Below are positions 1-64,000 of a stretch of DNA of 64,000 nucleotides, one piece after another. Under the pieces are notes generated by a model that was not told the origin of the DNA, made no database searches, and worked only from the letters and a program-made list of their open reading frames with translations. The stretch is from NCBI RefSeq assembly GCF_030758975.1, contig NZ_CP132359.1:620001-684000 (forward strand). Reading direction: 5' to 3'. Each line of letters begins with the position of its first letter. Within the stretch, counting starts at the first letter, position 1. The DNA comes from Bosea beijingensis. GTDB lineage: Bacteria > Pseudomonadota > Alphaproteobacteria > Rhizobiales > Beijerinckiaceae. A program made the translations under genes and the position numbers.

Positions 1-1355
1 TCATCAATGGTACGCCGTCCGGTGGCAGCGCGCCGCTCGCCACCCGCTTCGACCTCGGCCTCTGGGGCGTGCTCGGCCTGACCTTCGCCAAGCTGATCGG
101 CTTCCTCGCCTTCATGCTCGTCATCGGCCGCCGCGTCATCCCCTGGGTGCTGCACTGGGTCGCCCATACCGGCTCGCGCGAGCTCTTCCGGCTGGCGGTT
201 CTGGCCGTTGCGCTGGGCGTCGCCTATGCGGCCGCGACCCTGTTCGGCGTCTCCTTCGCGCTCGGCGCCTTCTTCGCCGGCATGATCCTGTCGGAATCCC
301 CGCTCTCGCAGCGCGCAGCCGAGGAAACGCTGCCGCTGCGAGACGCCTTCGCGGTGCTGTTCTTCGTCTCGGTCGGCATGCTCTTCGACCCCGGCATCCT
401 TCTGCGCGCGCCGGGGCCGCTGATCGCCACGCTTGCCATCATCCTGATCGGCAAGTCCGTCGCAGCCTGGCTGATCATGCGCGCCTTCGGCCGCTCGCAG
501 ACCGCGGCCCTGACCATTTCGGCTTCGCTCGCCCAGATCGGCGAATTCTCCTTCATCCTCGCCGGCCTCGGCACGGCGCTCGGCATCCTGCCGGCGCAGG
601 GGCGCGACCTGATCCTCGCCGGCGCGATCCTCTCGATCCTGCTCAACCCGGTGGTCTTCGCACTGGCCGAGCGTCTGGCACCCGAGACCCCGGCCGCCAA
701 GCCGAAGCCCGCGGCGCCCCCCGAAGCTGGCGAAGCCGAGACGACTGCCGCACCCGAGCCGCAGCCGGAAGCTCCGCCGGAACGCGACATCACTCCGACC
801 GGCCTCACCGACCATATCGTCGTCGTCGGCTATGGTCGCGTCGGCAGCCTGCTCGGCGCCGGCCTGCTCTCGCAGGGCGCGAAGCTCCTGGTCATCGAGG
901 ACAATCCCGACGCGGTCGCCACCGCGAAGCGCGACGGCGCCGAACTCCTCGTCGGCAACGCCGCCGATCCAGAGGTGCTCTCCGCCGCCGCAGTCGGACG
1001 GGCCGTGCGCCTCTTCGTCGCCATCCCCGGCAGCTTCGAGGCCGGGCAGGTCTGCGAGCAGGCCCGTGCCGAAAATCCGGCCCTGCCGATCGTCGCCCGC
1101 GCCCATTCCGATGCCGAGGTCGCGCATCTCACCAAGTGCGGGGCGACGCTGACGATCATGGGCGAGGCCGAGATCGCCCGCGCCATGCTCTCGCTCTGCC
1201 AGAACCTCAAGGACGCTGGCGCGCCTCCGCCGGCCGAACCGGAGGCGGCGCCCGAGGCAGCCAGGCCCGAAGCGATAGCCGAGGTGCCCGCTCCCAAGCC
1301 GCCACCGGCGAAGCCGGCGGAAAACCCGCCCGCCGATCCCCCGGCCGCGGCATAA
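1..1355 (+). CDS. CPA2 monovalent cation:proton antiporter, YbaL/KefB-like (5' partial)
   Basis: The reading frame is open from base 3, so the N-terminus lies outside the window. What remains is the second half of the membrane antiporter domain, with several hydrophobic helices and the conserved stretch FVSVGMLFDP. An Ala/Pro/Glu-rich linker follows (about 690-790), then a cytoplasmic Rossmann RCK/TrkA-N domain beginning with the dinucleotide motif VVVGYGRVGS (about 818-850), and a Pro/Ala-rich tail. Members exchange K+ or Na+ for protons across the inner membrane, gated by the nucleotide-binding domain. The membrane-linker-TrkA-N order fits YbaL/KefB. Substrate is not deducible. A GTG at 69 is in frame but is internal to the domain and should not be taken as the start. 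Confidence 0.85.
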   Translation, partial: INGTPSGGSAPLATRFDLGLWGVLGLTFAKLIGFLAFMLVIGRRVIPWVLHWVAHTGSRELFRLAVLAVALGVAYAAATLFGVSFALGAFFAGMILSESPLSQRAAEETLPLRDAFAVLFFVSVGMLFDPGILLRAPGPLIATLAIILIGKSVAAWLIMRAFGRSQTAALTISASLAQIGEFSFILAGLGTALGILPAQGRDLILAGAILSILLNPVVFALAERLAPETPAAKPKPAAPPEAGEAETTAAPEPQPEAPPERDITPTGLTDHIVVVGYGRVGSLLGAGLLSQGAKLLVIEDNPDAVATAKRDGAELLVGNAADPEVLSAAAVGRAVRLFVAIPGSFEAGQVCEQARAENPALPIVARAHSDAEVAHLTKCGATLTIMGEAEIARAMLSLCQNLKDAGAPPPAEPEAAPEAARPEAIAEVPAPKPPPAKPAENPPADPPAAA

Positions 1356-1357
1356 GA

Positions 1358-1388
1358 AAAGGGCGGGACTCCAGGCGCCCCGCCCTTT
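1358..1388 (+). terminator. hairpin terminator after the antiporter
   Basis: A perfect 10-bp inverted repeat (AAAGGGCGGG at 1358-1367, CCCGCCCTTT at 1379-1388) with an 11-base loop starts three bases after the antiporter stop codon. It lies between convergent genes, so it could serve both strands. Confidence 0.7.
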
Positions 1389-1411
1389 CCGTATTCACAT
1401 GCCGATGGCGC

Positions 1412-1828
1412 TCAGTCGACGAGGTCGAAGCGCACGTCCTGCACGCCTTCGTAGAGCGTCTTGCGGCCGAGCGTGTAGAGGTTCTCCAGCCCCGAGGTCA
1501 GGGTGATGAAGTGGTTGCCGGAGAGCACGCCGGCCTTGCTGGCGAACTGCACGCCGCCATAGGCGAGCAGAATCTCCGTCTCGCTGACGCCGCCCGGATA
1601 CAGGATGATGTGGCCCGGCGCCGGATAGGCGGTGTTGTTCTCGTAGCCGACGCCGAAATCGAGATCGCCGAGCGGCATCCAGACGCCCTCTCCGCTCCAG
1701 CGCACATGCACCATCTTGCTGATGAACGGCATCTGCTTCTTGAAGGCGGCGCAGGTCTTCGGGGCGGCTTCCAGCTCGAACTTGGCGTCGAACTTGAACG
1801 GCCCGGCGGTGACGATCAGCTTGCTCAT
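1412..1828 (-). CDS. DUF3830 family protein (cyclophilin-like fold)
   Basis: A 138-residue protein recognised as DUF3830 by its overall pattern: a short beta-rich domain with a central Glu-Asn-Asn-Thr segment followed by PAPGHIILYPG and a C-terminal GNHFITLTSGLENL region. DUF3830 proteins are predicted to have a cyclophilin-like barrel. Their biochemical role is not established, and they are often found near amidohydrolase or amino-acid metabolism genes. No signal peptide or membrane segment is visible. It is convergent with the antiporter, and the same-strand patatin gene ends about 120 bases upstream, so it may be a separate unit. Confident on family, not on function. Confidence 0.75.
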   Translation of the reverse strand: MSKLIVTAGPFKFDAKFELEAAPKTCAAFKKQMPFISKMVHVRWSGEGVWMPLGDLDFGVGYENNTAYPAPGHIILYPGGVSETEILLAYGGVQFASKAGVLSGNHFITLTSGLENLYTLGRKTLYEGVQDVRFDLVD

Positions 1829-1951
1829 GAAATCCCCGTCTTCTTGGAAGCGTTTCGGACCTGCTGAATGACATCAGGCCGGAGGACCGCGCAAGAGCGC
1901 TCTCGGAACAACTGCGACGCCGGAACGTGAAGGATGCCGGCGCCTCCCGTT

Positions 1952-3025
1952 TCAGCCGATCGCTTCCCGGAGGTCGAGCGTGCCGGTCTTGCCGATCGCC
2001 TCGTAGTTCCGCTTCAGCCAGCGCTTGCCGGCGGTGCGGCCCATGTCGCGCAACTTCAGCAGGAAGGACCACTCCGCGTTCATCCGCGAGGACGAGGTCA
2101 GCTCGGCAAGCGGCGGCCCGCCGTCGATGCGATGCATCAGCACGCGCTTGTATTCCTCGCGCGGCAGCTTGCCGTCGTCGATCAGGCGGTTGACGAAATC
2201 GATCGCGCGCAGTTCGCGCAGCATCGAGGCATTGAAGGTGATCTCGTTCAGCCGGTCCTGGATCTCGCGCGCCTTGGTCGGCAGTTCCCGCCGCTGGATC
2301 GGGTTGATCTGGATGAGCAGGATATCGTCGCAATGCGCCTTGTAGAACAGCGGGAACAGGGCGGGATTGCCCATGTAGCCGCCGTCCCAATAGGCCTCGC
2401 CGTCGATCTCCACCGCCTGGAACACCATCGGCAGGCAGGCCGAGGCCATCAGATGGTCCGGCGTCAGGTCCTTGCCGTCGAACACCGCGATCTTGCCGGT
2501 ACGGACATTGGTCGCGGCGATGAATAGTTTCACCGCGTCGCAAGCCCTGACCTTCTCGAAATCGATGAGATCGGCAACGACACCGCGCAACGGGTTGATG
2601 TTCAGCGGGTTGACGTCATAGGGGCTCGCCACCTTCGCGAACATCTCGAAGAACAGCATGCCCGGCGGCGTGCCGTTACTGTTGCCCCAGGCACCAAGCA
2701 TGGTGTCGAGCAGCGAACGCTCCGAGCCGCCATATTTGCCGTCGACGCTGATCGCCCGCCAGAATGCCTCAAGCTTGGCGCGCGCCCCGTCGATGCCGCC
2801 ATCGATCCAGCCCTCCGCCAGCACGACGGCGTTCATCGCGCCAGCGCTGGTGCCGGTCAGCGCCTCGATGCCGAGGCGCCCGTCTTCCAGCACGGCGTCG
2901 AGCACGCCCCAGGTGAAGGCACCATGCGCGCCTCCGCCCTGCAGCGCCAGCGAAACCGTCTTCTCCGCCTTCGGCCCGACCAGTCCCTTGACCGGTTCGG
3001 CCTTGCGGGAGGGGCGCCCGCTCAC
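1952..3025 (-). CDS. patatin-like phospholipase
   Basis: A 357-residue patatin-fold serine hydrolase. It shows the oxyanion-hole loop QGGGAHGAF near the N-terminus, the nucleophile elbow GTSAG, and the dyad aspartate in YWDGGYMGN, so the Ser-Asp dyad is intact. Patatins release acyl chains from lipids; some alphaproteobacterial members are linked to polyhydroxybutyrate turnover. The GTG start at 3025 is chosen because it overlaps the bdhA stop as GTGA, a sign of translational coupling. The frame is open upstream as far as 4399, but that extension is antisense to other genes. Coupling to 3-hydroxybutyrate dehydrogenase suggests a role in storage-polymer or lipid mobilisation (inference). Confidence 0.85.
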   Translation of the reverse strand: MSGRPSRKAEPVKGLVGPKAEKTVSLALQGGGAHGAFTWGVLDAVLEDGRLGIEALTGTSAGAMNAVVLAEGWIDGGIDGARAKLEAFWRAISVDGKYGGSERSLLDTMLGAWGNSNGTPPGMLFFEMFAKVASPYDVNPLNINPLRGVVADLIDFEKVRACDAVKLFIAATNVRTGKIAVFDGKDLTPDHLMASACLPMVFQAVEIDGEAYWDGGYMGNPALFPLFYKAHCDDILLIQINPIQRRELPTKAREIQDRLNEITFNASMLRELRAIDFVNRLIDDGKLPREEYKRVLMHRIDGGPPLAELTSSSRMNAEWSFLLKLRDMGRTAGKRWLKRNYEAIGKTGTLDLREAIG

Positions 3026-3807
3026 GCCGCAGTCCAGCCGCCATCGATCGGCAGCGTCGTGCCGGTGATAGACTTGGCCGAATCCGTGCACAGGAACACG
3101 GCCAGCGCCGCGACCTGCTCGACCGTGACGAATTCCTTGGTCGGCTGCGCCGTGAGCAGCACGTCGTTCATGACCTGCTCCTTGGTCATGTTGCGCGCCT
3201 TCATCGTGTCCGGGATCTGCTTCTCGACCAGCGGCGTCCAGACATAGCCGGGCGCGATCGCGTTGACGGTGATGCCCTTGGTCGCGACTTCGAGCGCCAC
3301 CGTCTTGGTCAGGCCGGCGATGCCGTGCTTGGCCGCGACATAGGCCGACTTGAAGGGCGAGGCGACGAAGGCGTGCGCCGAGGCCGTGTTGATGATGCGG
3401 CCCCAGCCCTTCTCCTTCATCTTGGGCAGGGCGGCGCGGATGGTGTGGAAGGCCGAGGACAGGTTGATCGCGATGATCTGGTCCCATTTCTCGATCGGGA
3501 ACTCGTCGATCGGCGAGACGTACTGGATGCCGGCATTGTTGATCAGGATGTCGATCGCGCCGAAGACCTTCTCGCCCTCGGCGATGAAGCCGGCGATCTC
3601 GGCCGGCTTGGTCATGTCCGCGCCCGAGAACACCACCTTGATGCCGAATTCCTTTTCCAGATCGGCGCGCAGCTTTTCGGCATCGGCTGGAGCCATGATG
3701 CCGTTGATGACGAGGTTGGCGCCTTCGGCGGCGAGAGCGCGGGCATAGGCGAGGCCGATGCCAGAGGTCGAGCCGGTGATCGCAGCCGTACGGTCTTTGA
3801 GGAACAT
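3022..3807 (-). CDS. bdhA: 3-hydroxybutyrate dehydrogenase (SDR family)
   Basis: A 261-residue classical short-chain dehydrogenase. It has the cofactor motif TGSTSGIG near the N-terminus, NNAG, a catalytic Ser in NTASAH, and Tyr-Lys in SAYVAAKHG. The pattern HAFVASPFKSAYVAAKHG and the C-terminal TLPIDGGW are typical of D-3-hydroxybutyrate dehydrogenases, which interconvert 3-hydroxybutyrate and acetoacetate with NAD in the cytoplasm. The ATG at 3807 is chosen because AGGAG lies 11 bases upstream; a TTG at 3828 is a weaker alternative. It is first in a two-gene unit with the patatin, and divergent from the Fur-family gene. Confidence 0.85.
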   Translation of the reverse strand: MFLKDRTAAITGSTSGIGLAYARALAAEGANLVINGIMAPADAEKLRADLEKEFGIKVVFSGADMTKPAEIAGFIAEGEKVFGAIDILINNAGIQYVSPIDEFPIEKWDQIIAINLSSAFHTIRAALPKMKEKGWGRIINTASAHAFVASPFKSAYVAAKHGIAGLTKTVALEVATKGITVNAIAPGYVWTPLVEKQIPDTMKARNMTKEQVMNDVLLTAQPTKEFVTVEQVAALAVFLCTDSAKSITGTTLPIDGGWTAA

Positions 3808-3892
3808 GAGCGTCAAGGCTCCTGACAATCGGGGAGAAAATGCTTAGGTTCGGGGTCGAACGGGCAATGCGCCGACAGGATATCGTCGCAGG

Positions 3893-4468
3893 GTGCCCGA
3901 TGAGTCTTCGCAACGCAACATGACGAAAATGCAGCCGAACGCGCATCATCACGGCGACCATGACCATGCGTCGCACGCGCATGGCGAAGGCCCTTGCCGC
4001 CATGCCGAGGATCACGCCCGCCACGCCGCGGACGCGCTCGCCCGGGCTGAGCGGATCTGCCGCGAGCGTGGCTTGCGCCTGACGCCGATCCGGCGGCAGG
4101 CATTGGAAGCCCTTCATGCCGACCATCGCCCCGTCGGTGCCTATGACCTGGCCGACCGCATCTCGCCCGCCGGCGGACGGCGGCTTGCGCCGATCTCGAT
4201 CTATCGCGCGCTCGATTTCCTGGTCGAGCAGGGCTTCGTCCACCGGCTCTCCTCGAAGAACGCCTATATCGCCTGCCTGCACGGCCATGGCGCGAACGAG
4301 GTCGTCGCCTTCCTGATCTGCGAATCCTGCGGCGGGGTGGACGAGGATTCCTCGCCTGCGATGAAGAAAGCGGTGGCGGCGATCGCTGAAAACGGGCAAT
4401 TCTCACCCTCGCACCAGATGGTCGAGATCGTCGGCCGTTGCGAGCATTGCCGGAATGCCGGTTCATGA
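3893..4468 (+). CDS. zur: Fur-family zinc-type regulator (Zur-like)
   Basis: A 191-residue Fur-superfamily repressor. A His-rich leader (HHHGDHDHASHAHG) comes first, then the winged helix with RLTPIRRQALEAL and a recognition helix around APISIYRALDFLVEQGFVH. The C-terminal dimerisation domain carries two structural zinc motifs, CESC and CEHC. The His-rich arm and the HGHG segment favour Zur over Fur or PerR. It would repress zinc-uptake genes when zinc is replete, but no zinc transporter lies nearby. A GTG at 3893 is used; an ATG at 3920 is also possible and lacks a good ribosome site. It ends 12 bases before ispG, so the two may be cotranscribed. Confidence 0.75.
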   Translation: MPDESSQRNMTKMQPNAHHHGDHDHASHAHGEGPCRHAEDHARHAADALARAERICRERGLRLTPIRRQALEALHADHRPVGAYDLADRISPAGGRRLAPISIYRALDFLVEQGFVHRLSSKNAYIACLHGHGANEVVAFLICESCGGVDEDSSPAMKKAVAAIAENGQFSPSHQMVEIVGRCEHCRNAGS

Positions 4469-4480
4469 TAGAGCAGCCGC

Positions 4481-5755
4481 ATGAATGAGCGCGCCTTTTC
4501 CTATCTGACGCCGGAACGTGCGGGCCCGCTGGGCCGGCAGCTCACTGTCCCCGTCAAGGTCGGGCATGTCACGGTCGGCGGCGGCGCGCCCATCGTCGTG
4601 CAGTCGATGACCAATACCGACACCGCCGATATCGCGGGGACCGTCGCGCAGGTCGCCGCGCTCGCCCGCCAGGGCTCGGAGCTTGTCCGGATCACCGTCG
4701 ACCGCGACGAGGCCGCGGCGGCCGTCCCGAAGATCAGGGAAAGGCTTGACCGCATCGGCGTCGACGTGCCGCTGGTCGGGGACTTCCACTATATCGGCCA
4801 CAAGCTGCTCACCGACCATCCGGCCTGCGCCGAAGCGCTGGCGAAGTACCGGATCAACCCGGGCAATGTCGGCTTCAAGGACAAGAAGGACAAGCAGTTC
4901 GGCCAGATCATCGAGCTTGCGATCAAGCACAGCAAGCCGGTTCGCATCGGCGCCAACTGGGGCTCGCTCGATCAGGAATTGCTGACGGCGCTGATGGACG
5001 AGAACGCGCGCGCCGTGCGCCCCCTCGATGCCCGCGCCATCATGCGCGAGGCGATGGTCCAGTCGGCCCTGCTCTCGGCCGAGCGCGCCGAGGAACTCGG
5101 CCTCGCCCGCGAATACATCATCCTCTCGGCCAAGGTTTCCGGCGTGCAGGACCTGATCACGGTCTACCGCATGCTGGCGAGCCGGGCGAACTATGCCATC
5201 CATCTCGGCCTGACCGAGGCCGGCATGGGGTCGAAGGGCATCGTCGCCTCCTCGGCCGCGCTCGGCATCCTCCTGCAGGAAGGCATCGGCGACACCATCC
5301 GCTTCTCGCTGACGCCCGAGCCCGGCGGCGACCGGACGCTCGAGGTCAGGACGGCGCAGGAACTGCTCCAGACCATGGGCTTCCGCGCCTTCGTGCCGCT
5401 GGTCGCGGCCTGCCCCGGCTGCGGCCGCACCACCTCGACCGTGTTCCAGGAGCTGGCGCAGGACATCCAGAGCTGGATTTCGACCTCCATGCCCGAATGG
5501 AAGACGCGCTATCCCGGCGTCGAGAACCTCAACGTCGCGGTGATGGGCTGCATCGTCAACGGCCCCGGCGAGTCCAAGCATGCCGATATCGGCATCTCGC
5601 TGCCCGGCACCGGCGAGGCGCCGACGGCCCCCGTCTTCGTCGATGGCAAGAAGGTCGCCACGCTCCGCGGCGCAGGCATCGCCGCCGAATTCAAGACCAT
5701 GGTCGCCACCTATGTCGAGCGGCGCTACGGCGTCGGTCTCGGCGCCACCGGCTGA
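4481..5755 (+). CDS. ispG: 4-hydroxy-3-methylbut-2-enyl-diphosphate synthase (flavodoxin)
   Basis: A 424-residue IspG (GcpE). It converts MEcPP to HMBPP in the penultimate step of the MEP isoprenoid pathway, using a [4Fe-4S] cluster. The N-terminal TIM-barrel signature [12 protein letters not shown] is near residue 40. The C-terminal cluster region holds CPGCGR, then GCIVNGPGE with the third cysteine and conserved glutamate. It is a full-length one-domain-insert-free bacterial form. It sits 12 bases after the Fur-family gene, and kup follows about 80 bases later. No regulator site is evident. Confidence 0.95.
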
Positions 5756-5833
5756 TCGCGCCTTTGCGCGCCGCCCGCAACGTGCTAGAGGCCCCGGCCT
5801 TTCGCTGCACCGCAGCATGCGCGGAGATCCCTG

Positions 5834-7798
5834 ATGGGGCATGAGAACCCGAATCCTGCGACCGTCCGGCCGGAGGATTCACGCTTCGGCATGGATGCCG
5901 GGCACGGCCAGAACGGTGGCCATGGGCATGGCAAGCAGGGTTTCGCTGCGCTGGCACTGGGCGCGCTCGGCGTCGTCTACGGCGATATCGGCACAAGCCC
6001 GCTCTATGCGCTGCGCGAGACGCTTCTGGCCGCGACTGGTGGTGAACAGGGCGCGGTTATCCCCCCCAGCGTCGTTATCGGCGTGCTCTCGCTGATCCTC
6101 TGGTCGCTCGTCATCGTGGTCACGCTGAAATATGTCGTGCTGCTGATGCGCGCCGACAATAACGGCGAAGGCGGCATTCTCACCCTCGTCGCGCTGGCGC
6201 AGCGCAGCCTCGGCCGCGCCCGCAGCCATATCGCCCTGCTGCTGGGCATGATCGGCGCCGGCCTGTTCTACGGCGACACCGTCATCACCCCGGCGATCTC
6301 GGTGCTCTCCGCGATCGAGGGCATCAAGCTCGTCACACCGGTGCTGAATGACTACATCCTCTGGATCGCCTCGGTGATCCTGATCGGCCTGTTCGTGATG
6401 CAGAGCCACGGCACGCATCGTGTCGCGACCTTCTTCGGCCCGATCATGCTGATCTGGTTCCTGACGTTGGCCGGGCTCGGCATCTATCATATCGCCGACG
6501 ATCTCAGCGTCTTCCGCTCGATCAATCCCTATTACGCACTGCTGTTCTTCCGCGATCATGCCGGCGTGGCATTGGCCGTGCTCGGCTCGGTCTGTCTGGC
6601 GGTGACGGGCGCCGAGGCGCTCTATGCCGATATGGGCCATTTCGGCCGCGGCCCGATCCGGGGCGCCTGGCTCTATATCGTCTTCCCCGCGCTGTGGCTC
6701 AACTATCTCGGCCAGGGTGCGCTCATCCTCGCCGACCCCAGCGCCATCGACAACCCGTTCTACCGGCTCGCGCCGCAGGGCCTGCTGCTGCCCTTCGTGG
6801 TCATGGCGACGGTCGCGACCATCATCGCCAGCCAGTCGGTCATCACCGGCGCCTTCTCGCTGACCCGGCAGGCGATCCAGCTCGGCCTCCTCCCGCGCAT
6901 GGAGATCCGCCACACCTCCGAGCAGACCTCCGGCCAGATCTACGTGCCGCGCGTCAACCTGCTGCTGCTGGTCGTCGTGCTGATCCTGGTCTGGTCGTTC
7001 CGAACCTCGTCGAGCCTGTCGCATGCCTATGGCATCTCGGTCTTCGGCACGATGGTCGTCTCGTCCATGCTCGCCGCGATCGTGATCCGCCGCCATTGGG
7101 GCTGGAGCCCGCTGGCGACCGGCGCGCTAATCCTGCCCTTCTTCGTTGTCGACGTGTCGTTCTTCTCGGCCAACATGCTGAAGCTGTTCAACGGCGGCTA
7201 TGTGCCGGTGCTGCTCGCCATGGGCCTGACCCTGGTGATGTGGACCTGGATGCGCGGCACCAAGATCCTGTTCGACAAGACCCGCAAGACCGACGTGCCG
7301 CTGCTCGAGCTCGTCACCATGCTCTCGAAGAGCCCGCCGGCTCGCGTCAAGGGCATGGCCGTGTTCCTGACCAGCGATCCGGAGACCGCGCCGGCCTCGC
7401 TGCTCCACAATCTCAAGCACAACAAGGTCCTGCACGAGCGCAACGTCGTACTGACCGTGCGCTCGGCCGATACGCCCCGCGTCGTCGAGGAGGAGCGCGT
7501 GCGCCTCGCCCGCATCACCGACGATTTTTGGCGCGTCGACATGGTCTACGGCTACATGGAAAGCCCGAACGTGCCGAAGGGCCTGGCCATGCTGCGCAAG
7601 CAGGGCTTCAAGTTCGACATCATGTCGACCTCGTTCTTCCTGTCGCGCCGCTCGATCAAGGCCTCGCCGCAATCGGGCATGCCGGTCTGGCAGGACAATC
7701 TCTATATCGGCCTGACCAAGAGCGCGACCGACGCCACGGACTTCTTCCAGATCCCGACCGGCCGCGTCGTCGAGGTCGGCACGCAGGTCACGGTCTGA
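5834..7798 (+). CDS. kup: Kup-type low-affinity potassium uptake protein
   Basis: A 654-residue KUP/HAK/KT potassium:proton symporter. After a short His/Gly-rich N-terminus come the family hallmarks [32 protein letters not shown] and [19 protein letters not shown]. About twelve hydrophobic helices extend to roughly residue 460, and a soluble C-terminal domain ends the protein. The length and motifs are normal for Kup of the inner membrane, which supplies K+ especially at low pH. It is convergent with an EamA permease, and the gap holds two palindromes described separately. Confidence 0.95.
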
Positions 7799-7812
7799 TC
7801 AACTCATCGCTG

Positions 7813-7844
7813 TTCCGGACGATTGCGAAGCGATCAGTCCGGAA
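7813..7844. terminator. 14-bp hairpin 3' of kup
   Basis: TTCCGGAC (7813-7820) pairs with GTCCGGAA (7837-7844). The inside continues as GATTGC/GCGATC with one G-T wobble, a bulged A and a GAA loop. There is no T-run. It is a plausible terminator or mRNA end for kup. Confidence 0.5.
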
Positions 7845-7865
7845 GAATGGAAATAGCTCGCCGCA

Positions 7866-8006
7866 GAGACTGCTTGGCAGGTCGCTGCGGGGAGTCGAAT
7901 GGCGGTGTTTTCGAGAACCGGAGCGGAGCGTACTACAGTACGTGAGCACCGGAAGCGCAGAACGCGCCGTCAGTCGGCCGTCGCAGTTGAGTTGCCGAGC
8001 AGTCTC
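7866..8006. repeat. about 140-bp imperfect inverted repeat between kup and the EamA gene
   Basis: The outer arms are GAGACTGCTTGGCA (7866-7879) and TGCCGAGCAGTCTC (7993-8006), with one wobble. A small central palindrome, CGTACT-AC-AGTACG, lies near 7928-7941, flanked by ACCGGAGC and GCACCGG. The element ends immediately before the stop codon of the minus-strand EamA gene. It looks like an intergenic palindromic repeat that may also terminate both convergent genes. No second copy is seen in this window. Confidence 0.5.
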
Positions 8007-8927
8007 TCAGTCCAGTCGCGCCGAAGCCGCTTCCTGCGGCACATGCCGCACCCGCTCTCGATAGAGCAGGTAAAGCCCGGACGAGATCACGATGCCGGCG
8101 CCGACGAATGTCCAGCGGTCCGGCAACTGGTCGAACACCAGCCAGCCGAGCAGCAGCATCCAGACGATCTGCGAATAGATGAACGGCGCCAGCACCGTCG
8201 CCGGCGCCATCCGATGCGCCAGGATGAGGAGCCAGTGGCCGAAGGCGCCGAACGCGCCGACCGCGAACATCAGGAGCCAGGGCAGCAGCGTCTGCGGCGT
8301 TTCCCAGATCCAGGGCAGCAGCGGAATCGTCGCGAGCGTCCCCGCCGCGCCCGAATAGATCATCGTCGTTTCCGATGAATCATGGCCGGAGAGCATCCGG
8401 GTCGAGAGCGAGTAGAAGGCGTAGCACAGGCAGCCGAGCACGATCAGCAGCGCTGCCGGATGCATGCCGCCGATCCCCGGCCGCGTCACCACCAGCACGC
8501 CGATGAAGCCGACGCCGATCGCTGCCAGCCGGCGCGGCCCCGGCCACTCGCCGAGCAGCGGCCCGGAAGCGAGCGCCACCAGCAAGGGCGTCGCGAACAT
8601 GATCGAGATCGTCTCCGCGAGCTGGAGATAGCGCAGCGCGACGAAGTTCAGCGCCGTCGAGGCAAGCAGCAGGAGCGAGCGGCCCCATTGCAGCCAGGGC
8701 CGCTTGGTTCGCAGCACACCGGGCCGCGTCCACGGATTGATGACGGCCAACACCAGGATCATGCTGCCGGCATAGCGCGCGAACACAACCTGCAGCGGGT
8801 TCATCGACTGGCCCAGCCATTTCGCGCTGGTATCGAGCAGCGAGAACAGCAGGACGGCTGCGCACATCAGGCCGATCGCGGCCATGCGTGCGTGGCCGGT
8901 TTCGGAGGGCGCCACTGGTGGGGACAC
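8007..8927 (-). CDS. EamA/DMT-family permease
   Basis: A 306-residue integral membrane protein of the drug/metabolite transporter superfamily, with about ten hydrophobic helices in two EamA repeats. The first repeat includes LLDTSAKWLGQSMNPLQVVFARY and the second WLLILAHRMAPATVLAPF. Such proteins export or import small metabolites across the inner membrane, and the substrate cannot be told from sequence. A GTG at 8927 is used; an ATG at 8882 would shorten it by 15 residues. A MarR gene lies upstream on the same strand after about 95 bases. Confidence 0.8.
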   Translation of the reverse strand: MSPPVAPSETGHARMAAIGLMCAAVLLFSLLDTSAKWLGQSMNPLQVVFARYAGSMILVLAVINPWTRPGVLRTKRPWLQWGRSLLLLASTALNFVALRYLQLAETISIMFATPLLVALASGPLLGEWPGPRRLAAIGVGFIGVLVVTRPGIGGMHPAALLIVLGCLCYAFYSLSTRMLSGHDSSETTMIYSGAAGTLATIPLLPWIWETPQTLLPWLLMFAVGAFGAFGHWLLILAHRMAPATVLAPFIYSQIVWMLLLGWLVFDQLPDRWTFVGAGIVISSGLYLLYRERVRHVPQEAASARLD

Positions 8928-9021
8928 AGAGTCTCGCCATGCTCTGGAGGAATGACGAGGGCAGATTGAACCGATTTAATCAGCGGAGCCACTACGCTGA
9001 AGCATGCACTCCATGCAGAAA

Positions 9022-9504
9022 TCAGCCGTCGCTATCGGCCTCGTCGAGATCGGTATCCGGATCGTCATTCTCGGCGCCGGCCTTCGAGAGGCCTTTCGAC
9101 GCCTTGCGCAGGAGCTTGCGCAACTGCTTGCGCTCCTTGCCGTCGAGCTTGTCGAGCAATTCTTCCTCGACCTCGTTCCAGACCGCGTCGAGTTCGGCCG
9201 CGGTATTCTGGCCGGCTTCGGTCAGCGCGACCTGCACGAGGCGGCCGTCGCGATTGCCGCCCTCGCGGGTGACGAGGCCCTGCAGCGAGAGCCGCCCGAT
9301 CGTCTTCGACACGGTCGGCGGCTTGACGCGCAGCAGCGCGGCGAGCTCGCCCATCGTCATCGGGGCGGGCTGCAGCGCCTTCAGCGCCTGCTCCTGCCCG
9401 GGAAACAAGCCAAGGCCGTTCAGCCTCTCGCCCATCCGCGAGCGGTGCAGCCGCGCGGTGACGAGCAGGGCACGTCCGACACTCTTCTCGATTGCCTTGG
9501 TCAT
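9022..9504 (-). CDS. MarR-family transcriptional regulator
   Basis: A 160-residue winged-helix regulator. The pattern MTMGELAALLRVKPPTVSKT is the helix-turn-helix, followed by LVTREGGNRDGRLVQVALTE as the wing, typical of MarR. The C-terminus is highly acidic (DDPDTDLDEADSDG). The ATG at 9504 is chosen because AAGGA lies about 9 bases upstream; the open frame continues further but without a ribosome site. It may control the EamA permease downstream or the quinone-reductase operon upstream, both on the same strand. The ligand is unknown. Confidence 0.85.
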   Translation of the reverse strand: MTKAIEKSVGRALLVTARLHRSRMGERLNGLGLFPGQEQALKALQPAPMTMGELAALLRVKPPTVSKTIGRLSLQGLVTREGGNRDGRLVQVALTEAGQNTAAELDAVWNEVEEELLDKLDGKERKQLRKLLRKASKGLSKAGAENDDPDTDLDEADSDG

Positions 9505-9607
9505 GGGGTCGATCCTTCGGGCCGATCCTTGGACGGATAAGCAGACGCTTCGCCGGCTGCGTACTCGCGCGCGAACATGACAGCGAGATGACAATCGGAT
9601 GTCAGAG

Positions 9608-10189
9608 CTACGAGAGCGTGAGTTTGGTCGCGACTTTTTTCAGAAAAGCCGCGCGGCTCGCCGGCGTCGAGAGATTCATCTCGTAATGGGCGAGATAGGT
9701 CGTGCGCGCCAGCGGGTGGCAGACCGCCCGCAGCGCCCGGCATACCGCCTTGCGCGGCGGATCGCCCATCAGGAGGGCGCGCCAGCGCGAACCGCCATAG
9801 CTGGTCACCGCGACCAGCCGGCGAATATTGTGCAGAGCCGGCTGCGCCTTGCCATCGACCATCTTGAAGGACACGCCGGGCAGGAAGACGCGATCGAGAA
9901 AGCCCTTGAGGATCGCGGGAAAGCCGAAATTCCAGACCGGAAAGCACAGCACCAGCGCCTCGGCCCGCCTCACCCGCTCGACGTAACCGGCGACGGGCAA
10001 TGTGTTGCTGGCGGTGTCGTGATAGCCGCGCCGCTCCTCCCGGTTCAGCACCGGGTCGAAGCCCTCGGCATAGAGATCGCAATCGTCGACCTCGTGCCCC
10101 GCTGCCTTGAGGCTAGCGACGACCGTCTCATGGATGGCCGCGCCGAAGCTTTCAGGAACCGGATGGGCATAGAGGACGAGCACGCGCAT
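9608..10189 (-). CDS. flavodoxin-fold NAD(P)H:quinone oxidoreductase family protein
   Basis: A 193-residue flavodoxin-like protein of the NQO1/MdaB type. It begins with MRVLVLYAHPVPESFGAAIH, the FMN/FAD phosphate loop, and has CFPVWNFGFPAILKGFLDRV and a TSYGGSRWR segment around the flavin site. Relatives perform two-electron reduction of quinones or other electrophiles in the cytoplasm. It starts five bases after the FAD-linked oxidase ends, so it is the third gene of an operon with that oxidase and the amidohydrolase. Confidence 0.8.
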   Translation of the reverse strand: MRVLVLYAHPVPESFGAAIHETVVASLKAAGHEVDDCDLYAEGFDPVLNREERRGYHDTASNTLPVAGYVERVRRAEALVLCFPVWNFGFPAILKGFLDRVFLPGVSFKMVDGKAQPALHNIRRLVAVTSYGGSRWRALLMGDPPRKAVCRALRAVCHPLARTTYLAHYEMNLSTPASRAAFLKKVATKLTLS

Positions 10190-10194
10190 GGTCC

Positions 10195-11619
10195 TTAGCC
10201 GACGCCGGCTTCGCTGAGGCTGCGGAACAGGAAGGTCTTGCCCGAGCGGTAATCGTAGGACGGGTCTTCCCAGGCGATCATCTTGCCGGGGTTGAGCAGG
10301 CCCTGCGGATCGGCCTCGCGCTTGAAGGCGAGCTGCGTCTCGTCGGTCTGCTTCATGCCGCCCTCTTCCAGCGTGTAGCGGTGCGGGTTGAAGATCGGCG
10401 CGCCCATCTCCTCATGGATCGCCATGATCTCCTCAAGCCGCTCCTCGCTGGTGAAGCGCACCAGCGGCAGCCCGAAGCAGGTGATCTTGCCGTCGAAGCG
10501 CACGAATTCGAGATGGCAGGTCACCTCGTCGCCGAAGCGGGCATGGATCTTGTCGACGAGATCGACCTGGTTCGGGAAGGGATAGAGCACCTGCAGGTAG
10601 GTGATCGCCGGATCGACGCGCAAAGCCCTGAGCGTCGTATGGTTCCAGCCGAGCTCATAGGCCGGCGGCAGACCCTTGGCATCCTCCGGCGAAAGCTTGT
10701 CGGTGCGCAGCAGAAGCTCCGCGCCCTTGAAGCGGCGGGCATAGGCACAGAGCGCATCGACCGCGAAATCGGCAGCCATGACGATGACGAGATGGCTGTC
10801 GCGCGGCAGGAACTTGCGATGGCGCAGGAAATAGTCATGCGGCGCGGGCGCCGCGACGACGCAGAGGTTCTTCAGCGCAAGCCCGTCCTGCTCGCCGACC
10901 GCATTGGCGAACTCGGTCGCGGCCCGCAAATCCTCGAAGCCGACGATGACGTCGACCCAGTTATAGGCCGGGCCGAGCGGCATCTCGACCTCGGTGATGA
11001 TGCCGTTGGTGCCATAGGCATGGGCGACCTTGTGCAGGTCCTCACCGGAGAACTCGAGGATGCGCGGGCTTGCCTCCATCGTCGCGACCTTCAGCCGGAT
11101 GATGTTGCCCCAGTCGCGCAAGCCGCCCCATTTGATCGAGCCGACGCCGCCGGAGCCGCCGGCGATGAACCCGCCGATCGAAGCCGTCTGGTAGGTGGAC
11201 GGATGCAACCGCAGTTCCTGCCGCGAATGCGCCCGCGTCTCGTCGTCGATCCGGGCCATGATCGCGCCGGGCTCGGCGACATAGCGGCCGGCGGCGATCT
11301 CCTTGACCTTGTTGAAGCCGGAGAGATCGAGCAGCACGCCGCCGGAGAGCGGCATCGCCTGGCCGTAATTGCCGGTGCCGGTACCGCGCGGCGTCACCGG
11401 AATGCCGAGTTCATGGCAGGCGGCGAGCACCTGCACGACCTCGGCCTCGCTCGTGGGCGAGACCACGATATCGGCCAAGACATGGTCGAGCTGGCGCTTC
11501 AGGATCGGCGAGTACCAGAAGAAGTCGCGGCTCTTCTGCTTCACCAGCGCCGGATTCTCCTCGGTGCGGATGCTGCCGAGGCGGCTCTTCAGCGTGGCGA
11601 TGTCGTAGCGTGCAGTCAT
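10195..11619 (-). CDS. FAD-binding oxidoreductase (PCMH/VAO type)
   Basis: A 474-residue flavoprotein. The N-terminal PCMH-type FAD domain shows PRGTGTGNYGQAMPLSGG, the pyrophosphate-binding loop, and TASIGGFIAGGSGGVGSIKWGG. The C-terminal half ends with DPQGLLNPGKMIAW, the usual closing motif of FAD-linked oxidases of the GlcD/lactate dehydrogenase group. No signal peptide is seen. The substrate is unknown; 2-hydroxy acids are common in the family. The start overlaps the amidohydrolase stop as ATGA, so the two are translationally coupled. Confidence 0.85.
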   Translation of the reverse strand: MTARYDIATLKSRLGSIRTEENPALVKQKSRDFFWYSPILKRQLDHVLADIVVSPTSEAEVVQVLAACHELGIPVTPRGTGTGNYGQAMPLSGGVLLDLSGFNKVKEIAAGRYVAEPGAIMARIDDETRAHSRQELRLHPSTYQTASIGGFIAGGSGGVGSIKWGGLRDWGNIIRLKVATMEASPRILEFSGEDLHKVAHAYGTNGIITEVEMPLGPAYNWVDVIVGFEDLRAATEFANAVGEQDGLALKNLCVVAAPAPHDYFLRHRKFLPRDSHLVIVMAADFAVDALCAYARRFKGAELLLRTDKLSPEDAKGLPPAYELGWNHTTLRALRVDPAITYLQVLYPFPNQVDLVDKIHARFGDEVTCHLEFVRFDGKITCFGLPLVRFTSEERLEEIMAIHEEMGAPIFNPHRYTLEEGGMKQTDETQLAFKREADPQGLLNPGKMIAWEDPSYDYRSGKTFLFRSLSEAGVG

Positions 11620-12938
11620 GATGCTCTGCCCATCAGATGGTCGAGTTCGCGGTAATCAGGCAAGGTCCGGTCGATCGCACGGCCGGAAATCAGCACGGTG
11701 CGATCGGCCTGCGGCCGGGAGAAGAGTTCGGTCCAGTCGCGCGCTCGCGTCAGGACGAGATCGGCCGGCCCGCCCACCGTGATGACACCGGCCTCGATCC
11801 CCATCGCCTGCGCCGGCGTGCGGGCCACGGCATTGGCCCAGTCAGGTCCGGAATGATCGAGCTGGAGGATGCGCGTGCCCTCGCGCAGCACCTCGACGAG
11901 GTCGAGATCGCCATAGGCGTAGAAGGGGTCGCGGGTATTGTCGGAGGCGATCATCACCGGCACCCCGGCAGCCTTCAGTTCATGCAATGCCGTGACGCCG
12001 CGCCAGCGCGGCGTGCGTCCTTGCTGGCGGTCCTGCAGATACATGTTGCACAGCGGCAGCGAGACCACGGCGATGCCGGCCTCGCGAACCTTTGCGATGA
12101 TTCGCGCCCCATCCTCGGGCGCCTGAAGCGCGAGCGAGCAGCAATGCCCGCAGAGGATTTTCCCCTCGAAGCGATGGCGCAAAGCTGCGTCCGCTATGTG
12201 CTCCAGCGAGCGCGCCGCCGGATCGTTGGTCTCGTCGACATGGAAGTCGAGATCGAAGCCGTTCTCGATCGCCGCCAGGAACAGGATGTCGAGTGCCCGG
12301 TCGAGCTCCGGGATCATATAGGTGACGCAGCCCAAGAGCTTGTCGCCATGCGCCTTCACGGCGGCGATCACCGCCTGCATATGTGCGGGGTCCAGCGCGG
12401 CATCGGCGCCGAACAACGGCGTAGCCTGAAGCGCGATGCGCCCGGCCCATTCCGCCCGCAACTCGGCATAAACCGGCCAGGAAATCCCGATCTGCTTGCC
12501 CAAAGAATCGAGATGCGTCCGCATGGCCGCGGTGCCATGCGCGAAGGCGGTTCGCAGCGAGAAATCCATCCGCGCCCGCACGTCCTGCGCCGACCAGTTC
12601 GCCTCGCGATCGGCACCGACCGTGTTCAGTGCGCCCGGAAAGGTACCGTCCGGATTGGGGCTGCGCGGCCAGATATGGCCCTTGTCGAGATGGACATGGG
12701 CATCGACGAGTCGCGGCAGCACGATGCCGCCATCGAGGCTCAAAGCTGGCTCGGCCCCTGTGGTCGCCCTGGCAGGCTCGATCGCCGCGATACGGCCACC
12801 CGCGATGGCGAGGTCGACACGCGCCAGCCCGTTGCGGTCAGCCGGGAGATCGCCGCCCTCGATCAGGCAGGCGGGTACGCGTAGATCGGACAGCCGGAAG
12901 GCAGAGGCATCTGGCAGGCGGGCGAAACCGGTCGTCAC
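11616..12938 (-). CDS. cytosine-deaminase-like amidohydrolase
   Basis: A 440-residue metal-dependent amidohydrolase. Metal ligands appear as VDAHVHLDKGH near residue 80, a histidine in DFHVDETND, CGHCCSLA, and the aspartate in IASDNTRDPF. This set matches the cytosine deaminase/isoguanine deaminase branch, which hydrolyses amino groups on nucleobase-like rings. It is first in an operon with an FAD-linked oxidase and a quinone reductase, which suggests stepwise breakdown of a nitrogen heterocycle (inference). The start is a GTG at 12938. Confidence 0.8.
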   Translation of the reverse strand: MTTGFARLPDASAFRLSDLRVPACLIEGGDLPADRNGLARVDLAIAGGRIAAIEPARATTGAEPALSLDGGIVLPRLVDAHVHLDKGHIWPRSPNPDGTFPGALNTVGADREANWSAQDVRARMDFSLRTAFAHGTAAMRTHLDSLGKQIGISWPVYAELRAEWAGRIALQATPLFGADAALDPAHMQAVIAAVKAHGDKLLGCVTYMIPELDRALDILFLAAIENGFDLDFHVDETNDPAARSLEHIADAALRHRFEGKILCGHCCSLALQAPEDGARIIAKVREAGIAVVSLPLCNMYLQDRQQGRTPRWRGVTALHELKAAGVPVMIASDNTRDPFYAYGDLDLVEVLREGTRILQLDHSGPDWANAVARTPAQAMGIEAGVITVGGPADLVLTRARDWTELFSRPQADRTVLISGRAIDRTLPDYRELDHLMGRAS

Positions 12939-13128
12939 GTTGTCTCGCCTCTCCGGCCTCTCTCAGTCCGGTTCGGAGATACCGGGCCGATAGGGCACCT
13001 GCAAGCCGCGTCGCCCGCTCCTCCCCGCCCGATGACGTCGCAACCGGGATAGCCGCGCATTCGGGCTTGTCCGGGCCTGCGGGATCGCGCATGAGGGCGG
13101 CGTCATCAGCCAACACGAGGTCGGACCC

Positions 13129-13989
13129 ATGACCGGCGAAGCCCGCATCATCGACGGCAAGGCCACGGCCGCTGCGCTCCGGGCCGAGATCGGCCGCGAG
13201 GTCGCCGCCATCAAGGCCGCACGGGGTATCGTGCCCGGCCTCCATGTCGTCCTCGTCGGCGAGGACCCGGCCAGCAAGGTCTATGTCGCCTCGAAGGAGA
13301 AGCTCGCCGTCGAAATCGGCATGAATTCGGTCGCTCACCGGCTGCCCGCCGATACGACCGAAGCACAGCTCCTCGCGAAGCTCGCCGAGCTTAACGCCGA
13401 CGACAATGTCGACGGCATCCTCGTCCAGCTCCCGCTGCCGAAGCACATCGATACGGGCCGCATCATCGATGCCATCGACCCTGCCAAGGATGTCGACGGC
13501 CTGCACCCGATCAATGCAGGCCTGCTCGCCGGTGGCAAGAACGGTCTCGTGCCCTGCACGCCGCTCGGCTGCATGCTGCTGTTGAAGCAGGCGCTGCCAT
13601 CGCTGTCCGGGCTCGACGCCGTGGTGATCGGCCGCTCCGAACTGGTCGGCCGCCCGGTCGCGCAGCTCCTGCTCCAGGCCGATTGCACGGTCACTATCGC
13701 CCATTCGCGCACCCGCGACCTGGCTGCAGTGGTGAAGCGCGCGGATATCGTCATCGCCGCGGTCGGCCGGCCGCGCATGGTCCAGGGCGACTGGATCAGG
13801 CAGGGCGCCACCGTGATCGATGTCGGCATCAACCGCCTGCCCGACGGCAAGCTGACCGGCGACGTCGATTTTGCGGAAGCCGTGAAGGTCGCGGGCGCCA
13901 TCACTCCGGTTCCCGGCGGCGTCGGCCCGATGACCATCGCCTGCCTGCTCAAGAACACGCTGACGGCCTTCCACGCCCGGCGGGGGTAG
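13129..13989 (+). CDS. folD: bifunctional methylenetetrahydrofolate dehydrogenase/cyclohydrolase
   Basis: A 286-residue FolD. It oxidises 5,10-methylene-THF to methenyl-THF with NADP and hydrolyses this to 10-formyl-THF, supplying purine and formyl-Met synthesis. Visible signatures are [18 protein letters not shown] with the catalytic Tyr and Lys, [15 protein letters not shown], the Rossmann segment [18 protein letters not shown], and [15 protein letters not shown] at the end. GAGG lies 9 bases before the ATG. It stands alone between divergent and convergent neighbours; a 112-bp palindromic repeat and a strong hairpin follow it. Confidence 0.95.
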
Positions 13990-14010
13990 CCTCGGGCTTC
14001 TAAAATAAAA

Positions 14011-14122
14011 CGAGCCCTCATCCTGAGGAGCCGCGAAAGCGGCGTCTCGAAGGATGGTCCAGCGCGCTCTGGAGCATCCTTCGAGACGCGGACTTGCGCC
14101 CGCTCCTCAGAATGAGGGCTCG
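14011..14122. repeat. palindromic intergenic repeat, family A, copy 1
   Basis: The outer arms are CGAGCCCTCAT and ATGAGGGCTCG. Inner arms CGTCTCGAAGGATG and CATCCTTCGAGACG sit around a short centre, giving a long cruciform-prone element of 112 bp. A second full copy is at 57603-57719 and a core-only copy at 31636-31684. Confidence 0.75.
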
Positions 14123-14124
14123 TA

Positions 14125-14156
14125 TGCGAAGAGCGCGCAGGCGCGCGCTCTTCGCA
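14125..14156. terminator. 14-bp perfect hairpin between convergent folD and lpd
   Basis: TGCGAAGAGCGCGC (14125-14138) pairs perfectly with GCGCGCTCTTCGCA (14143-14156) around an AGGC loop. It lies six bases from the lpd stop codon. There is no T-run, but the position fits a bidirectional transcript end. Confidence 0.6.
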
Positions 14157-14162
14157 AGTCGA

Positions 14163-15566
14163 TCACATATGGATCTGGCGCTTCTCCACCGCCATAGCGG
14201 CTTCCTTCACCACCTCGGCCAGTGTCGGATGCGCATGGCAGGTGCGGGCGAGGTCTTCCGAGGAACCGCCGAACTCCATCAGCACGGTCACTTCGGCGAT
14301 CAGGTCGCCGGCATGCGGGCCGATGATGTGGCAGCCGAGCACGCGGTCGGTCGCGGCATCGGCCAGCACCTTCACGAAGCCGTCGGTATGGCGCATGGCG
14401 CGGGCGCGGGCGTTCGCCGTGAACGGGAACTTGCCAACCTTGTAGGCGACGCCGGCCGCCTTCAGCTCTTCCTCGGTCTTGCCGATCGCCGCGACTTCCG
14501 GAGCGGTATAGACGATGCCGGGAATCGCGTCGTAGTTCACATGGCCGTGCTTGCCGGCGATGATCTCGGCGACCGCGACGCCCTCGTCCTCGGCCTTGTG
14601 CGCCAGCATCGGCCCGCGCACGACGTCGCCGATGGCATAGATGCCGGCGACATTGGTCTTGAAATGATCGTCGATGACGACGCGCCCGCGCTCGGTCGCG
14701 ACGCCCGCCTTGTCGAGACCGAGGCCATCCGTGTTCGGACGACGGCCAATCGCGACCAGCACGATATCGGCATTGAGCGTCTTGGCCTCGCCCCCAGTCG
14801 CCGGCTCGACGGTGACGGTCGCGCCCTTCTTGGCCACGTCGACCTTGGTGACCTTGGAGCCGAGCTGGAAGGTGAAGCCCTGCTTCTCCAGGATGCGCTG
14901 GAACTGCTTGGCGACCTCGCCGTCCATGCCGGGCAGGATGCGGTCGAGGAACTCGACGACGGTGACCTTGGCGCCGAGACGGCTCCAGACCGAGCCGATC
15001 TCGAGGCCGATCACGCCGGCGCCGACCACGACGAGCTCCTTCGGCACGGAGCCGATCTCGAGCGCGCCGGTCGAGGTCACGACGGTCTTCTCGTCAACGG
15101 TCACGCCGGGCAGCGGCGCCGACTCCGAACCCGTCGCGATGACGATGTTCTTGGTCTCGATCTCCTGCGTCTTGCCGTCCTCGGCGGTCACGACGACCTT
15201 GCCGGCGGCCGGGATCGAGGCCGTGCCGAGGAAGGCGTCGATCTTGTTCTTCTTCAGCAGGAAGCCGACACCGGTGACGTTCGCGTCGATCGTCTCCTGC
15301 TTGTGGGCCATCATTGCCTTGAGATCGAGCTTCGGCTTGCCGACGACAATGCCGAGCTTCTCGAAGGTGTGGCCGGCTTCCTCGAACATCTCGGAAGCGT
15401 GCAGCAGCGCCTTGGAGGGGATGCAGCCGACATTCAGGCAGGTGCCGCCATGGGTCTTGCGCTTCTCGACCACTGCGACCTTGAGGCCGAGCTGGGCGGC
15501 GCGGATGGCGCAGACATAGCCGCCGGGGCCGGTTCCGATGACGACGAGATCGTAGGCCGCAGCCAT
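14163..15566 (-). CDS. lpd: dihydrolipoyl dehydrogenase (E3)
   Basis: A 467-residue flavoprotein disulfide reductase. It has the FAD motif [19 protein letters not shown], the redox-active disulfide [16 protein letters not shown], the NAD motif [15 protein letters not shown], and the C-terminal HAHPTLAEV active-site His-Glu pair. It reoxidises lipoyl groups of 2-oxo acid dehydrogenases, here most simply the SucA/SucB complex encoded just upstream. It is the last gene of the minus-strand TCA block, 37 bases after the SDR gene. Confidence 0.95.
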
Positions 15567-15603
15567 GGTGACTTCCTTTCCTGTGTTCGAATGCGGCGGC
15601 GCT

Positions 15604-16347
15604 TCAGCGCCCGCCGGTCACGTTCAAGACGGTTCCGTTGGTGTAGGAGGCCTCGTCCGAGAGCAGCCAGGCGATCGCCTGCGCCACCTCGCGCGCCGTG
15701 CCCTCGCGCTTCATCGGCAACTGGTCGCGCAACAGCGCCACCCGGTCCGGCATCCCGCCGCTGGCATGGATATCGGTATCGATGATCCCGGGCCTGACGG
15801 CATTGACCCGGATGCCCTCGGCCGCGACCTCGCGGGCGAGGCCGAGCGTGAAGATATCGATGCCGGCTTTCGCGGCGGCATAGTCGAGATACTGCCCGGC
15901 ACCTGCCAGAACCGCCGCAGCGGAGGACAGGTTGACGATGCCGCCGCCCTGCCCGCCATGGCGGGTCGACATCCGCTTCACCGCCTCACGGGCGCAGAGG
16001 AAGCTGCCGGTCAGGTTGATCCGGAACATCCGGTCAAGCCGCGCGACGCTCATCTCGTCGAGGCGCTGCGGGGCATCGATCACGCCGGCATTGTTGACCA
16101 GTGCGGTCAGGCGCCCGAGTTTGTCGGCTGCCGCGAAGATCGCGGCGACATCGGCATCGTCGCCGACATCGCCCTTGACCGCAGCCGCCTGCCGGCCCTG
16201 CCGGAGCACGGCCGCGACGGTCTCGGCCGCGGCTTCGGCATTGGACTGGTAGTTGACGACGAGATCGTAGCCGCGCTCCGCGAGCAGAATCGCGGTCGCC
16301 CGGCCGATTCCCCGGCTGCCGCCGGTGACGATCGCAACGCCCGACAT
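15604..16347 (-). CDS. short-chain dehydrogenase/reductase (FabG-like)
   Basis: A 247-residue classical SDR with [12 protein letters not shown], a catalytic Ser in NLSSAAA and the YxxxK motif in [10 protein letters not shown]. The C-terminus ends in VLNVTGGR. Family members reduce or oxidise carbonyl/hydroxyl groups with NAD(P)H, and the substrate is not predictable here. It lies 16 bases after sucB and 37 before lpd, inside the 2-oxoglutarate dehydrogenase operon. Confidence 0.8.
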
Positions 16348-16363
16348 ATCCCGTCCCGCGCGA

Positions 16364-17596
16364 TCAGAGATCGAGGACGAGGCGCGCCGGGTCTTCCAGG
16401 CCTTCCTTGATGCGGACGAGGAAGGTCACGGCTTCCTTGCCGTCGATGATGCGGTGGTCGTAGCTGACCGCGAGATACATCATCGGGCGGATCTCGATCT
16501 TGCCGTTCACGACGACCGGACGCTCCTGGATCTTGTGCATGCCCAGGATCGCCGACTGCGGCGCGTTCAGGATCGGGGTCGACATCAGCGAGCCGTAGAC
16601 GCCGCCGTTCGAGATGGTGAAGGTGCCGCCCTGCATCTCCTCGATCGAGAGCTTGCCGTCGCGGGCCTTGCGGCCGAACTCGCCGATCTTCTTCTCGACG
16701 CCGGCAATGGAGAGCTCGTCCGCATCGCGCACCACCGGAACCACCAGGCCCTTCTCGGTGCCGACGGCGACGCCGATATGGTAGTAGTTCTTGTAGATGA
16801 TGTCGGTGCCGTCGATCTCGGCATTGACCGCCGGGATCTCCTTCAACGCCTGCACGCAGGCCTTCACGAAGAAGCCCATGAAGCCGAGCTTCACGCCGTG
16901 CTTCTTCTCGAACACGTCCTTGTACTGGTTGCGCAGCGCCATCACGCCGGACATGTCGACCTCGTTGAAGGTCGTCAGCATCGCCGCGTTGGACTGGGCT
17001 TCCTTGAGGCGGCGCGCGATGGTCTGGCGCAGCTTGGTCATCTTGACGCGTTCTTCGCGAGCGCCGTCATCAGGCGCCGACGGGGCGCGAACGGCGATGG
17101 GCGCAGGCGCAGCGGCCGGAGCGGCAGCGCCGCCGGTCGCGATCGCGGCGAGCATGTCGCCCTTGGTCACGCGGCCGTCCTTGCCGGAAGCAGCGACCTT
17201 GGACGGGTCGACGCCGCTCTCGGCAGCGAGGCGCGAGACGGCCGGGCCGGAATCGGCGGCCTTGGTCGCCGCAGCCTTCGGAGCCTCGGCAGCGGCAGCC
17301 GGAGCGGCAGCAGGCTTGGCCTCGGCCTTCGGAGCGGGCGCAGCGGCGGCAGCCGCGCCGCCTTCGGCGATCGTGCCGAGCAACGCGCTGACGCCAACCG
17401 TATCGCCTTCCTTGGCAACGATCTCGCCGAGCACGCCGGCGGCCGGCGCGTTGACTTCCAGCGTCACCTTGTCGGTTTCGAGCTCGACCAGGGGCTCGTC
17501 GGCCTTCACCGCCTCGCCCGGCTTCTTGAACCACTTGCCGATGGTCGCCTCGGAAACGGATTCGCCGAGGGTGGGTACGCGGATTTCGGTCGCCAT
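16364..17596 (-). CDS. sucB: dihydrolipoamide succinyltransferase (E2 of 2-oxoglutarate dehydrogenase)
   Basis: A 410-residue E2. The N-terminal lipoyl domain (about residues 2-77) has the lipoylated lysine in [11 protein letters not shown]. An Ala/Pro-rich linker (about 80-120), a peripheral-subunit-binding domain (about 120-155) and the catalytic acyltransferase domain ending with [12 protein letters not shown] follow. It transfers succinyl groups to CoA. The ATG at 17596 is chosen because the lipoyl domain starts there and GAGG lies six bases upstream; the open frame extends 22 codons further. It lies 107 bases after sucA. Confidence 0.95.
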
Positions 17597-17703
17597 GTCA
17601 GGCCTCTGTTGTCTCGTTCTCTGGCGGCAGGTTCGGCACCGGCTGGGGCGCCGATGCAGCAATGAAATCCGGCGGCGCGCTCAAGGCGCCGCCGGAAAGG
17701 ATG

Positions 17704-20661
17704 TCAGGCCGCGAAGGCCTCGTCGAGGAAAGCGTTGAGCTGGGCGAGATGCTTGGACATCAGGCCGGTCGCGGTCGCGGCCGAGGCCGGGCGGCCGACA
17801 TAGCGCGGACGCTTCGACTTGGAGCCGGCATGGCCCAGAACCCACTCCAGATAGGGCTCGACGAAGGTCCAGGAGCCCATGTTCTTCGGCTCTTCCTGGC
17901 ACCAGACCACGTCGGCGCCCTTGAAGCGCGCCAGTTCCTGCGCCAGCGTCTTCAGCGGGAACGGATAGAGCTGCTCGACGCGCATCAGGTAGACGTCGTC
18001 GACGCCGCGCTTCTCGCGCTCCTCCAGCAGGTCGAAATAGACCTTGCCCGAGCAGAGCACGACGCGGCGGATCTTCGAGTCCTTGACCAGCTTGGTGGTC
18101 GACTTGCCCCGCTCGGCATCGTCTGCCAGCACGCGGTGGAAGGTCGAGCCCTCGGCGAGGTCCGCGAGGTCGGAGAGGCAGCGCTTGTGGCGCAGCAGCG
18201 ACTTCGGCGTCATCAGGATCAGCGGCTTGCGGAAGTCGCGCTTGAGCTGGCGGCGCAGGATGTGGAAATAGCTCGCAGGGGTCGAGCAGTTCGCCACCTG
18301 CATGTTGTCCTCGGCGCACATCTGCAGGAAGCGCTCCAGGCGGGCGGAGGAGTGCTCCGGACCCTGGCCCTCGTAGCCGTGCGGCAGCAAGCAGACGAGG
18401 CCGGACATGCGCAGCCACTTGCGCTCGCCCGACGAGATGAACTGGTCGAACACGACCTGCGCGCCGTTGGCGAAGTCGCCGAACTGCGCCTCCCACATCG
18501 TCAGAGCGTTCGGCTCCGACAGGGTGTAGCCGTATTCGAAGCCGAGCACCGCCTCCTCCGAGAGCATCGAGTTGATGACCTCGTAGCGGGACTGGTCTTC
18601 GCGGATATGGTTCAGCGAGGTGTGGCGGGCTTCGGTCTCCTGGTCGATCAGCACCGAATGGCGCTGCGAGAAGGTGCCGCGTTCGCAATCCTGGCCGGAG
18701 AGGCGGACCGGGTTGCCGTCGAGCAGCAGCGAGCCGAAGGCCAGCGATTCAGCCGTCGCCCAGTCGATGCCCTCGCCGGCCTCGACCGCCTTCTTGCGGT
18801 TGTCGAGGAAGCGCTGGATCGTCTTGTGGACGTTGAAGCCGGCGGGAACCGCCGTGATTTTCTCGGTGATTTCCTTGAGCACGTCCGCCGGCACGCCGGT
18901 TGCGCCGCGGCGCGGATCGTCCTCGTCGGCGCGGATCGCCTTCATGCCGGCCCAGCGGCCGTCGAGCCAGTCGGCCTTGTTCGGCTTGAAGGCTTGGCCT
19001 GCGTCGAACTCGATCTCGAGCTTGGCCTTCCAGGCAGCGCGCGACTCGTCGAGTTCGCCGGCGGTCAGCACGCCCTCGGCTTCGAGCTTGGCCGCATAAA
19101 GTTCCAACGTCGACTTGTGGCCGCGGATCTTGCGGTACATCAGCGGCTGGGTGAAGCCCGGCTCGTCGCCCTCGTTATGGCCGAAGCGGCGATAGCAGAA
19201 CATGTCGATCACGACCGGCTTGTGGAACTTCTGCCGGAACTCGATCGCGACCTTGGCGGCGAAGACCACCGCTTCCGGATCGTCGCCGTTCACATGGAAC
19301 ACCGGCGCCTCGACCATCTTCGCCACGTCGGACGGATAGGGTGAGGAGCGCGAATAGCGCGGATAGGTGGTGAAGCCGATCTGGTTGTTGATGATGAAGT
19401 GCAGCGAGCCGCCGGTGCGGTGGCCCTTCAGCCCGGACAGGCCGAGGCATTCCGCCACCACGCCCTGGCCGGCGAAGGCCGCGTCGCCATGAATCAGCAG
19501 CGGCAGCACCTTGGAACGCTCGACGATGTCGCCGAACTGGTCCTGCTTGGCGCGCACCTTGCCGAGCACGACGGGGTCGACGATCTCGAGATGCGACGGG
19601 TTCGCGGTCAGCGAGATATGGACGTTGTTGCCGTCGAACTCGCGGTCCGAGGAAGCACCGAGATGGTATTTCACGTCGCCCGAGCCCTCGACGTCGTCAG
19701 GCGCGAAGGAGCCGCCCTTGAACTCGTGGAACAGCGCGCGATGCGGCTTGCCCAGAACCTGGGTCAGCACGTTGAGGCGGCCGCGATGGGCCATGCCGAA
19801 GACGATGTCGCGCACGCCGAGCGCGCCGCCGCGCTTGATGATCTGCTCCAGCGCCGGAACCAGCGCCTCGCCGCCATCCAGGCCGAAGCGCTTGGTGCCG
19901 GTGAACTTGAGATCGAGGAACTTCTCGAAGCCCTCGGCCTCGACGAGCTTGTTCAGGATCGCCTTCTTGCCTTCCTTGGTGAAGGCGATTTCCTTGTCCG
20001 GCCCCTCGATGCGCTCCTGCAGCCAGGCCTTCTGCTCGGGGTCGGAAATGTGCATGAACTCGATGCCGACCGTGCCGCAATAGGTCCGCTGCAGCACCGC
20101 GACCATCTCGCGGACCGTGGCGAACTCCATGCCGAGCACGTTGTCGATGAAGATCTTGCGGTCGAGATCGGCGTCGGTGAAGCCGAAGGCGGCCGGCGAC
20201 AGTTCCTCGTGGTCGTTGCGGCTCTCGATGCCGAGCGGGTCGAGCTTGGCATGGAGATGGCCGCGCATCCGGTAGGCGCGGATCAGCATGATGGCGCGCA
20301 CGGAATCGCGGGTCGCCTGCTGCACGTCGGCGGCGGAAAGCGCGGTGCCCGCGGCCTTGGCCTTGGCCCCGAGCTTGTCGGAGATCACCTTCTCGACGAC
20401 GGCCCAGTTGCCGTCCAGAGCCGAGACCAGCTCGCCGCTCTGGGCGACCGGCCAGTTCGGCTTCTTCCAGGACGCGCCCTTGGCGTTCTGCAGGACGGCT
20501 TCCTTGTCGTCCTTGAGCGCGCCGAAGAAGCTCTGCCACTGCTCGTCGACCGACTTGGGGTCGGCCTCGTAGCGAGCATAAAGATCCTCGATATAGGCGG
20601 CGTTGCCGCCATAGAGGAAGCCGGTCTGCGCGAGAGCCTCGTTGATGTCCTGGCGAGCCAT
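17704..20661 (-). CDS. sucA: 2-oxoglutarate dehydrogenase E1
   Basis: A 985-residue thiamine-diphosphate enzyme that decarboxylates 2-oxoglutarate in the TCA cycle. The N-terminal segment with NAAYIEDLYARYEADPKSVD matches the E2-binding region of OdhA/SucA. The body has GMAHRGRLNVL and the GDAAFAGQGVVAE ThDP-binding region. The C-terminal third has RHTSLNHI and HGYEGQGPEHSSARLERFLQ. Length is normal. AGGAG precedes the ATG. The gap to sucD carries two hairpins. Confidence 0.95.
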   Translation of the reverse strand: MARQDINEALAQTGFLYGGNAAYIEDLYARYEADPKSVDEQWQSFFGALKDDKEAVLQNAKGASWKKPNWPVAQSGELVSALDGNWAVVEKVISDKLGAKAKAAGTALSAADVQQATRDSVRAIMLIRAYRMRGHLHAKLDPLGIESRNDHEELSPAAFGFTDADLDRKIFIDNVLGMEFATVREMVAVLQRTYCGTVGIEFMHISDPEQKAWLQERIEGPDKEIAFTKEGKKAILNKLVEAEGFEKFLDLKFTGTKRFGLDGGEALVPALEQIIKRGGALGVRDIVFGMAHRGRLNVLTQVLGKPHRALFHEFKGGSFAPDDVEGSGDVKYHLGASSDREFDGNNVHISLTANPSHLEIVDPVVLGKVRAKQDQFGDIVERSKVLPLLIHGDAAFAGQGVVAECLGLSGLKGHRTGGSLHFIINNQIGFTTYPRYSRSSPYPSDVAKMVEAPVFHVNGDDPEAVVFAAKVAIEFRQKFHKPVVIDMFCYRRFGHNEGDEPGFTQPLMYRKIRGHKSTLELYAAKLEAEGVLTAGELDESRAAWKAKLEIEFDAGQAFKPNKADWLDGRWAGMKAIRADEDDPRRGATGVPADVLKEITEKITAVPAGFNVHKTIQRFLDNRKKAVEAGEGIDWATAESLAFGSLLLDGNPVRLSGQDCERGTFSQRHSVLIDQETEARHTSLNHIREDQSRYEVINSMLSEEAVLGFEYGYTLSEPNALTMWEAQFGDFANGAQVVFDQFISSGERKWLRMSGLVCLLPHGYEGQGPEHSSARLERFLQMCAEDNMQVANCSTPASYFHILRRQLKRDFRKPLILMTPKSLLRHKRCLSDLADLAEGSTFHRVLADDAERGKSTTKLVKDSKIRRVVLCSGKVYFDLLEEREKRGVDDVYLMRVEQLYPFPLKTLAQELARFKGADVVWCQEEPKNMGSWTFVEPYLEWVLGHAGSKSKRPRYVGRPASAATATGLMSKHLAQLNAFLDEAFAA

Positions 20662-20692
20662 GATGCTCCTGCCTTCCTTCGCCGCTTAAGCC

Positions 20693-20716
20693 ATGTCCGG
20701 ACCCTTGCCCGGACAT
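20693..20716. other. hairpin in the sucD-sucA gap
   Basis: ATGTCCGG (20693-20700) and CCGGACAT (20709-20716) form an 8-bp stem with an 8-base loop, about 30 bases upstream of the sucA start on its strand. It may modulate sucA expression or mRNA decay. Confidence 0.4.
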
Positions 20717-20781
20717 CCTTTTAGTTCGCTCGGCCGGGCCTCAAGCCCGACCTAATCGTTTCGTAAGCTGAGGCCGCCGGC

Positions 20782-20810
20782 GGCATGGCCGGGATCGCCC
20801 CGGCCATGCC
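20782..20810. other. 12-bp hairpin in the sucD-sucA gap
   Basis: GGCATGGCCGGG (20782-20793) and CCCGGCCATGCC (20799-20810) pair perfectly around ATCGC. It lies 12 bases after the sucD stop. It resembles the REP-like hairpin at 44949-44971 and may stabilise the upstream sucCD mRNA or attenuate read-through into sucA. Confidence 0.5.
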
Positions 20811-20822
20811 GCTCGCGCGATG

Positions 20823-21707
20823 TCAGCCCTTCAACACTTCGACCAAGGTCTTTCCAAGGCGCGCCGGCGAGGGCGAGACCCGGATGCCGGCGGCTTCCAT
20901 CGCCGCGATCTTGTCCTCGGCGCCGCCCTTGCCACCCGAGATGATCGCGCCGGCATGGCCCATGCGGCGGCCGGGAGGAGCCGTGCGGCCGGCGATGAAG
21001 CCGACCATCGGCTTCTTGCGGCCGCGCTTCGCCTCGTCCTTGATGAACTGCGCCGCGTCCTCTTCGGCCGAGCCGCCGATCTCGCCGATCATGACGATCG
21101 ACTCGGTCTTGTCGTCGGCCAGGAACATCTCGAGCATGTCGATGAACTCGGTGCCCTTGACCGGGTCGCCGCCGATGCCGACGGCCGTGGTCTGGCCGAG
21201 GCCTTCGTTCGTGGTCTGGAACACCGCCTCATAGGTCAGCGTGCCCGAGCGCGAGACGATGCCGACATTGCCCGGCTTGAAGATGTTCGCCGGCATGATG
21301 CCGATCTTCGACTGGCCGGCGGTGACGACGCCGGGGCAGTTCGGGCCGATCAGGCGGGTCTTGGAACCGACCAGCGAGCGCTTGACGCGCACCATGTCGA
21401 GCACCGGGATGCCCTCGGTGATGCAGATGACGAGCGGGATCTCGGCATCGATCGCCTCACAAATCGCGTCCGCGGCGCCCGGAGGCGGCACATAGACGAC
21501 CGAAGCATCGGCGCCGGTCTTGGCCTTGGCCTCATGCACGCTGTCGAAGACAGGCAGGCCGAGATGGAGCGAGCCGCCCTTGCCCGGAGATGTGCCGCCG
21601 ACCATCTGCGTGCCATAGGCGATCGCCTGCTCGGAATGGAAGGTCCCGTTCTTGCCGGTGAAGCCCTGGCAGATGACCTTGGTGTTCTTGTCGATCAGGA
21701 TGGACAT
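20823..21707 (-). CDS. sucD: succinyl-CoA synthetase alpha subunit
   Basis: A 294-residue ADP/GDP-forming succinate-CoA ligase alpha subunit. The CoA-binding Rossmann domain includes [18 protein letters not shown]. The phosphorylated active-site histidine is in [13 protein letters not shown], and GPNCPGVV is present. With SucC it makes ATP or GTP from succinyl-CoA. It starts nine bases after sucC ends, so the two are cotranscribed. Confidence 0.95.
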
Positions 21708-21716
21708 GTCTGCTCC

Positions 21717-22913
<1,197 letters not shown>

Positions 22914-22991
22914 GTGCTCGGTTTCCCTGACAGCGACAAATGAAGACGAAAAGGCGGCGAAGCGGATCGACGCTCGCCGCCTTCAGTTAGA

Positions 22992-23957
<966 letters not shown>

Positions 23958-24140
23958 CTAGTCCTTTGTTTCTGGCGCGACCATCGATCCGGCTGCTGCC
24001 GGCTTCGACATTCAAAATGCCTTGGCGCTGCGACAGGTCAGCTCCCGGTGGGAGCCGGCCAAACCGTGCGTTCCTTTGGCCCAAACCGGGCTTTTGCCGC
24101 AACCCTTGCCGAAAAAGCGGCTTTTCTCGGGCATGACGCG

Positions 24141-24162
24141 CCTCGCGCGACACCGCGCGAGG
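24141..24162. other. 9-bp GC hairpin in the mdh leader
   Basis: CCTCGCGCG (24141-24149) and CGCGCGAGG (24154-24162) pair around ACAC, about 190 bases upstream of mdh. On the plus strand it is followed by GATTTTT, so it could terminate plus-strand transcripts; on the minus strand it would be a leader hairpin. The remaining mdh upstream region (23955-24274) shows no gene. Confidence 0.4.
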
Positions 24163-24234
24163 CCGATCCCGATTTTTCAATGACTTAGCGGAGGCAATCC
24201 CGCACGCTCGGTTCCATCAGGAACGAAAATCGAT

Positions 24235-24260
24235 AATTACAATTTACAGATATTGTAATT
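24235..24260. promoter_or_regulatory. TetR-type palindrome upstream of the mdh-suc-lpd block
   Basis: A perfect 9-bp inverted repeat, AATTACAAT (24235-24243) and ATTGTAATT (24252-24260). Overlapping it is TTACA-GATAT-TGTAA (24244-24258), a common form of TetR-family operator. The surrounding 50 bases are strongly AT-rich against a GC-rich background. It is 15 bases beyond the TetR stop and about 280 bases before the mdh start. Function is inferred from shape and position only. Confidence 0.5.
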
Positions 24261-24274
24261 GGTAACCGGATTAT

Positions 24275-24874
24275 TCACACGATCCCGTTGCCGAGCACCC
24301 GCAGGATCACCCGGATCAGGGTAGAGAGCCGCGTATCGACCGACGCCTGCGGAACATCCGCCTCCAGCGCCAGCGAGGCCGGATGGATGAAGCGGTTGGT
24401 GGCGTCGATGACGAAGGCGATCGCCCGGTCGCGATCGCGCGGCTCGAACACGCCGGTCGCGATGCCCTCGTCGACCACCCGCTCGAACAGCGCGCGGACG
24501 CGGGTGCGGTTGCGCCGGCTGATCGCGTGCCGCTTGGCGACGGCGAGCGACAAGGCCGCGAAGAGATGCGGCTCCTCGGTCAGCAGGTCGCGATTGGCCT
24601 TGGCGAGCGCCAGGATCAGGCGTTCCAGCTTGTCGTCGGCCGGGTCGGGTCCATCGGCGACATCGGCGAGCCGGCGCTCTGTCGCCTTCAGCCAGACATC
24701 GACGACGGCATCGATCAGCGCGCCCTTGGAGGGGAAGTAGCGGTAGACATTGGCATGGGTCATGCCCGCCTCTTCCGCCACGGCGACGACCGTGAAGCGC
24801 TTCAGCCCGAACTTGCGCAGATGCTCGCCGGCGACCGTGAGGATGCGGGTCTCGCTCGGCTCGCGCTGCGCCAT
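24275..24874 (-). CDS. TetR-family transcriptional regulator
   Basis: A 199-residue TetR repressor. The N-terminal HTH includes TVVAVAEEAGMTHANVYRYFPSKGALIDAV, the canonical TetR signature, around residues 25-55. The C-terminal ligand domain resembles TetR_C members, with FAFVIDATNRF-like helices. It starts three bases after zapE ends, so it is probably translated from the zapE transcript. It may bind the palindrome that lies just past its own stop codon. Confidence 0.85.
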   Translation of the reverse strand: MAQREPSETRILTVAGEHLRKFGLKRFTVVAVAEEAGMTHANVYRYFPSKGALIDAVVDVWLKATERRLADVADGPDPADDKLERLILALAKANRDLLTEEPHLFAALSLAVAKRHAISRRNRTRVRALFERVVDEGIATGVFEPRDRDRAIAFVIDATNRFIHPASLALEADVPQASVDTRLSTLIRVILRVLGNGIV

Positions 24875-24877
24875 CGG

Positions 24878-26056
24878 TCAGGTCTCGACCAGGCCGGTGG
24901 TGTTCCCGCTCGCCGCCGAGTCCGGCCGGCCATGCGGCATCGCCAGGTACTCCTCGGAGCGCATTTCGATCAGGCGGGAGACGGTGCGGTCGAACTCGAA
25001 CGCCTCGCGGCCCTTGCTCGCCCGATAGAGTTCGTGCGGCTCCGCCGCCGCCGAAGCGACGAGCTTCACATGATGCTCATAGAGCGTGTCGATCAGGATG
25101 ATGAAGCGCTTGGCCTCGTTGCGCCGGTCGAAATCGAGGATCGGGATCTCGTCGAGCACCAGCGTATGGAAGCGCTGCGCCAGCGCGATATAGTCGGAGG
25201 CGCCATAGGCTTGCGCACAGAGATCGGCGAAGCCCGCCCGCGCCACGCTGCCGGCAGCCTGCGGCAAGACGAGATCGTGCCCCTGCACGGTGAGCACCGT
25301 GCGTTGGCCCTGCGTCTTGCCCGACAGGGCCTTGAAGGCGGCATCGAGCGCAGCCTGCGCCTTCTCGTCGGCCGGGACATGATAGACCGGCGCGCCGCCG
25401 AGCTTCTCCAGCCGGAAATCGGTACGCGCATCGAGCTTGAGCACCTCGACCTTGGTCTGCAGCAATTCGATGAAGGGCAGGAACAGCGCCCGGTTGAGCC
25501 CGCCCTCGTAGAGCCGCGACGGCTCGACATTCGAGGTCGCAACCACGACGACGCCGGCCGCGAACAGCGCCGTGAACAGCCGCCCGAGGATCATCGCATC
25601 GGCGATGTCGGTGACGGTGAACTCGTCGAAGCAGAGCAGATAGGCCTCGTCCGCAAGATCGGCAGCAACCGGCGCGATCGGGTCGGAATCCTTGACCTCG
25701 CCGCTCTTGATCTTCTGGCGATAGGCATTGATGCGGCCATGGACGTCGGCAAGGAACTCGTGGAAATGCACCCGGCGCTTGCGCTTCACCGGCGCCGCCT
25801 CGAAGAACATGTCCATCAGCATGGTCTTGCCGCGGCCGACCGAGCCCCAGACATAGAGCCCTTTCGGCGCCGCAGCCGTATCCGGCTTCTTGCCGAAGAG
25901 CCAGCCGAGCGCGCTGCCCTTGCGCGCGAGCCGGCGGGCGGCGAGCGTCTCGGTCAGCGCCTGGAGCTTCTTGACCACCGCGACCTGCGCGGGATCGCGC
26001 TCGATGGCGCCCGCCTCGACCAGGGCGGCATAACGGTCGGTGATCGAGGCTGACAT
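24878..26056 (-). CDS. zapE: cell division protein ZapE (AFG1-like ATPase)
   Basis: A 392-residue AFG1/LACE1-type P-loop ATPase. The Walker A is in VWGSVGRGKTMLMD (about residue 70-85), followed by HFHEFLADVHGRI. The Walker B is in LLCFDEFTVTDIADAMIL, and SNVEPSRLYEGGLNR is a sensor-like segment. ZapE is associated with the constricting FtsZ ring in bacteria. It is upstream of, and nearly contiguous with, the TetR gene. Confidence 0.9.
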   Translation of the reverse strand: MSASITDRYAALVEAGAIERDPAQVAVVKKLQALTETLAARRLARKGSALGWLFGKKPDTAAAPKGLYVWGSVGRGKTMLMDMFFEAAPVKRKRRVHFHEFLADVHGRINAYRQKIKSGEVKDSDPIAPVAADLADEAYLLCFDEFTVTDIADAMILGRLFTALFAAGVVVVATSNVEPSRLYEGGLNRALFLPFIELLQTKVEVLKLDARTDFRLEKLGGAPVYHVPADEKAQAALDAAFKALSGKTQGQRTVLTVQGHDLVLPQAAGSVARAGFADLCAQAYGASDYIALAQRFHTLVLDEIPILDFDRRNEAKRFIILIDTLYEHHVKLVASAAAEPHELYRASKGREAFEFDRTVSRLIEMRSEEYLAMPHGRPDSAASGNTTGLVET

Positions 26057-26151
26057 GACGGCGGGCGCTGGCGATCCGGAAAAGACCAGACCGGGTTACG
26101 GCAGCCCCGCACTCACCGCAAGTCCGCAGGGCTGCTTTGGGCGGACCCGCA

Positions 26152-26901
26152 TCATACCGAGAGGGCCGCGAGGAAGTCGCGCGTGCGCGCCTGCCTCGGC
26201 CTCGTCAGCATGGTCTGCGGAGACCCGTGCTCGACAATCTCACCACCAGCCATGAAGGCGACGCCATCGGCGACATCGCTGATAAAGCCGAGTTCATGCG
26301 TCGCCGCGATCATCGTCAGGCCCGACGTGGCAAGGTTGCGCATCACGGCGAGCACCTCGCCTGCCGTGTCCGGATCGAGCCCCGCGGTGGGCTCGTCCAA
26401 CAGCATCAGCCTCGGCCGCGCCGCCGACACTCGCGCGACGCCAAGGCGCCACCGCTCCCCGCCCGAAAGCTCGCTTGGATAGGCATCGCGCCTGTCGGCC
26501 AGCCCGGCCCGCTCCAGCGCAGCCATCGCCTCCGCGACGATCTCCCGTCGCGACAGCCTGAGCTGGCCGAGCGGCCCTTCAAGAATGTGCTGCAGGGCGG
26601 TCATGTGATCGAACAGTTCGGGACGCTGCGAGACCATGCCGACGACAAGACCCTGGCGCGCGGTCTCCGCCTCGATCGATGCTCCATCGATCTGGATCGT
26701 CCCTTCGTCGATCGCCTCGCTCCCGCCGATGCAGCGCAGCAGCGTCGACTTGCCGGCGCCCGGCCGCCCGATGAGGCACAGGATCGCTCCGGGCGCCACT
26801 GCAAGCGAGACGTCGCTCAGCGCCTTCACCTCGCCGAAGCGCTTGCTGACATGGGCGATGGCCACGGCCGCACCAGCCTTCGTGATCTGCGCCGCGCTCA
26901 C
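26152..26901 (-). CDS. orphan ABC transporter ATP-binding protein (amino-acid importer type)
   Basis: A 249-residue ABC ATPase with Walker A GRPGAGKST, Q-loop VSQRPELF, signature LSGGERWRLGVARVSA, Walker B LMLLDEPTAGLDP and the switch histidine in ATHELGF. The closing HGSPQTMLTRP is typical of GlnQ-type polar amino-acid ATPases. The GTG at 26901 is chosen because GGAGG lies seven bases upstream; an ATG at 26934 has no ribosome site. No permease or binding protein lies nearby, so its partner is elsewhere or it serves several systems. Confidence 0.8.
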   Translation of the reverse strand: MSAAQITKAGAAVAIAHVSKRFGEVKALSDVSLAVAPGAILCLIGRPGAGKSTLLRCIGGSEAIDEGTIQIDGASIEAETARQGLVVGMVSQRPELFDHMTALQHILEGPLGQLRLSRREIVAEAMAALERAGLADRRDAYPSELSGGERWRLGVARVSAARPRLMLLDEPTAGLDPDTAGEVLAVMRNLATSGLTMIAATHELGFISDVADGVAFMAGGEIVEHGSPQTMLTRPRQARTRDFLAALSV

Positions 26902-27011
26902 ACCGCGTCCTCCGTGAATGTCGTCGGAGGCCATATCGCCCGATCCGCGGCAAGGCCAGCCCGGCGAAACCTCCTGCTCGGCCGCGCGTTGGCGCTTGAG
27001 GAGGAGGAGCC

Positions 27012-27398
27012 ATGCTCACCATTCTGCCCGCCCCAGACCATGTCGCCGCCTATCGCCTGTCGCAGACGCTGACTGGCGAGGATCTCGACGCGATCATGGC
27101 CGACATCGAAGCTCGGCTCGTCCGCCACGAGAAGCTCGGCATCCTCGCCGACATGACCGATTTCACCGACATGACGCTGGCCGCCGCCTGGAAGGACGCA
27201 CGCTACAGCCTCGGCAAGCTCTGGGAGCTCCGTCGTTTCCCGAAGGAAGCGGTGATCACCGACAAAGGCTGGCTCGCCGGCTTCGTCGATCTGCTCGACC
27301 CGGCGATTCCCTTCGTCAAGGTCCGCGCCTTCAAGCCCGAGGACTACGAGAAGGCGCTGAGTTGGGTCGGCGATATCGAGGGCGGCCCAGACGCCTGA
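27012..27398 (+). CDS. STAS/SpoIIAA-like protein
   Basis: A 128-residue soluble protein matching the SpoIIAA-like (STAS, CRAL-TRIO-like fold) group: YRLSQTLTGEDLDAIMADIEARL, then LGILADMTDFTDMTLAAAWKD and AVITDKGWLAGFVDLLDP. Such proteins are often small stress- or membrane-associated factors of unknown biochemistry. GGAGGAGG just before the ATG is an unusually strong ribosome site. It is divergent from the ABC ATPase and convergent with phoB, whose stop codon is three bases away. Confidence 0.75.
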   Translation: MLTILPAPDHVAAYRLSQTLTGEDLDAIMADIEARLVRHEKLGILADMTDFTDMTLAAAWKDARYSLGKLWELRRFPKEAVITDKGWLAGFVDLLDPAIPFVKVRAFKPEDYEKALSWVGDIEGGPDA

Positions 27399-27401
27399 GG
27401 C

Positions 27402-28109
27402 TTATGCGGCGCCGCCGCGCGCAAAGGTCTCGTCGAAGGCATAGCCCGCGCCGCGTACCGTCCGCAGCGGGTCCTTGGCATCCCCCGGCGTGATCGCCTT
27501 GCGCAAACGCCCGACATGCACGTCGACCGTGCGCTCGTCGATATAGACGTCGCGGCCCCAGACGGCGTCGAGAAGCTGGGCGCGGGAATAGACCCGGCCC
27601 GGCGCCTGCATCAGAAATTCCAGCAGGCGGAACTCGGTCGGTCCGAGATGGAGTTCGCTACCCGCGCGCCTGACGCGGCGCGTCGTACGGTCGAGTTCGA
27701 GATCGCCGGCCGCGAGCAGCCCCGCGACATGGCCGGGCTTCGCCCTGCGAAGAAGCGCCTGGATGCGCGCGATCAATTCCGGCAGCGAGAACGGCTTGAC
27801 GACATAGTCGTCGGCGCCGGTCGCGAGCCCGCGCACGCGCTCGGTCTCCTCGCCGCGCGCCGTCAGCATGATGATCGGCACGCGCTCGGTGTCGCGCCGC
27901 GAGCGCAGGCGCCGGCAGAGCTCGATGCCGGACAGGCCCGGCAGCATCCAGTCGAGCAGGACGAGATCAGGCGTGTGATCGCGCAGATGCAGCTCCGCGT
28001 CGTCCCCCCGCGCGACGCTGTCGACCTCGAAGCCCTCGGCCTCGAGATTATAGCGCAGCAGCAGGGTGAGCGGCTCTTCGTCCTCGACGATCAGGATGCG
28101 TGCGGCCAT
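27402..28109 (-). CDS. phoB: phosphate regulon response regulator PhoB
   Basis: A 235-residue OmpR-type response regulator. The receiver domain has the acidic pair EDEE near the start, the phospho-acceptor in LVLLDWMLPG (about residue 55), a conserved Thr in IMLTARGEE and Lys in YVVKPFSLPEL. The C-terminal winged helix recognises DNA and includes DVYIDERTVDVHVGRLRKAI. It would bind the Pho box before pstS. It is the last gene of the pst block, 13 bases after phoU. Confidence 0.95.
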   Translation of the reverse strand: MAARILIVEDEEPLTLLLRYNLEAEGFEVDSVARGDDAELHLRDHTPDLVLLDWMLPGLSGIELCRRLRSRRDTERVPIIMLTARGEETERVRGLATGADDYVVKPFSLPELIARIQALLRRAKPGHVAGLLAAGDLELDRTTRRVRRAGSELHLGPTEFRLLEFLMQAPGRVYSRAQLLDAVWGRDVYIDERTVDVHVGRLRKAITPGDAKDPLRTVRGAGYAFDETFARGGAA

Positions 28110-28122
28110 GTTGGCTTTGACC

Positions 28123-28842
28123 TTAGTTTCCCGTCACCGCTTCGACCTCGATATTGGTCGTGTCGAGCTTCGGCCGGTTCACATCGAGGGAATCGCCGGT
28201 GACGAGGTAATGGATGGTCTCGGCGATGTTGGTGGTGTGATCGCCGATGCGCTCGATGTTCTTGGCGCAGAACAGCAGATGCGTGCAGAACGTGATGTTG
28301 CGCGGGTCTTCCATCATGTAGGTCAGGAGCTCGCGGAACAGCGAGGTGTAGAGCGCGTCGATCTCGTCGTCGCGCTTCCAGACCTCGAGCGCCTTCTGCT
28401 CGTTGGTGGCGGCATAAGCGTCCAGCACATCCTTGAGCTGGGCCTGCACGAGGCGGCTGATATGCTCGAGGCCGACAACCGCGCGATGCGGCGGCTGGAA
28501 CTGCCCGGCGATGGCGACGGCCCGCTTGGCGATGTTCTTGGCGAGATCGCCGACGCGCTCGATGTCCGAAGCGAGGCGGATCGCCGAGATCAGCTCACGC
28601 AGATCCTGCGCCAGAGGCTGGCGCCGGGCGATGGTAAGCACGGCCTTCTCCTCGACCTCGCGCTGGAGGTTGTCGAGGCGCTGGTCGGCCGAGATGATCT
28701 TCTGGGCCAGCGCGGTATCGCGGCGAACGAGCGCGACCGTGGAATCGCCCAGCATGCGCTCGGCCATTCCGCCCATTTCGGCGAGGCTGCGGCGGATACC
28801 TTCGAGATCGGCGTCGTAGGAACGGACGATGTGTTCAGTCAT
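28123..28842 (-). CDS. phoU: phosphate-specific transport accessory protein PhoU
   Basis: A 239-residue all-helical protein with the two PhoU repeats. Metal-binding signatures are present as SDIERVGDLAKNIAKRA and NIERIGDHTTNIAETIHYLVTG. PhoU links PstSCAB status to PhoR and restrains Pho activation when phosphate is plentiful. The ATG at 28842 is chosen because GGAGG lies about eight bases upstream; the longer open frame to 29154 overlaps pstB out of frame. pstB ends 23 bases upstream. Confidence 0.95.
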   Translation of the reverse strand: MTEHIVRSYDADLEGIRRSLAEMGGMAERMLGDSTVALVRRDTALAQKIISADQRLDNLQREVEEKAVLTIARRQPLAQDLRELISAIRLASDIERVGDLAKNIAKRAVAIAGQFQPPHRAVVGLEHISRLVQAQLKDVLDAYAATNEQKALEVWKRDDEIDALYTSLFRELLTYMMEDPRNITFCTHLLFCAKNIERIGDHTTNIAETIHYLVTGDSLDVNRPKLDTTNIEVEAVTGN

Positions 28843-28865
28843 GGCATTGCCCTCCACGGCGTCGC

Positions 28866-29672
28866 TTAGCCGAAACGGCCTGTGACGTAGTCCTGCGTCT
28901 GCTTTTTGGCGGGGTTCATGAAGATCGTGTTGGTCGGAGCGAACTCGATGACCTCGCCGAGATACATGAAGGCGGTGTACTGCGAGATGCGCGCCGCCTG
29001 CTGCATGTTGTGCGTGACGATGGCGATGGTGAAGTCGCTCTTGAGCTGCTCCAGCAGGTCTTCGATCTTGCCGGTCGAGATGGGATCGAGCGCCGAGGTC
29101 GGCTCGTCGAACAGGATCACTTCCGGCTTCTGCGCGATGGTGCGCGCGATGCACAGGCGCTGCTGCTGGCCGCCGGAGAGACCCATGCCGGAGCTCTTCA
29201 GCTTGTCCTTGACCTCGTCCCAGAGCGCGGCGCGGCGCAGCGCGCCCTCGACGCGGTCGTCGAGCTCCGACTTCGGCGGCTTCTCGTAGAGGCGGATGCC
29301 GAAGGCGACGTTGTCGTAGATCGACATCGGGAACGGCGTCGGCTTCTGGAAGACCATGCCGACGCGCGAGCGCAGCTCGTTCACATCGACTTCTTTCGAG
29401 ATGATGTTGCGGCCGTCGAGCATGATCTGCCCTTCGGCGCGCTGCTCGGGGTAGAGCGAGTAGATGCGGTTGAAGATGCGCAGCAGGGTCGACTTGCCGC
29501 AGCCCGACGGCCCGATCAGCGCCGTGACGTGCCGGTCGCGGAAGTCGAGATTGATGTTCTTCAGCGCCTTGTGCTCGCCGTAGTAGAAATCGAGGTTCTT
29601 GACCGCGATCCGGACGGGCGCCTCGGCATCGAGCGACTGGGGGGAGAGTTCAAGGGTCGAAAGCATCGACAT
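28866..29672 (-). CDS. pstB: phosphate ABC transporter ATP-binding protein
   Basis: A 268-residue ABC ATPase with Walker [10 protein letters not shown], signature [16 protein letters not shown], Walker [14 protein letters not shown] and the switch histidine in [12 protein letters not shown]. The N-terminal [16 protein letters not shown] and the GEVIEFAPT segment are diagnostic of PstB. It energises phosphate import through PstC/PstA. It lies 39 bases after pstA. Confidence 0.95.
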
Positions 29673-29711
29673 GGGTCCTCAAGGTCGGTCGCGACCGGGT
29701 TGGTTTCAGGC

Positions 29712-30596
29712 TCACTTGCTGCCGGCGACGATACGCCGGGCAACGATCGAGAGCACGAGGATCGAGATGGTGATGATCAGCGAGCCGGCCCAGGCGAGCT
29801 GCTGCCAGTTCTCGTAAGGGGCGGAGGCGAACTGGTAGATCGTCACCGGCAGGTTCGAGACGCCGCCGACAAGTGTCGGCGAGAACCAGAAATTGTTGTT
29901 GAGCGCGGTGAAGAGCAGCGGCGCGGTCTCGCCGGCGATGCGGGCGAGCGCCAGCAGGATGCCGGTGACCATGCCGGCCTTGGCCGCGCGCCAGGTCACC
30001 GAGGTGATCACGACGGAAGGCGGCGCGCCGAGCGCAGCGCCGGCTTCGCGCAAGGGACCGGGCACGAGGCTGAGCATGTCCTCGGTGGTGCGCACGATGA
30101 CCGGGATCGCGATGATGCCGAGCGCGACGCCGCCGGCCCAGCCGGAATAGCCGCGGAACGGCTCGACGAGGATGACGTAGACGAACAGGCCGATCAGGAT
30201 CGACGGCGCCGAGAGCAGGATGTCGTTGATGAAGCGGATCAGATTGGCGAGCTTCGAGCGCCGGCCGTATTCCGCGAGCCAGGTTCCGGCCAGCACGCCG
30301 ATCGGCGTGGCGATGGCGATGCCGAGGAAGGTCAGCACGAAGGAGCCGACGATGGCGTTGGCGATGCCGCCGCCTTCTGTGCCGGGGCCGGGCGTCACCG
30401 CCGTGAACGTCGCGACGGAGAGCCCGCCGATGCCCTTCACCAGCAGCATGCCGAGGATCCAGAACAGCACGAAGATGGCGGTGAAGGTGAAGCCGGTGGC
30501 GATGATCTTCATCATCCGGTCGGCCGTGCGGCGGGACTGGCGCACGCGCCCCCAGGGCTGGCGCGGCAATTCGCGAGTCGTGGTCGTCATGGTCAT
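29712..30596 (-). CDS. pstA: phosphate ABC transporter permease PstA
   Basis: A 294-residue inner-membrane permease with about six helices. The conserved coupling region reads [18 protein letters not shown] followed by [14 protein letters not shown], characteristic of PstA. The ATG at 30596 has GAGG nine bases upstream; a second ATG lies two codons in. The open frame runs to 31166 but that part is antisense-like overlap with pstC. It starts 11 bases after the pstC stop. Confidence 0.95.
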
Positions 30597-30607
30597 GGGG
30601 GTGAGCC

Positions 30608-31582
30608 TCAGTAGCGCTTGACGCGGGCGACCAGCAGTCGCGCGATGACGAGGACGACGAAGGTGACGAAGAACAGGATGCACCCCAGCGCGATCAGCGC
30701 GTTGAGCTGAAGGCCCATCGCCTCGTTGAACTCGTTGGCGATGCGCGAGGCGATCGTCGAACCGGGATCGAGGATCGAAGCCGAGAGCCGGTTGGCGTTG
30801 CCGACGACGAAGGTGACCGCCATGGTCTCGCCGAGCGCGCGGCCGAGGCCGAGCATCACCGCGCCGATGATCGAGACACCGGCCTGGGGCACCAGGACGT
30901 GGCGCACGACCTCCCAGGTCGTCGCGCCGATGCCATAGGCGCTCTCGCGCAGCACGGAGGGGATCTGCTCCAGCATGTCGCGGGTGATCGAGGCGATGAA
31001 CGGCACGATCATGAAGGCGAGGATGATGCCGGCAGTGAAGATGCCCAGGCCCGAGGGCGAGCGCGAGTAGAGCACCGTGCCGACGATCGGCATGCCCTCG
31101 ACGATGTTCGACAGCGGGATCTGCACATAGGCCGCGAAGAGCGGCACGAAGACGAACAGGCCCCACATGCCGTAGATGATCGAGGGCACGGCGGCGAGCA
31201 GCTCGATAGCGGTCGCGACCGGCTTCTTGAACCAGGCCGGCGCGAGCTGGGTCAGGTAGACCGCGATGCCCAGCGAGAGCGGTACGCCGATCACCAGCGC
31301 GATCAGCGCAGTCGAGAGCGTGCCGACGATCGCCGGCCAGGCGCCGTATTGCTCGTTCTGGGTATCCCAGACGCTGGAGGTGATGAAGCCGAGGCCGAAT
31401 TCGCGGAAGGCCGGCCAGCCGCCGATCACCATCGAGGCCATGATGGCGGCGAGCAGCACCAGCACCAGCAGCGCCGCCGCGAAGCTGGCATTGCGGAAGA
31501 CCAGGTCGAAGGTTGCCTTCGGTGTCTTCCGGACGATTGGCGTCGCGCCGGGAATGCTCGACATGTCGGTTGCTGCGGTCAT
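30608..31582 (-). CDS. pstC: phosphate ABC transporter permease PstC
   Basis: A 324-residue permease with about six transmembrane helices. It shows [20 protein letters not shown] and the coupling segment [19 protein letters not shown], diagnostic of PstC. The ATG at 31582 is chosen because GGAG lies nine bases upstream; an ATG at 31603 has no ribosome site. A palindrome (31636-31684) separates it from pstS, which may lower its expression relative to the binding protein. Confidence 0.95.
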
Positions 31583-31635
31583 CCGCGGAGGCTCCGGTGG
31601 CATGGCCGGGATCGTCGGGTGACCCGCCCGACCCC

Positions 31636-31684
31636 AGCCCTCATCCTGAAGAGCGCCCGAAAAAGGCTCCTCAGGATGAGGGCT
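31636..31684. repeat. family A palindrome, core-only copy, in the pstS-pstC gap
   Basis: A 19-bp inverted repeat with one mismatch: AGCCCTCATCCTGAAGAGC at 31636-31654 and GCTCCTCAGGATGAGGGCT at 31666-31684. It has the outer arms of family A without the inner arms. In the operon it would form a hairpin between pstS and pstC. Confidence 0.65.
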
Positions 31685-31739
31685 TCAAGAGTGCGGCGAG
31701 GCGGGTCGAAACCCGCCTCGCCCGTGTCGGTGGCAGCGA

Positions 31740-32765
31740 TCAGAAGATCGGCTTGCCGGAATTGTCGGTCACGCCCTTCCAGGCATTGCGGACCTGGTCC
31801 TTCACGTTCGCCGGCAGGGCGACGTAGTCGAGGTCGCTGGCGAGCTTGTCGCCGCTCTTGTAGGCCCATTCGAAGAACTTCAGCGCGGCCTGCACCTCTT
31901 CCGGCTTCTCCGGCTTGGCATGGACCAGGATGAAGGTCGCCGAGGTGATCGGCCAGGCGTCCGCGCCCTTCTGGTTGTTCAGCGAGATGCCGAAACCGGG
32001 CTGCTCGCTCCAGTTGGCGTTGGCGGCAGCGGCCTGGAAGGCCTTCTCTTCCGGCGCCGGGAAGTTGCCGTCGGCATTCTTAACCAGGGCGTGGGAGAGC
32101 TTGTTCTGCTTGGCATAGGCGTATTCGACATAGCCGATCGAGTTGGCGACCTGCTTGACCGAGGCCGAGACGCCCTCGTTGCCCTTGCCGCCGATGCCGA
32201 CCGGCCACTGCACGGCGGTGTTGGTGCCGAGCTTCGACTTCCACTCGGCCGAGACCTTGGAGAGATAGTCGGTGAACACGAAGGTCGTGCCCGAGCCGTC
32301 CGAACGGTAGACCGGGTTGATGTTGGCGTCCGGCAGGGTGACGCCGGCATTGAGCGCGACGATCTTCGGATCGTTCCACTTCTTGATGTCGCCCATATAG
32401 ATCTGGGCGATGACCTCGCCCGAGAGCTTGAGCTTGCCCGGCTCGACGCCGGCGATGTTCACGGCCGGCACGACGCCGCCCATCACGGTCGGGAACTGGA
32501 TCAGGCCGTCCTTGGTCAGATCCTCGCCCTTGAGCGGGGCGTCGGTGGCGCCGAAGGCGACGGTCTTGGCCTTGATCTGGCGGATGCCGCCACCCGAGCC
32601 GATCGACTGGTAGTTCAGGCCGGTGCCCGTCTCCTTCTTGTAGGCCTCGGCCCACTTGGCATAGATCGGGAAGGGGAAGGTCGCGCCGGCACCGGTGATG
32701 TCGGCAGCCTGGGCGGAACCGGCGATCCCGGCGGCAACGGCCGCCAGAACGAAAATCTTGCGCAT
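31740..32765 (-). CDS. pstS: periplasmic phosphate-binding protein PstS
   Basis: A 341-residue phosphate-binding lipid-free Sec substrate. The signal peptide is MRKIFVLAAVAAGIAGSAQA, after which mature ADITGAGATFPFPIY begins. Phosphate-contact motifs include GSGGGIRQI, FGATDAPL and YRSDGSGTTFVFTDYLS. The ATG at 32765 is chosen because GAGG lies nine bases upstream; an ATG at 32780 has no ribosome site. A Pho box lies about 57 bases upstream. Confidence 0.95.
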   Translation of the reverse strand: MRKIFVLAAVAAGIAGSAQAADITGAGATFPFPIYAKWAEAYKKETGTGLNYQSIGSGGGIRQIKAKTVAFGATDAPLKGEDLTKDGLIQFPTVMGGVVPAVNIAGVEPGKLKLSGEVIAQIYMGDIKKWNDPKIVALNAGVTLPDANINPVYRSDGSGTTFVFTDYLSKVSAEWKSKLGTNTAVQWPVGIGGKGNEGVSASVKQVANSIGYVEYAYAKQNKLSHALVKNADGNFPAPEEKAFQAAAANANWSEQPGFGISLNNQKGADAWPITSATFILVHAKPEKPEEVQAALKFFEWAYKSGDKLASDLDYVALPANVKDQVRNAWKGVTDNSGKPIF

Positions 32766-32821
32766 GTGAGGTGTCCTCATTGGGTCGCACTATCTAGCGG
32801 CCCTGTCAGAACACCCTCTGT

Positions 32822-32839
32822 ATGACAGCCAAATGACAA
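32822..32839 (-). promoter_or_regulatory. Pho box upstream of pstS
   Basis: On the minus strand the site reads TTGTCAT-TTGG-CTGTCAT: two 7-base half-sites with an 11-base period, matching the PhoB consensus. It is 57 bases upstream of the pstS ATG. Further half-sites of the form (C/T)GTCAT on the plus strand lie at 32841-32847, 32853-32859 and 32866-32872 with periods of 12 and 13. Confidence 0.8.
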
Positions 32840-32908
32840 TCCGTCATGAAAGCTGTCATGAATGCCCGTCATGCACGGATTGAGCGGTGGTAGGATCGGC
32901 CAGAACCG

Positions 32909-33049
32909 CCGTTGTCATTCCGGGGCTTCGCGAAGCGAAGAACCCGGAACCCACGACCGGGTGAGCCCTCTGCAACAGCATGATCGTGAACGTGAACCTA
33001 GTCGTGGGTTCCGGGTTCGCGCCTGCGGCACGCCCCGGAATGACAACGG
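32909..33049. repeat. palindromic intergenic repeat, family B, copy 1
   Basis: Outer arms CCGTTGTCATTCCGGGG (32909-32925) and CCCCGGAATGACAACGG (33033-33049) are perfect. Inner arms GAACCCGGAACCCACGAC (32940-32957) and GTCGTGGGTTCCGGGTTC (33001-33018) are perfect too. It lies between phoR and the pstS promoter. A second copy with the same arms is at 51872-52013. Confidence 0.8.
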
Positions 33050-33061
33050 GACTGCTCGAAA

Positions 33062-34120
33062 CTAGCCGTTGGCGCGCCCCGCCTCGAAACGCGGCAGGAT
33101 CGCCCTGAAGGTCGCGCCCTGCCCCGGCTTGCTCTCGATCGTCAGGCGCCCGCGATGGCGCAGCACGATATGCTTCACGATGGCAAGCCCCAGGCCCGTG
33201 CCGCCCGCCTCGCGGCTCGCGGCGGTGTCGACGCGGTAGAAGCGCTCGGTCAGGCGCGGCAGATGCTCCGGCGCGATGCCCGGCCCATCGTCGCGCACGC
33301 TGAAGCTCGCCTCGCTCTCGCCGGTCTCGACGGTGATCGCGACCTCGCCGCCCGGCTTGCCGTATTTGATCGCGTTCTCGACGAGGTTTTCCATCAGTCG
33401 CAGCAATTCGTCGCGGTCGCCCGGGACCTGCAGCGCCTCGCGCGGCGTCTTCAGCGCCAGCGTGACGTCGCGCTCCCTCGCCATCAGCGTCAGCGAATCC
33501 ACGATCTCGCGGGCGATGCCGGCGAGATCGACCGGCGTGTCCGGCGCGACATGGGCGCGCTGCTCGATGCGCGACAGCGAAAGCAGGTCGTCGACGAGCC
33601 TGGCCATACGCAGGCCCTGCTCGCGCATGATGCCGAGGAAGCGCTCGCGGGCCCGCTCGTCATTGCGCGCTGGCCCCTGCAAGGTCTCGACGAAGCCGAG
33701 CAGCGAGGCCAAGGGCGTGCGCAGTTCATGGCTGGCATTGGCGACGAAATCGACGCGCATGCGCTCGATCACACGCTGCTCGCTCAGGTCCTGGAAGGTT
33801 AGCAGCGTGGCATGACGCAAACCGCTGTCATGCAGCGCGGCGATATGGATGCGAAAAGTCCGCTCGACCGGCACGCGCTCGACCAGCTCGACGGTTTTGC
33901 GCCCGCCTTCGATCGCAACCTGCTCGATCGCGTCATTGAGATCGGGATCGCGCAGGACCAGCGCCAGCAGCTTGCCGACTGCCAGCCCCGGGATCAGGAC
34001 GGGCATGGCCGGACTCAGCGCCTGCGCCACACCCTGCCCGTCGAGCAGCACGGCCGGCGCGCCGAACGCCTCGACCACGTCCCGCACCAGCGCGGCATTG
34101 GAAGCGGAAAGATTGACCAT
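33062..34120 (-). CDS. phoR: phosphate regulon sensor kinase PhoR, no membrane segment
   Basis: A 352-residue histidine kinase. A PAS-like region (about residues 15-115) is followed by HisKA with the phospho-accepting His in FVANASHELRTPLASLLG (about 130), the N-box ENLVENAIKYG, the G1 box DDGPGIA and G2 box GGTGLGLAIVKHIV. The PAS-HisKA-HATPase order and the pst context identify PhoR. Unlike most PhoR proteins it has no N-terminal transmembrane segments, and an in-frame stop near 34214 leaves no room for them. It would phosphorylate PhoB. Confidence 0.85.
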   Translation of the reverse strand: MVNLSASNAALVRDVVEAFGAPAVLLDGQGVAQALSPAMPVLIPGLAVGKLLALVLRDPDLNDAIEQVAIEGGRKTVELVERVPVERTFRIHIAALHDSGLRHATLLTFQDLSEQRVIERMRVDFVANASHELRTPLASLLGFVETLQGPARNDERARERFLGIMREQGLRMARLVDDLLSLSRIEQRAHVAPDTPVDLAGIAREIVDSLTLMARERDVTLALKTPREALQVPGDRDELLRLMENLVENAIKYGKPGGEVAITVETGESEASFSVRDDGPGIAPEHLPRLTERFYRVDTAASREAGGTGLGLAIVKHIVLRHRGRLTIESKPGQGATFRAILPRFEAGRANG

Positions 34121-34204
34121 GAGGAGCCCGGAGACAGACGGCGGGTGCCGACGGGGCCTTTCCTGAGCGGAAGCGCGGCGGGCGTCAATTCCCTTCCGTG
34201 GGCT

Positions 34205-34308
34205 GGAGCATGTTCAAGCGAAGTGGGCACCGGTTCGCGTGAAGAAAATGCGACAAAACAAGGAGCTAGAACAATTCCGTCATTCAGGGAATTGCGGAAT
34301 TGCTCTAG
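34205..34308. repeat. rhizobial-type palindromic repeat in the phoR-ppk2 divergent region
   Basis: The stretch begins GAGCATGTTC and contains AAGTGGGCACCGGTTCGCG, a motif I recognise from abundant Rhizobiales intergenic repeats. It ends with the arms CTAGAACAATTCCG (34266-34279) and CGGAATTGCTCTAG (34295-34308), one mismatch. No second copy is seen in this window. Recognition is from memory, not from a search. Confidence 0.5.
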
Positions 34309-34342
34309 CCGGCTAGGTTGCGTGCGAAGCGGAGACATGACG

Positions 34343-35296
34343 ATGGCGAAGAAACTCTTGGGCTCGGACGTCAAGGAACCCGTCGTCACGACGTCGGAGT
34401 ATCTTACCAAACCGGCGAAGGCGCGCGCCAAGTCGAAGAAGATGAAGGGCTTCGACATCGAGGCCGACAGCCTGCCGGAAGCCATCATCGACGCCGCCTA
34501 TCACAGCGGCAACTACCCCTATGGCAAGCGGATGAAGCGCAAGCGCTACGACCGCGAGATGGAGCCGCTGCAGATCGAACTGCAGAAGCTGATGCGCTGG
34601 GCGAGCAAGCATGGCGAGCGCATCGTCATCGTCTTCGAGGGACGCGACGGTGCCGGCAAGGGCGGCACCATCGCCCGCTTCACCCAGCATCTCAATCCGC
34701 GCCAGGCCCGCATCGTCGCGCTATCCAAACCCTCAGACACCGAAAAGGGCCAGTGGTATTTCCAGCGCTATGCCGCGCAGATGCCGACGGCAGGCGAGAT
34801 CGTGTTCTTCGACCGCTCCTGGTACAACCGCGCCGGCGTCGAGCGCGTCATGGGCTTCTGCAAGCCGGAGGAGACCGAGCAATTTCTCCGTGAAGCCCCG
34901 GCCTTCGAAGGCATGCTCGCCCGCGACGGCGTCCGCCTGATAAAGCTCTTCCTGACGATCGGGCGCGAGATGCAGATGACACGCCTGCACGCACGCTGGC
35001 ACGACCCGCTCAAGCGCTGGAAGCTCTCGCCGATCGATTTCGAGTCGATTCCGCGCTTCGACGACTATTCCCGCGCCTTCGACGAGATGCTCTCGCGCAC
35101 CTCGACCGAGGCCGCGCCCTGGCATGTCGTGCGCAGCAACGACAAGCTCCGCGCCCGGCTCAATGCCATCCGCTACGTGCTGAAGACGATCCCCTACAAG
35201 GACAAGGACGAGGACGCGATCGGCACGCTGGACGAGGACATCGTGCTGCCGGTGGATCGCTATCTCGACAATGGCGGCGAGCCTGAGGGCCGCTGA
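34343..35296 (+). CDS. ppk2: polyphosphate kinase 2
   Basis: A 317-residue PPK2-family kinase that transfers phosphate between polyphosphate and nucleotides. Walker A is FEGRDGAGKGGTIARF (about residue 97), the lid region LSKPSDTEKGQWYFQRY follows, and the Walker B and catalytic segment FFDRSWYNRAGVERVMGF is intact. The C-terminus has the SNDKLRARLNAIRYVL helix. The ATG at 34343 is chosen because GGAG lies eight bases upstream; an ATG at 34337 is too close to it. It is divergent from phoR, fitting a phosphate-storage role. Confidence 0.9.
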   Translation: MAKKLLGSDVKEPVVTTSEYLTKPAKARAKSKKMKGFDIEADSLPEAIIDAAYHSGNYPYGKRMKRKRYDREMEPLQIELQKLMRWASKHGERIVIVFEGRDGAGKGGTIARFTQHLNPRQARIVALSKPSDTEKGQWYFQRYAAQMPTAGEIVFFDRSWYNRAGVERVMGFCKPEETEQFLREAPAFEGMLARDGVRLIKLFLTIGREMQMTRLHARWHDPLKRWKLSPIDFESIPRFDDYSRAFDEMLSRTSTEAAPWHVVRSNDKLRARLNAIRYVLKTIPYKDKDEDAIGTLDEDIVLPVDRYLDNGGEPEGR

Positions 35297-35342
35297 TTAG
35301 GTCATACGAACCGCTCCTGCCGGATTCCGGTCACAGAATCGG

Positions 35343-35954
35343 GTGATCTTCCGGCCCATGGCGACCCTGGCTTTCGCAGCCCTGCGGCGATCCCTCGCAT
35401 CGAAGCTGACGATAGGCATCGGCGGCTTGCTGGCGCTCGGGCTGACGACGGCCCAGACCCTGCGCGAGGCAATGCCATCAGCCAGTCTCCCGACCGCTCA
35501 GGCCGGACAGCCCATCGCGGCCGGGCGTTGGCAGGTCGTGATCCGCGAGGCCGGTTTGAGCAGCGCTCCGCGCCCCGACGGCTATCGCGGGCGCCCCGGT
35601 ACGAAGGCGCTCAGCGTCGATCTCGACCTGACGAATCGCAGCTCCGAGAGCAGCAACGCCCTGGCCCGCCTGCTGAGCTTCGATCCGCCGATCGCCGGCC
35701 TCTCGCCGTCGCCCACCGCCTATCTGCTGCGCGACGGCGCGATCCTCGGTGCCCTGCAGCCGGGCCTGCCGGAGCGCGTTCGTATGATCTGGGAACTCCC
35801 GGACGCAGCTCCCACACCTGAAACGATCCGCCTCGTCGTCACCGGCGAGACCTTCAAGCCGCGCGACAATCTCCTCGCCGCGCCGGGCTGGTTCAATCCG
35901 AAGCCCATCGCCGCGATCAGCTTGCCGCTGCGAACTGAAAGCGCCGGATCGTGA
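35343..35954 (+). CDS. uncharacterised membrane-anchored protein, first of three
   Basis: A 203-residue protein I do not recognise. One hydrophobic segment lies near residues 20-38 (LTIGIGGLLALGLTTA), then a beta-rich domain with WQVVIREAGLSS, KALSVDLDLTNRSSESSNAL and LQPGLPERVRMIWELPDAA. The alternation suggests an immunoglobulin-like fold of the DUF4352 kind (inference). A GTG at 35343 or ATG at 35358 may be the start. Its stop overlaps the next gene's GTG as GTGA, so three genes are coupled. The topology implies a periplasmic domain. Confidence 0.6.
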   Translation: MIFRPMATLAFAALRRSLASKLTIGIGGLLALGLTTAQTLREAMPSASLPTAQAGQPIAAGRWQVVIREAGLSSAPRPDGYRGRPGTKALSVDLDLTNRSSESSNALARLLSFDPPIAGLSPSPTAYLLRDGAILGALQPGLPERVRMIWELPDAAPTPETIRLVVTGETFKPRDNLLAAPGWFNPKPIAAISLPLRTESAGS

Positions 35955-36511
35955 TCCGTTTCCTCGTTCGCACCGCCGCGCTCGCCGTGGCCGCGCTGAT
36001 CCTCTTCGCCCTCCAGCAGACCACGCCGGGCTATAGCGAGATCACCGGCCCGATCACGCAGAATGGCGTCCCCGGTACGGCGATCCAGGCGCGCGGCTTC
36101 ACGCTTCGGGTTGAGAAGGTCGTTCTCGCCGAGCGCCTGCGATGGCAGTCTTTCGGCCGCAGCTATGACCGCGACACCGGCGGGCTCTGGGCCGTCGCTG
36201 TCGTCGAAGCCGAGGGCACCCCGGCCACCACGGCACTCAGCGGCGCAACCTGGCTGGCCGCGTCCGGCCTGCGCTTCGAGGCCAGCCAGCGCGCCGAGCA
36301 GGCCCGCGGCTTCCTGCGCGGCAAGCGCCTTGAACCCGGCCTGCCGCAGCGGGGGCTCCTGATCTTCGAGATCGGCCGCGATGCGGCGCGGGGCGGCGCC
36401 CTGCTCGTCTCGATGTCGCGCTGGCCGCGTCTCGATACGCAATTGCGCATCACGATCCCCGACGAACGCATCGAGCAGGCGGAAGCGCTCGATCTCGAAA
36501 CGCTGTCATGA
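35951..36511 (+). CDS. uncharacterised membrane-anchored protein, second of three
   Basis: A 186-residue protein with an N-terminal hydrophobic segment (LVRTAALAVAALILFALQ, residues 5-22) followed by a beta-rich domain. FTLRVEKVVLAERLRW, LWAVAVVEAEGTPATTAL and LEPGLPQRGLLIFEIGRDA align in order with the first gene's segments, including the shared L-PGLP-R motif. The two look like distant paralogues. The GTG start overlaps the upstream stop, and its own stop overlaps the next ATG as ATGA. Function unknown. Confidence 0.6.
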   Translation: MIRFLVRTAALAVAALILFALQQTTPGYSEITGPITQNGVPGTAIQARGFTLRVEKVVLAERLRWQSFGRSYDRDTGGLWAVAVVEAEGTPATTALSGATWLAASGLRFEASQRAEQARGFLRGKRLEPGLPQRGLLIFEIGRDAARGGALLVSMSRWPRLDTQLRITIPDERIEQAEALDLETLS

Positions 36512-37083
36512 CGGACGCGACCGTAGCCCAGCCCGCAGCGAAACCGCCGCCGAACTGGCGCAGGCGCTGCCTGTGGGCGCTACCGGTCGTCCTGCCGCTG
36601 GCCTTGTTCGTGCAGGCGCGCAAGACCGTCTCGGCCTGGGCCGGAACAAACGATCTCGTCGCGCAAGCTTCGCCGTTCGATAGGCCCGCCACCCTCGCCG
36701 GCGCCGAATGGCGCATCGTCAGCCTCCAGCGCGTCGCCGAAAGGCCGGACGGCTCCGCCGTCGCACTGCTGCGGATGGAGGCGAAGGTGCTCGACGCGGA
36801 GAGCGTCGCGCAGCCGCCCTGCCGCATCGCTCTCATCGCTCCGGACGGCCGGCGCTGGCAGCCGTCTTTCCTGGCGCCGAGCGAGGCAAGACGCGTCCTC
36901 AGCCGCGACAAGGACGAGGGCAAGACCTGCGGTCCCGCCTTTCTCGGCAAGCCGCCCGTAGGCTCCACCGTCGCGATCACCGAGAGCTTCATCCTGCCGG
37001 CCGCAGCTTTCGCGACGGCCGATGTCACGATCAGCCTGCCGGCGTCGCGGCCACGCTATCTTCGCTTGCTCCGGTCGAACTGA
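36508..37083 (+). CDS. uncharacterised membrane-anchored protein, third of three
   Basis: A 191-residue protein. A basic N-terminus (NWRRRC) precedes a hydrophobic segment (LWALPVVLPLALFV, about residues 24-38). The outer domain has EWRIVSLQRVAERPDG, VALLRMEAKVLDAE and a late strand VAITESFILPAAAFATADV, similar in layout to its two neighbours. Two cysteines (in QPPCRIALI and KTCGPAF) could form a disulfide. The last 53 bases overlap the 3' end of the convergent membrane-protein gene. Function unknown. Confidence 0.6.
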   Translation: MTDATVAQPAAKPPPNWRRRCLWALPVVLPLALFVQARKTVSAWAGTNDLVAQASPFDRPATLAGAEWRIVSLQRVAERPDGSAVALLRMEAKVLDAESVAQPPCRIALIAPDGRRWQPSFLAPSEARRVLSRDKDEGKTCGPAFLGKPPVGSTVAITESFILPAAAFATADVTISLPASRPRYLRLLRSN

Positions 37084-38329
37084 GCGCTTCGACCCGCTTT
37101 GCGGATGCCTGCTCGACCACGGCCGCGATCAGGCAGATGCGCAGCGCCTCGACCAGGATGCCGCCGCGGATATCGCTGGGGCCGCCGAGGAAGAAGGCGA
37201 TGACGCTGGCCAGCGCCTGCCAGGCCGGCAATTCCTGCGGCCCGATCAGATGCGCCAGGCCGATCCAGCCCCAGGCCGCCGCCCAGCTGATGACGCGATA
37301 GAGCACGACGAAGCCGATCAGCACCGCGAGCCCCGCCCCGAAGGCGAGCCTTACGCTGTTCACGACCGGCAGGTAGCGCGAGCGATAACCGGCGACGAAA
37401 TGCTCGACGAACTCGCGCAGGAATCTCGGCAACCGCCCGTAGCGCGAGAGGGCTGCCGCAGTGCGTCGATGGCTGGTCAGGGCCGCCGCATCCTTCATGT
37501 CGAAGCCGTAGATCACCGCTGCCATCAGGAGCCAGACCAGCGGCAGCAGGGCATAGAGGAAAAGCCCCTGCGCACTGCTCTGGAAGGAGGGCGGCGCGAG
37601 ATCGACCGCGACCGGCGTCGCCGCCTGCGCCTTGCCGATCAGTCCGAGGAGAAGATCGCGCGCCCGGAGCAAATAGGGCAGCGGCCCGCCCGCACCGATC
37701 CAGGACCAGATCGCATTCTTCCAGCCGGCGAGCGCATAGAGGCCGACGAAGATCCAGTTGGCGTCGCAGAGCACGATGACGAACTGCCAGGCCGGGCGCG
37801 AACTGCGCGTCTGCATCAGCTTGGCCAATCGCCGCATGCCGAAGGCAAAGGCGACGGCGATGCCGAGCCAGAGCGTCGCGGGGACGTCGAACAGCGCGAG
37901 CTTCTGGCCGAGATCGGCCATATCCAGCGCCAGCAGCGAATAATCCCGCACCGTGTCGCCGAGAAAACCCCAGGCCGCGTAATAGGCGAAGAAGGGGATG
38001 ATCGCGATCGCGACCACGCCGAGCCAGTCCGGGTCCTTCGTCGCGGTCTCGCTCGCGCCTGCTCGTGGCCTCGCCGGAAACAGCGCGGCCACCGCCGGCA
38101 TCGCCGGACGCAGCGACAGGAACATCGCGACCACCGTGACGAGCTTCGCCAGCACGATGGCCGAGAGCACGGCGAAACCGGCGAGCGCGTTGGCAAAGCC
38201 CGCCTTCACCGCCAGCGGCATCAACAGGTCCGTGACGAGCGCCCCGACGGCGGCGATGCAGAGGAGCATCGGCCAGCCGAAGCGCCACAGATGAATGAAT
38301 TGCCGGGTGAGGTCGCCGATCTCGCGCAT
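37031..38329 (-). CDS. uncharacterised polytopic membrane protein
   Basis: A 432-residue protein with roughly eight to nine hydrophobic helices, for instance LLCIAAVGALVTDLLMPLA, VVAIAIIPFFAYYAAWGFLG, FLYALLPLVWLLMAAVIYGF and AGLAVLIGFVVLYRVISWA. Cytoplasmic-looking basic loops lie around residues 290-330. No family is recognised. It is convergent with, and overlaps by 53 bases, the third of the three anchored proteins, which suggests a stable gene group that may act together at the envelope (inference). Confidence 0.6.
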   Translation of the reverse strand: MREIGDLTRQFIHLWRFGWPMLLCIAAVGALVTDLLMPLAVKAGFANALAGFAVLSAIVLAKLVTVVAMFLSLRPAMPAVAALFPARPRAGASETATKDPDWLGVVAIAIIPFFAYYAAWGFLGDTVRDYSLLALDMADLGQKLALFDVPATLWLGIAVAFAFGMRRLAKLMQTRSSRPAWQFVIVLCDANWIFVGLYALAGWKNAIWSWIGAGGPLPYLLRARDLLLGLIGKAQAATPVAVDLAPPSFQSSAQGLFLYALLPLVWLLMAAVIYGFDMKDAAALTSHRRTAAALSRYGRLPRFLREFVEHFVAGYRSRYLPVVNSVRLAFGAGLAVLIGFVVLYRVISWAAAWGWIGLAHLIGPQELPAWQALASVIAFFLGGPSDIRGGILVEALRICLIAAVVEQASAKRVEALSSTGASEDSVAATPAG

Positions 38330-38410
38330 CGGCGACAGTCTAGGCGATCGCTCCCGCGCGGCGAACCCGGCGCGGGCGCATTGCTGACACGCCCTGCCAG
38401 GAGCGGCGTC

Positions 38411-39697
38411 TCAGCGCCCCATGATCAATTGCGGCAGCCAGGTCGTCAGCGGCGGCCAGAGCGTGATCGCGATCAGCACGGCAACCAGCGGCGCGAGCCA
38501 GGGCACGATCGCCCGCGACATCGCCTCGAAGGAGATGTTCGCCACCTTCGAGGTCACGAACAGCACCACCCCGACCGGCGGCGTGATCGTGCCGATCATC
38601 AGGTTGAGCACGAAGATCAGCCCGAACTGGATCGGATCGATGCCGAACTGCGCCGCTGCCGGCGTCAGGATCGGGATCAGGATCAGCATCGCCGCCAGCG
38701 CTTCCATGAAACAGCCGACGAAGAGCAGCAGCAGGTTGACGATCAGGAGGTAGACGATCGGGCTGCCGGCGAACTCGACCAGCGCCGGCCCGACCACCTG
38801 CGGAATGCGCGAGATCGAGAGGCACCAGCCGAGCGCCGCCGCCGCCATCACCAGCGCCAGCACCACGCCGGTGGTCTCCACCGTCTGGACCACGAGCTCC
38901 GGCAGGCTCTTCAGCGTGAAGCTGCGATAGACGAAGAGGCCGAGCACCAGCGCATAAGCGGTCGCGACCGCCGCCGCCTCAGTGGGCGTGAAGATGCCGC
39001 CCATCATGCCACCGAACAGGATGACCGGCGTCATCAGCGCCCAATGAGCATCCTTGTAGGCAACCCAGAGCTGGCGGAAGCCGGGGAACGGATGGCGCGG
39101 AAGATCGCGTTTTTTGGCGATGTAGACGACCATCGCCATCAGCGCGCCGGCCATCAGCAGGCCGGGGATGATTCCGGCGATGAACAGCCCGCCGATCGAG
39201 ACGTCGGCGGTCACGCCATAGATCACCATTGGCAGCGAGGGCGGGATGATCGGGCCGATCGTCGCGGACGCGGCCGTGATCGCGGCGGCCGTCTCGGTAT
39301 CGTAGCCCTCGTCCTGCATCGCCTTGATCTCGAGCGTGCCGACGCCGCCGGCATCCGCCACGGCCGAGCCCGACATGCCCGCGAAGATCACGCTTGCCAG
39401 GATATTGGCATGACAGAGCCCGCCACGCATGAAGCCGACACAGGCCGTGGCGAAGGCGAAGATCCGGTCGGTGATCCCCGCCGAATTCATGATGTTGCCC
39501 ATCAGGATGAACAACGGTGCCGCCAGCATCGGGAAGGAATTGGCGGATTGCGCGATCTTCTGCGGCACGATGCCGAGCGGGAAGCCGCCGAGGAAGACGA
39601 ACGCGACGGCCGCAAGCCCCATCGAGACGAAGAGCGGCACGCCGATCATCAGCGCCAGGAACCAGACCGGCAGGATCTGCAGCATCAGCGTTGTCAT
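38411..39697 (-). CDS. dctM: TRAP transporter large permease (DctM)
   Basis: A 428-residue membrane protein of the TRAP large subunit, with about twelve helices. Diagnostic segments are APLFILMGNIMNSAGIT, ASVIFAGMSGSAVADAGG, ITAASATIGPIIPPSLPMV and LNLMIGTITPPVGVVLF. It couples sodium flow to uptake of an organic acid delivered by DctP. The ATG at 39697 overlaps the dctQ stop as ATGA. The longer open frame to 40069 is not used. Confidence 0.95.
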   Translation of the reverse strand: MTTLMLQILPVWFLALMIGVPLFVSMGLAAVAFVFLGGFPLGIVPQKIAQSANSFPMLAAPLFILMGNIMNSAGITDRIFAFATACVGFMRGGLCHANILASVIFAGMSGSAVADAGGVGTLEIKAMQDEGYDTETAAAITAASATIGPIIPPSLPMVIYGVTADVSIGGLFIAGIIPGLLMAGALMAMVVYIAKKRDLPRHPFPGFRQLWVAYKDAHWALMTPVILFGGMMGGIFTPTEAAAVATAYALVLGLFVYRSFTLKSLPELVVQTVETTGVVLALVMAAAALGWCLSISRIPQVVGPALVEFAGSPIVYLLIVNLLLLFVGCFMEALAAMLILIPILTPAAAQFGIDPIQFGLIFVLNLMIGTITPPVGVVLFVTSKVANISFEAMSRAIVPWLAPLVAVLIAITLWPPLTTWLPQLIMGR

Positions 39698-40200
39698 AGC
39701 GCCTGCGCTCCGGGCTCCGCGACCGCGACCTTGCGCCCGGCAAGCACGTCGCCAATTTCGGCCAGCGCCTGCAGGATCAGCGCCAGCGCTGCGAAGGGCA
39801 TGACGATGTAGAGCGCGGCCGAAGAGATCGGCAGCGCGATCGATTCCACGTCCCAGGTCCGCTCGATCAACGCCCAGGAATAGCGCAGCAGCACCCCGGC
39901 GAAGACGATCACCGAGGCTTGCGTCGCGATTTCCAAGGCCACCTGTATCGGGCGCGGCAGCTTCTCCGCGAAGACCATGATGCGGATATGCGAGCGCCGC
40001 CTCGCCGCGATGATCCAGCCGACGAAGCCGGTCCATACGAGCAGGTACTGCGCCAGCTCGTCCGACCATGCCAGCGGCTGGTTGATCTGGCGGAAGAACA
40101 CGCCGAGCACCACCACGGCGAGCAGCGTCAGCAGCAGGACGACCGCAGCCCAGTAGACCAGCCGGTCCGCCAATGCGGCGAAGGATTTCACGGACACCAT
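39694..40200 (-). CDS. dctQ: TRAP transporter small permease (DctQ)
   Basis: A 168-residue protein with four predicted helices and the TRAP small-subunit signature INQPLAWSDELAQYLLVWTGFVG. The ATG at 40200 is chosen because AGGGAA lies five bases upstream; the frame continues to 40275 without a ribosome site. It partners DctM and starts about 160 bases after dctP, a gap filled by a palindromic repeat. Confidence 0.9.
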   Translation of the reverse strand: MVSVKSFAALADRLVYWAAVVLLLTLLAVVVLGVFFRQINQPLAWSDELAQYLLVWTGFVGWIIAARRRSHIRIMVFAEKLPRPIQVALEIATQASVIVFAGVLLRYSWALIERTWDVESIALPISSAALYIVMPFAALALILQALAEIGDVLAGRKVAVAEPGAQAL

Positions 40201-40232
40201 CGGCTTCCCTGTTCGATTGAACGCAGCAGCAG

Positions 40233-40330
40233 CATCCCGGACAAGCGGCGTAAGCCGCGCCGATCCGGGATCCATGCCTGAACCGTTCCGGAATGGATCC
40301 CGCGTCTGCGCTTCGCTTGAGACCGGGATG
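40233..40330. repeat. palindromic intergenic repeat, family C
   Basis: Outer arms CATCCCGG (40233-40240) and CCGGGATG (40323-40330) enclose inner arms CGGGATCCAT (40266-40275) and ATGGATCCCG (40293-40302). It fills the dctP-dctQ gap and would form a hairpin in the mRNA after the binding-protein gene. Confidence 0.65.
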
Positions 40331-40360
40331 ACGAGATCGGGGATGTCGTGCGCTGCGCCC

Positions 40361-41356
40361 TCAAAGCGCCGCGAGCGCGTCCCAGGTGCCCTTGCCCCAT
40401 TTGCTTTCGAACTGCTTGGGCAGGCTCGCCAGCACGGGCTTGGAGAAGCTCTCCAGATCGGGCTCGGTCACGGTCATGCCGGCGGCTTTCAGCGTCGCGA
40501 CGAGGCTGCTTTCCTGGCTCGCCAGCTCCGTATCCTGCCAGGCGACGCCATCCGCGATCGCCGCTTCCACCACGCTGCGGTCGGCGTCCTTCAACCCCTT
40601 CCAGAAATCGCTGTTCACGATGACCAGCCGCGGCGTGATGATGTGGCCGGTCAGGATCAGGTGCTTCTGCACCTCCTGCAGCTTGGCGCTGTGGATCGTC
40701 GGCAGCGGGTTCTCCTGCCCGTCGACCGCGCCCTGGCTGAGCGCAAGATAGAGCTCGTTGAAATTGACCGGCGTCGCCTTGGCGCCCCAGGCCTCGACCA
40801 TGGCGCGGAAGGTATCGACCGGCGGCACGCGCAGCTTGAGCCCCGCGACATCGGCCGCGCCCTTCACCGCCTTGGAGCCAGTCGTGAGATGACGCTTGCC
40901 GTAATAGGTGACCGCGGCCATGCGCATGCCGCGCTTCTTCTCCAGCTCGGCATTCATCTGCGTGAAGACGGGCGCCTTGGCGACCTTCGCCATATGGGCG
41001 GCGTCGCGCCAGAGATAGGGCGCTTCCACCACCGAGAGCTGCGGCAGGAAGGAGCCGAGCGCCGCCGCGCCATCCGTCGTCATGGTCAGCGCGCCCGACG
41101 CGACCGATTCCATCATATCCTTGCCGGAACCGAGCTGGCCGGCCGGGAAGGACTGGATGTCGACGCGGCCGGAGGTCTTCTCCTTCACCTGCTTGGCGAT
41201 GCGCTCGACCATCTGCACCTGCGGATGCGTCGCCGGCAGCATCTCGCCCCAGCGCAGCACGGTCGCCTGCGCCCGTGCGATCGCCGGCATGAACACTGCC
41301 GCACCGGCGGCCGCGGTGGCCCCCTGGAGAAAGCTGCGCTTCGTCAGTTTCGTCAT
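40361..41356 (-). CDS. dctP: TRAP transporter substrate-binding protein (DctP)
   Basis: A 331-residue DctP-type periplasmic receptor. The signal peptide (TKRSFLQGATAAAGAAVF to about residue 29, ending ARAQA) is followed by LRWGEMLPATHPQVQMVERI. The conserved arginine that contacts carboxylates lies in GLKLRVPPVDTFRAMVEAWGA, and the LYLALSQGAVDGQENPL segment is the family hallmark. It probably binds a sugar acid or other carboxylate. It is 73 bases after the GntR gene on the same strand. Confidence 0.9.
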   Translation of the reverse strand: MTKLTKRSFLQGATAAAGAAVFMPAIARAQATVLRWGEMLPATHPQVQMVERIAKQVKEKTSGRVDIQSFPAGQLGSGKDMMESVASGALTMTTDGAAALGSFLPQLSVVEAPYLWRDAAHMAKVAKAPVFTQMNAELEKKRGMRMAAVTYYGKRHLTTGSKAVKGAADVAGLKLRVPPVDTFRAMVEAWGAKATPVNFNELYLALSQGAVDGQENPLPTIHSAKLQEVQKHLILTGHIITPRLVIVNSDFWKGLKDADRSVVEAAIADGVAWQDTELASQESSLVATLKAAGMTVTEPDLESFSKPVLASLPKQFESKWGKGTWDALAAL

Positions 41357-41429
41357 GGTGATTTCCCTCCCGTGCGGCCGGTTTTCCGGCTCGTCGTCAT
41401 GGCTGTGCTGCGTCGTCGTCCTCAGGTCG

Positions 41430-42107
41430 TCAGTACTGCATCGCCCGCGCGCGGGCGTTGCCGATATGGATGCTCATCTCGCCCGCGGCGCGTTCGGGAT
41501 CGCGGCTCTCGATCGCGGCGATGATCTTGAGATGATCCTGCATCACCGGCACGAGGATGTGGTTCTGGATGCGCGTCTCGTACTGGCGGATCAGCCTGAT
41601 CTTGAGCCAGGTCACGCGAAAAGCCTGGCTGACGATGTCGTTGTCGAGATGGTCGATGATCGCCTCGTGCATCAGGCGGTCGACATCCTCGGCATCCTCG
41701 ATCAGGCGCTCGTCGCCGCCGGCCTCGGCCCGCGCGATGATCGCCTCATGGCGGGCGCGCTGCTCGGCGATCTCCGCGTCGGTCGCGTTCTGCGTGTAGA
41801 GCGCCGTCGCCTCCTTCTCCAGGAAGAGCCGGAACTGGAAAGCGTTGCGGATCAGATTGAGGTCGACATGGGCGACCTGCATGCCGCGCTGCGGCACGGT
41901 CTTGATCAGCCCTTCCGCCTCAAGTCGCGGGACCAGTTCGCGGATCGCGCCAAGCGGGAAGCCCGTCATCGCGACGAGCTCGCGCTGGGTCACGAACTGT
42001 CCGGGCTTGATCTCGCGCGCCAGCAATCGCTCGGTGAAGGAGGCATAGGCACGCTCCCTCAGCTTCAGCGGTTCGCCCTCGCGCGCTTCCTGCTCCGGCT
42101 CGCTCAC
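41430..42107 (-). CDS. GntR-family regulator with FCD domain
   Basis: A 225-residue regulator. The winged helix contains QFVTQRELVAMTGFPLGAIRELVPRLEAEGLI, and the C-terminal FCD domain has metal-site helices with DRLMHEAIIDHLDN and DHLKIIAAIESRDPERA. The GTG at 42107 is chosen because AAGGAGG lies four bases upstream; an ATG at 42125 sits directly after GAGAGGG, too close. FCD regulators respond to sugar acids or carboxylates, and it probably binds the two palindromes at 43056 and 46464. Confidence 0.85.
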   Translation of the reverse strand: MSEPEQEAREGEPLKLRERAYASFTERLLAREIKPGQFVTQRELVAMTGFPLGAIRELVPRLEAEGLIKTVPQRGMQVAHVDLNLIRNAFQFRLFLEKEATALYTQNATDAEIAEQRARHEAIIARAEAGGDERLIEDAEDVDRLMHEAIIDHLDNDIVSQAFRVTWLKIRLIRQYETRIQNHILVPVMQDHLKIIAAIESRDPERAAGEMSIHIGNARARAMQY

Positions 42108-42130
42108 GATCCCTCCTTCCGGCATCCCTC

Positions 42131-43027
42131 TCAGGCAGCCTTCGCCTGCTTGATCGAATCGAAGGCGGCGAAGAGCCGCTTGCGGGTAGCGGCGTCCAGC
42201 GCCTCCAGCGGCGGACGCATCGCGCCATAGCCGTCATCGCCATGGATATGGCCGACCAGTGCCTTCACCGCCGCCAGCACCGGATGCGAGCAGATCTCGT
42301 CGACGAGAGCGTTCACCACCGGGCTGTCCTTGCCCTCGTAGACCATCGGACGCAGCAGGCCCGGTACCAGATTGGCGAGGCCGCAGATCGTGCCCTGCGC
42401 GCCGTTGCGCACCGCCTTGGCAAGCTGGCGCTCGTCGCCGACAAGGATGGCGAGTTCGCCATGCGCCTTCAGCAGCGCCTCGGTATTGGCATAGCTGCCC
42501 GAGGAATCCTTGACGCCGATGACGAGGCCGGGGAACGCGGTCTTGAGCCGCTGTACGAGCTCGACGCTGATGCTCACGGCCGTAACCGAGGGAATGTGGT
42601 AGACGACCACGTTGCGGGCGGCGGCGCCGAGCTTCTCGAAGAATTGCGAGAACCAGACATAGAGCCCCTCGTCGCTGACGCCCTTGAAGTAGAAGGGCGG
42701 TGCGACCAGCAACCCCTTTGCTCCGGCATCAAGCGCGATGCGCGCCTGCTCCACCGCCTCGTGCATCGAGGCTGCGGCGACGCCCGCATAGATCTGCGTC
42801 GCGGGATCGACGCCCGCCCCGATCAGCGCCCCCATCATCGCTGTCCGTGCCGGGAGACCCAGCGCCGCGCCCTCGCCGGTCGTACCGAACAGCGTGACGG
42901 AATCACAGCCTTCCGCCAGCACATGGCGCGCGTGATGGACGAGGCGCGGCAGGTCGACGCTGCCGCCCTCCCGCATCGGGGTGGTGATCGCGCAGGAGAG
43001 GCCGAAGCGGGTTTTGTCGGAGGCCAT
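42131..43027 (-). CDS. dihydrodipicolinate synthase-family aldolase
   Basis: A 298-residue class I aldolase/lyase of the DapA family. FGTTGEGAAL is the substrate-carboxylate loop, the catalytic tyrosine is in VVYHIPSV, and the Schiff-base lysine is in VIGVKDSSGSY. The family includes DapA itself, 2-keto-3-deoxy sugar acid aldolases and KDG dehydratases. The neighbouring transporters, FucU and lactonase make a 2-keto-3-deoxy sugar acid aldolase more likely than lysine synthesis (inference). It starts the unit dapA-like, gntR, dctPQM, with a palindrome 29 bases before its ATG. Confidence 0.8.
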   Translation of the reverse strand: MASDKTRFGLSCAITTPMREGGSVDLPRLVHHARHVLAEGCDSVTLFGTTGEGAALGLPARTAMMGALIGAGVDPATQIYAGVAAASMHEAVEQARIALDAGAKGLLVAPPFYFKGVSDEGLYVWFSQFFEKLGAAARNVVVYHIPSVTAVSISVELVQRLKTAFPGLVIGVKDSSGSYANTEALLKAHGELAILVGDERQLAKAVRNGAQGTICGLANLVPGLLRPMVYEGKDSPVVNALVDEICSHPVLAAVKALVGHIHGDDGYGAMRPPLEALDAATRKRLFAAFDSIKQAKAA

Positions 43028-43055
43028 GGGATGAGCTTTCGGGTCTGAACGTTGA

Positions 43056-43067
43056 CTGACATGTTAG
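43056..43067. promoter_or_regulatory. candidate GntR operator before the aldolase gene
   Basis: CTGACATGTTAG, near-palindromic around ACATGT. It shares ACATGTTRGYATG with the site at 46464. It lies 29 bases upstream of the aldolase ATG, where a promoter would be expected. Confidence 0.6.
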
Positions 43068-43109
43068 TATGAAGACAGAGCGGCCCGCAAGCGGCCCCTC
43101 GCGCATTGG

Positions 43110-43928
43110 CTAGCCGTCCTTGAGGCCTCCGGCGGAGAGGCCGGCGACGATCTGGCGCTGGGCGATGACGGTGACGAGGAGCACGGGCAGCGTCACCAGA
43201 AGGGCCGCCGCCGCCAGCGGCCCCCACGAAATCTGCTCGAAGGTAAGGGAGTTGTAGACGGCCGAGGGCAGCGTCCGGCTCGCCTTGCCGCCGAGCACCA
43301 CCGAGAAGATGAAATTGTTCCAGGAGAAGATGAAGGCGAGGATGCCGCCGACAACGATGCCGGGCTTGGCCAGCGGCAGCGCGACATGGCGGAAGGCCTG
43401 CCAGGTCGTGGCGCCGTCGATGCGCGATGCGTCTTCGAGCTCCATGGGAACATTCTCGAAATACCCGATCATGATCCAGACGATGATCGGGATCGTGATG
43501 ACCAGATGTGTGATGACCAGCGCCGTAATGGAGCCCACCAATCCTGTGATTTGAAACAACAGGAAGAGCGGGATCAGGTAGGACAGGGCCGGCGTCATCC
43601 GCGCGACCAGGATCAGCACCGCGAATTTATGCGCCTTGCCGCGCGCGATGCCGTAGCCGGCCGGCACGCCGACCAGCAGCCCAAGCAGCACAGCCCCGCC
43701 CGTGACCAGGATCGAGTTCCAGAGATAGAGCCCGAAGTTGTTCTGCGCGAAGACATCGACATAGTTCTTCAGCGTCGGCGGATTCGGGATGAAGACCGGC
43801 GGGAAGGCCGTGTTGTCGAGCTCGTTCTTCAGCGACAGCGAGATCATCCAGAGGAAGACCAGAACCGCCGGCGAGACCAGCACGAAGACCGAGGCCCAGA
43901 AGCCGACTTTCTTGAGCGTGCGGTTCAT
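43110..43928 (-). CDS. sugar ABC transporter permease (MalG-like)
   Basis: A 272-residue permease with about six helices and the EAA-like coupling segment MELEDASRIDGATTWQAFRH. The C-terminal LPVLLVTVIAQRQIVAGLSAGGLKD is the typical end of carbohydrate CUT1 permeases. The ATG at 43928 overlaps the upstream permease stop by one base (TGATG). With the other permease it forms the membrane channel of an importer for the binding protein at 44997. Confidence 0.9.
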   Translation of the reverse strand: MNRTLKKVGFWASVFVLVSPAVLVFLWMISLSLKNELDNTAFPPVFIPNPPTLKNYVDVFAQNNFGLYLWNSILVTGGAVLLGLLVGVPAGYGIARGKAHKFAVLILVARMTPALSYLIPLFLLFQITGLVGSITALVITHLVITIPIIVWIMIGYFENVPMELEDASRIDGATTWQAFRHVALPLAKPGIVVGGILAFIFSWNNFIFSVVLGGKASRTLPSAVYNSLTFEQISWGPLAAAALLVTLPVLLVTVIAQRQIVAGLSAGGLKDG

Positions 43929-44857
43929 CACGCGTTCCACTTCGACTTCTGCCGCGCATAGAGCAGCAGCAGCGAGAGCATGATGATGATGACGAAGAAG
44001 ATCACCACGACGGCCGAGGCGTAGCCGATCTTGTAGAACTGGAAGGCCTGCAGGTAGAGGAAGATGTTCAGCGTCTCCGACGCCGTGCCCGGCCCGCCCT
44101 GCGTTATGACGAAGATCGTGTCGAAGGCCTTCAGCGCATCGATGGTGCGGATCACGATCGCCACCATGATGAACGGCCAGACCAGCGGCAGCGTGATGTG
44201 CCGGAACATGTGCCAGTCACTGGCGCCGTCGATCAGCGCGGACTCGTAAGGTTCTCGCGGAAGCCCGGCCAATCCGCCGAGCACGATCAGCATGACCAGC
44301 GGCGTCCAGTGCCAGACCTCGACCAGGACCAGCGTCGGGATCACCGTCGAGGGTTCGTAGACCCAGCCGGATGGCCCGATGCCGACGAGCGAGAGCAGGT
44401 AGTTCAGTACGCCGAGTTGCGGGTGGAACATCATCGTCCAGACCAGAGCGACCGCGACCGGCGTCGCCATCATCGGCATGACGAAGATCGTGCGAAGCAG
44501 GCCCCGCATCGGGAATTCGCGATGGAAGACCAGCGCCGCTGCTGTGCCGAACACGATCGGCAGCACCACCGCCAGCACCGTGAAATAGAACGTATGCCCC
44601 ATCGACTCGATGAAGCGCTGGTCCTTCATCAGTTCAGCGAAATTACCGAGGCCGACGAACTCCACCCCCCCGCCGATCTTCCAGTCCTGCCCGGACATGT
44701 AGAGCGTGAACAGCCAGGGGAAGACGATCACGGCGCCGATGACAAGCACCGCAGGCAGCGAGAACAGCCAGTAGCGCGGCGTAAAATCGGCCGAAGCCGC
44801 AGCGGCGCTTGTTTGCGTCGGACTGGTCATGCTGGCTGGCAGGGACGTGCTGGTCAT
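43928..44857 (-). CDS. sugar ABC transporter permease (MalF-like)
   Basis: A 309-residue CUT1 permease. About six helices follow a Ser/Thr/Ala-rich N-terminus, and the coupling segment is EPYESALIDGASDWHMFRH. The conserved ITQGGPGTASETLN segment is typical of UgpA/MalF-like proteins. An ATG at 44857 is used, with weak ribosome site; a GTG at 44881 is possible. A 140-base gap with a hairpin separates it from the binding-protein gene. Confidence 0.9.
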   Translation of the reverse strand: MTSTSLPASMTSPTQTSAAAASADFTPRYWLFSLPAVLVIGAVIVFPWLFTLYMSGQDWKIGGGVEFVGLGNFAELMKDQRFIESMGHTFYFTVLAVVLPIVFGTAAALVFHREFPMRGLLRTIFVMPMMATPVAVALVWTMMFHPQLGVLNYLLSLVGIGPSGWVYEPSTVIPTLVLVEVWHWTPLVMLIVLGGLAGLPREPYESALIDGASDWHMFRHITLPLVWPFIMVAIVIRTIDALKAFDTIFVITQGGPGTASETLNIFLYLQAFQFYKIGYASAVVVIFFVIIIMLSLLLLYARQKSKWNA

Positions 44858-44948
44858 GCGTTCTGCTTCACTGGAAACCACTCGTCATGCTCGCCCTTGT
44901 GGCGGGCATTCCCGTCTTGAATACGCAGTTCCACCGAGGAAGACGTGG

Positions 44949-44971
44949 ATGGCCGGGTCAGGTCCGGCCAT
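44949..44971. other. hairpin in the gap between binding protein and permease genes
   Basis: ATGGCCGG (44949-44956) and CCGGCCAT (44964-44971) pair around GTCAGGT. It falls 26 bases after the binding-protein stop. It may keep permease expression below that of the binding protein. Confidence 0.45.
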
Positions 44972-44996
44972 GACGCCCCGCCCGCGCCGAGCCGGA

Positions 44997-46334
44997 TCAG
45001 CCCTGCTCGCTCTTGGCGAGCACCGGCGCGAAGGTCTCGGTCGCCTTCTTCAGTTCGGCTGCGACATCGGCCCCGCCGATCGCATTGGTCAGCGCCACGC
45101 CGAACACGTCGCGGAACTCGGTCACCGGCACGATCTGCGGCAACCCGGCCCGCGCGACCTTGGCCGAAGCCAGCAGGCAGTCGAAATACTGCTTGCCGAA
45201 CTTCGACTGCGCGATCGTCTCGGTGTCGAGATAGGCCGAGGAGCGGCCGGGCGCGCCCGCGCCGGCCTTGAGCATGGCGATCTGGTTCTTCTTGTTGGTC
45301 ATGAACTGCAGGTAGAGCCAGGCCGCCTCCTTCTTGGAGGAGCCGCGCGAGATGCCCATGCCGTCGGCGAACATGCCGGCATGATGCGCCTTCGGCCCCG
45401 GCGGCGTCACGCCATAGCCGACCTTGCCGACGATGCGCGACTTGGTCGGGTCCTCCAGCGGGGTGGCGAAGCCGATGCCGTCCAGCCACATCGCGGCCCG
45501 CCCCTGCATGAAGGTGGTCTGGCACTCGTTCCAGTTGAAGCCGACCTGGCCGACCGGCCCCGTTTCCTTGTTGAGCTTGCGGTAGAGATCGGCCGCCCAG
45601 ATCGCTTCCGGCGTATCGGTCTGCAGCTTGCCGTCCGTAGAGGTCGTCTCCATGCCCTGCCCGAGCATCAGCGAGGTCCAGACCGGAACGTTCGCGTTCT
45701 TCAGGCCGCGAGAGACGAAGCCGGCGACGCCCTTCGCAGGGTCGTGCAGCTTCTGCGCGACGGTGAACATCTCGTCCATCGTCTTGGGATAGGCCACGCC
45801 CTTCGCGTCGAAGAGCTCCTTGTTGTAGTAGACCATCCAGTAATCGACGAAGAACGGGATCGTATCGAGCGCTCCGTCGGCCTGCCGCGCATAGGCGACC
45901 GGGCCGGCGCCGAAATCGGCGAAATCGAAATCAGGCGCGGTCAGCGACGGGTTCTTGATGTAGGGGTCGAGGTTCTCGAACCACTTGCCCTTGGCCGCCA
46001 TGCGCTTCTGCACATGCAGCGAAATGCCGCTGACGTCGAAGCTCGGCTTGCCCGAGGCGAATTCGATCACCGCCTTCTGGCGCTGCTGCTGCTCCGGCAC
46101 CTGCTCGGCCGAGACCTTGATGCCGGTGAGCTCGGTGAACTCCTTCTCCGCCGCCTGCATCAGGTCGGAGCGCGGGTTCTTCACCAGCAGCACGTCGATC
46201 GACTGGCCGGAGAATTTCTTCCAGTCGAACGCGCCCTGCGCCTGCGCCTTGCGCAGCACGAAGGGCGAGGCGATCGCGGCGACGCCGCCGGCCAGCAGGA
46301 CACGACGGGTCGGCTTGAGAATGCTATCGGTCAT
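44997..46334 (-). CDS. extracellular sugar-binding protein (family 1)
   Basis: A 445-residue solute-binding protein. A twin-arginine-like leader, TRRVLLAGGVAAIASPF, ends near QAQG. The body has the family-1 pattern, including AAEKEFTELTGIKVSAEQ, ALDTIPFFVDYWMVYYNKELFD and TTFMQGRAAMWLDG. GGAGG lies seven bases before the ATG at 46334. It starts the ABC operon and is divergent from the lactonase-fucU pair across a shared operator. No ATP-binding gene is linked. Confidence 0.9.
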   Translation of the reverse strand: MTDSILKPTRRVLLAGGVAAIASPFVLRKAQAQGAFDWKKFSGQSIDVLLVKNPRSDLMQAAEKEFTELTGIKVSAEQVPEQQQRQKAVIEFASGKPSFDVSGISLHVQKRMAAKGKWFENLDPYIKNPSLTAPDFDFADFGAGPVAYARQADGALDTIPFFVDYWMVYYNKELFDAKGVAYPKTMDEMFTVAQKLHDPAKGVAGFVSRGLKNANVPVWTSLMLGQGMETTSTDGKLQTDTPEAIWAADLYRKLNKETGPVGQVGFNWNECQTTFMQGRAAMWLDGIGFATPLEDPTKSRIVGKVGYGVTPPGPKAHHAGMFADGMGISRGSSKKEAAWLYLQFMTNKKNQIAMLKAGAGAPGRSSAYLDTETIAQSKFGKQYFDCLLASAKVARAGLPQIVPVTEFRDVFGVALTNAIGGADVAAELKKATETFAPVLAKSEQG

Positions 46335-46463
46335 CGGCGTCCTCCCCAGGACTTGAACACGGCCCGTTTCGGGCCTTTGATGTCGCGCGGACCATGAGGC
46401 GACGACCGCCTCCCGCATCCGTGATCGGGCTGGACGCTATTCTCCTTTCGACCCGGTTGCAAG

Positions 46464-46475
46464 CTAACATGTTGG
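46464..46475. promoter_or_regulatory. candidate GntR operator in the divergent ABC/lactonase promoter region
   Basis: CTAACATGTTGG, near-palindromic around AACATGTT, extended by CATG as at the 43056 site. It is 130 bases before the binding-protein ATG and 62 bases before the lactonase GTG, so it could control both directions. Confidence 0.6.
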
Positions 46476-46536
46476 CATGCACATAGTGCGCCACACCAGT
46501 CATCCCTGCCGTCGAATCTCTTGCGAGAGTCGCCCC

Positions 46537-47397
46537 GTGACGAGCCCGCCCCGCATCGATTCCCACCAGCATTTCTGGCGGCTCGCCCGCGGCGACTACG
46601 GCTGGCTGACGCCCGCGCTGAAACCGATCCATCGCGATTTCGAGCCCGCCGATCTCGCCCCGCATCTCGCGGAGCACGACATCGCCGCGACCATCCTCGT
46701 CCAGGCCGCGCCGACCGAGGCCGAGACGCATCATCTTCTCGCGCTCGCCGCCGCCACGCCCTTCGTCGCCGGCGTCGTCGGCTGGACCGATTTCGAGGCG
46801 CCCGACGCCCCCGCCCGCATCGCCGCGCTGGCCGCAGATCCGCTGCTCGTGGGCCTGCGCCCCATGGCGCAGGACATCCCCGATCCCGACTGGCTCGCGC
46901 GCCCAAACCTCGCCCCCGCCTTCGCAGCGCTGAAGGAGCACGGCCTCGTCTTCGACGCGCTGGTGAAGCCGCCGCAGATCCCCGCCCTCCTCAAGCTGCT
47001 GGAGCGCGAGACGGAACTGCCCGTCGTCATCGACCATGGCGCCAAGCCGGACCTGACCGGCGCCGACCTCTCCGCCTGGCGCGGCGGCATCGCGGCTCTG
47101 GCCGCGCGGCCGAACACCACCTGCAAGCTCTCCGGCCTCGTCACCGAAGCCGGCCCCGGTTGGCGCGAGGCGACCTTGGCGCCGGCCGTCGCCCAGCTCG
47201 TCGCCTGTTTCGGGCCTGAGCGCCTGCTCTGGGGCAGCGACTGGCCGGTCGCGACGCTCGCCGCCAGCTACGATCAGTGGCTCGCCGCCACTGAGCGCCT
47301 CACCGCGACGCTCACCGGGCCTGAGCGCGCCGCGATCTTCGGCGGCAACGCCGCCCGCATCTACCTGACGAAAAGGGGCCGCCGCCCGTCATGCTGA
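46537..47397 (+). CDS. amidohydrolase-family lactonase (L-fuconolactonase-like)
   Basis: A 286-residue COG3618-type TIM-barrel hydrolase. IDSHQHFWRLARGDYGWL at the start, VIDHGAKPD in the middle and ERLLWGSDWPVA near the end are the family marks. Relatives hydrolyse L-fuconolactone, L-rhamnonolactone or similar sugar lactones. The GTG at 46537 is chosen because GAGAG lies upstream; an ATG at 46477 falls inside the operator. It overlaps fucU by seven bases, so the two are coupled. Confidence 0.8.
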   Translation: MTSPPRIDSHQHFWRLARGDYGWLTPALKPIHRDFEPADLAPHLAEHDIAATILVQAAPTEAETHHLLALAAATPFVAGVVGWTDFEAPDAPARIAALAADPLLVGLRPMAQDIPDPDWLARPNLAPAFAALKEHGLVFDALVKPPQIPALLKLLERETELPVVIDHGAKPDLTGADLSAWRGGIAALAARPNTTCKLSGLVTEAGPGWREATLAPAVAQLVACFGPERLLWGSDWPVATLAASYDQWLAATERLTATLTGPERAAIFGGNAARIYLTKRGRRPSC

Positions 47398-47846
47398 AGA
47401 ACGTCGATCCCGTCCTCTCCGCCGACCTGCTCTGGGTGCTCGCCGCGATGGGCCATGGCGACGATCTCGCGCTGGTCGATGCCAACCACCCGGCCGAGAC
47501 CATCGCCAGCTCGACCACCAGCGGCCGGCTGATCCGCCTTCCCGGCCTGACGATGCAGCGCGCCGCCCGCGCCATCCTCTCGGTGCTGCCGATCGACGAT
47601 TTCGAGCCTGAGCCGCTCAGGCGCATGGAAGTGGTCGGCGATGCCGCCGCGATCCCCGAGGTCCAGCGCGCGGTCCAGTTCGAGGTCGACAAGGCGCTGG
47701 GCCGTGCCACGCCGCTCGCCGGCATCGAGCGCTTCGCCTTCTACGATCAGGCGCGACGGGCTTTTGCCGTGGTGCAGGTCGGCGATCCCCGACCCTATGG
47801 CTGCTTCCTGCTGCGCAAGGGCGTCATCGCCGGCGAGCCGGGCTGA
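47391..47846 (+). CDS. fucU: L-fucose mutarotase-like protein (RbsD/FucU family)
   Basis: A 151-residue RbsD/FucU protein. The catalytic His is in LAAMGHGDDLALVDANHPAE, and the C-terminal AFYDQARRAFAVVQVGDPRPYGCFLLRKGV is typical of FucU, which interconverts alpha and beta L-fucose. It overlaps the lactonase gene and points to a fucose or related 6-deoxysugar. The pathway's dehydrogenase and dehydratase are not visible in the window. Confidence 0.85.
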   Translation: MLKNVDPVLSADLLWVLAAMGHGDDLALVDANHPAETIASSTTSGRLIRLPGLTMQRAARAILSVLPIDDFEPEPLRRMEVVGDAAAIPEVQRAVQFEVDKALGRATPLAGIERFAFYDQARRAFAVVQVGDPRPYGCFLLRKGVIAGEPG

Positions 47847-47849
47847 ACC

Positions 47850-48110
47850 TCACGAACCCTTGGCGATGGCCTGCTTCAGGCGCGCGACGGCCTCCGCCGC
47901 GCCGGACCGGACCGTGATCTCCAGCGTCGGCGCCTCGCGCTCGATCATCTCGATCAGCGTGTCCGGCGTGATCGCGGCCCGCTGCTGGGTGAGCTTCAGC
48001 ACAGCATTGGCGATGATGTTGGGCCAGAACGCCGCCCCGCCCTTGGCCAGCCCCTTGGCCTTGCGGCCCTCGAATTCCTGGGCGAGCTGTTCGGGGGTCT
48101 TCTTGGCCAT
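47850..48110 (-). CDS. small conserved hypothetical protein
   Basis: An 86-residue soluble protein with a basic N-terminus (MAKKTPEQLAQEFEGRKAKG) and amphipathic helices. I do not recognise a named family. It is convergent with fucU with three bases between stops. Composition and codon use match the surrounding real genes, which supports coding. Confidence 0.5.
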   Translation of the reverse strand: MAKKTPEQLAQEFEGRKAKGLAKGGAAFWPNIIANAVLKLTQQRAAITPDTLIEMIEREAPTLEITVRSGAAEAVARLKQAIAKGS

Positions 48111-48279
48111 GGTCTCTTCACCTGTTTCGGATCGAGCCGCTGCCTATCACGAAATGCCGATCCCTGCCTGCCCGATCGAATTCTCCCGAAAAAGTGGATT
48201 CCCCTTTCCGGTCCGATGCACTAGCAGGAGCGGCGCCCGAGGCTGGCCTGTGATGCGGCCGCCCGTTCAGGACCAGACC

Positions 48280-48504
48280 ATGCCCCGCCTCGCCTTGCTT
48301 GCCGCTGTCGCCGGCCTCCTCCTCGCCGCGCCCGCCGGCGCCCGCATCACCGACCGGGAGCTGAGCTGCGCCGACTGGCTGAAATCCGGCGCCCACCGCA
48401 AAAGCGAATACGCAGCCCCCGTCGCGAACAAGATCAAGGCCTTCTGCACCGCCAATCCGCGGATGAAGGCGATCGACGCCGAAATGACGATGACGGGGGA
48501 TTGA
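48280..48504 (+). CDS. small secreted protein with two cysteines (HdeA-like?)
   Basis: A 74-residue protein with a signal peptide (PRLALLAAVAGLLLAAPAGA) and a mature part of about 52 residues. Two cysteines, in LSCADWL and AFCTANP, could form the single disulfide seen in HdeA-type acid chaperones. The likeness is weak, so the family is tentative. AGGA lies seven bases before the ATG. It is too short for most gene finders, but signal peptide and ribosome site argue for it. Confidence 0.55.
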   Translation: MPRLALLAAVAGLLLAAPAGARITDRELSCADWLKSGAHRKSEYAAPVANKIKAFCTANPRMKAIDAEMTMTGD

Positions 48505-49218
48505 GGACGCTTCCCCGCATTGTCGCGCATACCGACATACCGCCCGCGCGGATCGCGCGGCGGATTTGCATGAGGGGCAGCGGAGCGCCGCGAGGCGCGG
48601 GTGATCTAAGCCGCTTCCATTGAGCCAGGATGCGGCGCGGATGGATTGAGCCACCTTCCGCACGCCCCGTGGCGCCAAGCAGGCAAGTTTACGCAGCCTG
48701 CGAACACTTGGCTGCGTTGCCGGCGTTCTTAAGTCTCCGGGCCGCGCTTATACGGCAGGGCGTTTCGCTGAGCTGCGGGCCTCGACGCCAGTTCGGCAGA
48801 GACGCTTGCGCGATCTCCTTTGTCTCGTGCAGCGGATGATCCCGAAACGGGCTTGAGCCGCTTTTCGGTCCGATGCCGGCCTTGTCGCGTCCTGGCCCCG
48901 CAGAGGCGGTGCCGCCATGCCTTCCAGCGAGCTCCTCGCACAGGGGCCGTAGTACCCCCAGGGCGGTGCCCCGAAGCCTCCCGGGAGTGGGTCGTAACCC
49001 CACCCGCAGGCGCCGCCCCCGCCCCGCCAACGGCATACCTCCGGATGGCTGCCCCTCGGGGACGAGGTGGGATGAGGATAGGAGCAAGGTGGGAGGGCGG
49101 GGATAAGATTCACGACGGCGACGGCTAGGCGCAGGGAACCCCTCTCCCGGATGGGAGAGGGGCAGGGGTGAGGGCCCGCCGTTGATCGCGAGGGCGAGCG
49201 CGTTCAACATCTGCCCAA
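48505..49218. other. 714-bp stretch without a recognisable gene
   Basis: No reading frame here looks protein-like: open frames on both strands are Arg/Gly/Pro-rich overlaps. The middle (about 48880-49080) is very GC-rich and contains several short inverted segments. I checked by eye for tRNA, RNase P, tmRNA and SRP RNA signatures and saw none. The right end carries the hairpin at 49139-49162. Confidence 0.5.
49139..49162. repeat. CTCTCCC-GGAT-GGGAGAG hairpin, copy 1
   Basis: CCCCTCTCCC and GGGAGAGGGG form a perfect 10-bp stem with loop GGAT. The same hairpin core is at 49615-49648. The two copies bracket the DUF559 pseudogene. Confidence 0.7.
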
Positions 49219-49557
49219 ATGACAACCAAACAGCGGCAGTTTGCTCGACACCTTCGAGGGCGCTCCACCAAACCGGAGAACATCCTCTGGTCGCTCCTGC
49301 GTAATCGCCAACTCGACGGGCTGAAGTTCCGCCGATAGGTTCCCCTGCTCGGCTACACCATCGATTTCATCTGCATTTACCGAAAGCTGATCGTCGAGAT
49401 CGACGGCTGCCAACATCGCTGGGAAGCAGATTATGATGCCGCCCAGACGGAGGAAATCGAGCGGCACGGTTTCAAGGTCACCCGCTTCAGCAATGCCGAA
49501 GTCTTGGAGGACAGGGACTCAGTCATCGCCGCTATTCGAAAGGCGATTGGAGAATAG
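49219..49557 (+). pseudogene. DUF559 endonuclease-like protein, interrupted by an in-frame amber codon
   Basis: Read through, this encodes 112 residues with the DUF559 pattern (Vsr-like nuclease fold). KPENILWSLLRNRQLDGLKFRR is followed by a stop, then VPLLGYTIDFICIYRKLIVEIDG and a C-terminal GFKVTRFSNAEVLED. The TAG at 49336-49338 sits exactly where the family has Gln in FRRQVP, so a single C-to-T change from CAG explains it. The catalytic acidic residues in DFICIYRKLIVEID remain. The gene is probably dead unless the stop is suppressed. Confidence 0.75.
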
Positions 49558-49614
49558 GGTGCGCCTGCTCATCTCTCGTCGCCAACTTACCTCAACCACC
49601 CCAAAAAAAGGCGC

Positions 49615-49648
49615 GGGAACCCTTCTCCCGGATGGGAGAGGGGTTCCC
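49615..49648. repeat. CTCTCCC-GGAT-GGGAGAG hairpin, copy 2
   Basis: GGGAACCCTTCTCCC (49615-49629) pairs with GGGAGAGGGGTTCCC (49634-49648) around GGAT, a 15-bp stem with one wobble. It shares its core with the hairpin at 49139-49162. It lies about 60 bases after the DUF559 pseudogene. Confidence 0.7.
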
Positions 49649-49729
49649 CGCGCATTACTTGGTTGCGGTAGTGCCCCGAAGTATCTTGGAGTGGGCGCAA
49701 TCCTACTCACAGGCTCTGTTCCGATCCCA

Positions 49730-50479
49730 CTACGGCAATTTCTTCTGGATTATATCCCCGATAATCCTAGCAGCTATTCGTCGTATATCTTTAATATTAT
49801 CAGGAACATTCTCCCAAGGGCCGCCGACATGCCCCGGAGACACCATCGTCTGGCGAGCGTGCGGAGCTATTGCCAAATCGGTCAGAAGCTCGGTAGCCAC
49901 CAACGACGCCCTCATCAGATACTTTTCACGCAAAGAAAACGACTCAGAAATACAAAATCCGCTGGCTCTAAACGAATCCACAGCAGGCTCTTCCGTAATA
50001 TTCAATGCTGAAATCCAGCTTTGAACCGAACCGTCAGAGAAACCTTCTATCTGCGCGTGATGGGCAAATCGATTTCTAATCGATTTGAGGATGCGAAGAT
50101 CGGCATAGACAGCTGGCCGTATCCAACCCAACAAACACGCCAATGTGATCCGATCATTGGCAGTAGCAAGCAATCCATTACCACCGATCACCTCGCTCCA
50201 ACCGCCTTTTATGCATGAAGCAGAAAGATATCTTTTAAATGCATCAAGCATTAAATCTTCAACGAGAGCAAATATTAGGATTGCCGCGGAACGGTCCGAC
50301 TCGGCTATCGCCGTTGTAAGGACCTTTTCGACGTAATCACGTCTGAGATCAATTTCAGACGCATGCTGCCTTACTCGTTCGATGGCGGCGCCATACATCG
50401 CGCGAGCAACTCGCACCTCCAAATCATCTCCATCGAACCCCCAAGTTTCAGATTGATCGAGTTCCCCCTCGGGTGCCAT
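49730..50479 (-). CDS. MtlR/HEPN-like protein in an AT-rich patch
   Basis: A 249-residue, mostly helical protein. ESDRSAAILIFALVEDLMLDAFKRYL, LLGWIRPAVYADLRILKSIRNRFAHH resembles the MtlR (mannitol operon repressor) and DUF4145-like groups. The RNRFAH motif fits the R-x4-H signature of HEPN RNases. The ATG at 50479 is chosen because GAGG lies six bases upstream. Base composition is clearly more AT-rich than all neighbours, indicating recent transfer. It has no toxin-antitoxin partner that I can see. Confidence 0.6.
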   Translation of the reverse strand: MAPEGELDQSETWGFDGDDLEVRVARAMYGAAIERVRQHASEIDLRRDYVEKVLTTAIAESDRSAAILIFALVEDLMLDAFKRYLSASCIKGGWSEVIGGNGLLATANDRITLACLLGWIRPAVYADLRILKSIRNRFAHHAQIEGFSDGSVQSWISALNITEEPAVDSFRASGFCISESFSLREKYLMRASLVATELLTDLAIAPHARQTMVSPGHVGGPWENVPDNIKDIRRIAARIIGDIIQKKLP

Positions 50480-50628
50480 GAATACCCTCACCGTAGCAGA
50501 ACTAAGAATTTAACTTTCAACATCAACACATTAAAGCTCATTTTTTGCAAATCCTTGGACCACTTTGATAATTTGAAGGGCAGATACTCCCCGCTTGACT
50601 CCCACCGCCCTCCCATCCTACCCCCATC

Positions 50629-50682
50629 GACGGGACACGCCCCCCCAACGGGGCGCGCCCATCTGTAAGGATGGAGACATCG
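50629..50682 (+). promoter_or_regulatory. serC leader RNA overlapping the ribosome site
   Basis: A GC hairpin (arms starting GGGACACGCCCC near 50632 and GGGGCGCGCCC to 50660, with one bulge and one mismatch) is followed by CCATC-TGTAAG-GATGG (50659-50674), whose 3' arm covers the GGAG ribosome site at 50673-50676. A known alphaproteobacterial serC leader RNA lies before serC-serA with its last stem over the ribosome site, which this matches in place and form. Confidence 0.65.
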
Positions 50683-51861
50683 ATGGCGAATACCGTTCCG
50701 AACACGCGTCCGCGCGTGCCTAATTTCTCGTCCGGCCCCTGCGCCAAGCGCCCCGGCTGGGCCCTCAAGAACCTCTCCGACGCCCCGCTCGGCCGCTCGC
50801 ATCGCGCCAAGATCGGCAAGGACAAGCTCAAGCGCGCGATCGACCTGACGCGCGAGGTGCTTCAGGTCCCCGCCGATTACCGCATCGGCATCGTGCCGGC
50901 CTCCGATACCGGCGCCGTCGAGATGGCGCTCTGGTCCTTGTTGGGCGCCCGCGGCGTCGACATGGTCAGCTGGGAGAGCTTTGGCGCCGGCTGGGTCACC
51001 GATGTCGTCAAGCAGCTCAAGCTCGCCGATGTCCGCACGTTCGACGCGCCCTATGGCGAATTGCCGAACCTCAAAAAGGTCGACACCAAGAACCGCGACG
51101 TCGTCTTCACCTGGAACGGCACCACCTCCGGCGTGCGCGTCGTCGACGCCAGCTGGATCGCGGATGACCGCGAGGGGCTGACCATCTGCGACGCCACCTC
51201 CGCCGCCTTCGCCCAGCGCCTCGACTGGCCAAAACTCGATGTCGTCACCTTCTCCTGGCAGAAGGTGCTCGGCGGCGAGGCCGCGCATGGCATGATCGTG
51301 CTCTCGCCCCGCGCCGTCGCCCGGCTCGAAAGCTACAAGCCGGCCTGGCCGCTGCCGAAGATCTTCCGCATGACCTCGGGCGGCAAGCTGATCGAGGGCA
51401 TCTTCACCGGCGAGACCATCAACACCCCCTCCATGCTCGCGGTCGAGGACTATATCGACGCGCTGGAATGGGCGCAGAAAGTGGGCGGGCTCGACGGCCT
51501 GGTGAAGCGCGCCGACGGCAATGCCCGCGTCATCGCCAAGTTCGTGCGCGAGAACGACTGGATCGACTTCCTGGCCGTGAAGCCGAAGACGCGCTCCAAC
51601 ACGAGCGTCTGCCTGAAGTTCACCGACCCGGCCGTCACCGCCCTGCCGGCGGACGCGCAGGCGGCCTTCGCCAAGCAGGTGGTGTCGATCATCGAGAAGG
51701 CCGGCGCTGGCTACGATCTCGGCCATTACCGCGACGCCCCTCCCGGCCTGCGCATCTGGTGCGGCGCGACCGTCCAGTCGCGCGACCTCAAGGCGCTCAT
51801 GCCCTGGATCGCCTATGCCTTCGCCGAGGCCAAGGCCTCGCTCGGCAAGAAGGCGGCGTGA
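50683..51861 (+). CDS. serC: phosphoserine aminotransferase
   Basis: A 392-residue PLP-dependent transaminase that makes phosphoserine from 3-phosphohydroxypyruvate. It begins with [18 protein letters not shown], has [17 protein letters not shown], and the PLP lysine in [15 protein letters not shown]. This is the alphaproteobacterial form. The ATG at 50683 has GGAG six bases upstream; an ATG at 50671 would bury it. It precedes serA, with a palindromic repeat between. Confidence 0.95.
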
Positions 51862-51871
51862 GGCGCTAAGC

Positions 51872-52013
51872 CCTGTCATTCCGGGGCGCGGGCTTTGCCC
51901 GCGAACCCGGAACCCACGACCGGGCGAGCCCTTTCTACCGCGTCTTCCAGAGCAAAAAGCGTAGCACCCCGTCGTGGGTTCCGGGTTCGGCTTCGCCGCC
52001 CCGGAATGACAGG
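51872..52013. repeat. palindromic intergenic repeat, family B, copy 2
   Basis: Outer arms CCTGTCATTCCGGGG (51872-51886) and CCCCGGAATGACAGG (51999-52013), with inner arms CGAACCCGGAACCCACGAC and GTCGTGGGTTCCGGGTTCG. The arms match copy 1 at 32909-33049 almost exactly, while the centres differ. It lies between serC and serA. Confidence 0.8.
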
Positions 52014-52081
52014 CGGGGTGCCCTCCCCCTTCTCAGCGCCAGACCGCTCCCCGTGCAGCGCGGCGCCAGCCGGAGCCTCCC

Positions 52082-53671
52082 ATGCCCGCACCAAAGGTCC
52101 TGATTTCCGACGCCCTCTCCCCCGCCGCCGTCCAGATCTTCAAGGACCGTGGCATCGACGTGACCTTCGATCCCAACCTCGGCAAGGACAAGGACAAGCT
52201 CGCCGCGATCATCGGCGACTATGACGGCCTCGCCATCCGCTCGGCCACCAAGGCGACCGCCAAGCTGCTGGAGCAGGCGACGAACCTGAAGGTCATCGGC
52301 CGCGCCGGCATCGGCGTCGACAATGTCGAGATCCCCGCCGCGACCGCGCGCGGCGTGATCGTGATGAACACGCCCTTCGGCAACTCGATCACCACCGCCG
52401 AGCACGCCATCGCCATGATGTTCGCGCTCGCCCGCCAAATCCCTTCTGCCGATATCTCGACCCAGGCCGGCAAGTGGGAAAAGAATCGCTTCATGGGCGT
52501 CGAGATCACGGCCAAGACGCTTGGCCTGATCGGCGCCGGCAATATTGGCTCGATCGTCGCCGAGCGCGCCATCGGCCTGAAGATGCGCGTCATCGCCTAT
52601 GACCCCTATCTTTCGCCGGAACGCGCGGTGGCGCTCGGCGTCGAGAAGGTCGAGCTCGAAGACCTGCTGAAGCGTGCCGACTTCATCACGCTGCACGTGC
52701 CGATGACCGAGAAGACGAAGAACATCCTCTCGGCCGAAAACCTGGCGAAGACGAAGAAAGGCGTGCGCATCATCAACTGCGCCCGCGGCGGCCTCGTCGA
52801 CGAGCAGGCGCTGGCCGATCTCATCAATTCCGGCCATGTCGCGGGCGCCGCCTTCGACGTGTTCTCGGTCGAGCCGGCGGAATCGAACCCTCTGTTCGGA
52901 TTGGAAAACGTGGTCTGCACGCCGCATCTCGGCGCCTCCACCAACGAGGCGCAGGAGAATGTCGCGCTGCAGGTCGCCGAGCAGATGAGCGACTACCTGC
53001 TCAAGGGCGCGATCACCAACGCGGTCAACTTCCCCTCGATCACGGCGGAAGAAGCGCCGCGCGTGAAGCCCTTCGTCGATCTCGCCGAAAAGCTCGGCTC
53101 CTTCCTCGGCCAGCTCACCGAAGCGCCGGTCAAGGGCATCCGCATCGAGTACGAGGGCGCGGTCGCGGGCCTGAACCTCAAGGCGATCTCGGCTGCCGCG
53201 ATCACCGGCGTGCTGCGCCCCTTCCTGCCCGAGATCAACATGGTCAATTCGGCCATGGTGGCGAAGGAGAAGGGCATCGTCGTCGAGGAACTGACCCGCG
53301 AGGTCGCCGGCAATCTCGAAAGCGTCATCCGCATCGTCGTCGACGCCGAGGACATGCCGCGCCACGCTTCGGGCACCGTCTTCCATGACGGCAAGCCGCG
53401 CATCGTCGAGGTCCGCGACATCGCCATCGATGCCGAATTCGCGCCGCACATGCTCTACGTGCGCAATGCCGACAAGCCGGGCTTCATCGGCCAGTTCGGC
53501 TCGCTCTTGGGCGGCGCCGGCGTCAATGTCGCGACCTTCGCGCTCGGCCGCGACAAGCCCGGCGGCGACGCGATCTGCTATGTCGCCGTCGACGAGCCGA
53601 TCTCGGACGAGTTGCTCGACAAGATCCACGCGATCCCGATGGTCAAGCGCGCCCGGCGCCTGCGGTTCTGA
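52082..53671 (+). CDS. serA: D-3-phosphoglycerate dehydrogenase
   Basis: A 529-residue long-form SerA, the first step of serine synthesis. The substrate domain and Rossmann domain carry LKVIGRAGIGVDNV, the NAD motif LGLIGAGNIGSIVAERA, and the catalytic His in TPHLGASTNEAQENV. An intervening domain (about residues 320-450) and a C-terminal ACT domain (about 455-529, RNADKPGFIGQFGSLLGGAGV) follow, which may bind serine. It is 220 bases after serC. Confidence 0.95.
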   Translation: MPAPKVLISDALSPAAVQIFKDRGIDVTFDPNLGKDKDKLAAIIGDYDGLAIRSATKATAKLLEQATNLKVIGRAGIGVDNVEIPAATARGVIVMNTPFGNSITTAEHAIAMMFALARQIPSADISTQAGKWEKNRFMGVEITAKTLGLIGAGNIGSIVAERAIGLKMRVIAYDPYLSPERAVALGVEKVELEDLLKRADFITLHVPMTEKTKNILSAENLAKTKKGVRIINCARGGLVDEQALADLINSGHVAGAAFDVFSVEPAESNPLFGLENVVCTPHLGASTNEAQENVALQVAEQMSDYLLKGAITNAVNFPSITAEEAPRVKPFVDLAEKLGSFLGQLTEAPVKGIRIEYEGAVAGLNLKAISAAAITGVLRPFLPEINMVNSAMVAKEKGIVVEELTREVAGNLESVIRIVVDAEDMPRHASGTVFHDGKPRIVEVRDIAIDAEFAPHMLYVRNADKPGFIGQFGSLLGGAGVNVATFALGRDKPGGDAICYVAVDEPISDELLDKIHAIPMVKRARRLRF

Positions 53672-53673
53672 TC

Positions 53674-53928
53674 TTGCTCGGTTCGCTGAAGGCTCTCGTT
53701 GCCGCCTCCACCGGCGCGGCGGAGCCTGTTCATTTCGAGGTCCGCCGCGATGAGGCGGCGGGCCTCTGGTACGCCATGGATACCGGCGAGCTCGGCATCG
53801 TCACCGAGGCCGAGACGCTGGAGGCCCTGCACGAGCGATTGACCCGGCTCCTGCCGGAATGCTTCGGGATCGAGGGCTGCCCGGTCGAATTGTCGCTCTG
53901 CGATGCGGAGAGTGGCGAGCCCGTCTGA
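53674..53928 (+). CDS. DUF1902-like small protein (HicB-like fold)
   Basis: An 84-residue protein. VHFEVRRDEAAGLWYAMDTGELGIVTEAETLEALHERL matches the DUF1902/HicB-like antitoxin fold: strand-turn-strand then a helix. No HicA toxin lies nearby. The only start in frame is a TTG two bases after the serA stop, so translation probably depends on serA. Probably a stand-alone protein rather than an antitoxin. Confidence 0.6.
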   Translation: MLGSLKALVAASTGAAEPVHFEVRRDEAAGLWYAMDTGELGIVTEAETLEALHERLTRLLPECFGIEGCPVELSLCDAESGEPV

Positions 53929-53991
53929 GCGCCGCCGCAACCTTGCCGCAATATCACGGCCCTGTGATCGCTCCATCGCAGAGGACCGCCC

Positions 53992-54993
53992 ATGCCTGCC
54001 CTTGCCCGCCTCGCCGCCGTTGCCCTCGTCTGCCTGACGGCCGTCCCGGCCCTCGCCGATTGGGATCGCGACAAGCTCGACGAGGCGATCAAGGGAATCG
54101 AGCAGGCCTCCAAAGGCCGGCTCGGCGTCGCGCTGCTGGACCTGCGCGACCGCAAGCTCTGGTCGCATCGCGGCTCCGAGACCTTCCCGATGCAGAGCGT
54201 CTTCAAGCTGCCGCTGGCGGTCGCGGTGCTGCAGCAGGTCGAGGCCGGGAAGTTCAGGCTCGACCAGCCGATCACCGTCATCCGCAAGGATTTCTCGCTC
54301 TTCCACAGCCCGCTGGCGAAGGGCTTCAAGGGCGAGCGCAACGACTATCCGCTGCGCGAACTGATCCGGCTCGCGGCCGGCGAGAGCGACAACACCGCCG
54401 CCGACCTGCTGATGCGCGAGATCGGCGGCCCGCAGGTCGTGACCAAGATGTTGCGCGATGGCGGCATCGCCGGCCTATCGGTCGATCGCTACGAGCGCCT
54501 GTTCCAGCCGGAAATCTACGGGCTCAAGGGCTTCGGCTGGGATCAGGTCGTCGACGAGAAGGCGTTCCGCGCCGAACTCAAGGCGATGCGGCCGCGCCTG
54601 CGCATCGCCGCCCTGTCGAACGCGCTCAAGGACAAGCGCGATGCCTCTACGCCCGAAGCGAGCGCGCAGTTCCTGGAGGCCTTCGCCAAGGGCAACTGGT
54701 TGCGCGATCCCGCCCACACTGCTTTCATCGAGAAGATCGTCGCGGAATCGAAGGTCGGCACCGACCGGCTCAAGGCCGGCCTGCCGGCGGGCACGCGCTT
54801 CGCCCATCGCACGGGGCTCGGCCTCACCACCGACGGCATCAACCACGCCACCAACGATATCGGCATCGCGACCCTGCCGGACGGCCGGCGCTTCGTCATC
54901 GTGACCTATCTCGCCGGCTCCCGCGCCGACGCCGACGAGCGCTCCGCAGCGCTGGCGGATGTCGCGCGGCTCGCGGTCTCCGCGCTGCACTGA
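53992..54993 (+). CDS. class A beta-lactamase-family serine hydrolase
   Basis: A 333-residue class A enzyme with signal peptide ending LAD near residue 23. Active-site motifs: S69-V-F-K72 (SxxK), S132-D-N134 (SDN), the Glu in R166-Y-E168 (matching E166), and R273-T-G275 in place of KTG. The Asn that normally follows Glu166 is replaced by Gln. A longer segment around 175-215 sets it apart from TEM-type enzymes. It probably hydrolyses beta-lactams in the periplasm, but spectrum and activity cannot be told from sequence. Confidence 0.8.
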   Translation: MPALARLAAVALVCLTAVPALADWDRDKLDEAIKGIEQASKGRLGVALLDLRDRKLWSHRGSETFPMQSVFKLPLAVAVLQQVEAGKFRLDQPITVIRKDFSLFHSPLAKGFKGERNDYPLRELIRLAAGESDNTAADLLMREIGGPQVVTKMLRDGGIAGLSVDRYERLFQPEIYGLKGFGWDQVVDEKAFRAELKAMRPRLRIAALSNALKDKRDASTPEASAQFLEAFAKGNWLRDPAHTAFIEKIVAESKVGTDRLKAGLPAGTRFAHRTGLGLTTDGINHATNDIGIATLPDGRRFVIVTYLAGSRADADERSAALADVARLAVSALH

Positions 54994-55073
54994 GGCGCCG
55001 CCGCGGGCTTATACTTTATCTCCTCTTGCGTGAGAGGTTACCGTCTCCCAGTCTGGCTTTTGGGGGACAGCAC

Positions 55074-55643
55074 ATGGGCAGCTCGGTTTTCGAAGAGGGC
55101 ACCTCGCAACCGCCCCCTTTGTTCGCGGATGACGGCCTCAACGACAATGCCATCGTTGGCATGTGGTATTGGGACGTGCTGAACGATCGGCTCTACGCCG
55201 ACGCACGCATGGCCTCGCTTTTCAATGTCGATCCGCAGGAGGCGATGCGCGGGGCGCGCTGCGACGCCTATGTCGACGGCATCCATCCGGACGACCGTGA
55301 AGGCGTAGCGCGAGAGATCGAGCGTTGTGTTCAAACGGCCGTCGATTTCCACTGCGAATACCGCATCGTCCCGCCCTCGGGCGAGCGGCAGATATCGGCT
55401 TTCGCCCAGTGCCACCGCACGGAAGAGGGCTCCGCCGGACATTATGTCGGGATGGCCTTCGACATCACGAGGCAGCGCAGTTCAGAATCGGCAACCCCGA
55501 TCTCTCGTGTCGCGGATCACGTCATGCTGGCCTACAGCATCGCCAGGCAGATCGCCGACGACGAACTCAAGCGCAAACTCAAGGATGTACTGATGCGGCT
55601 CGGCATGAATCTTGCCGCCGAAGCCGGCTGCCAATCGCTCTGA
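55074..55643 (+). CDS. PAS-domain protein
   Basis: A 189-residue protein with one PAS domain (about residues 25-135). The sequence runs VGMWYWDVLNDRLYADARMASLFNVDP, then VDGIHPDDREGVAREIERCV, CEYRIVPPSGERQISAFAQ and GHYVGMAFDITRQR. A helical tail follows without a kinase, GGDEF or HTH domain. It could be a stand-alone sensor or a partner of a separate kinase. The start is the ATG at 55074 after GGGGGAC. Its stop directly abuts the convergent EamA gene. Confidence 0.75.
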   Translation: MGSSVFEEGTSQPPPLFADDGLNDNAIVGMWYWDVLNDRLYADARMASLFNVDPQEAMRGARCDAYVDGIHPDDREGVAREIERCVQTAVDFHCEYRIVPPSGERQISAFAQCHRTEEGSAGHYVGMAFDITRQRSSESATPISRVADHVMLAYSIARQIADDELKRKLKDVLMRLGMNLAAEAGCQSL

Positions 55644-56582
55644 CTACCGTCCCAGCCGCTCGGCGATGAAGATGCCGCCGAGCACCAGCGCCAATGCCAG
55701 CGCATGATAGAGCCCGAAGGGCTCGCCGATGATCAGCACGGCCAGGATCGGCGCGAAGACCGGCACGAGATTGACGAAGACGCCGGCGCGGCCAGGTCCG
55801 ATCAGCTCGATCGCCCGCATGAAGGAGAGCTGCGAGACGATCGACGGGAAGATGACCGTGAAGGCGAGGATCAGCCAGCCCTGGGGCGTCGGGATATAGG
55901 AGCGGCCGAGCGCGATCTCGGTCGCGAGCAATGGCAGCGAGGCCAGGCAGGCGAAGCTCGCCATCGCCGTAAAGAACACGAGCCCCGGCACGGCCGGCCG
56001 CTTGCGCACGCCGACGGTGAAGCCGGCATAGAGCACGCAGGCCACGATCATGAGCAGGTCACCCGGCACGAAGCGGAAGGCCAGCAGTGTCTGGATGTCG
56101 CCCCGGCTCGCCGTGACCGCAACGCCGAGCAGCGTCACCGCCACGCCGATCGCCTGCATCGGGGTGATCTTCGTGCGGAACACCAGGAAGGCGCCCATCA
56201 GCACGAAGACCGGGATCGAGCCCTGCAAGATGCCGATATTGATCGCGCTGGTCGAATAGGCCGCAAGATACATCAGCGTGTTGAAGGTGGTGAAGCCGAG
56301 CGTGCCGAGCACGGCGATCAATCGCCAATGCGCCCGCAGCACCGGCCAATGCTGGCGCAACTGCTCGCGCAGCAGCCAGGGCATGATCGCGCAGACCGCC
56401 ACCCAGCGCAGCGAGGTCAGCATCATCGGCGATATGTTGCCGACGGCGAGCCGGCTCGCCACGGCGTTGCCGCCCCACATCAGCGTGGTCAACACCATCA
56501 GCAGGTAGGCATTGCCCCAGGCGCGTTGCAGCCAGGTCTGGGTAGGGTGCACGTTTCCGCCCTGTTGCGAGAAAGGGCTCAT
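55644..56582 (-). CDS. EamA/DMT-family permease
   Basis: A 312-residue DMT permease with about ten helices in two EamA repeats: MVLTTLMWGGNAVASRLAVG at the start, and QLSFMRAIELIGPGRAGVFVNLVPVFAPILAVLIIGEP in the second repeat. Substrate unknown. It is convergent with the PAS gene and divergent from the amidotransferase, so it has its own promoter within about 85 bases. Confidence 0.85.
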   Translation of the reverse strand: MSPFSQQGGNVHPTQTWLQRAWGNAYLLMVLTTLMWGGNAVASRLAVGNISPMMLTSLRWVAVCAIMPWLLREQLRQHWPVLRAHWRLIAVLGTLGFTTFNTLMYLAAYSTSAINIGILQGSIPVFVLMGAFLVFRTKITPMQAIGVAVTLLGVAVTASRGDIQTLLAFRFVPGDLLMIVACVLYAGFTVGVRKRPAVPGLVFFTAMASFACLASLPLLATEIALGRSYIPTPQGWLILAFTVIFPSIVSQLSFMRAIELIGPGRAGVFVNLVPVFAPILAVLIIGEPFGLYHALALALVLGGIFIAERLGR

Positions 56583-56666
56583 GCAATACCCTTGCGTGTA
56601 CCCGGCTCATATGAGATCGGGCGCACACCTGCCCGTCGCCCTGCGCATCCCTGCGGAACACCCCAG

Positions 56667-57548
56667 ATGATCGAAACCAGCGCCCGCCCGCTCCGCCTGC
56701 TCTTCGTCGACGGCAACATGCGCGACACCCGCGAAGGGCTGCGCCGATCCTATGGCATGGCCTATGGCGAGGCCTATGCCGCCGAGATCGCGGCCTTCGA
56801 GCCGGGCATCGTCTCCGATATCTGCCTGCCAGCCGACGAGGGCGCGAACCTCCCCGACGGCGAAGGCCTCGAATCCTATGACGGCATCTTCCTGACCGGC
56901 TCGGCCCTGCACATCTACGACACCGCCCCACCGGTGACCCGCCAGATCGAGCTGATGCGAGCGATCTATGCCAGCGGCACGCCCTGCTTCGGCTCTTGCT
57001 GGGGCATCCAGGTCGGCTCCGTCGCGGCGGGCGGCACCGTCACCGCCAATCCGAAGGGCCGCGAAACCGGCTTCGCCCGCAGGATCACGCCGACCGAGGC
57101 CGGCCGCAATCACGCCCTGCTCGCCAGCCGCCCGGCCTCCTTCGACGCCCCGGCGATCCATCTCGATACGATCGCCCTGCCGGCGCATGGCACGACGATC
57201 CTCGCCTCCAACGCCTACAGCCAGGTCCAGGCTGCCGAGATCAAGCATAATGGCGGCACCTTCTGGGGCGTGCAGTACCACCCCGAATTCTCCCTGAAGC
57301 AGATCGCAGCGATCCTCCGCCCCCGGACGCAGCTCCTCATCAAGGAAGGCTTCCGCAAGGACGAAGCCTCGGCGCAGGCCTGGCTCGACGACATGCTGAC
57401 GCTCGATGCCGAGCCCGACCGGCAGGACCTCGCCTGGGCGCATGGCCTCGACCGCGAGGTACTCGACACCGAGCGCCGTGTCACCGAATTGCGCAATTTC
57501 ATGGAACATCGCGTCAAGCCGCATGCGAGCACGCGCGGACGCGCCTGA
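56667..57548 (+). CDS. class I glutamine amidotransferase-like protein
   Basis: A 293-residue GATase1-domain protein. The nucleophile Cys is in PCFGSCWGIQVGSVAAGG, and the His-Glu pair is in GVQYHPEFSLKQIAAIL. An extra C-terminal helical part of about 80 residues follows. It resembles GuaA-like stand-alone amidotransferases rather than a subunit of GMP synthase; the acceptor is not evident. The ATG at 56667 is used, since upstream the frame is antisense to the EamA gene. Confidence 0.8.
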   Translation: MIETSARPLRLLFVDGNMRDTREGLRRSYGMAYGEAYAAEIAAFEPGIVSDICLPADEGANLPDGEGLESYDGIFLTGSALHIYDTAPPVTRQIELMRAIYASGTPCFGSCWGIQVGSVAAGGTVTANPKGRETGFARRITPTEAGRNHALLASRPASFDAPAIHLDTIALPAHGTTILASNAYSQVQAAEIKHNGGTFWGVQYHPEFSLKQIAAILRPRTQLLIKEGFRKDEASAQAWLDDMLTLDAEPDRQDLAWAHGLDREVLDTERRVTELRNFMEHRVKPHASTRGRA

Positions 57549-57602
57549 GCCTTAGACGGCACGCCTCTCAGGCCCTCCTCCTGAATATCTGACTGGCAAC
57601 AC

Positions 57603-57719
57603 CAGCCCTCATCCTGAGGAGGCCCGCAGGGCCGTCTCGAAGGGTGGTCCAGAGGGTTCCGGAGCCTCCTGAAACATCCTTCGAGACGCCGCTGACGCGG
57701 CTCCTCAGGATGAGGGCTG
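57603..57719. repeat. palindromic intergenic repeat, family A, copy 2
   Basis: Outer arms CAGCCCTCATCCTGAGGAG (57603-57621) and CTCCTCAGGATGAGGGCTG (57701-57719). Inner arms contain CGTCTCGAAGG and CATCCTTCGAGACG. Same architecture as 14011-14122. It lies in the 311-base gap before gdx. Confidence 0.75.
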
Positions 57720-57791
57720 AGACGATGAGTTCGGCTGCAAGCCGGCCCTACCCTTGCCATCGCGATTTCCGGTGGCTACCTAAGCACCCGC

Positions 57792-57839
57792 GAGGCCACG
57801 ACCTCCCCCAACCTGGGACATGTGCCGGGACGACCCGGC
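57792..57839 (+). promoter_or_regulatory. guanidine-II (mini-ykkC) riboswitch before gdx
   Basis: The second hairpin is textbook: GCCGGG (57824-57829), loop ACGA, CCCGGC (57834-57839). The first hairpin is less regular: GAGG (57792-57795), CC-ACGA, CCTC (57802-57805). Guanidine-II RNAs are two hairpins with ACGR loops, common before gdx/sugE. The 3' hairpin ends 20 bases before the gdx ATG, close to its ribosome site GGGGGAC, fitting translational control by guanidine. Confidence 0.8.
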
Positions 57840-57859
57840 AAAACCATGGGGGACCCGCT

Positions 57860-58177
57860 ATGGCGTGGCTCTATCTGTTTTCTGCCGGCATTCTCGAAAT
57901 CGTCTGGGCCTTCACGATGAAGCAGTCGGACGGCTTCACGCGCCCGATGCCGACCGCGATCACCATCGTCACGATGATCGGCAGCTTCGCCCTGCTCTCG
58001 CTGGCGATGCGCTCGCTGCCGCTCGGCACGGCCTACACGATCTGGACCGGCATCGGCGCGGTCGGCGCCTTCATCGTCGGCGTCACCGTGCTCGGCGAGG
58101 CGCTGACGCCGATGCGCATCGCAGCCGCAGTGCTGATCGTTTCCGGCCTCGTCATGATGAAGCTCTCGGCGAGCTGA
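57860..58177 (+). CDS. gdx: guanidinium exporter (SMR family, Gdx/SugE)
   Basis: A 105-residue small multidrug resistance protein with four helices. The first helix holds the central glutamate in GILEIVWAFTMKQSDGFTRPMP, the Gdx-type signature; GTAYTIWTGIGAVGAFIVGV is helix three. Gdx proteins act as dual-topology dimers that export guanidinium in exchange for protons. A guanidine-II riboswitch precedes it, which agrees with this substrate. Confidence 0.9.
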   Translation: MAWLYLFSAGILEIVWAFTMKQSDGFTRPMPTAITIVTMIGSFALLSLAMRSLPLGTAYTIWTGIGAVGAFIVGVTVLGEALTPMRIAAAVLIVSGLVMMKLSAS

Positions 58178-58220
58178 TAGCCGCTCTTGCCAAAGCGGCC
58201 GGCGCCTTCTAGGCAGGCCG

Positions 58221-58268
58221 GGCCTCGGGACGACCCGCGGCCTTCGCAACCTCATAGGGGACGGCCCC
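58221..58268 (+). promoter_or_regulatory. second guanidine-II-like tandem hairpin, before an atpB-like gene
   Basis: Hairpin 1: GGCC-T-CGGG (58221-58229), loop ACGA (58230-58233), CCCG-C-GGCC (58234-58242). Hairpin 2: GGGG (58257-58260), loop ACGG (58261-58264), CCCC (58265-58268). The linker is 14 bases. Both loops obey ACGR and both stems are perfect next to the loop, as in mini-ykkC RNAs. It lies 44 bases after gdx and 54 before the TTG of the next gene; a third hairpin (58273-58288) intervenes. Confidence 0.6.
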
Positions 58269-58322
58269 ACGACGCGGAATGCTCCGCGCCGTCGCGCAAC
58301 CCCGTGAGCGGAGGCCCTCGCC

Positions 58323-59069
58323 TTGGCCAATCCCAGCGACCAGTTCATCGTCAAGACCCTCGTGCCGCTGCGCCTCGGCGGGCTCGATCTCGGTTTCACC
58401 AACGCGGCCCTGATGATGGTACTCGCCACCGCTGCGATCGCCGGCGGGCTGATCCTGGCAACACGCTCGCGCGCCATCGTCCCCGGCCGCGCGCAGGCGC
58501 TGGCCGAAATGCTCTACGAATTCGTCGCGAAGACGCTGACCGACGCCACCGGCCGCGAGGGCATGCGCTTCCTGCCGCTGATCTTCTCGCTCTTCATGTT
58601 CGTGCTGGTGCTCAACCTGTTCGGCATGATCCCCGGCGCCTTCACCGTCACCAGCCATATCGTCGTGACCTTCGCGCTCGCCATGCTGGTGATGGCGACG
58701 GTCATCGGCTACGGCGTGCTGCGCCATGGCTTCGGCTTCCTCAAGCTCTTCGTGCCGTCCGACGTGCCGAAGTGGCTCCTGCCCTTCATCACTCTGATCG
58801 AAATCGTCTCCTTCCTGTCGCGGCCGATCTCGCTGAGCCTGCGCCTCTTCGCCAACCTCCTCGGCGGCCATATCGCGCTCAAGGTCTTCGGCAGCTTCGT
58901 CGCGGCATTGCTTGCCGCCGGTATCGGTACGTCGCTGCTGGCGCCGCTGCCATTGCTGATGACGGTGGCGCTCACCGCCTTCGAATTCATGGTCGCGGTG
59001 CTGCAGGCCTATGTCTTCACCGTGCTCGCCTGCATCTACCTGAACGACGCGCTGCATCCCGGCCATTGA
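58323..59069 (+). CDS. F0F1 ATP synthase subunit a paralogue, outside an atp operon
   Basis: A 248-residue subunit a with five to six helices. The essential arginine is in SRPISLSLRLFANLLGGHI, and the C-terminus AYVFTVLACIYLNDALHPGH is the usual end of alphaproteobacterial AtpB. Subunit a forms the proton half-channels against the c-ring. No atpI, atpE or atpF follow; the next gene is unrelated. The TTG start has GGAGG eight bases upstream. The protein looks intact, so it may be a second, differently regulated copy. Confidence 0.85.
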   Translation: MANPSDQFIVKTLVPLRLGGLDLGFTNAALMMVLATAAIAGGLILATRSRAIVPGRAQALAEMLYEFVAKTLTDATGREGMRFLPLIFSLFMFVLVLNLFGMIPGAFTVTSHIVVTFALAMLVMATVIGYGVLRHGFGFLKLFVPSDVPKWLLPFITLIEIVSFLSRPISLSLRLFANLLGGHIALKVFGSFVAALLAAGIGTSLLAPLPLLMTVALTAFEFMVAVLQAYVFTVLACIYLNDALHPGH

Positions 59070-59070
59070 A

Positions 59071-59120
59071 CGGCGGGGTCGCTCCTGCAAACGCAGGACG
59101 CCTCCGGCGCCCGCCCCGCC
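59071..59120. terminator. GC hairpin after the atpB-like gene
   Basis: GGCGGGG (from 59072) pairs with CCCCGCC near 59114-59120, with an inner hairpin TCCTGC-AAAC-GCAGGA. No T-run. A 16-base palindrome, ATCACG-GCGA-CGTGAT, lies further on at 59174-59189, just before the DUF4139 gene's ribosome site. Confidence 0.45.
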
Positions 59121-59213
59121 TATCTGCATTCCGGCCCAATTCCGCCTTGGGCACGCCGAATTCGGCAGTGCCTATCACGGCGACGTGATTGCGATCTGGA
59201 GGGGAAGATTTTG

Positions 59214-60923
59214 ATGCGAAGCCATATTGCAGCCGCCCTGTTTCTCGCGCCCGGCCTTGCCAGCGCCGCCGAGACCGAATTGTCGAGCCGGATCGACCGC
59301 GTCACGGTCTTTCCGGACGGCGCGGTGGTGACGCGGCTCGGCAAGGCGGACCTCCTGCAGGGCGTCTCGCAGATCGTGCTGCGCGGCCTGCCGGCGACGA
59401 TCGACCCCGCTTCGATCCGCGTCGAGGGCAAGGGCTTGGCGCAAGGACTGGGCGACGGCACCTTCTCGGTCGGCGCCGTCGATGTCCGTGTCACGCCGGG
59501 CGACGCCAGGCCCGTGCTCGACACGGTTCTGGAGGAGAAGCTCAAGACGCTGCGCGACGAGAAGGAGAAGCTCTCCGGCCAGATCGGCGCGATCGAATCC
59601 AAGCGCGCCACGATCGAGCGCTTCGCGCAGGTCGGCCCCGACAAGCTCGGCCCCGATGGCAAGGCCTTGCCCGTCGGCGACTGGCCGGCGGTGTTCGAGG
59701 CGATCGGCACCGCGCTGGTCAAGGTCCAGGACGAATTGCGCGGCACCCGCAACCGCCTGGCCGATGTCGATGCCGAGATCGCCGCGCTGGAGCGCGCCCG
59801 TCCGCAGGCCGGCCGCCCCGGCGCGCCGAAGCGCGACATCGCCATCGCCGTCGAGGCGCCGCAGTCCGTCGCGGCCGAATTCACGGTGAGCTACCGCGTC
59901 ACCGGCGCCAACTGGACGCCGACCTACGAGGCTCGACTGACCACGACCGGCGAGAAGCCGGAAATCGCCCTGACGCGCCGCGCCGAAATCCGCCAGCGCA
60001 GCGGCGAAGCCTGGGATGACGTGGCACTCACCCTCTCGACCACGCGCTCGGCCGGGGGCACCCGCGCACCCGAACTGACGCCGATGCAGGTCGCCTTCTT
60101 CGAGCCGTCGGTGATTTATGAAAGCCGTGCGCGGGCCGGCGCCCTCGCCCCTGCGCCGATGGCCGCCCGCGCCAAGGCGGAGGCCGAAGCTGCGGCCGAT
60201 GCCGTCGCCAAGCAGCCCCAGCGCTCGGCCGCACCGAAACCCGCCGAAATTCAGGTCGCGACGATAGAGGCCGGCGCCTATCAGGCGAATTTCCAGGTAC
60301 CGGGCCGCGCCACGATCCCGCAGGACGGCAGCTCGAAGACGGTGACGCTGACCCAGCGCAAGACCGAGGCGACGCTCGCCGCCCGCACAGTCCCCGAGCT
60401 TGAGCAGAAGGCCTATCTCGAAGCCGGCTTCGTCCACGAGGAGGAAGCGCCGCTGCTGGCCGGCCGCGTCGCGCTGCATCGCGACGGCACCTATGTCGGC
60501 ATGGGACAGTTCAATCTCGTCGCGCCCGGCGACAAGGTCGAGCTCGGCTTCGGCGCCGACGACCGGATCAAGGTCTCCTTCGCGCCGGTCAAGCGCCGCG
60601 AGAACGAGCCGAGCTGGCTCGGCCAGACCCGCACCGACCTGCGCGAATTCCGCACGGTGGTGAAGAGCCTGCATGCCAAGCCGGTCAAGATCACGGTGCT
60701 GGAGCGCATCCCCTTCTCGGAAAGCAGCGCGATCACGGTCGAGACTATAGCCGCCCAGACCACGCCGCCGACCGAGAAGCAGGCCGGCGATCGCCGTGGC
60801 GTCGCCGCCTGGACCTTCGATCTCGCGCCCGGTGCCGAGAAGGAGATCAAGCTCGCCTACCGCATCAAATGGCCGGGCGACCGCGAATTGTCCTTCGAGG
60901 AGCAGCCGCTGCCGGGGAAGTGA
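59214..60923 (+). CDS. DUF4139 domain protein (mucoidy inhibitor MuiA family)
   Basis: A 569-residue secreted protein. The signal peptide ends near GLASAAE. An N-terminal DUF4140-like domain includes IDRVTVFPDGAVVTRLGKADL, followed by coiled-coil segments (about residues 105-200, with LEEKLKTLRDEKEKLSGQIGAIE). The C-terminal DUF4139 domain starts with YRVTGANWTPTYEARL and ends in LAYRIKWPGDRELSF. The family was named for a mucoidy phenotype; mechanism unknown. The ATG at 59214 follows GGAGGGG; a TTG one codon earlier is also possible. Confidence 0.85.
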   Translation: MRSHIAAALFLAPGLASAAETELSSRIDRVTVFPDGAVVTRLGKADLLQGVSQIVLRGLPATIDPASIRVEGKGLAQGLGDGTFSVGAVDVRVTPGDARPVLDTVLEEKLKTLRDEKEKLSGQIGAIESKRATIERFAQVGPDKLGPDGKALPVGDWPAVFEAIGTALVKVQDELRGTRNRLADVDAEIAALERARPQAGRPGAPKRDIAIAVEAPQSVAAEFTVSYRVTGANWTPTYEARLTTTGEKPEIALTRRAEIRQRSGEAWDDVALTLSTTRSAGGTRAPELTPMQVAFFEPSVIYESRARAGALAPAPMAARAKAEAEAAADAVAKQPQRSAAPKPAEIQVATIEAGAYQANFQVPGRATIPQDGSSKTVTLTQRKTEATLAARTVPELEQKAYLEAGFVHEEEAPLLAGRVALHRDGTYVGMGQFNLVAPGDKVELGFGADDRIKVSFAPVKRRENEPSWLGQTRTDLREFRTVVKSLHAKPVKITVLERIPFSESSAITVETIAAQTTPPTEKQAGDRRGVAAWTFDLAPGAEKEIKLAYRIKWPGDRELSFEEQPLPGK

Positions 60924-60938
60924 GGCGGAAGCCTTCGC

Positions 60939-61523
60939 TCAGAGCCCCATCCCCATCTCGATCTCGCGCTTGCGGCCGAGATCGTTCATCCAGATCCGGT
61001 ATTTCGGCTGAATCTCGAGCTGATGGGCATAATGCCGCCGCAGCGCCTGCGTCAGCCGGCCGCCGCGGCCGAGCTGCTCGTCGGCAAAGCCGATCATCAC
61101 CGAATTCGGCCAGGCCTGCGGCCGGATCTCGCGCAGCCGCGCGAACAGCGCGTCCTCGTCCTCGGCCGGATCGGCCTGCGCCATCAAGGTCATCATCGCC
61201 GCCGTCGAGCGCGAGATGCCCATGTGGCAATGCACGAGGAGATGGCCCTTCACGCGACCGGCCGCGGTCCCGCGCAGGCCCTCGCCGAAAGTCAGGATCT
61301 CGCCGACATGATCTTGCGTCGGCATGACCTGCCCGGGCTTCGGGTCGATGATGTCGTGGAAGCGCAGCGTGACGCGATGATGCTCGCCATAGGTTCCGAA
61401 AGCGTCGATCTCGGCGCGGTCGGGATCGATCACCGAGAGCACATGCGTCACCTCGCGGGCGCTGTTGCCGGGCAATTCCTCGATGCCGCAGATCGTCAGG
61501 GTCGAGATGGACAGGGTCTTCAT
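60939..61523 (-). CDS. tyrosine/dual-specificity protein phosphatase-like
   Basis: A 194-residue protein with the cysteine phosphatase loop HC99-H-M-G-I-S-R105 followed by ST, the HCX5R signature. A general acid aspartate may lie in FHDIIDP (about residue 56-61). The protein is short and soluble, like the small predicted phosphatases of Rhizobiales. The substrate is unknown. It is convergent with the DUF4139 gene, with stop codons 15 bases apart. Confidence 0.75.
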   Translation of the reverse strand: MKTLSISTLTICGIEELPGNSAREVTHVLSVIDPDRAEIDAFGTYGEHHRVTLRFHDIIDPKPGQVMPTQDHVGEILTFGEGLRGTAAGRVKGHLLVHCHMGISRSTAAMMTLMAQADPAEDEDALFARLREIRPQAWPNSVMIGFADEQLGRGGRLTQALRRHYAHQLEIQPKYRIWMNDLGRKREIEMGMGL

Positions 61524-61612
61524 GGCACGCCTCCACTACGGAGCCCGCCGCCTAGCGCCCTTGCGCCGGCTATACAACCACCGGGAATGACGGGCTGCCC
61601 TGCATGATTGCA

Positions 61613-61632
61613 GCCGGCCCCGGAGGGCCGGC
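61613..61632. terminator. hairpin 3' of the first M20 gene
   Basis: GCCGGCCC (61613-61620) and GGGCCGGC (61625-61632) around CGGA, 14 bases after the M20 stop. The same hairpin at 63054-63073 follows the second M20 gene. Confidence 0.6.
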
Positions 61633-61646
61633 CGCGATGATGGTGA

Positions 61647-62843
61647 TCAGGCGGCCTTGGCTTGCCCGAGCTCTTGGTCGACGACGCCGACCCAGTAGCG
61701 CACCCCGTCCGGGATGATCTCGTCGTTGAAGTCGTAGAGCGGCGTATGCAGTCCGGCAGAGCTGCCGTCCGGATCGATGCCGTTGCCGATGAACATGAAA
61801 GCGCCAGGGCGCTGCAGCATCATCTCGGCGAAATCCTCGCCGCCCGTGCTCGGCGCAAGCTGGTCTTCGACGCGCTCGGCGCCGACCGCTGCCGTCGCCG
61901 CAGCGACGGCGACGCGGACCTGCTCGGCTGCGTTGATCAGCGGGCTGGTGCCACGACGGTAGAAGGCTTCCGCCTTGCAGCCCCAGGCCTGCGCCGTCGC
62001 CGCCGCAAGCTCACCGATACGGCGCTCGACGATGTCGCGTACTTCCAGCGAATAGGTGCGGGCCGTGCCGCCGATGACGAGCTCGGACGGAATCACGTTC
62101 GAGGCGTTGACGTCGCCGCCATGGATATAGCCGACGCTGATCACCGCCGTGTCGAGCGGGGGCACGTTGCGGCCGACGATGCCCTGCAGGCCAAGCACGA
62201 AATGCGCCTGCGCATAGGTGATGTCGGTCGAAAGATGTGGCTGGGAGCCGCCATGGCCGCCGACGCCGCGGAAGGTGACCTTCCAGCTATCGGCCGCCGC
62301 CAGGAACGGGCCGACATTGATGCCGAAACTCGAAACCGGCATGCCGGGCACGTTATGCAGCCCATAGATCGCGTCGCAGGGGAAGCGCTCGAACAGCTTG
62401 TCGGCCAGCATGGCGTTGGCGCCGCCGCGGCCTTCCTCGGCCGGCTGGAAGATCAGGTTGACGGTGCCGGCGAAGTCGCGGTTCTCGGCGAGGTAGCGCG
62501 CCGCGGCGAGCAGCATCGTGGTGTGCCCGTCATGGCCGCAGGCATGCATCCGGCCCGGATTCTTCGAGGAATAGGGCAGATTGGTCGTCTCATCGAGCGC
62601 AAGGCAGTCCATGTCGGCGCGCAGGCCCACCGCACGGCCGGGCCTGTTGCCGCGGATCACCCCGACGACGCCGGTCTTGCCGACATTCTCGGTGACCTCG
62701 ACCCCCCACTCGCGCAGCTTGTCGGCAACGAGCTTGGCCGTGCGGACTTCTTCGAGCCCGAGTTCAGGATGAGCATGGATATCGCGGCGGATCGCGGTGA
62801 AGGCGGCGTGATGCTGGCCGAGCCAGGCGTCGAGCTTGGTCAT
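61647..62843 (-). CDS. M20 family amidohydrolase (hippurate hydrolase-like), copy 1
   Basis: A 398-residue M20D metallo-amidohydrolase. Zinc ligands appear in [29 protein letters not shown] and the closing [15 protein letters not shown]; the dimerisation domain lies between about residues 185 and 295. Relatives deacylate N-acyl amino acids (hippurate, N-acetyl-amino acids, auxin conjugates). No signal peptide. It is one of two tandem paralogues in the same orientation. Confidence 0.9.
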   Translation of the reverse strand: MTKLDAWLGQHHAAFTAIRRDIHAHPELGLEEVRTAKLVADKLREWGVEVTENVGKTGVVGVIRGNRPGRAVGLRADMDCLALDETTNLPYSSKNPGRMHACGHDGHTTMLLAAARYLAENRDFAGTVNLIFQPAEEGRGGANAMLADKLFERFPCDAIYGLHNVPGMPVSSFGINVGPFLAAADSWKVTFRGVGGHGGSQPHLSTDITYAQAHFVLGLQGIVGRNVPPLDTAVISVGYIHGGDVNASNVIPSELVIGGTARTYSLEVRDIVERRIGELAAATAQAWGCKAEAFYRRGTSPLINAAEQVRVAVAAATAAVGAERVEDQLAPSTGGEDFAEMMLQRPGAFMFIGNGIDPDGSSAGLHTPLYDFNDEIIPDGVRYWVGVVDQELGQAKAA

Positions 62844-63053
62844 GATCGGTGTCTTCCCCTCTCCTGCGGCATCGGGAATGTGAGCTCAGCCGATGTTCCC
62901 GATCCGCTCCATATCGCAGAATTCTTCGAAATAGGTCGAACGTCCAGGCCAACTGCCCCGACCGAAACAGCGCGTGCCATCCGGATGGGGCGAAGCCTGG
63001 GCCGGCCCCCGTGTGGAACGACCGGGAATGACGGGCTGTCCTGCGTGATCGCA

Positions 63054-63073
63054 GCCGGCCCCGGAGGGCCGGC
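63054..63073. terminator. hairpin 3' of the second M20 gene
   Basis: GCCGGCCC (63054-63061) and GGGCCGGC (63066-63073) around CGGA, identical to the hairpin at 61613-61632. It lies 14 bases after the second M20 stop and about 210 before the first M20 start. Confidence 0.6.
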
Positions 63074-63087
63074 CGCGATGATCGTGA

Positions 63088-64000
63088 TCAGGCGGCCTTG
63101 GCCTGCCCGAGCTCCTGGTCGACGACGCCGACCCAGTAGCGCACGCCATCCGGGATGATCTCGTCGTTGAAGTCGTAGAGCGGCGTATGCAGGCCGACGA
63201 AGGAGCCGTCCGGGTTGACGCCGTTGCCGATGCGCATGAAAGCGCCAGGGCGCACCAGCATCATCTCGGCGAAATCCTCGCCGCCCGTGCCCGGCCGCAA
63301 CTGGCCGTTGACCTTCTCGGCGCCGACCGCGGCCGTCGCTGCCGCGACGCCGACCCGGACCTGCTCGGCCTCGTTCACCAGCGGGCTGGTGCCACGATGA
63401 TAATAGGCCTCGGCCTTGCAACCCCAGGCCTGAGCGGTGGCCGCCGCGAGCTCGCCGATACGGCGCTCGACGAGATCGCGCACCTCAAGCGAGTAGGTGC
63501 GGGCCGTGCCGCCGATGACAAGTTCGGAGGGAATGACGTTCGAGGCGTTGACGTCGCCGCCATGGATATAGCCGACGCTGATCACCGCCGTGTCGAGCGG
63601 GGCGACGTTGCGGCCGATGATGCCCTGCAGGCCGAGCACGAAATGCGCCTGGGCATAGGTGATGTCGGTCGAGCGATGCGGCTGCGAGCCGCCATGGCCG
63701 CCGACGCCGTGGAAGGTGACCTTCCAGCTATCGGCCGCCGCCAGGAACGGGCCGACCGTGGTGCCGAAGGTGCCGGGCGCCATGCCGGGCGTGTTGTGCA
63801 GGCCGTAGATCGCATCGCAGGGAAAACGCTCGAACAGCTTGTCGGCCAGCATCGCATTGGCGCCGCCGCGGCCTTCCTCGGCCGGCTGGAAGATCAGGTT
63901 GACGGTGCCCTCGAAATCCCGGTTCTCGGCGAGGTAGCGCCCGGCCGCGAGCAGCATCGTGGTGTGCCCGTCATGACCGCAGGCATGCATCCGGCCCGGA
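63088..64000 (-). CDS. M20 family amidohydrolase, copy 2 (5' end outside window)
   Basis: The last 304 or so residues of a second M20D amidohydrolase. The frame is open to the window edge, and PGR just before [11 protein letters not shown] matches copy 1, so the ATG at 63990 is internal. Metal ligands are conserved as in copy 1. The two proteins are near-identical over long stretches. Differences cluster in the dimerisation domain and around [18 protein letters not shown], which may shift substrate preference. Confidence 0.9.

Follow-up and report, generated by a model that had tools for sequence, protein, structure and literature searches.

A predicted guanidine-II riboswitch before a second F0 subunit a gene in Bosea beijingensis suggests that cells swap part of their ATP synthase when guanidine appears

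Genes and RNA elements at the locus

The window, i.e., the whole stretch of 64,000 nucleotides of Bosea beijingensis that was analysed (contig NZ_CP132359.1, positions 620,001 to 684,000), contains a gene of the SMR family, gdx, followed on the same strand by a second gene for the F0 subunit a. The features of this locus are the following:

57788..57838, + strand, weak guanidine-II match before gdx (RF01068, 24.4 bits, under the 32-bit cut-off)
57860..58177, + strand, gdx, SMR family, presumed guanidinium exporter, 105 aa (PF00893, 98 bits)
58178..59080, + strand, present/absent stretch with the riboswitch candidate and the atpB paralogue (blastn and junctions, boundaries within about 15 bases)
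58221..58242, + strand, guanidine-II hairpin P1, loop ACGA (sequence, RF01068 alignment)
58257..58268, + strand, guanidine-II hairpin P2, loop ACGG (sequence, RF01068 alignment; almost constant in 17 sequences)
58270..58294, + strand, third hairpin (sequence, minimum-energy fold)
58310..58314, + strand, Shine-Dalgarno GGAGG, 8 bases 5' of the TTG start (sequence)
58323..59069, + strand, second F0 subunit a gene (atpB paralogue), 248 aa, TTG start (PF00119)

The initial annotation had described two adjacent hairpins with perfect stems and ACGA and ACGG loops between gdx and the atpB paralogue. Both loops are seen in the sequence and are kept in the relatives. The description of the stems holds for P2, in which GGGG pairs with CCCC with no mismatch around the loop at 58261-58264, and is slightly too strong for P1, in which two segments of 4 bp (GGCC with GGCC and CGGG with CCCG) are interrupted by one internal U.C mismatch and enclose the loop at 58230-58233. 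There are 43 bases between the gdx stop and P1, and 53 bases between the end of the Rfam match and the atpB start.

The Rfam guanidine-II model (RF01068; GII) matched positions 58222-58269 with 37.9 bits, above the gathering score of 32 (E 5.4e-4 for 64 kb x 4227 families), in agreement with the class proposed from the loops. In the 5.56-Mb genome this match had an E value of 1.1e-5, was the best among 13 matches at E <= 10 and was the sole one over the cut-off; the runner-up, with 24.4 bits, is the one before gdx, and its counterpart before gdx in the relative G126 scores 37.9 bits. That two such hairpins so close together are very unlikely by chance was confirmed with a hairpin script run on both strands, which found one such double hairpin in the 64-kb window versus a mean of 0.02 in 100 first-order Markov versions of the window with the same dinucleotide make-up. 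By its covariance score, its two ACGR hairpins and its covarying stems (see below), the element is most probably a guanidine-II riboswitch and, as a member of this class, would bind guanidinium.

A third hairpin had also been reported between this element and the start codon; it was found at 58270-58294, and a hairpin of other sequence is predicted by minimum-energy folding at the same site in the loci L201 and L202. When the window leader is folded without ligand, the GGGG of P2 finds its partner further downstream and most of the Shine-Dalgarno region is base-paired (mean probability of being unpaired 0.14 for CGGAGG); in the corresponding fold of L298, a G-rich stretch 5' of the start codon is the partner of the 3' strand of P2. 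According to an excerpt of PMC13064478, guanidinium binding to the GII of E. coli exposes the Shine-Dalgarno and raises gdx translation. The predicted folds, which describe the ligand-free state only, agree with an ON switch.

The protein of the paralogue matched PF00119 with 211.2 bits (cut-off 33.9) over profile positions 2-217 of 217, that is, at full length, and its nearest solved relative was the Paracoccus subunit a (5dn6, 188.6 bits). There is one other atpB in the genome (C1:2298482-2299219), 62% identical to the paralogue. The single subunit-c gene found (C1:2298200-2298388) adjoins that other atpB and not the paralogue, which thus does not lie beside subunit c as the atpB of an atp operon does, taking the subunit-c gene as the only marker. 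A dedicated second c-ring was considered and dropped, since no second subunit-c gene was found and a single one passed the Pfam cut-off in 12/12 genomes searched; an extra piece in G381 reached only 22.6 bits, under the cut-off.

By comparison with GII before gdx/sugE, the window element also has two ACGR hairpins and covarying stems, scores over the cut-off and lies on the same strand upstream of a start codon, but it precedes an F0 subunit a gene. The parts of the literature searched tie the class to exporters of the SMR family and to the use of guanidine, urea or agmatine, and in them we found no link between a guanidine riboswitch and ATP synthase or atpB (excerpts of PMC12186494, PMC3766115, PMC7266159, PMC12342949, PMC9574504, PMC7736828, and PMC13064478); an unremarked entry in the original guanidine-II gene lists is possible. 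Like an F-type subunit a (AtpB, PF00119), the paralogue is full length and keeps the essential Arg; unlike it, the paralogue is an orphan, away from the subunit-c gene and behind a riboswitch, and the group of relatives called clade II below has near-fixed changes beside the Arg and its partner Gln. Some of the same families also have distant second subunit a genes, 29-38% identical, which we take to be of the N-ATPase type; these are far more diverged, and by position comparison there is no GII match near them.

Other elements were observed in the window. A serC leader RNA (RF00517, 63.1 bits) lies at 50628-50679. A long palindromic intergenic repeat at 57598-57731, upstream of gdx, gives microRNA matches far under the cut-offs on both strands. 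Two adjacent near-alike amidohydrolase-like genes (M20-type, by eye) occupy 61647-63990 on the minus strand.

Recurrence of the riboswitch before second atpB genes

A GII directly 5' of a second atpB was found at 61 loci: 10 in the genus, 1 in G015, 6 in G376, G381, G464, G490, G559, and G436, 2 in Microvirga and Phyllobacterium and 42 in the family of G436. At 34 of the 61 loci the GII passes the Rfam cut-off, at 6 it scored below it, and 21 were found with the script only. The GII under 32 bits are those of G124, G131, and G168 (31.5-31.6), L202 (28.7), L293 (25.4), and L317.

Among 67 genomes of the genus, 11 had a second atpB match; 10 of these are F0-type, each with a GII in front of the second copy, and the second match of G147 is only 38% identical and of another type. 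Seven copies of the window type are 80-100% identical, with 42-54 bases between GII and start and scores of 32.3-42.3 bits, and the gap is 267 bases in G124, G131, and G168. Where the GII is far from atpB in L167, L168, and L277, an ATG just past the hairpins starts a short frame overlapping the atpB start, and the stop-start overlaps (TGATGG, TAATGG) resemble, by eye, translational coupling. In the 119 family genomes searched, a broken atpB with a GII on each side and followed by gdx occurs in G015. Nine of 397 genomes of the order had at least two atpB matches, of which G300 (56% complete, two matches) was left out and G347 has no GII at its two extra copies; in this sample, a GII stands directly before the extra atpB in G000, G376, G381, G436, G464, G490, and G559. 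In G436 the atpB is truncated and the GII is weak (25.4 bits). Second copies behind a GII are also found in Microvirga sp. 3-52 (28.7 bits) and on a plasmid of Phyllobacterium sp. T1293 (34.0 bits); the plasmid gene and L306 are 98% identical and may represent a single event.

Searching proteins with the G381 form yielded 935 of them at E <= 1e-90. Of 374 genomes in the family of G436, 45 carry this form (E <= 1e-98), none of the 45 proteins has an internal stop, and 44 show the H/V signature, one being unmatched by the pattern. A same-strand GII within 400 bases upstream was present in 42/45, namely 29/30 and 12/15 by the script and one by Rfam (35.4 bits). The three without it (L324, L329, L331) belong to one genus, of which three other sampled members have GII. 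When Rfam was run at its cut-off on 20 loci of this family, 19 had a match before atpB and L317 passed only at gdx. The gene orders observed were GII-atpB-GII-gdx, GII-gdx-GII-atpB, GII-atpB-gdx, and GII-atpB alone. Eight second copies lack a GII: two in G347, one of them frame-broken, and those of L203, L204, L208, L324, L329, and L331.

As controls we used 113 atpB taken as canonical (distinct sequences from 134 retrieved), an assignment by assumption and not by the operon context of each locus; rows with stops or incomplete ends, eight known GII-linked loci and three Microvirga second copies were left out. With the same hairpin script, 0/113 had a GII within 400 bases upstream, and Rfam found no GII match in 20 of these loci. 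The script existed in three versions across the scans and missed true GII at L163, L181, L182, and L339, which were counted from Rfam, so the 0/113 shares its blind spots.

The aligned GII before atpB (the window plus 16 others, obtained from 19 leaders after leaving out two near-copies of L264) had standard pairs in 92% of the pair cells and invariant ACGA and ACGG loops across the 17 sequences. Six of the 12 pairs vary on both sides, five of these in P1, and P2 hardly varies. The covariation score was 0.184 versus 0.071 in shuffles, with 0/500 shuffles as high and slid versions reaching at most 0.130. A comparison with related genomes had been proposed for loops and stems, and in it both loops are kept and the stems covary.

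In G143 and G144, gdx is 95-97% identical to that of the window and both flanks align at 87-93%; by blastn and the junctions, the sequence between the gdx stop at 58177 and a point near 59080 is absent as one piece. Since the GII and atpB are missing together while gdx stays, a leftover riboswitch is disfavoured. Considering the score above the threshold, the kept loops, the covarying stems and the 61 linked loci, the riboswitch appears to belong to atpB, and we regard it as very probable that it controls the second atpB. The connection of guanidine sensing to an F0 subunit a, which had been put forward as conditional on function, is thus supported by the 61 GII-atpB loci versus 0/113 controls, with guanidinium binding presumed from the sequence class.

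Evolution of the GII-linked subunit a proteins

Among six Bosea-type copies dN/dS was 0.06-0.22, and in one canonical pair about 0.14, which indicates that the paralogue is under purifying selection. A pseudogene reading was ruled out by dN/dS for the window type and holds for G015 and G436, the two loci with a decayed atpB behind the GII.

In a tree with 17 rows of GII-linked AtpBs, to which the family of G436 contributes no row, these proteins fall into two clades. Clade I comprises the Bosea type, including the window, and Microvirga sp. 3-52, beside Microvirga second copies without GII; clade II comprises all other GII-linked AtpBs in the tree. With all of them forced into a single clade, the tree is worse by 30 log units (p-AU 0.018), and because this constraint is disfavoured the recruitment behind GII probably happened twice. 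The Microvirga copies without GII (L203, L204, and L208, from three species) are sister to clade I, have no GII or gdx nearby and all three carry S166A and A181G.

The essential Arg of the window paralogue is R174 and its partner Gln is Q228, which we take, by offset, to be R210 and Q252 of E. coli; hence N178 would be N214 and A225 would be I249. R174 is found in 113/113 canonical sequences and in 120/120 of the best 120 of the 935 clade II proteins, which also retain H183 and Q228 in 120/120. Clade II carries L171H, N178V, and V224M in 9/9 aligned sequences and in 120/120 of those best 120 of 935, and F164Y in 119/120 of them; A225S, L227I, and V231I are frequent. Canonical AtpB has N178 in 113/113, and a His like that of L171H occurs also in 1/113 canonical sequences and in the Paracoccus enzyme. 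Clade I keeps N178 and carries A181G in 8/8 and F84L, G147D, M179L, and G191S in seven.

In clade II, 7/8 of the conserved sites with changes are no more than 10 residues away from R174 or Q228, versus 27/91 of the conserved sites overall (p 0.0007, Fisher windows picked after the substitutions were seen). Clustering in clade I was dropped as not significant (3/7, p 0.34). Excerpts of a study of the E. coli subunit place S202, S206, N214, and I249 near the c-ring and count them among the residues that silver ions reach most readily (PMC6377231). The same excerpts list N214 (the Asn is N173 there) and Q252 as functionally important, yet less so than two other residues, and because of this ranking N178V need not alter function (PMC6377231).

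At sites with a conservation of 95% or more in canonical AtpB, no signature common to both clades was found. There are shared leanings at other sites, GII-linked versus canonical: A106 in 16/17 versus 18/113, H138 in 0/17 versus 99/113, R141 in 15/17 versus 6/113, and T214 in 16/17 versus 19/113. They may reflect shared selection or, contrary to two origins, a shared ancestry.

A guanidine-switched subunit a and its alternatives

Guanidinium is the chemical head group of arginine, including the essential arginine of the stator. Guanidines were reportedly described as inhibitors of mitochondrial energy metabolism by Hollunger in 1955 and Pressman in 1963. Excerpts of PMC8873251 describe bedaquiline as a mimic of the arginine of subunit a. 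They also state that ATP synthesis in vesicles is inhibited by amiloride, which is an acylguanidine, and by the related compound HMA, and that HMA prevails over DCCD in competition at the c-ring. Taking into account that guanidinium mimics the stator Arg and that arginine-mimic drugs hit F0, the induced subunit may be less sensitive to guanidinium.

We propose that rising guanidinium would act on the GII (58221-58268) and turn on translation of the second F0 subunit a alongside the exporter Gdx, the ON direction and the binding of guanidinium being those expected of the riboswitch class. The induced subunit a would enter newly assembled ATP synthases with the sole c-ring found in the cell. Guanidinium would enter the aqueous half-channel and compete for the c-ring carboxylate, and the altered residues of the induced subunit would let F0 keep turning despite it. 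To this whole explanation, a guanidine-switched alternative subunit a that keeps F0 working under guanidinium, we give an even chance. The protective mechanism taken by itself stands slightly below even odds. The broader statement that guanidinium is a natural F0 inhibitor imitating the stator Arg, and that Hyphomicrobiales rebuild the stator with an inducible tolerant subunit a, probably invented twice, is put forward tentatively, as somewhat more likely to be wrong than right. Against tolerance count that the clade I of the window keeps N178, that its changes do not cluster significantly near the Arg and Gln, and that not every arginine mimic is able to inhibit F0 (excerpt of PMC8873251). 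Another possible target is complex I or respiration, on which the excerpts of papers about guanide drugs and mitochondria concentrate.

Spare target genes insensitive to an inhibitor (target bypass) are a general kind of resistance. The locus resembles them in that an essential target has been duplicated and has diverged, with the copy placed under a sensor for the inhibitor presumed here; it differs in that the duplication covers only one subunit of a rotary motor and that this inhibitor would be a metabolite that occurs naturally, and the insensitivity is a proposed one.

The alternative that survives best, though we consider it unlikely, is that the paralogue forms a poorly conducting F0, so that ATP synthesis draws less of the proton-motive force and leaves more for Gdx. 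Gdx adjoins many of the copies and spends two protons per guanidinium (excerpt of PMC12186494), and clade II alters the conserved Asn listed as functionally important in E. coli (excerpt of PMC6377231); however, R174, H183, and Q228 are retained in 120/120 clade II proteins (best 120 of 935), clade I keeps the Asn, and dN/dS is similar to that of one canonical pair.

Slightly less likely still is a role in dosage or repair, in which guanidinium as a chaotrope damages membrane complexes, extra subunit a replaces the losses and the substitutions are drift. Guanidine accumulation may denature proteins (excerpt of PMC12186494), and a second subunit c was not found in the 12 genomes; but such a copy need not hold identical changes at near-invariant sites in 120/120 proteins (best 120 of 935), and two origins are probable.

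That the paralogue acts outside the ATP synthase, for example as a path for cation leak or export, alone or with Gdx, would suit an orphan gene with an exporter as neighbour, yet it is improbable, as Arg174 and Gln228 are retained and we know of no subunit a that works alone. The possibility raised in the initial annotation, that the second riboswitch is the relic of a lost SMR gene with atpB hitchhiking, can be set aside as very improbable: gdx lies directly behind in some loci and atpB is decayed in two, but against it stand the 61 GII-atpB junctions versus 0/113 controls, the joint absence in G143 and G144 with gdx and the downstream DNA remaining, the loci where a GII directly precedes atpB and gdx follows under its own GII, the purifying selection on atpB, and the covarying stems.

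The large set of GII-led F0 subunit a genes points to the ATP synthase as a guanidine target, suggests that cells swap part of it when guanidine appears, and bears on why free guanidine is dangerous enough for several riboswitch classes. If the proposed exchange of subunit a is true, a rotary ATPase would be swapping one stator subunit under the control of a metabolite, and the paralogues would be a natural collection of substitutions around the arginine imitated by arginine-mimetic drugs. Guanidine may also control cation/proton homeostasis more widely.

GII before other genes were also observed. Positions 1-2510 of L338 (G740:C17) have four GII over the cut-off within 1.7 kb: one before an MrpF/PhaF antiporter subunit gene, one before a Na+/Ca2+-exchanger-type antiporter gene and the remaining two between the latter and an atpB paralogue. 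In L017 (by Pfam) and L027 (by eye) a GII lies directly before Na_Ca_ex antiporter genes, and in L033 (checked), L034, and L154 (both by eye) directly before chlorhexidine-efflux (BTP) genes.
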